NCBI RefSeq assembly: GCF_000173615.1
Contig: NZ_ABZS01000001.1
Span: forward strand, 1-17,500
Length of the DNA stretch: 17,500 bases
Direction: 5' to 3'
Source of the DNA: Sulfurihydrogenibium yellowstonense SS-5
GTDB lineage: Bacteria > Aquificota > Aquificia > Aquificales > Hydrogenothermaceae
The notes beneath the pieces are model-generated. The model had not been told where the DNA came from. It did no database searches and worked only from the letters and a program-made list of their open reading frames with translations. Positions within the stretch are counted from its first letter, which is position 1, and each line of letters starts with the position of its first letter. The position numbers were made by a program, and so were the translations under genes. Below, piece by piece: positions 1-17,500 of the stretch.

Positions 1-302
1 TGACCGATTGAAATTATATCTAATCTTCTGAATTTCTTTTGGCTATCTATTTTCCTTGATAAATAAAAGGAAATTGCAGAAAACGTATGGGCAGAGATAT
101 TGTTTCTATAACCTTTTACAATAACATCTTTTTCTCCGTCTCCATCTAAATCAATATAATCTATACCATTGGAAATAAAGGTTGACCAAGTTATATTTTG
201 CTTTAAAGTTTTTATTTTTTCTCTCTCCCCACTAAATCCATGCTTTGGCAAAATAAACAGTATAAAAACTAATAAAATCCAGAAAATTTTGAGCCTTCTC
301 AT
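1..302 (-). CDS. Exported protein with FG-GAP-like calcium motif, 3' end outside window
   Basis: The first 100 codons of a minus-strand gene are visible; the stop lies beyond the window edge. The start is the ATG at 302-300, preceded by a GGAGAG ribosome site. Residues 1-24 form a signal peptide (MRRLKIFWILL, ending near GFS-G) almost identical to that of the next gene upstream. At residues 51-59 the protein reads DLDGDGEKD, the D-x-D-x-D-G calcium loop typical of FG-GAP/VCBS-type repeats, followed by a short beta strand (VIVKG). That suggests a secreted or surface beta-propeller-like protein, but only one repeat is visible and the function is unknown. It is the last visible member of the array of leader-sharing genes that begins at 4735. 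Confidence 0.7.
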   Translation of the reverse strand, partial: MRRLKIFWILLVFILFILPKHGFSGEREKIKTLKQNITWSTFISNGIDYIDLDGDGEKDVIVKGYRNNISAHTFSAISFYLSRKIDSQKKFRRLDIISIG

Positions 303-355
303 GTGCGTTCTCTCTCCATTCCTATTCTCTCAGAACTTTAAATTCTTAAGCAATT
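241..355 (-). repeat. Leader DNA repeat, copy 1 (signal peptide plus upstream spacer)
   Basis: About 115 bases covering the signal-peptide codons of the gene at 1-302 and the non-coding DNA upstream of it. They are nearly identical to positions 894-1008, at a constant offset of 653 bases. Similarity includes the ribosome site and about 50 bases of spacer, so it is not explained by protein selection alone. Confidence 0.85.
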
Positions 356-358
356 ACC

Positions 359-955
359 TTACTTTACCTCCTTTGCACATTTTTTTAGTTTTCTCATATC
401 TTCAATTAATTCCTTTTTTGGTCCAAGATGTTTATTTTTGTCATAATGTTGTAGTATATATTTATAAAATTCAATTGTTTTTTGGATAGACATCCAGTGA
501 CCACACGGAAAAGGAGGCTCCTCTGGCGGACTATCCCATACTATTTTCCAAGTATTGTTTATTTTAATAAGCTTATAAACTTTGATTTCTGTATCTTTAC
601 CAATTTCACAGGATCCATCGTTTGCACATACTCCACAGAAATCATGTTTTACTGTTACTTCTGCTGTATTATCTTTTATTGATGTTTTTAAAATAGATAT
701 ATTGGCTAAGATATCTACTCCGCCGCCCCATTTTTCATCTAAGTATTTCTCTCCATTAAGAATAAACTTTACTACATCTTTACAATAATTAGGATTATTA
801 TCAATAAAACTTGTATTAGCTCTATTTATTATAAATTGCTTAACAACTTCTTCTGGTTTTGTAAAATCTTTATTATTTTCTTCACTATATCCTTGCTTTG
901 GTAAAATAAACAATATAAAAACCAACAAAATCCAGAAAATTTTGAGCCTTCTCAT
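359..955 (-). CDS. Secreted cysteine-containing protein, paralogue A
   Basis: A 198-residue exported protein of unknown function. I place the start at the ATG at 955-953 (MRRLKIFWILL) because a GGAGAG ribosome site lies just before it and the family leader begins there; a longer reading frame upstream is the repeated non-coding leader DNA. The signal peptide is residues 1-24. The mature part starts with KPEEVVKQF, then NYCKDVVKFILNGEKYLD, a beta-rich middle, a TWKIVWDSPP strand, PFPC, and a C-terminal helix ending KKCAKEVK. The helix-then-beta layout and the TWKIV strand recall NTF2-like folds, which is only a guess. It has six cysteines after the leader, including a C-x(2)-C and a nearby extra Cys absent from its neighbour, so disulfides are likely. 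It is a clear tandem duplicate of the gene at 1017-1610. Confidence 0.85.
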   Translation of the reverse strand: MRRLKIFWILLVFILFILPKQGYSEENNKDFTKPEEVVKQFIINRANTSFIDNNPNYCKDVVKFILNGEKYLDEKWGGGVDILANISILKTSIKDNTAEVTVKHDFCGVCANDGSCEIGKDTEIKVYKLIKINNTWKIVWDSPPEEPPFPCGHWMSIQKTIEFYKYILQHYDKNKHLGPKKELIEDMRKLKKCAKEVK

Positions 956-1008
956 GTGCGTTCTCTCTCCATTCCTACTCTCCCAGAACTTCAAACTCTT
1001 AAACAATT
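894..1008 (-). repeat. Leader DNA repeat, copy 2
   Basis: The second copy of the repeat at 241-355, spanning the signal-peptide codons of the gene at 359-955 and its upstream spacer. Shorter versions covering only the leader codons recur at about 1560-1610, 2400-2453 and 4681-4735. This suggests duplication or gene conversion of the 5' ends. Confidence 0.85.
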
Positions 1009-1016
1009 GCATCATT

Positions 1017-1610
1017 TTACTCCTTTGCACATTTTTTTATTTTTTTCATATCCTTAATTAATTTCTTTTTTGGTCCAAGGTATTTATATTCGTTGTAATG
1101 TTGCAATATATATTCATAAAGTTTAATTGCCTTTGGGACAGATATCCAATCATCACATGGAAAAGGGGGTTCATCTGGCGGACTATCCCATACTATTTTC
1201 CATGTGTTATCCACTTTGACAAGGTTGTATACTACAATCTCTGTCCATTTAGCAGGCCCTCCACTCAAATCACCTGATAATCCGCCGCAAAATTTAAGTT
1301 TTACTTTTACTTTAGCAGTATTCCCTTTTATTGATACATCTAAGATAGAAAAGTTTCCCAAAATATCTAATCCAGCTCCTAAAACTTGGTCTAAATACTT
1401 CTCTCCATTAAGAATAAACTTTACTACATCTTTACAATAATTAGGATTATTATCGATAAAATTTGATATGTTAGCTCTATTTATTATAAATTGCTTTACA
1501 ACTTCTTCTGGCTTTGTAAAATCTTTGGTTTTATCCTCACCATATCCTTGTTTTGATAAAATAAATAATATAAAAACTAATAAAATCCAGAAAATTTTAA
1601 ATCTCATCAT
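1017..1610 (-). CDS. Secreted cysteine-containing protein, paralogue B
   Basis: A 197-residue exported protein, closely related over its whole length to the product of 359-955. The start is the first of two adjacent ATGs (MMRFKIFWILL), seven bases after AAGGAG. The signal peptide is residues 1-25. Shared blocks are KPEEVVKQFIINRAN, NYCKDVVKFILNGEKYLD, the TWKIVWDSPP strand, PPFPC and the terminal KKCAKE helix. It keeps four cysteines (NYC, KFC, FPC, KKC) and lacks the extra Cys pair of paralogue A, where the loop reads GLSGDLSGG instead. The even cysteine count fits two disulfides. The function is unknown. It lies 61 bases upstream of paralogue A and 27 bases downstream of the gene at 1638-2453, so it is probably in the same transcript. 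Confidence 0.85.
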   Translation of the reverse strand: MMRFKIFWILLVFILFILSKQGYGEDKTKDFTKPEEVVKQFIINRANISNFIDNNPNYCKDVVKFILNGEKYLDQVLGAGLDILGNFSILDVSIKGNTAKVKVKLKFCGGLSGDLSGGPAKWTEIVVYNLVKVDNTWKIVWDSPPDEPPFPCDDWISVPKAIKLYEYILQHYNEYKYLGPKKKLIKDMKKIKKCAKE

Positions 1611-1637
1611 ATCTATTCTCCTTTTTAAATAAAATTT

Positions 1638-2453
1638 CTAATTACTCATTGTGGTTAGCTTTGTTTGATAAGTTTGCTTCCGTTGGCATTTCTTAACCTC
1701 CTTTTTTATTTTTTCAAGCTCTTTTATTACTGTCAGAATTTCTTTTTTTATTTTTGGTGTAATAATATCTGGAATTACTTCGCTTATATAATTTTGAGGA
1801 TCTTCGTCAGCTGCTTGTAAATATACAACTTTATACTGTTTGATTATTGCACAAACAGGTACAGGCAATAAATATAAATCTATTTTTGTTATTTTTGCGG
1901 ATGGAAAAAACAATCTCCACCCTTTATCAGTTTTTATAAAATAATAGTCTATTATCTCTTTACCTTTTTCAAAGCAAAATCCTGCTTTACATCCTTTTTT
2001 CGAATGATACAGTATACCTATATGAAATTTTCCAATTTTTGTATATGAAACTTTGACTATTTTTAAATTAACATTTTTAATGTTTATAAACTTCGTATTA
2101 ATAATTTTATAATTTCTAAAAATTATATAACTTTGATAACTAAAAGCATCAGGCGTACCTTCAAGAATTAAACCTGTTTTAACAAGTTTATCTTCAAGAT
2201 TATTTTCATCCTTTTCTTGTTTTTTGTTCCAGTATTCAGAAGGAAAGATGAATTTTTCTAACCCATACCTCTGAACAATTGCCCCCCAAACAGTCCCGTC
2301 CATATTTTCATCACTACAATAGTTATATCCTGCATCATGTAACACTTTTATAATCTCTTCAGGAGTGTACTCTTTTTTCTCCTCAAACCCCTGTACAGGC
2401 AGAATAAACAACATAAAAACCAACAAAATCCAGAAAATTTTGAGCCTTCTCAT
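1638..2453 (-). CDS. Secreted protein, distant relative of paralogues A and B
   Basis: A 271-residue exported protein of unknown function. The start is the ATG at 2453-2451; GAGGGG sits six bases before it, whereas the ATG two codons earlier would abut the ribosome site. The leader MRRLKIFWILLVFMLF is the family leader. The body is longer than A and B but keeps the same order of landmarks: TPEEIIK, then YNYC, a KGCKAGFC pair in a beta region, a strand KTDKGWRLFF matching TWKIVW, then PVC, and a lysine-rich C-terminal helix with KKC. I infer a shared fold with large insertions. It has five cysteines after the leader. It is separated by 62 bases from the frameshifted gene upstream. Confidence 0.8.
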   Translation of the reverse strand: MRRLKIFWILLVFMLFILPVQGFEEKKEYTPEEIIKVLHDAGYNYCSDENMDGTVWGAIVQRYGLEKFIFPSEYWNKKQEKDENNLEDKLVKTGLILEGTPDAFSYQSYIIFRNYKIINTKFINIKNVNLKIVKVSYTKIGKFHIGILYHSKKGCKAGFCFEKGKEIIDYYFIKTDKGWRLFFPSAKITKIDLYLLPVPVCAIIKQYKVVYLQAADEDPQNYISEVIPDIITPKIKKEILTVIKELEKIKKEVKKCQRKQTYQTKLTTMSN

Positions 2454-2491
2454 ATGCATCCCCTCTTTTTTAATTAAAAGCAATAATCATT

Positions 2492-2535
2492 TTTGACTTT
2501 AATACAAACCATCCCTTATCTATAAGTTATTATTA
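2492..2535 (-). repeat. Shared 3'-end/spacer module, copy 1
   Basis: It covers the last codons of the propeller-like gene (ending ITYR-stop) and part of the spacer. It aligns without gaps to 4744-4787, with about three quarters of bases identical, including TTTGACTTTAATA on the plus strand and the block around the stop codon. Confidence 0.65.
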
Positions 2536-3632
2536 CAATTCTATCCTTCAAAAGATAAGCTAAACTATTTCCTGTTACCGAAGATTGAGTAAAACAATAA
2601 GAGCATGGTTTTTCACTAAAAAATGGATTTACATTAGCAATTTTGCTATGATATTTTGCAAATAATTCTTTTTCCTTGCTCGGAAAATAGTAGTAGTATA
2701 AATAATCGTAATCTTTTTTATTTTCCGCATAAATTAAAACCTGAGATGAAATGACTTTAAAGTCTGATAAACTCGGCACATCTATAGTATAGTTTGGCTT
2801 TATAGTTTTTCCTTTTTCCGATTTTAAAATAGAGTTGATATCCCAGCATAATATAAAAAACTTGTTGTTTTTATAGTCATAATCACAAAGGATTTGGTGG
2901 TCTATGTAATTAGAAAATCTTAAATCACTTTTACCCAACTCTGTAAGTTTATTAAGTTGATAATCATAAATATAAAATTTTCCAGTTTTATACATCAATA
3001 GCTTATTATCAGGTAAAATATAAAGAACTTTCCAGTTTGCATCAAATGAATTAGGTATTCTAATTAGCTTAATTCCATCCCATTTTTAAAAATTGATTAT
3101 CTATGTATGATTTATTATTAATGCTAACTATAAGCGTATTGTCTAAAGCATCAAAGGCTTTAAATTCGATATTTGCAAGAATTTTTTTAATTTCACCAGT
3201 TCTTAAATTTAAAGCGTATATGTAATCATTTTCAAAAGTTTTTAAATAAACCGTATCTGTTTTTGAAGCACATCCTATAATATCGTAAATATTTTCTATA
3301 GGTATGTTTATTTCTTTAACTTTCATTTTTTGAGTGTTATTATATTGAAACAGATCAATATCTTTTAATGAGATAATCCTTAACTTCTTTTGAAGTGATT
3401 CTGCACTGTTTCCAATAACTAATGTATCATCACCGCACCATGTCATTGGTGTACCGGGTTCAATATATGCAAAAATTTGATATTCTATCTTATCTTTATC
3501 AACTTTTATTTTTAAATTAACACTCTTTTCATCAAAAACTGATTTTTCGTTTTTCTCTTTTCCGAACCCTTGTCCCTGCAAAAAAACTACTACAAAAATC
3601 AGCACTACCCAAAACTTCCTAAACCATCTCAT
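2516..3632 (-). pseudogene. Exported beta-rich (propeller-like) protein split by a frameshift
   Basis: Two consecutive open stretches (3632-3069 and about 3087-2516) join into one protein of about 370 residues if one base is removed near 3083-3092, where the minus strand reads TTTTTAAAAA. The reading then passes from NQFLK to WDGIKLIRIPNSF without loss, and the stretch between the two open frames becomes coding. The start is the ATG at 3632 after AAGGAG, giving the leader MRWFRKFWVVLIF. The body has many short beta strands with turn motifs such as ALNLRTGEIKKIL and YIYDYQLNKLTEL, typical of beta-propeller proteins, and six cysteines including C-x(2)-C near the end. The function is unknown. 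The break could be a real mutation or a base-call error in a homopolymer. Confidence 0.7.
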
Positions 3633-3679
3633 ATATGTCTCCTTTCCAGCTTTATTTAACATTGCTATACAGAAAGCCC

Positions 3680-4252
3680 TTATCTACTTTCTGTTGATAA
3701 ATTTACATCCTTAGAGCTTACTTTTTCCAATTTTAATTTACTAAAAATTTCTCTATATTTTTTAACGACTTCATTAAAATTCTTACTTTCAATAACTTTA
3801 GTAGAACCATGTTTATAAATTACTCTGAACTTTTTTCTATCTGTAGCTACCAAATTACCATTAATGTCATACAACTCGTAATATTCACAAGCAGAACAAT
3901 TGCCTAAATTAGAATAGTATAGCTCAATAAACCATTTGTTATTTTTACTCTTATAGCATGTTATTTCAGAAATTGAATGATCTAATTTTAGCAAAGTTGA
4001 AGATGAAACTATTTTCTTACTCCTGATAATAATATATTGGCTATCTGATAAGCAAGGTAAATAAGGTTTTTCTTTATAAATACAGTGTGTAATTACCTTA
4101 ACATCAACCCCTCCACAACTAAAATCTGTTTGAACTGTATAGTTTTGTTTAATATTCTCACCCCAACTTTGCCCCTGCAAAACAATTAATATAAAAATTG
4201 ATATTACCCAAAAATTTTTAAACTTTTTCAATCGATATGCTATATCAAGCAT
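3680..4252 (-). CDS. Secreted cysteine-rich protein of unknown function
   Basis: A 190-residue exported protein. The ATG at 4252 directly follows the stop of the upstream gene, so translation may be coupled. Seven codons in there is a TTG whose following residues (LKKFKNFWVISIF) align with the leader of the neighbour at 2516-3632 (MRWFRKFWVVLIF), so the true start may be that TTG; no clear ribosome site decides between them. The mature part has six cysteines: FSCGG, THC, LPC, ITC and a C-x(2)-C in GNCSACEYY. It is followed by a strand YELYDINGNLVATD and a charged C-terminal helix. I recognise no family. The cysteines suggest disulfide-stabilised secretion. Confidence 0.75.
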   Translation of the reverse strand: MLDIAYRLKKFKNFWVISIFILIVLQGQSWGENIKQNYTVQTDFSCGGVDVKVITHCIYKEKPYLPCLSDSQYIIIRSKKIVSSSTLLKLDHSISEITCYKSKNNKWFIELYYSNLGNCSACEYYELYDINGNLVATDRKKFRVIYKHGSTKVIESKNFNEVVKKYREIFSKLKLEKVSSKDVNLSTESR

Positions 4253-4735
4253 TTACTTATTTTTAACCCTCTTATTTAGTTTAAAATGTTCTTTTCTATC
4301 TAACTGCCATTCTTTTACATAAAAATCATATGCTTCTAACATTTTCACTCTTCTAGAGACTATGTCTAATTTTTCTCCCATTATCATTACTGGAATCATA
4401 GTACCAATTCCTAAGTAAAGATTATCTAAAAACTTAAACTCGGCATCTCTAAATTTAACCCATTGTAGTTGACTTTGTTTTAAAAGTTCCCTTTCTTCTG
4501 GAGAAAGTTTTTTTATTAACTCCTTATAAATTCTATTTAGTTCTTTATCCCACTTATCTAAAGCTTGAGATGAACAGCTTAACATCCCTGCTGTAGTGTA
4601 ATTTTCTCTTTCCATACATTTTTCTAACCATATATCTATCGGATGCTTTTTTTCTTTCTCCTCACTAAATCCTACGGTGGGTAAAATAAGCAATATAAAA
4701 GCTACTAAAAGTCTGGAAATTTTAAGCCTTCTCAT
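4253..4735 (-). CDS. LprI / DUF1311-family exported protein
   Basis: A 160-residue protein with signal peptide MRRLKISRLLVAFILL (about residues 1-24) followed by an LprI-like (DUF1311) domain at about 33-125. Visible family landmarks are C40 and C54 (likely a disulfide), a conserved helix DKWDKELNRIYKELIKKL, then LSPEERELLKQSQ and QWVKFRDAE. Some members of this family inhibit lysozyme in the periplasm; whether this one does is unknown. The start ATG at 4735 has AAGGA five bases upstream. It begins 63 bases after the feoB stop and its own stop touches the start of the next gene. The leader is the family leader, so this gene appears to have been fitted with the same 5' module as its neighbours. 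Confidence 0.85.
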   Translation of the reverse strand: MRRLKISRLLVAFILLILPTVGFSEEKEKKHPIDIWLEKCMERENYTTAGMLSCSSQALDKWDKELNRIYKELIKKLSPEERELLKQSQLQWVKFRDAEFKFLDNLYLGIGTMIPVMIMGEKLDIVSRRVKMLEAYDFYVKEWQLDRKEHFKLNKRVKNK

Positions 4736-4743
4736 ATGTATCC

Positions 4744-4787
4744 TTTGACTTTAATATAAACACTTTTTTATCTATGAGATATTATAC
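4744..4787 (-). repeat. Shared 3'-end/spacer module, copy 2 (relic between feoB and the LprI gene)
   Basis: It matches 2492-2535 and would read ISHR-stop on the minus strand, against ITYR-stop at the end of the propeller-like gene. It thus looks like the tail of a lost gene copy left between feoB and the leader-sharing array. Confidence 0.5.
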
Positions 4788-4798
4788 TTTAAGTCTTC

Positions 4799-6925
4799 TC
4801 ACCTAATCAAATTGTAAATTATGAAACTAACAATCCAAGCAGATGTAAAGTTTATCAAAATAGATATAAACATCCATCTATAACTGTTTAGTTCTTGTTT
4901 TATTGCAAAAACTGTTGCAAGACAGGGAGTGTATAAAAGCAAGAAAACTAAAAAAGAGTAAGCTTGAGCAGGTGTAAAGCTTTCTTTTAATACAGAGCCA
5001 AGACCTTTAAACTCATCCTCTTCTTTTTCTGTTTTTACAAGCCCAAAAGTAGAAGCCAAATCTTTAAAAAGACTTACATTAGCATCTATAAAGCCGCTAA
5101 AAATCTCATTTAATCCTTCTTGAAAGGATAAACTTTTCTTTTCTTCTTTCAACTCTTCTCCAACATAAATATTACTCATTGTTGATAGTACTACTTCCTT
5201 AGCTACAAAACCAGAAAATAATGAAGCTGTTGCTTGCCAAGTTCCAAATCCAAGAGGCTCAAAAATTACCGATACTTTTTGAGAAATCTGAGCAAGTAAA
5301 GACTCATCTTTTTTAGCTCCAAAAGGAATGTTTGTTAAAAACCAAACTATGATTGAGGTTGCAAAAATAAACGTTCCAGCTTCAACAATAAAAGATTTTA
5401 CACGTACCCAAGCATTGTTTAGAATGTATTTAAATGTTGGCATTCTGTAAGGTGGTAGCTCTAAAATGAAAACTTCAGACTTTGTCTTAAAATAAAACTT
5501 ATTAAGCAATGTCGCTACGATTACAGCAACTAAAATCCCAATCATATAAAGAGAGAATATAACTAAACCTTTTTGATTTTCAAAGAAAACGCTTACAAAA
5601 AATGCAAAAACGGTTAATCTTGCTCCACAAGACATAAAAGGAATCATTAAAGTTGTAAGGATTTTTTCTTTTTGGCTTTCAATCGTCCTTGTTGCATAAA
5701 CAGCAGGAACGTTGCAACCAAAACCAAGAAGCAGTGGAATAAAAGATTTTCCGCTCAATCCAAAGCTACTCATAAACCTATCCATCAAAAACGCTGCACG
5801 GGATATATACCCACTTCCTTCTAAAAAAGAAATGACTATATACAGCACAAAAAGCACCGGAACAAAAGTAATAACAAATCCAACTCCACCTATTACAGCA
5901 TCTGCCACGAAAGATTTAATAAGCTCCGATGCATTTAAAGACTCTAAAACCTGTAAAGCCCAGATACCAACTACTTCTAAAACTTTGTTTAGAAAATCAA
6001 CGTAAGGAGAAGAAAGTTTAAATGTAATCTCAAAAGAAAGCCAAACCAAAAATAAAAATATCGGAATGCCAAAGTATTTATGTAAAAAGATTTTATCTAA
6101 AAATAATGAACCTTCTACTGTATTAACCGGCTCTTTTTTTACAGTTTGCTCGTAGATGCTTAACACTATCCCGTATCTCTCTTCAATAATCAAAGTTTTA
6201 ACGTCTTTTCCATAGATGCTTTTAATTTTTTCTCTTAATTTTTCTAACTCTTGTGCAAGTGCATCGGAAAGATTATCTTTTAGACTTCCTTCTAAAAGAG
6301 ATACTGCTAAATAGCGTTTAGGATACAAGTTCAAAAGAACAGGTTGATAAATCTCTACAAGTTTTAAAACTTCTTTTAAATACTTCTCAAATTCTACTTC
6401 AAAATGCTCACATTGGACAAACTTTTTATTTTCATATACTTGTATGATTTTGTCTAAAATCTCATCAATTCCAAGCCTTTTTTTAGCTGATGCAGGAATT
6501 ACAGGACTGCATAAAAGATTTTCAAGCTTTTTAAAGTCAACAGATATTCCTTTTTCTACCGCCTCATCCCATATATTTAATACTACTACGATCGGAATCT
6601 CAAACTCTAATAACTGAGTTGTTAGATATAAATTTCTTTTTAGATTTGTAGAGTCTAAGATATTTAAAATCACATCCGGTTTTTCATTTAATAGATAATC
6701 AACCGTTATTTTTTCTTCTGCTGTTTGATTTCTTAGGCTGTAAATACCCGGTAAGTCAACAAATCTGATGATATAATCTTTATATATAATAATTGCTTCT
6801 TTTTTTTCTATTGTGACGCCCGGCCAGTTGCCAACTTTTAAATCAGTTCCGGCAATTTCATTAAGTAGAGCGGTTTTCCCAACGTTTGGGTTCCCTATTA
6901 AAGCAACTTTTATTTCTTTTAACAT
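4799..6925 (-). CDS. feoB: Ferrous iron transporter FeoB
   Basis: The inner-membrane Fe(II) permease with a cytoplasmic GTPase domain, 708 residues. The N-terminal G domain shows G1 GNPNVGKT (11-18), the G2 threonine Thr38 in WPGVT, G3 DLPG (57-60), G4 NIWD (117-120; FeoB proteins use NxxD) and G5 ASAK (145-148). A helical regulator region follows to about residue 270, then the membrane domain with the two Gate motifs. The conserved cysteines are C404 in GFGCNVPA and C433 in MSCGARL. The length fits the short FeoB class, with no C-terminal FeoC-like tail. The start ATG lies behind GTGGAAG and overlaps the end of feoA by seven bases. It is likely iron-repressed through the Fur-like site upstream of feoA. 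Confidence 0.98.
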   Translation of the reverse strand: MLKEIKVALIGNPNVGKTALLNEIAGTDLKVGNWPGVTIEKKEAIIIYKDYIIRFVDLPGIYSLRNQTAEEKITVDYLLNEKPDVILNILDSTNLKRNLYLTTQLLEFEIPIVVVLNIWDEAVEKGISVDFKKLENLLCSPVIPASAKKRLGIDEILDKIIQVYENKKFVQCEHFEVEFEKYLKEVLKLVEIYQPVLLNLYPKRYLAVSLLEGSLKDNLSDALAQELEKLREKIKSIYGKDVKTLIIEERYGIVLSIYEQTVKKEPVNTVEGSLFLDKIFLHKYFGIPIFLFLVWLSFEITFKLSSPYVDFLNKVLEVVGIWALQVLESLNASELIKSFVADAVIGGVGFVITFVPVLFVLYIVISFLEGSGYISRAAFLMDRFMSSFGLSGKSFIPLLLGFGCNVPAVYATRTIESQKEKILTTLMIPFMSCGARLTVFAFFVSVFFENQKGLVIFSLYMIGILVAVIVATLLNKFYFKTKSEVFILELPPYRMPTFKYILNNAWVRVKSFIVEAGTFIFATSIIVWFLTNIPFGAKKDESLLAQISQKVSVIFEPLGFGTWQATASLFSGFVAKEVVLSTMSNIYVGEELKEEKKSLSFQEGLNEIFSGFIDANVSLFKDLASTFGLVKTEKEEDEFKGLGSVLKESFTPAQAYSFLVFLLLYTPCLATVFAIKQELNSYRWMFISILINFTSAWIVSFIIYNLIR

Positions 6926-7149
6926 TTTTCTTCCACCAAGATTTTATAAGCTTCTGTTCTTCTTAGTGCAAGACAATAATCATGAAGTTTTATTTTTATA
7001 GGTCCACCAAAAGGTGCTACTTGTATAAGTTCTAATTCCGTTCCGGGTAGTATACCAAGCTCAAAAAGTTTTAGCTTCAAAGCCTCATCCATATCCACAT
7101 CTTTCACAACAGCCTTACAACCTTCTTTTATATCTAATAGTCTTTTCAT
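6919..7149 (-). CDS. feoA: Ferrous iron transport protein FeoA
   Basis: A 76-residue cytoplasmic SH3-like protein that assists FeoB. Visible family signatures are GCKAVVKDV near residue 10, KLFELGILPGTELELI in the centre (the L-x-x-LG-hhPG motif) and a C-terminal GGPIKIKLHDYCLALRRTEA segment. The start ATG follows AAAGGAAG. It is the first gene of the feo unit, its 3' end overlaps feoB by seven bases, and a Fur-like palindrome lies 15 bases upstream of its start. Confidence 0.96.
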   Translation of the reverse strand: MKRLLDIKEGCKAVVKDVDMDEALKLKLFELGILPGTELELIQVAPFGGPIKIKLHDYCLALRRTEAYKILVEEKC

Positions 7150-7163
7150 CTTCTTCCTTTAAA

Positions 7164-7180
7164 TTAAGATTTAATCTCAA
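7164..7180 (-). promoter_or_regulatory. Fur-like palindrome upstream of feoA
   Basis: The plus strand reads TTAAGA-TTTAA-TCTCAA. It has the same geometry as three other sites in this window (consensus TTGAGA-N5-TCTCAA), with one half-site base changed. The TGA-n9-TCA 5-5-5 layout resembles the Fur box core TGATA-ATnAT-TATCA. Placement just before feoA supports an iron-dependent operator; the regulator itself is inferred. Confidence 0.6.
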
Positions 7181-7201
7181 TAATATTTATTATATGCTAA
7201 A

Positions 7202-7915
7202 TCAAAAGAATCTGTATGTCAAACCGCCATAGAAAGAATAATCATTTTCTCCAGTAAAGTTTTCACCTATTCCGATACCTATCTCTATTTTACCCTTGGA
7301 ATATCCTACACCAACCAATCCACCTTTTTTTGTTTGACTGCTGTAAGTAGAAAGATAAAAGCTTGTTATTACACTAAAATTATCGTTAATGTTATACTCT
7401 CCAGAAATAGACTGAAAAATTTCATTTTGTCCAACAATTCTATCCTTATGAACCATGAAAGATGAGTTTGCGTAAAAAGTAAACTTATCAACTTCTAACT
7501 GAGAAATCAAAGTAATTCCATAGCTTAAATGATGTTCACTAAACTTGCTATCTCTCTTTACAGGTATTCCAAGAAATGGCTTTATAGCAAAATTTAAATT
7601 TTCTCTCTCAAAAAATCTATACTTAACCTCAACAAAAGGGTCTGATATATCTGAGTAAGTATTTTCATAATTTTTTAAGTACCCAAAAGGAATGTTTAAA
7701 GCTAAATCAGTTTTATCGTTATATCCATACGTAAAATTAAAAATATAACTGCCTTCTCTATCTTCTGTGTTCTTTGTATAAAAAAAGTAATTTTCATTTT
7801 GAGAATTTCCTGTTCCAAGCGTTTCAGCATCATCCCATATAAGAGCTTTTTTACCGGCAAATGCAAAGCTTGGTATAATCAATACTGATAGTGAATATAT
7901 CAAATACTTTCTCAT
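7202..7915 (-). CDS. Outer-membrane beta-barrel transporter-like protein
   Basis: A 237-residue protein with signal peptide MRKYLIYSLSVLIIPSFAFA (cut near residue 20). It continues with alternating amphipathic strands and ends in aromatic YRFF, the usual outer-membrane barrel ending. The early segment DDAETLGTGNSQNEN and the strand FTYGYNDKTDLALNIPFGY resemble the MetA-pathway/phenol-degradation transporter-like family (PF13557), whose members are small barrels of uncertain substrate. Its start overlaps the stop of the 60-residue gene upstream (ATGA), so the two are translationally coupled. They share the Fur-like site at 8121-8137, hence a possible role in iron or other metal uptake. The substrate is unknown. 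Confidence 0.75.
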   Translation of the reverse strand: MRKYLIYSLSVLIIPSFAFAGKKALIWDDAETLGTGNSQNENYFFYTKNTEDREGSYIFNFTYGYNDKTDLALNIPFGYLKNYENTYSDISDPFVEVKYRFFERENLNFAIKPFLGIPVKRDSKFSEHHLSYGITLISQLEVDKFTFYANSSFMVHKDRIVGQNEIFQSISGEYNINDNFSVITSFYLSTYSSQTKKGGLVGVGYSKGKIEIGIGIGENFTGENDYSFYGGLTYRFF

Positions 7916-8094
7916 TTACCAAAGCCTTCACTTTGTATAGTTTGTAAAGTTTGCATACTTTGCAAAGTCATTAGAATCTCATAATAAGATTCAAACATCT
8001 CAATTTTCCTTTCCTTAGAATCTAAGGAAGCTATAACTTTTGAATAAACTTTTGCCAGCTCTTCTACTCTTTCAATTAATTCTTTTGAGTGCAT
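7912..8094 (-). CDS. Small helical protein, copy 1
   Basis: A 60-residue soluble protein with no signal peptide, predicted almost entirely helical (SKELIERVEELAKVYSKVI, then SLDSKERKIEMFESYYEIL). The C-terminus carries a short glutamine-rich near-repeat (MQTLQTIQ). The ATG at 8094 is preceded by GGAGG at seven bases; an in-frame TTG two codons earlier is less well placed. A second copy at 12755-12895 matches it over about 44 residues. It is translationally coupled to the barrel gene and sits behind a Fur-like palindrome. I do not recognise the family. A regulatory or assembly role for the coupled barrel is possible but unproven. Confidence 0.8.
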   Translation of the reverse strand: MHSKELIERVEELAKVYSKVIASLDSKERKIEMFESYYEILMTLQSMQTLQTIQSEGFGK

Positions 8095-8120
8095 TGTCAA
8101 ACCTCCGAAATTATTAGAAA

Positions 8121-8137
8121 CTGAGATTTATTCTCAA
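8121..8137 (-). promoter_or_regulatory. Fur-like palindrome upstream of small protein copy 1
   Basis: CTGAGA-TTTAT-TCTCAA lies 27 bases upstream of the start codon. The inner five bases of each arm form a perfect inverted repeat (TGAGA/TCTCA). It is shared with three other sites in this window, all upstream of envelope or iron genes. Confidence 0.6.
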
Positions 8138-8158
8138 TTAAAATTTTAAAAGAGAAAA

Positions 8159-8428
8159 TGATTTTAATCATAAATATTTTATACGTCGGGTGAGAAATTT
8201 AACAAAAACATGAGATTCTTCGCTTCGCTCAGAATGGCATATAAGGTTATCCTTCCTTTGATGCTTATCAATCAACCTTTCTCTGTCATCCTGAGGCTGT
8301 AAGCCGAAGGATCTCATTTTTAAATTTTATTAAAAAAATCTCCGATTTCTCACACAAGGTATTTTTAAATTCTATAAAAATTACTAATTTCTCACCCCAA
8401 GGTGTGATTTTAATCATAAATATTTTAT
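8159..8428. repeat. 24-base direct repeats flanking a MITE-like element
   Basis: Positions 8159-8182 and 8405-8428 are identical over 24 bases (TGATTTTAATCA followed by an AT-rich tail). They flank the hairpin element at 8188-8397. This is longer than usual target-site duplications. The start of the repeat is itself a small palindrome (TGATT-TT-AATCA). Confidence 0.75.
8188..8397. mobile_element. MITE-like palindromic element, copy 1
   Basis: A non-coding element of about 210 bases with terminal inverted repeats GGGTGAGAAATT (8188-8199) and AATTTCTCACCC (8386-8397). It has nested internal inverted repeats: GAGATTCTTCG against CGAAGGATCTC, and AAGGTT against AACCTT. The whole could fold into one long hairpin. 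It carries the TGTCATCCTGAG...CGAAGGATCTC type of motif seen widely in bacterial intergenic repeats. The right end is duplicated in tandem (8317-8360 and 8362-8403). It sits between the divergent barrel and porin genes and resembles 13150-13312. Confidence 0.75.
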
Positions 8429-8451
8429 GATTTAAAGGTGAATTAATCATA

Positions 8452-8468
8452 TTGAAATTCAATCTCAA
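8452..8468 (+). promoter_or_regulatory. Fur-like palindrome upstream of the porin gene
   Basis: TTGAAA-TTCAA-TCTCAA, the same spacing as the other three sites with one base changed in the left half, 43 bases before the porin start. Its left half could also serve as a -35-like element, so binding would block the promoter. The porin ribosome site AGGAGGT follows at about 8499. Confidence 0.55.
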
Positions 8469-8511
8469 ATTCTAAAATAATATATGAAAAAAATTTTAGG
8501 AGGTAATCATT

Positions 8512-9891
8512 ATGAGGAAAACATTATTATCTATGGCTTTGTTATCTTCTGTAGCGTTGGCTCATGCTTCGGAAGATAAAATTAAAATACTTGAAGATCA
8601 GATAAAACATCTTAAAGAGGAAGTACAGAAGTTAAAACAAGAACAAGCTTCCGTTAAAGAAGTGAAAGAGGAGAATGAATCTATAAAAGAAGAGCTTAGA
8701 AAGTTAAAAATAGAGATAGCTATGCCAGAGCTTGAAGTTAAATCTTACTATGGAATGGGTCCCGCTGCATCTAAGGCTATGTTTAACCCTCGGGGTGTTT
8801 CCATAGGTGGATACGGAGAGCTAACTTTTGTACATAACAGTGTAAATGCAAGAGGGGGTGCAAAGAGCATAGCAGATGTTGAAAGGATCATTCTCTACCT
8901 TGGCTATGCCTTTGATGAGAAGCTGAAGTTCAACTCGGAATTTGAGCTTGAGCATGCTTCTACCTCTGGCTCTCATGGCACTGGTGGAGGTTATTTTAAA
9001 TCAGAGTTTGCCTTTTTGGACTATAACTTCAGACCGGAGTTTGGGGTGAGAGGCGGTCTTTTACTCATGCCCGTGGGTATCATAAACGAGGTGCATGAGC
9101 CACCTACCTTTCCAAGTGCACAAAGACCCTTTTTTGAGCGTCGCATACTGCTCTCCACTTGGGAAGAGATGGGACTTGGTGTTTATGGTGCTATCAAAAA
9201 CCTTGACTACAGGTTTTACATTACCAACGGCTTGATGTTAAAGGGTGGTGGTGATTACAATGCATTAGAACCACTAAAAACACTTAGACAGAGGGGTGCC
9301 AGGGCTGTGGCGGATAGGATAGGCTTTACTGGAAGGGTTGATTACACACTTCCCTACAACCTAAAGGCTGGCTTTTCTTTCTGGACGGGGGATGTGATGT
9401 CTAAGGGTGGTAACGATAGCCAGCTTGGACTGAGAAGGGGTACAAAGCTTGGAAGCATGACTATGATCTCCCCTCACCTTTGGTGGCAGTATGGGGGTTG
9501 GGATGTTAGGTTTGTGGGCGCCATTGTGGATGTAAATAACGCAGGGAAAATAACCGATGATCTTCAGGTGCCTGCAGATAGAACGAGTAAACCCATTCCA
9601 TCCGAGCAAAAGGGTTATTATGTGCAAGTAGCATACGATATATTCAGACTATTTAAGATAGACAAGCAAGAGCTTTATGTTTTTGGCATTTATGAGGACT
9701 TTGACGTCCACGCAAAGGTTCCTCAAGGTTCCGATAAGCCAGCGGGACATAAGCTAAAGGTGTATAATGTGGGTCTATCCTACAAGCCCCACCCATTGGT
9801 GGCTATAAAAACCGACTACGTAAGGCTAAACTACAGCCCAAATAGGAAGGATGAAAACGAATACAGGTTAACCCTTGGCTTTATGTTTTAA
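8512..9891 (+). CDS. Outer-membrane porin with periplasmic coiled coil
   Basis: A 459-residue protein. Signal peptide residues 1-19 (ending ALAHA), then a charged coiled coil at about 22-75 rich in E, K and L, which may contact peptidoglycan or trimerise. A beta barrel follows from about residue 95, starting GGYGELTF and ending with the terminal strand LTLGFMF. It contains porin-like strands such as LYLGYAFDEKLKFNSEFELEH, and is likely a trimeric porin of the kind found in Aquificales. The start has an excellent AGGAGGT site. Codon and base use change sharply at about 8750-8830: the first 80 codons are AT-rich like the neighbours, while the rest favours G/C-ending codons and AGG arginine. It looks like a recombinant with foreign DNA. 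Confidence 0.9.
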   Translation: MRKTLLSMALLSSVALAHASEDKIKILEDQIKHLKEEVQKLKQEQASVKEVKEENESIKEELRKLKIEIAMPELEVKSYYGMGPAASKAMFNPRGVSIGGYGELTFVHNSVNARGGAKSIADVERIILYLGYAFDEKLKFNSEFELEHASTSGSHGTGGGYFKSEFAFLDYNFRPEFGVRGGLLLMPVGIINEVHEPPTFPSAQRPFFERRILLSTWEEMGLGVYGAIKNLDYRFYITNGLMLKGGGDYNALEPLKTLRQRGARAVADRIGFTGRVDYTLPYNLKAGFSFWTGDVMSKGGNDSQLGLRRGTKLGSMTMISPHLWWQYGGWDVRFVGAIVDVNNAGKITDDLQVPADRTSKPIPSEQKGYYVQVAYDIFRLFKIDKQELYVFGIYEDFDVHAKVPQGSDKPAGHKLKVYNVGLSYKPHPLVAIKTDYVRLNYSPNRKDENEYRLTLGFMF

Positions 9892-9911
9892 ATTTTATGA
9901 GGATGGAGAAA

Positions 9912-10017
9912 ATGGCTAAAAACTTAGGCAGACTCTTGCCCCATGCTTCTCCTCCTCCCTCTTTTTACACAAGCAAAGCAGTTCAAAGCTCAAAAAGTCT
10001 TGGCGGAGATATACCCA
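9912..10017 (+). pseudogene. 5' remnant of a second FMN-binding protein gene
   Basis: GC-rich DNA after the porin encodes a signal peptide-like start MAKNLGRLLP. After removal of one C from CCCC at 9939-9942 it continues MLLLLPLFTQA and then AQKVLAEIYP. That parallels the start of the intact gene at 10158 (LIFTFSFA, then PEDVLKRIYP). The similarity stops at about 10017, where AT-rich DNA resumes. I read it as the imported start of a foreign homologue carried in with the porin 3' end and then broken. The match is short, so this remains an inference. Confidence 0.5.
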
Positions 10018-10051
10018 ATAACTTCTTCATCTAAGACCTCCTATTATTTAG

Positions 10052-10077
10052 CCGGTAGTTTATGCTGCCGGTTTTTT
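10052..10077 (+). terminator. Rho-independent terminator after the porin gene
   Basis: Stem CCGGTAG (10052-10058) pairs with CTGCCGG (10065-10071), with one G-T wobble and a six-base loop, followed by TTTTTT (10072-10077). It separates the porin transcript from the FMN-binding gene. Confidence 0.85.
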
Positions 10078-10098
10078 ATATGATATGATAAAATTTAT

Positions 10099-10129
10099 TT
10101 GGACTAAATCCCGGTTTTGAGACTATATT
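10099..10129 (+). promoter_or_regulatory. Weak candidate promoter for the FMN-binding gene
   Basis: TTGGAC (10099-10104) and TATATT (10124-10129) are separated by 19 bases in the short gap after the terminator. The spacing is longer than ideal; the gene must have some promoter here because the terminator precedes it. Confidence 0.3.
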
Positions 10130-10157
10130 TATAAAATCATCAATTTTGGAGGTGTTT

Positions 10158-10688
10158 ATGTTTAGATATGCCTTATATACTCTAATCCTTATATTTACTT
10201 TTTCTTTTGCTAATGAATCTAGAAAGCCAGAAGATGTTTTAAAAAGGATTTATCCAGGCTCTAATGTTGAAATAAAAAATTTAGTTCTTAATTCTCAACA
10301 GTTAGAATCAATTCAAAAACTTTCAGGAGTTAAATTTGATTCTAAGTTAGTCTCTATATATATTGTAAAGAAAGGACAAAATATAATAGCTTATGGCTAT
10401 GTAGATACACATGTAGTAAGAACAAAGCCGGAGGTTGTTTTATACACAATAACTCCTGATTTTAAAATTGATGTTATAGAAGTACTACATTTTGGAGAAC
10501 CCTTGGAATATCTTCCAGAGAAAAACTGGTTTGAAAATTTTAAAGGAAAAAGTTTAGATAATGATGGTCTTAAATTAAGGATTAGTATTCCCAATGTTTC
10601 CGGTGCTACTTTAACTTCAAGGGCAATCACGGACAGAGCAAGGCTTGCGATCGCAATCGTAAAAACCTTGTTTGGCGAGAAAAAATGA
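10158..10688 (+). CDS. Exported FMN-binding domain protein (NqrC/RnfG type)
   Basis: A 176-residue protein with an N-terminal signal or anchor helix (MFRYALYTLILIFTFSFA) and an FMN-binding domain. The diagnostic motif SGATLTS is at 148-154; in this family a threonine of that motif (Thr151 or the nearby Thr153) carries FMN joined by a phosphoester bond made by ApbE. The Asp often found three residues before the motif is absent (PNVSGAT). It would act outside the cytoplasmic membrane as a one-domain electron carrier or reductase. The ATG at 10158 is chosen because GGAGG lies five bases upstream; an earlier in-frame TTG overlaps the ribosome site. Its stop overlaps the start of the membrane protein gene (ATGA), and apbE lies beyond, which supports the modification. 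Confidence 0.88.
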   Translation: MFRYALYTLILIFTFSFANESRKPEDVLKRIYPGSNVEIKNLVLNSQQLESIQKLSGVKFDSKLVSIYIVKKGQNIIAYGYVDTHVVRTKPEVVLYTITPDFKIDVIEVLHFGEPLEYLPEKNWFENFKGKSLDNDGLKLRISIPNVSGATLTSRAITDRARLAIAIVKTLFGEKK

Positions 10689-11623
10689 GATTTTTGATTA
10701 CAAACGATATTAAGCTTAAAAAAAACATTTTTTATATAGTGCTATTTTTTAATATATTTTCTTTCTTATTTATTATATCTTCCATCTTTCAGTACAACAT
10801 TACGTATGGATTTAGCTATGAAAGTTTGTATAAATACTTTTTTACAGACCCAGAATTTCCAGAAAAGGTTTCTGTAAAACAAGTAGTTGAAAATGTACAT
10901 ATCAATCTATTTTTAAATATGTTTCTCATTATAATAGTATCCTCAATTTTTAATGTATTTAACTTTACTCTAAGATTAAAAATGTTTCTTATTATTGCTT
11001 TCTTTATAAGCAGTGTTTTGTATTCTTTTTCTGACCTGATAGTGTATTATTTTGAAAGCTTCTTGTATTTTAAACCATTATCATTTTTAACATTTATTAC
11101 TTTAGCATTTATAATGCTTATCCTCTCAACCTTTTACTTATTAAAAAAAAACATAAAACCATCCATAAAAGCAATTAAATTTATAATCATATTTTTTAGC
11201 TTTTTTACTTTAGTATTTATTGTTTTTAACTTTTTTATCTTTTATATTAAACTCGGACTTACACCAGAAAGCATAAAAGACTACTACTTAGGAAATCCGG
11301 AAAGATATGCAAAGCCTAAAACCTTAGAAGGACTGTTTAAAGTCTTTTATCCCCACTTGCTGAGTATGGCGTTATATTCTTTTACTGTTACCCATTTGTT
11401 ACTTTTTACAGAATTAAAGAAAGTTATTAGTCTAACAATAGGTTTAATCTTATTTGTATCAAGCTTTTTAGATAATCTTTCTGGTCTGTTTATAAGATTT
11501 TTTAATGAATCCTTTGTTTATTTAAAAATGGTCTCTTTTATAATCTTTGAGCTATTTTCTCTTTTTGCCATAATTTATATTATCTTGGATGTAATTATAT
11601 CATTTAAAACGGAAAAAACTTAA
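10685..11623 (+). CDS. Polytopic membrane protein with internal duplication, partner of the FMN-binding protein
   Basis: 312 residues, very rich in F, I and L, with about eight membrane helices. TM1 is about 16-36, then about 75-93, 99-117, 132-153, 164-188, 225-241, 247-265 and 280-305. Each half holds the same external segment: G42-F-S-x-E-S-L-x-x-Y...D-P-E57 matches G191-L-T-x-E-S-I-x-x-Y...N-P-E206 without gaps, and a histidine follows at the next helix start (H72, H224); H237 is also within a helix. The histidines could ligate heme b, making this a route for electrons from the quinone pool to the flavin protein, but that is inference. It is translationally coupled to the FMN-binding gene and its 3' end overlaps apbE tail to tail. 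Confidence 0.8.
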   Translation: MRFLITNDIKLKKNIFYIVLFFNIFSFLFIISSIFQYNITYGFSYESLYKYFFTDPEFPEKVSVKQVVENVHINLFLNMFLIIIVSSIFNVFNFTLRLKMFLIIAFFISSVLYSFSDLIVYYFESFLYFKPLSFLTFITLAFIMLILSTFYLLKKNIKPSIKAIKFIIIFFSFFTLVFIVFNFFIFYIKLGLTPESIKDYYLGNPERYAKPKTLEGLFKVFYPHLLSMALYSFTVTHLLLFTELKKVISLTIGLILFVSSFLDNLSGLFIRFFNESFVYLKMVSFIIFELFSLFAIIYIILDVIISFKTEKT

Positions 11624-12485
11624 TTTCTTCAAAAAAATCTAAGAAATTTCTATTAAACTCTATATTGCCATTTTCAAACACTAATAAATATCCAAACTTT
11701 GCATTTTTTAAGAATTTTTCTCTTTTGTTTTTATCCATTGCAAAGATTGCAGTTGATAAAGCATCAGTAAATGTGCATTCGTTATACACTACGCTAACTT
11801 GTAATAAGTCTGTTTTTTGTCCAATTATATGTTTTTGAAAATAGTTTCCTGATGTAGATACACATATATCTTTTTTTGCAATCCCTTCTGTTAATATTTT
11901 TTTTGTAATAGGATTGAAAATTCCTATATTTCTCTCATGACCCCATGATTTTAAGTCTCCGGCAATTGCTATGAAACCTTTATCCTTTTTAATAAATTCG
12001 TATGCTTTTTGTATAGCATAACCCTTTCCAATCCCACCCAAGTCTATAGCCATTCCTTTCTTTTTCAAGAAAACAGTCATATTTTTCTCGTCCAATACAA
12101 TATCTTTATAATTTACAAGTTTTTTTGCTTGTCTTAGGTCTATTTCCTTGTCTCTTTTATATCTAATTGTTATGGCACCAACGGTTATATCAAAGGCTCC
12201 ACCTGTAAGCTCTGATATTTCAATTGATTTTTTAATCACCTCAAAAGTTTCCGGACTAACTTTAACTGGTTTTATTCCTGCAAATTTATTTATTGCAGAA
12301 ATTTCAGAGTCTTTTATATAATCAGATAATTTGTTTTCTAAATTTTTAAAAAATCTGTAAACTTCATATTCCGATTTTCCATCTATCTCTACTATGGCAT
12401 AAGTACCCATAAGGTTAAAAACTTTTTCTTCACAATATACTTTTGAACTGAAGAATAATGTCAAAATTACAATTAAATAAACCAT
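11604..12485 (-). CDS. apbE: FAD:protein FMN transferase ApbE
   Basis: Transfers FMN from FAD to a Thr/Ser of exported flavoproteins. It has 293 residues, including a signal peptide (about 1-18; C18 is not in a good lipobox). Family landmarks are MGT (26-28), SEISAIN (60-66), GGAFDITVG (95-103), the strongly conserved DLGGIGKGYA (148-157), a modified AGGD site reading IAGDLKSWG (174-182), GNYF (213-216) and the Mg-binding TDALSTA (240-246). It is shorter than many ApbE proteins, and the usual HIIDPxTG motif is reduced to HIIGQKT. The start is the ATG at 12485 behind AGGTG. The obvious substrate is the FMN-binding protein at 10158-10688, transcribed toward it; the 3' ends of apbE and the membrane gene overlap by 20 bases. 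Confidence 0.95.
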   Translation of the reverse strand: MVYLIVILTLFFSSKVYCEEKVFNLMGTYAIVEIDGKSEYEVYRFFKNLENKLSDYIKDSEISAINKFAGIKPVKVSPETFEVIKKSIEISELTGGAFDITVGAITIRYKRDKEIDLRQAKKLVNYKDIVLDEKNMTVFLKKKGMAIDLGGIGKGYAIQKAYEFIKKDKGFIAIAGDLKSWGHERNIGIFNPITKKILTEGIAKKDICVSTSGNYFQKHIIGQKTDLLQVSVVYNECTFTDALSTAIFAMDKNKREKFLKNAKFGYLLVFENGNIEFNRNFLDFFEEIKFFPF

Positions 12486-12754
12486 GTTTACACCTACTTA
12501 TAAACTTAGTTTTAAGTATAATAAAATATCATTTATTAGAAGTTAAAATTTAAAAAGTTAAAGAGAGATCCTTCGGATCAATGTCCTTATAATGCTAAAA
12601 TAGCAGACAAATAATCTCATAATTAATCTTTATAATTTCTCTTCCACTTCAGTATCTTAATACTTCTAAACAAATAAAAACTTATATTTTTTCAATCAGC
12701 TTACATCAAATAATTTTCAATCATAAAAACTTTTCTCAAGAGTTTTCAAACTAT
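12486..12754. other. Intergenic region with a fragment of the MITE motif
   Basis: AT-rich, no gene seen. GAGATCCTTCGGAT at about 12565-12580 matches the internal hairpin motif of the elements at 8188 and 13150 and may be a solo relic. The part next to 12755 still resembles the DNA of small protein copy 1, which suggests that copy 2 lost its C-terminal codons by decay. Confidence 0.4.
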
Positions 12755-12895
12755 TTATATCTGCAAAGTCGTCAGTATCTTATAATAAGATTCAAAGATC
12801 TCAATTTTCTTTTCTTTGGAATCTAAGGAAGTTATAACTTTTGAATAAACTTTTGCCAACTCTTCTACTCTTTCAATTAATTCTTTAGAGCACAT
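12755..12895 (-). CDS. Small helical protein, copy 2 (shortened)
   Basis: A 46-residue paralogue of the product of 7912-8094, nearly identical from SKELIERVEELAKVYSKVI through the YY-x-IL helix. It ends TTLQI and lacks the last 14 or so residues and the coupled barrel gene. The start is the ATG at 12895, preceded by AGGAGGAG; longer in-frame extensions run into the operator region. It has a perfect Fur-like palindrome upstream. It may be functional or a decaying duplicate; its function is unknown. Confidence 0.7.
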   Translation of the reverse strand: MCSKELIERVEELAKVYSKVITSLDSKEKKIEIFESYYKILTTLQI

Positions 12896-12935
12896 TTTAA
12901 CTCCTCCTATCTTAAAACTTTTAATATTATAGCAA

Positions 12936-12952
12936 TTGAGAATTAATCTCAA
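12936..12952 (-). promoter_or_regulatory. Fur-like palindrome upstream of small protein copy 2
   Basis: TTGAGA-ATTAA-TCTCAA, a perfect 6-5-6 inverted repeat and the best copy in the window. It lies 41 bases before the start codon. It defines the consensus used for the other three sites. Confidence 0.65.
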
Positions 12953-13149
12953 TATGATTTAAATAAGAAAAAAACATGTTGTTAATATGATGAAAATCGT
13001 ATATTAGATCAAAGTTTCAAGATAAATCTTTTGCATTTTAATGTGGGACGTTAGAGGTGGAAAGTTTACTATTTGAAACAAAAAACATAGGTCTAAGGAT
13101 GCTGCAAAATTTTTGTAAGTTGTAGAGTGTGTATGTAAATATGCGTTGA
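12953..13149. other. Intergenic region without recognisable genes
   Basis: No reading frame, RNA or clear repeat could be supported here. The upstream promoter of small protein copy 2 must lie at the left edge. Confidence 0.4.
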
Positions 13150-13312
13150 CTGAGAAATTGGGCAAAGGTAGAGATTCTTCGCCTGCTTCAGAACGACAAA
13201 TAAGGTTACTTTTCTCTGATATTTATCAACCAACCTTTGACTGTCATCCTGAGGGCTTTAGCCCGAAGGATCTCCTTATCTAAATTTTGTAAAAATTCTT
13301 AATTTCTCACCC
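13150..13312. mobile_element. MITE-like palindromic element, copy 2
   Basis: About 163 bases, with ends CTGAGAAATT (13150-13159) and AATTTCTCACCC (13301-13312). It contains the same nested inverted repeats as copy 1 at 8188-8397: GAGATTCTTCG, CAGAACGACA, AAGGTTA, AACCTTTG, TGTCATCCTGAG and CGAAGGATCTC in the same order. The right end is present once, unlike copy 1. It lies between glnD and the small protein gene. The long hairpin may act as a transcription barrier after glnD, where no ordinary terminator is visible. Confidence 0.75.
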
Positions 13313-13421
13313 AAGGTATGTCAATTAATTTTTAGTCTTAGTTAAAATTTTAAAACACTCTCCATATAAGTTTTGTCTTAAATTGATAACAATAATATTA
13401 TTCTACGTCTTACATTTCAAA

Positions 13422-16031
13422 TTAACCATTTTTTAACAGCTCCAGTATCTCATTTTGAACTTTTTCCAGAAGCTTTTTGTCATAAACTTTCTCTTTATTT
13501 TTTGTTCTAATATAAAAAGCATCTCTAACTCTCAAACCCTGCGTTGAAGCTTTTACCATATGAACGTATAAATCGTACTTTGAGAATATTTTGATTATAT
13601 CAAAAAGTAGCCCAACTCTATCTTCTCCAGAAATATCAAAGATTGTGTAATTTTCTGACATTTCATTGTCTATTTTTACATATGTAGGCGGTGGAACGGT
13701 GGAAGCTCTAAATCCTCTATCTCTTTTTCTTACCAAGTTCTCAAACTTTTCTTCTCCATTAATTACTTTTAAAAGCAAGTTTAAGAATTTCTCAAACTTT
13801 TGTTCATCAATAGCTTCTAAGCTTGAGGTTGAAACTTGGGTTTCTATAAGGTATATTCCATCTTTTCTTTCAAAGCTGTATACAGTAAGAATGTTAATAT
13901 TTAAGTAAGTCAAAATTCCAGTGATTATTAGCAGCGGATTTTCTATGTTTTTAACGGCTATTACAACATCAGAATATCCTGCTCCTATGTTTTTCTCAAA
14001 GGTGGTAGTAAGTGTAAGATTTTCTTCTATAAGCTTATCTTCTAACTTTATATGTTTTACTATATCTTGTAGTGGTGTAGATAAAATATAGTAATCTGAA
14101 AGTCTGTTTAAATGAAATTCTGCTTTTTTTTTAGAAAGCTCTAAGGTTAAAAGTTCAAGGAGTTTTCGCTTTTTATCTTCAAATCTCTTTTGAATTTGTG
14201 TTTCCAAATCTTCAATGCTACTGCTTTCTAAGTATTCAGAAGCTTTGTTATAAAGCTCCATCAATAATGCAAACTTCCAGTCATTCCAAGCTCCAGAGCC
14301 TACAGCGTTTGCATCACACCATGTTAAAACTGTTAGCATGTTTAAAAGTTCTTTGTTTTTGATAACTTTAACGAAATCTTCAATAACTCTTGGTTCGTGT
14401 AGGTTTCTCCTTTGTGAGATGTGAGCCATATCTAAGTGATGTCTTACTAAAAAGCTTACAGTTTCTATATCTTTTAAAGGATAACCAAATCTATCTAAAA
14501 TATCTCTTGTCATTTCTGCACCAAGGACGCTATGGTCTGCCTTATGTCCTTTTCCGATATCATGTAAAAATATTGCCCAGATTAATAAGTCTTTTCTTTG
14601 TATTTCTTTGTAAATCTCAAAGATTTTTATTTTTTGAAAGCTGTCAATCTTAGGAAGGTTTTCTAACTCTTCTAAAGCTTTGATAGCATGGGCATCGGTT
14701 GTATACTTATGATAATGGTCGTATTGAAAATGACATCTTTGAAATCCAAACTCAGGAATTAAATCATCAAGTACATAAAAATCTTGCATTCTTTTTAGCG
14801 TTTTTGGAAGGTTGTTTATTGAAGAAAATATTTCTCTAACAATCTCTTTTAGGTCATCAGATAGTTTTTTACCTTTTAAGAATCTTTCATTTTTTCTAAG
14901 CAAATATTCAAGGTTAGAAGAAAAATTTAAGCCGTATTTTTTAAAGTATTTAAAAGCCTTTAAAATGTTCCTCTCCGGCTCTTTTTCAAACTTTTTAGAG
15001 TTTAAAACATCTATTTCAGAAGATGTTTTTATAAACATATCATCAATTGGAATATATTCTTCGTATGAACTTTCTGACTCTGTAAGATTTTTTAGTATTC
15101 TGTTTGTTATGTTATTGATCGACCTTGCGTTCAAGTAGTAAAGCTTCATCATTCTCTCAACGCTTTCTCTCAAGGTTTCATAATCTGCATTTTCGGGAGC
15201 ATAACCAAGCTTTTTAGCCACTTCTTCCTGTAATGCAAAGGTTAAAACATCACATTTTTTATTGCATAACAAATGCATCTGATTTCTTATTCTTAACAGA
15301 AAATCATAAGCATTCATCAATTCTATGTATTCTTCTTCAAGGATTATGTTTTTTTCTACAAAGTATCTATAATCGTTAACATCGTCTAAAACTTTCGCTA
15401 TCCAAAATACTTCATGAAAATCCCTAAGACCACCTTCGCCTTCTTTAACATGCGGCTCCATCAGATAAATGCTGCTTCCTGTGTTGCTGTATCTAACCTT
15501 CCTTGCTTTTAGCGTAGCTTCTATGTATGCTTTTCTTTTAGACCTTATTAGTTTTTTAAATTTTTCTGACAATGTTCTATATATATCTTCATTTCCACAT
15601 AGAAATCTACCTTGAAGTAGTGCTGTTGCTACTGTTAAATCTTCTTTTGACAAATCTAAAAAAGTTTTAATATTTCTGGGAGAAAATCCAACGTCGCATT
15701 TTAAATCCAGCAAACAATAGTAAAAATTTTCTATGCCAATTTTTAGACTTTCTATATCTTCTGTGTTATAAACTATTGAGATATCTATATCAGATTTAAA
15801 ACATAACTCTCTTCTTCCATAGCCACCAAGTACTATAATTGATATCTCATTAAGATTTGGAAAAGAAATTCTCGCAAACTCTTTGATTGTTTGGTCTGTT
15901 AAATCTGATAACTCTTTAACAATTGTTAGTGCACTTTCTCCAGCATAATGTTTTGCTATAAGCTCTTTTTTTGCTTTGTGGTAGTTATCTAAAATATGTT
16001 GTTTTTTATTTACTTCTAATGCCGTTTCCAT
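13422..16031 (-). CDS. glnD: Bifunctional PII uridylyltransferase/uridylyl-removing enzyme GlnD
   Basis: Senses glutamine and adds or removes UMP on PII signal proteins (GlnB/GlnK), acting in the cytoplasm. It has 869 residues, the usual length. The N-terminal nucleotidyltransferase shows GGYGRREL (69-76) and SDID (80-83), the metal-binding aspartates. A central helical domain follows, with YLMEPHVKEGEGGLRDFHE conserved near residue 190. The HD hydrolase domain has H490-D491 in FLHDIGKGHKADHS and a later RHHLDMAH. Two C-terminal ACT domains lie at about 690-770 and 795-869, the last with the typical QGLRVRDAFYI segment. The start ATG follows AAGGAG at seven bases. It is a single gene, with the IS mosaic upstream and a MITE copy downstream. 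Confidence 0.97.
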   Translation of the reverse strand: METALEVNKKQHILDNYHKAKKELIAKHYAGESALTIVKELSDLTDQTIKEFARISFPNLNEISIIVLGGYGRRELCFKSDIDISIVYNTEDIESLKIGIENFYYCLLDLKCDVGFSPRNIKTFLDLSKEDLTVATALLQGRFLCGNEDIYRTLSEKFKKLIRSKRKAYIEATLKARKVRYSNTGSSIYLMEPHVKEGEGGLRDFHEVFWIAKVLDDVNDYRYFVEKNIILEEEYIELMNAYDFLLRIRNQMHLLCNKKCDVLTFALQEEVAKKLGYAPENADYETLRESVERMMKLYYLNARSINNITNRILKNLTESESSYEEYIPIDDMFIKTSSEIDVLNSKKFEKEPERNILKAFKYFKKYGLNFSSNLEYLLRKNERFLKGKKLSDDLKEIVREIFSSINNLPKTLKRMQDFYVLDDLIPEFGFQRCHFQYDHYHKYTTDAHAIKALEELENLPKIDSFQKIKIFEIYKEIQRKDLLIWAIFLHDIGKGHKADHSVLGAEMTRDILDRFGYPLKDIETVSFLVRHHLDMAHISQRRNLHEPRVIEDFVKVIKNKELLNMLTVLTWCDANAVGSGAWNDWKFALLMELYNKASEYLESSSIEDLETQIQKRFEDKKRKLLELLTLELSKKKAEFHLNRLSDYYILSTPLQDIVKHIKLEDKLIEENLTLTTTFEKNIGAGYSDVVIAVKNIENPLLIITGILTYLNINILTVYSFERKDGIYLIETQVSTSSLEAIDEQKFEKFLNLLLKVINGEEKFENLVRKRDRGFRASTVPPPTYVKIDNEMSENYTIFDISGEDRVGLLFDIIKIFSKYDLYVHMVKASTQGLRVRDAFYIRTKNKEKVYDKKLLEKVQNEILELLKNG

Positions 16032-16159
16032 TTTTAGCTCCTTTTAGAATAAGTTGATTACATAAGCAATCTAAATTACTGCTAATAAATTATATATTAT
16101 TAATTTTAGTATATCGCATTAATCTAAGATAAAAGCTTATACAAAGAGTTTAGAGATTG
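16032..16159. other. glnD upstream region
   Basis: Very AT-rich DNA between glnD and the transposase relics. It must hold the glnD promoter, but no element could be picked out with confidence beyond the AAGGAG ribosome site at its left edge. Confidence 0.4.
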
Positions 16160-16489
16160 TCAGGAGAAAATATTTTCATTAAGTTGTTTAACTCTATAAT
16201 GATAGTCATTCAAAGAAGGAGTTTTAAAACCAAGATATTTAAGTTCTTGAAGAACTTCTCTATAAGAATATTGTTTTAGTGTTTGATATAGAAATATGGC
16301 TATTATAAATTCATCTTTGTACTTTCTTGGTCTACCTCTTTGACTATTTTCTTTTCTTTACATTCAATCTTTTTAAAAAATCTTTTTGTAAGTTTGTAGA
16401 TTTGTTTAAATGACAGTCCTGTTTTTTTCATTCATACAAACGCTCCATTTTTTGATTTTGTGTATTTAATTTTAACTGAGAAATTAATT
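16160..16489 (-). pseudogene. Broken transposase N-terminal part
   Basis: On the minus strand this reads KINFSVKIKYTKSKNGAFV, a TGA stop, then MKKTGLSFKQIYKLTKRFFKK. After a frameshift at an AAAGAAAAGAAAA run it continues RGRPRKYKDEFIIAIFLYQ, then SYREVLQELKYLGF and SLNDYHYRVKQLNENIFS-stop. The RGRPRKY segment and following helices look like the start of a DDE transposase; the catalytic domain is missing. The family is not certain. It joins directly to the fragment at 16490-16596. Confidence 0.65.
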
Positions 16490-16596
16490 TTGGAACAGCC
16501 TCTTTCTTGAGTTGTTATACCATTTGGGAAAAGTTCTTTTACTAATTCTTCAGTTGATCTGTCTAATATTTTTTCAAAGTATTCTTTTTTATTCAT
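16490..16596 (-). pseudogene. Start of a second transposase (possibly IS256-like), truncated
   Basis: It begins at the ATG at 16596 behind a strong AAGGAGGAG site and reads MNKKEYFEKILDRSTEELVK, then ELFPNGITTQERG. It then runs into GGCTGTTCCAAAATT, where the next fragment begins. This N-terminus is of a kind seen in IS256-type transposases, and upstream TGTGTCTAAAT resembles such IS ends. The assignment is tentative. It looks cut by insertion of the fragment at 16160-16489. Confidence 0.5.
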
Positions 16597-16649
16597 TACT
16601 ACTCCTCCTTATAGTTTTATTTAGACACAACATTATTTTAACTCCTGTA

Positions 16650-17176
16650 GAAAAGTTTATATCTTTGTAGCCAAAGATGTAAAAACAAGAATCTCCTTTA
16701 CTTTTGCATATGACAGGCTAAACAGTAAAAATGCGAAAGACTTTTTAGAGAAATTGATAAAAGCAATGCCATTTGAGATAAAAGGTATACAAACAGATAA
16801 TGGCAGTGAATTCTTAGGCGAGTTTACCAAAGCATTAAAGAAAAAAGATATAAAACATTATTTTAACTATCCAAGATATCCAAAAGGGCAGGCATATGTA
16901 GAGAGAATGAATAGGACATTACAGGATGAATTTATCATGTACTACGAAGATTATGAATTAAAAGATGTTTATGAGTTTAATAAAAAAATGATGGAGTATA
17001 TGCTATGGTATAACATAGAAAGACCTCATCATAGTTTAAACAAAAAATCACCTTTACAATACTTTTGTGATATTATAAATTCAAGAAAATCGGAATTTTC
17101 CCAAACTGGTATAACCTATACACAAAAAATCAGCTTGACAAAAGAAATCAAAAGTGATAGAATTTTTATCTGCTAA
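16650..17176 (+). pseudogene. Integrase-core transposase, 5'-truncated
   Basis: In frame from about 16650 it reads RKVYIFVAKDVKTRISFTFA, then the rve core motif GIQTDNGSEF (second catalytic Asp), YPKGQAYVERMNRTLQDEF (catalytic Glu region) and WYNIERPHHSLNKKSPLQYF. This is the DDE integrase core of IS3/IS481-type transposases. The N-terminal HTH part and the first catalytic Asp are missing, and no valid start remains (a TTG at 16754 is internal). Typical family sequence ends near 17090; the last 25 or so codons are read-through into the rRNA promoter, not transposase. Confidence 0.85.
17135..17163 (+). promoter_or_regulatory. Strong sigma-70-type promoter of the rRNA operon
   Basis: TTGACA (17135-17140), a 17-base spacer, then TAGAAT (17158-17163): a perfect -35 and near-consensus -10 at ideal spacing, about 85 bases before 16S. 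The leader between contains GACCT (17195-17199) and AGGTC (17233-17237), a possible small stem. The promoter lies inside the open end of the transposase relic. Confidence 0.8.
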
Positions 17177-17248
17177 AAATCGACTGAGATAAAGGACCTT
17201 GGCAAATGAATAAGGAAGCTAAGAGATGGGCGAGGTCTTCAAAAGATT

Positions 17249-17500
17249 CTTTTGGAGAGTTTGATCCTGGCTCAGCGCGAACGTTGGCGGCGTGCCTAAC
17301 ACATGCAAGTCGTGGGGCAGCAGGCTACTACCTTCGGGTAGTAGTGCTGGCGACCGGCAAACGGGTGAGTAACACGTAGCTTACCTACCCATAGGTTGGG
17401 GATAACATCCCGAAAGGGGTGCTAATACCCAATAATGAGGAGGCTCCAAAGCCCTTATGGGTGCCTATGGATGGGGCTGCGTCCCATCAGCTAGTTGGTG
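17249..17500 (+). rRNA. rrs: 16S ribosomal RNA, 5' part
   Basis: It starts near 17249 with the conserved GAGAGTTTGATCCTGGCTCAG at 17255 onward, followed by CGAACG, GGCGGCGTGCCTAACACATG and ACGGGTGAGTAACACGTAG. About 250 bases are present before the window ends. It is much more GC-rich than its surroundings, as expected of a thermophile, and the V1-V2 region looks like Aquificales. The exact mature 5' end is uncertain by a few bases. Confidence 0.97.

Follow-up and report, generated by a model that had tools for sequence, protein, structure and literature searches.

Heterogeneous polyimmunity loci, as surveyed by Zhang et al. (2012, PMC3482391), are tandem, same-strand and closely spaced sets of unrelated immunity genes, toxin-free between the genes and variable in content among strains; the section of the survey devoted to them reports extended loci only from proteobacteria, bacteroidetes, firmicutes and actinobacteria, and polymorphic toxins are called relatively rare in deep-branching thermophiles. 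In the rAID system, too, orphan immunity genes directed at foreign toxins form arrays, with SUKH-domain proteins and an associated recombinase; a text search of the rAID paper gave no mention of signal peptides or sequences, recombination, gene conversion, leaders or the periplasm. Regarding individual pairs, it is reported that a predicted LprI immunity protein with a signal peptide adjoins a LysM/transglycosylase effector of a T6SS (PMC8867033), that LprI proteins flank WHIX effectors (PMC12135965), and that, among the periplasmic peptidoglycan hydrolase inhibitors, crystals show PliI and Tsi1 each with a loop inserted in the enzyme, and a model shows the same for XAC2610 of the XAC2610-XAC2609 pair (PMC10933484).

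The array presented here, which opens a 17,500-nt stretch of Sulfurihydrogenibium yellowstonense SS-5 (the window; NZ_ABZS01000001.1), is probably a variant form of heterogeneous polyimmunity locus; neither the array nor its mechanism is described in the titles and abstract openings covered by a literature search. It shares with such loci the tandem layout, the short gaps, the strain-variable number and type of genes and, in the window's genome (G000), the lack of any toxin match between genes. Its LprI and CarG-like bodies are members of different families. It differs in that the proteins look exported from their sequence, that one common leader seemingly acts as an exchange module and that the host is akin to Aquificota genera. 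Unlike in the rAID system, no recombinase was seen by eye among the adjoining ORFs and the proteins carry signal peptides; the signal-peptide LprI recalls the T6SS pairs, but stands in a toxin-free array. Most probably the locus encodes a mixed set of orphan periplasmic immunity proteins that counter the peptidoglycan-cutting toxins of neighbouring bacteria, with other envelope-targeting toxins perhaps also among the targets.

Seven consecutive minus-strand genes with related signal peptides run from 4735 to 1 in one orientation, with gaps of 0, 47, 62, 27, 61 and 56 nt (Table 1). The array sits between feoAB and lpdA, with the same flanking genes in the complete genome G036; lpdA lies on another contig (C49), which starts with the apparent end of the FG gene (L065 3-284), followed by an eighth leader gene (CFG, 312-899) and then lpdA. 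KDF1 and KDF2 being paralogues, there are six body types rather than seven. The sequence-only reading gave most bodies four to six cysteines, which fits most of the counts (SCGG 6, propeller-like 2+4, DAGY 5, KDF1 4, KDF2 6, CFG 4), LprI and FG having 2 each (FG counted in the G036 copy). The SCGG gene carries a leader of another, MRWFRKFW-like type. The search with KDF1 retrieved 18 proteins, its own sequence included. In G038, too, two ORFs make up the propeller-like gene; its body, whose label comes from the sequence-only reading, matches no Pfam family at cut-off. Some genes are broken, so the array may partly be in decay.

Table 1. Features of the array and its flank in the window.
Feature	Positions	Strand	Basis
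Leader gene 1: signal peptide and LprI domain body, 160 aa	4253..4735	-	PF07007 match
Leader gene 2: SCGG body	start 4252 or 4231, end 3680	-	homologues in G036, G038, G094, G098
Leader gene 3: propeller-like body, broken gene	2516..3632	-	ORFs 3632-3069 and 2998-2516
Leader gene 4: DAGY body, 271 aa	1638..2453	-	relatives P0049-P0051
Leader gene 5: KDF1 body	1017..1610	-	homologue search
Leader gene 6: KDF2 body, tandem paralogue of KDF1	359..955	-	70% protein identity
Leader gene 7: CarG-like body (FG), cut by contig end	1..302	-	full-length copy in G036
Spacer KDF2/FG, 56 nt	303..358	-	resembles KDF1/KDF2 spacer
Spacer KDF1/KDF2, 61 nt	956..1016	-	similar junction sequence
Flank: feoB 4799-6925 and feoA 6919-7149	4799..7149	-	ORFs of the window

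At the DNA level, the leaders (72 nt) of the eight copies in G000 are 0.51-0.92 identical over their 28 pairs, all above every control (64 cassette-control pairs, mean 0.38 and maximum 0.49; 28 control-control pairs, maximum 0.47), the eight controls being starts of other genes that by eye resemble signal peptides or membrane segments, one of them (w10161) placed one codon past its start. The relatedness claimed for the seven leaders is thereby borne out, and so is the sharing of one leader by five genes at the DNA level, since identity among the five window genes of MRRLK type is 0.67-0.92. Across 14 cross-body pairs of this type, which include FG-CFG as two distantly related bodies, mean identity amounts to 0.32-0.37 upstream of -15 and 0.51 at -15 to -1, passes through 0.87, 0.85, 0.80, 0.71 and 0.70 in turn over the leader, and falls to 0.50 at +75 and 0.29-0.33 from +90; the likeness sets in with the start codon and has faded by about +80 nt. 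Besides, amino acids shared between leaders use the same codon in 382 of 609 cases against 287 expected from codon usage, in total for the cross-body pairs within each of G000, G036, G038 and G094 (FG-CFG pairs included, the G000 SCGG row one codon out of register). Given edge profile, codon match and control pairs, chance or codon bias was rejected as the source of the likeness. Among 41 genomes of the family, weak and short leader-like matches occur in 39 at E 0.1 or better, and matches below 1e-9 in G000, G036 and G038 only.

The bodies reassort behind this common leader. One stretch made of KDF tail, spacer and leader stands ahead of three different bodies, the KDF-type spacer and leader being found at KDF1/KDF2, at KDF2/FG and, in G038, at KDF/prop398. 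The proposed common 5' module with different bodies behind it is upheld. Bodies that are 95% (P0017/P0018, KDF) or 89% identical (P0034/P0035) have leaders identical at 46% in both cases, and P0037 agrees with the window LprI at 131 of 135 body positions, with leader identity at 62.5%. DAGY relatives P0049-P0051 have leaders almost identical to that of the window DAGY. The leader likeness could instead go back to a single duplication event after which the bodies diverged, or to convergent signal peptides, in either case without subsequent exchange, and for 22 of 34 proteins retrieved by body alone the nearest leader indeed belongs to the same family (5 to the other, 7 tied; the leader-based search, source of the Ivy-like and further bodies, favours similar leaders by design). 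However, one body can follow leaders of different types, unrelated bodies can follow identical leaders, and the sharp DNA edges, the synonymous codon match and the controls at a mean of 0.38 also make such a history without exchange very improbable.

The array content changes fast between strains, as had been anticipated: G000 has eight leader genes, G036 two plus a 25-aa propeller-like remnant, and those of G038 lie on three contigs, while in four of the seven genomes of the genus none of 11 array proteins was matched within 16-18 kb around feoB, nor was there any match in genome-wide searches with the CarG-like, SCGG, KDF, DAGY and prop398 bodies. Within the genus, most bodies are conserved homologues subject to gain, loss and decay, and not wholly new bodies placed in one slot. 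Among 112 genomes, KDF and DAGY bodies are restricted to G000 and G038, and prop398 to G038 and G094, the remaining rows being read as covering the leader end alone; where found, these three bodies are never beside a toxin. The genes might also have a housekeeping role, as duplicated and since diversified inhibitors that restrain lytic transglycosylases of the cell itself: Ivy inhibits lytic transglycosylases, and the products are predicted to be periplasmic. The array is dispensable, given the four genomes without a body match and the two leader genes of G036, and this role is quite improbable.

Two bodies belong to named families. The window LprI body scores 72 bits against PF07007 (cut-off 22, E 6e-20) and has a solved relative (6ar7, E 5e-13). 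The CarG-like bodies exceed the PF21955 cut-off of 28 in the G036 FG (34.2 bits) and the C49 CFG (33.3 bits), the incomplete window copy staying under it at 23.5 bits, and the FG profile matches CarG itself (4o7j, E 5.5e-5), a protein named for carbapenem resistance. Their echoes of PliI and XAC2610 (E 0.16 and 0.018) are below significance or cut-off. Outside the window, P0053, which has the same leader, matches Ivy (PF08816) at 25.9 bits against a cut-off of 21 and P0054 at a sub-threshold 16 bits; a profile of two Ivy-like sequences reached only E 0.64 with solved Ivy, CKxHxC being aligned to CKPHDC. In profile searches of solved structures, KDF had no hit and SCGG a single one at chance level (E 0.98). 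AlphaFold models were poor (pLDDT 60 for KDF, 56 for FG), and Foldseek with them returned nothing at E 0.001 or better, several of the top ten KDF rows being NTF2-like proteins (E 0.009-0.08). When genome contigs were scanned with LprI, a cyanobacterial record yielded one relative at 36% identity.

The common leader, the changing bodies and the neighbouring feoAB had suggested fast-changing surface or secreted proteins, serving antigenic variation or metal handling. Two bodies fall instead in inhibitor or resistance families, three have homologues beside toxin-like genes (see below), and no metal or adhesin family reached cut-off in family searches of the array bodies. Surface variation is thus unsupported, and metal handling is not borne out either, the only iron link being the feoAB neighbourhood, where the four genomes mentioned above gave no array protein match; both are scarcely credible.

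Homologues of LprI (56% identity), SCGG and CarG-like, the propeller-like body not among these, stand beside toxin-like genes in the distant complete genome G098, in an island of 28-39% GC within a region of 42-48% GC, ordered CarG-like, toxin1, SCGG, propeller-like, n315, membrane protein, toxin2, LprI, SCGG2. Toxin1 is endolysin-like at residues 27-159 (phrog_873, E 2e-16), with matches to LysM (E 2e-20) and Gp29 (9vvp, E 1.6e-5); toxin2 has a glycine-rich stretch. SCGG and LprI directly follow toxin-like genes with overlapping ends, and the CarG-like gene lies 2 nt ahead of one. Unlike the G000 array, this island contains two toxin-like genes, and its LprI follows toxin2, which shows no LysM, whereas the T6SS effector has one (PMC8867033). 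A single toxin-tail junction marks the start of five of six leader genes in the island, and in two cases the toxin gene ahead of it is open: CAAAGGAGGGTGTGGGTATG, searched with up to 3 mismatches, occurs five times in the 19-kb stretch with 0-2 mismatches, always at a leader-gene start, against 0.00 expected. SCGG2 starts without it. Across 112 genomes, its 18-nt core (at most 1 mismatch) occurs five times in G098 and once elsewhere (G090), a reversed control occurring three times in total.

The three homologues carry a leader different from that of the window, and only 3 of 14 cross-body leader pairs in G098 are alike in DNA (n315/SCGG2 0.85, n315/LprI 0.72, LprI/SCGG2 0.72), the other 11 being at control level (0.33-0.49); what five of the six genes have in common is the junction, which covers the start codon and the bases immediately ahead of it. 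Distant homologues with independent leaders, which the sequence-only reading took as evidence against a cassette, therefore exist for these three bodies and limit the cassette model without sinking it. In the order, 21 of 112 genomes have a toxin2 match, which mostly spans the DLDGDG segment, but none of the seven genomes of the genus has one; the genus loci gave no toxin match better than E 0.15, toxin1 having been searched in ten loci and toxin2 in the 112 whole genomes. The idea that the genus spacers are toxin-tail remnants found no support in the locus search.

From G098 we infer an immunity role for LprI, CarG-like and SCGG; together with the inhibitor families, this toxin linkage makes defence, one of the roles first proposed, likely. 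The missing toxin matches in the genus, the absence of a toxin neighbour for KDF, DAGY and prop398 and the naming of CarG for carbapenem resistance tell against this reading. The targets might alternatively be phage endolysins, or lysozymes from mat-dwelling predatory bacteria or eukaryotic grazers, as the LprI and Ivy-like families are named as lysozyme inhibitors and the toxin1 domain resembles phage endolysins, but the three G098 genes are placed by toxin-like genes as in toxin-immunity pairs, and PADLOC gave no match at E 0.01 for nine array proteins, which also led to the rejection of anti-phage system families; such targets are unlikely.

If the array is indeed an orphan immunity locus, each gene would fuse a Sec-type signal peptide to a different inhibitor body; the products would be exported, bind incoming active toxins in the periplasm and protect the cell by plugging their active sites like other periplasmic inhibitors, KDF, DAGY and propeller-like bodies presumably doing the same job. 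Ancestrally, an immunity gene would have stood just behind its toxin, with its start codon overlapping the toxin stop codon, so that toxin tail and immunity start would form a constant segment flanked by variable ones. Recombination within this segment, and later in the leader alone, could have swapped, duplicated and deleted bodies, and the genus of the window would then have lost the toxins and kept the antidotes. Toxin-immunity warfare with orphan antidote arrays would thereby extend to deep-branching thermophiles, a function is predicted for the unnamed families SCGG, KDF and DAGY, and the array is a candidate source of likely thermostable wall-hydrolase inhibitors.

More tentatively, the signal-peptide coding sequence may double as the recombination handle of the immunity array, a capture system without recombinase. 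Because toxin tail and immunity start would make one constant junction, an incoming toxin-immunity unit could recombine into it, deposit its antidote and move between bacterial families; recombination in a shared leader would be a simple way for immunity repertoires to grow. The G094 array is followed by a transposase-like gene around which GC steps from 27-35% to 41-50%, which may reflect horizontal transfer or a chimeric contig. The second half of the propeller-like body of G038 resembles that of G091 (E 7e-4, composition correction off).

Downstream of feoAB, seven minus-strand genes with related signal peptides follow one another in the order LprI, SCGG, propeller-like, DAGY, KDF1, KDF2 and FG, named after their mature parts (bodies), the last being cut by the contig end; another contig of this genome (C49, L065) starts with the end of an FG-type gene, as judged from the complete copy in the congeneric genome G036, and continues with CFG, the eighth gene carrying the leader, followed by lpdA. 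The sequence-only reading of a common leader at the 5' end of the seven genes was borne out, all 28 pairs among the eight leaders scoring 0.51-0.92, above every control pair (maxima of 0.49 in 64 cassette-control and 0.47 in 28 control-control pairs, from eight controls picked by eye). Over 14 cross-body pairs of the MRRLK type, one of them joining the distantly related FG and CFG (28-31%), mean identity climbs at the start codon and is at background again by +90. Leaders are of two types, MRRLKIFW and MRWFRKFW; by eye, a few appear to be mosaics of both, e.g. that of SCGG in genome G094, with a MRRLKIFW-like start and a MRWFRKFW-like end.

Regarding reassortment, the KDF bodies of P0017 and P0018 are 95% identical over 171 residues and their leaders, one of each type, 46%, as are the leaders of P0034 and P0035, whose FG bodies are 89% identical. 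A single 24-residue leader is found on KDF (P0017), CarG-like (P0041), SCGG-B (P0048) and Ivy-like (P0053, P0054) bodies, and leaders are at least 95% identical in 69 of 1438 cross-body pairs (FG-CFG pairs excluded). Of the 64 retained proteins, 23 have their nearest leader in the same family, 23 in another and 18 are tied; since part of this set was retrieved by leader, the 34 KDF and FG proteins retrieved by body give the fairer count (22 same, 5 other, 7 tied). Leader exchange thus does occur, though not freely. At the DNA level, KDF1>KDF2, KDF2>FG and, in the congeneric G038, KDF>prop398 show a similar KDF end, spacer (56-61 nt) and leader, so one junction precedes three different bodies. 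Unequal crossing-over between leaders would yield such reuse and, presumably, the KDF tandem pair.

The analysis covered seven genomes of the genus and protein records from metagenomes, and the array differs between strains. In the complete genome G036, the feoAB and lpdA flanks are unchanged but enclose just two leader genes, SCGG and FG, separated by a 25-residue propeller-like fragment (84% identity), so at least the propeller-like gene was lost there. Decay is visible elsewhere, the propeller-like gene being split in both the window's genome and G038, where DAGY and LprI are broken.

Judged by sequence, the LprI body certainly belongs to its family and the FG and CFG bodies are CarG-like, while SCGG, KDF, DAGY and propeller-like bodies gave no family match above its cut-off; predicted structure models for array bodies were poor. 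Searching with residues 1-40 of P0036 retrieved 37 proteins, including P0053, which has an Ivy-like body. In P0053 and P0054 (318 and 327 aa), the array leader comes with an uncharacterised N-terminal part, and the C-terminal domain is Ivy-like; the alignment covering CKPHDC, the inhibitory loop of Ivy, has an E of 0.64, by itself not significant.

Among 112 genomes of the order, CarG-like genes occur in five (three above cut-off) and SCGG in the same five: G000 (the window's), G036, G038, G094 and G098. In G098, a complete genome of another family, they lie in a low-GC island (28-39% vs. 42-48% around) in the order CarG-like, toxin1, SCGG, propeller-like, n315, membrane protein, toxin2, LprI, SCGG2. 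Toxin1 has LysM and a DPLVIDLDGDGIELT segment besides an endolysin-like domain (residues 27-159); toxin2 has this segment too, together with a glycine-rich stretch (by eye), and we infer that both are toxins. Outside G098, the segment is present in a G004 lipase-RTX protein and in a gene of G091 that has a propeller-like gene and a remnant of LysM type nearby. Toxin1 terminates in QRRVWG and toxin2 in QRRVWV, and the stop codon of each overlaps, as ATGA, the ATG of the next gene (SCGG and LprI, respectively); both ATG starts are our choice, the ORF list having a GTG two codons upstream. CarG-like, propeller-like and n315 are likewise preceded by a similar tail, with no toxin gene there, giving five occurrences of the junction motif for none expected; SCGG2 is without it. 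DNA likeness of the leaders proper is limited to n315, LprI and SCGG2. The five junctions may be read as five immunity genes, each formerly behind a toxin.

The window locus would thus best be read as an orphan array of periplasmic immunity proteins. Between toxin domains and immunity bodies that both vary, the constant toxin tail and the constant start of the next gene would make up a junction where homologous recombination could import new toxin-immunity pairs, old antidotes remaining as toxins decay. In the window's genus, a row of antidotes would be left, with leaders still recombining afterwards; toxin2 has no match in any of its seven genomes, and no toxin link was found for KDF, DAGY and prop398. 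The locus resembles the heterogeneous polyimmunity locus of PMC3482391 in most features compared, but a shared leader predicted to direct export and the toxin-tail junction are absent from its polyimmunity section, and none of the titles and abstract openings listed in our literature search for the array or its mechanism describes such an array.

In G094, five leader genes, one truncated, have 27-35% GC and adjoin a transposase-like gene and genes of 41-50% GC; P0046, which a public record labels Thermocrinis, appears to be its CarG-like protein. This array suggests transfer between families, although the contig may instead be chimeric.

Coordinates of the window and of further observations
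Coordinates	Genome	Feature	Reading
G000:C228:1-17500	G000	Whole window, start of a draft-genome contig	
Window 16754-17176	G000	ORF like the end of a transposase	Presumably IS3/IS481 type
L064 6831-7139	G038	End similar to that of the preceding ORF	
L083:3558-4145	G094	Transposase-like gene separating low-GC array from normal-GC housekeeping genes (by eye)	
L082:6015-13253	G098	Toxin-immunity-like island; LysM/endolysin-like and glycine-rich proteins with common DLDGDG segment	Possible polymorphic toxin type of this order, not yet described
L109:2-2326	G004	Lipase-like domain, DLDGDG segment, RTX repeats; adjoining membrane-protein-like ORFs	Possibly another toxin of the G098-island type, with its immunity genes
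L108:6620-7183; L082:10371-10949	G091; G098	Homologous membrane-protein-like ORFs (30% identity) adjoining toxin-like genes/remnants	Possible inner-membrane immunity proteins
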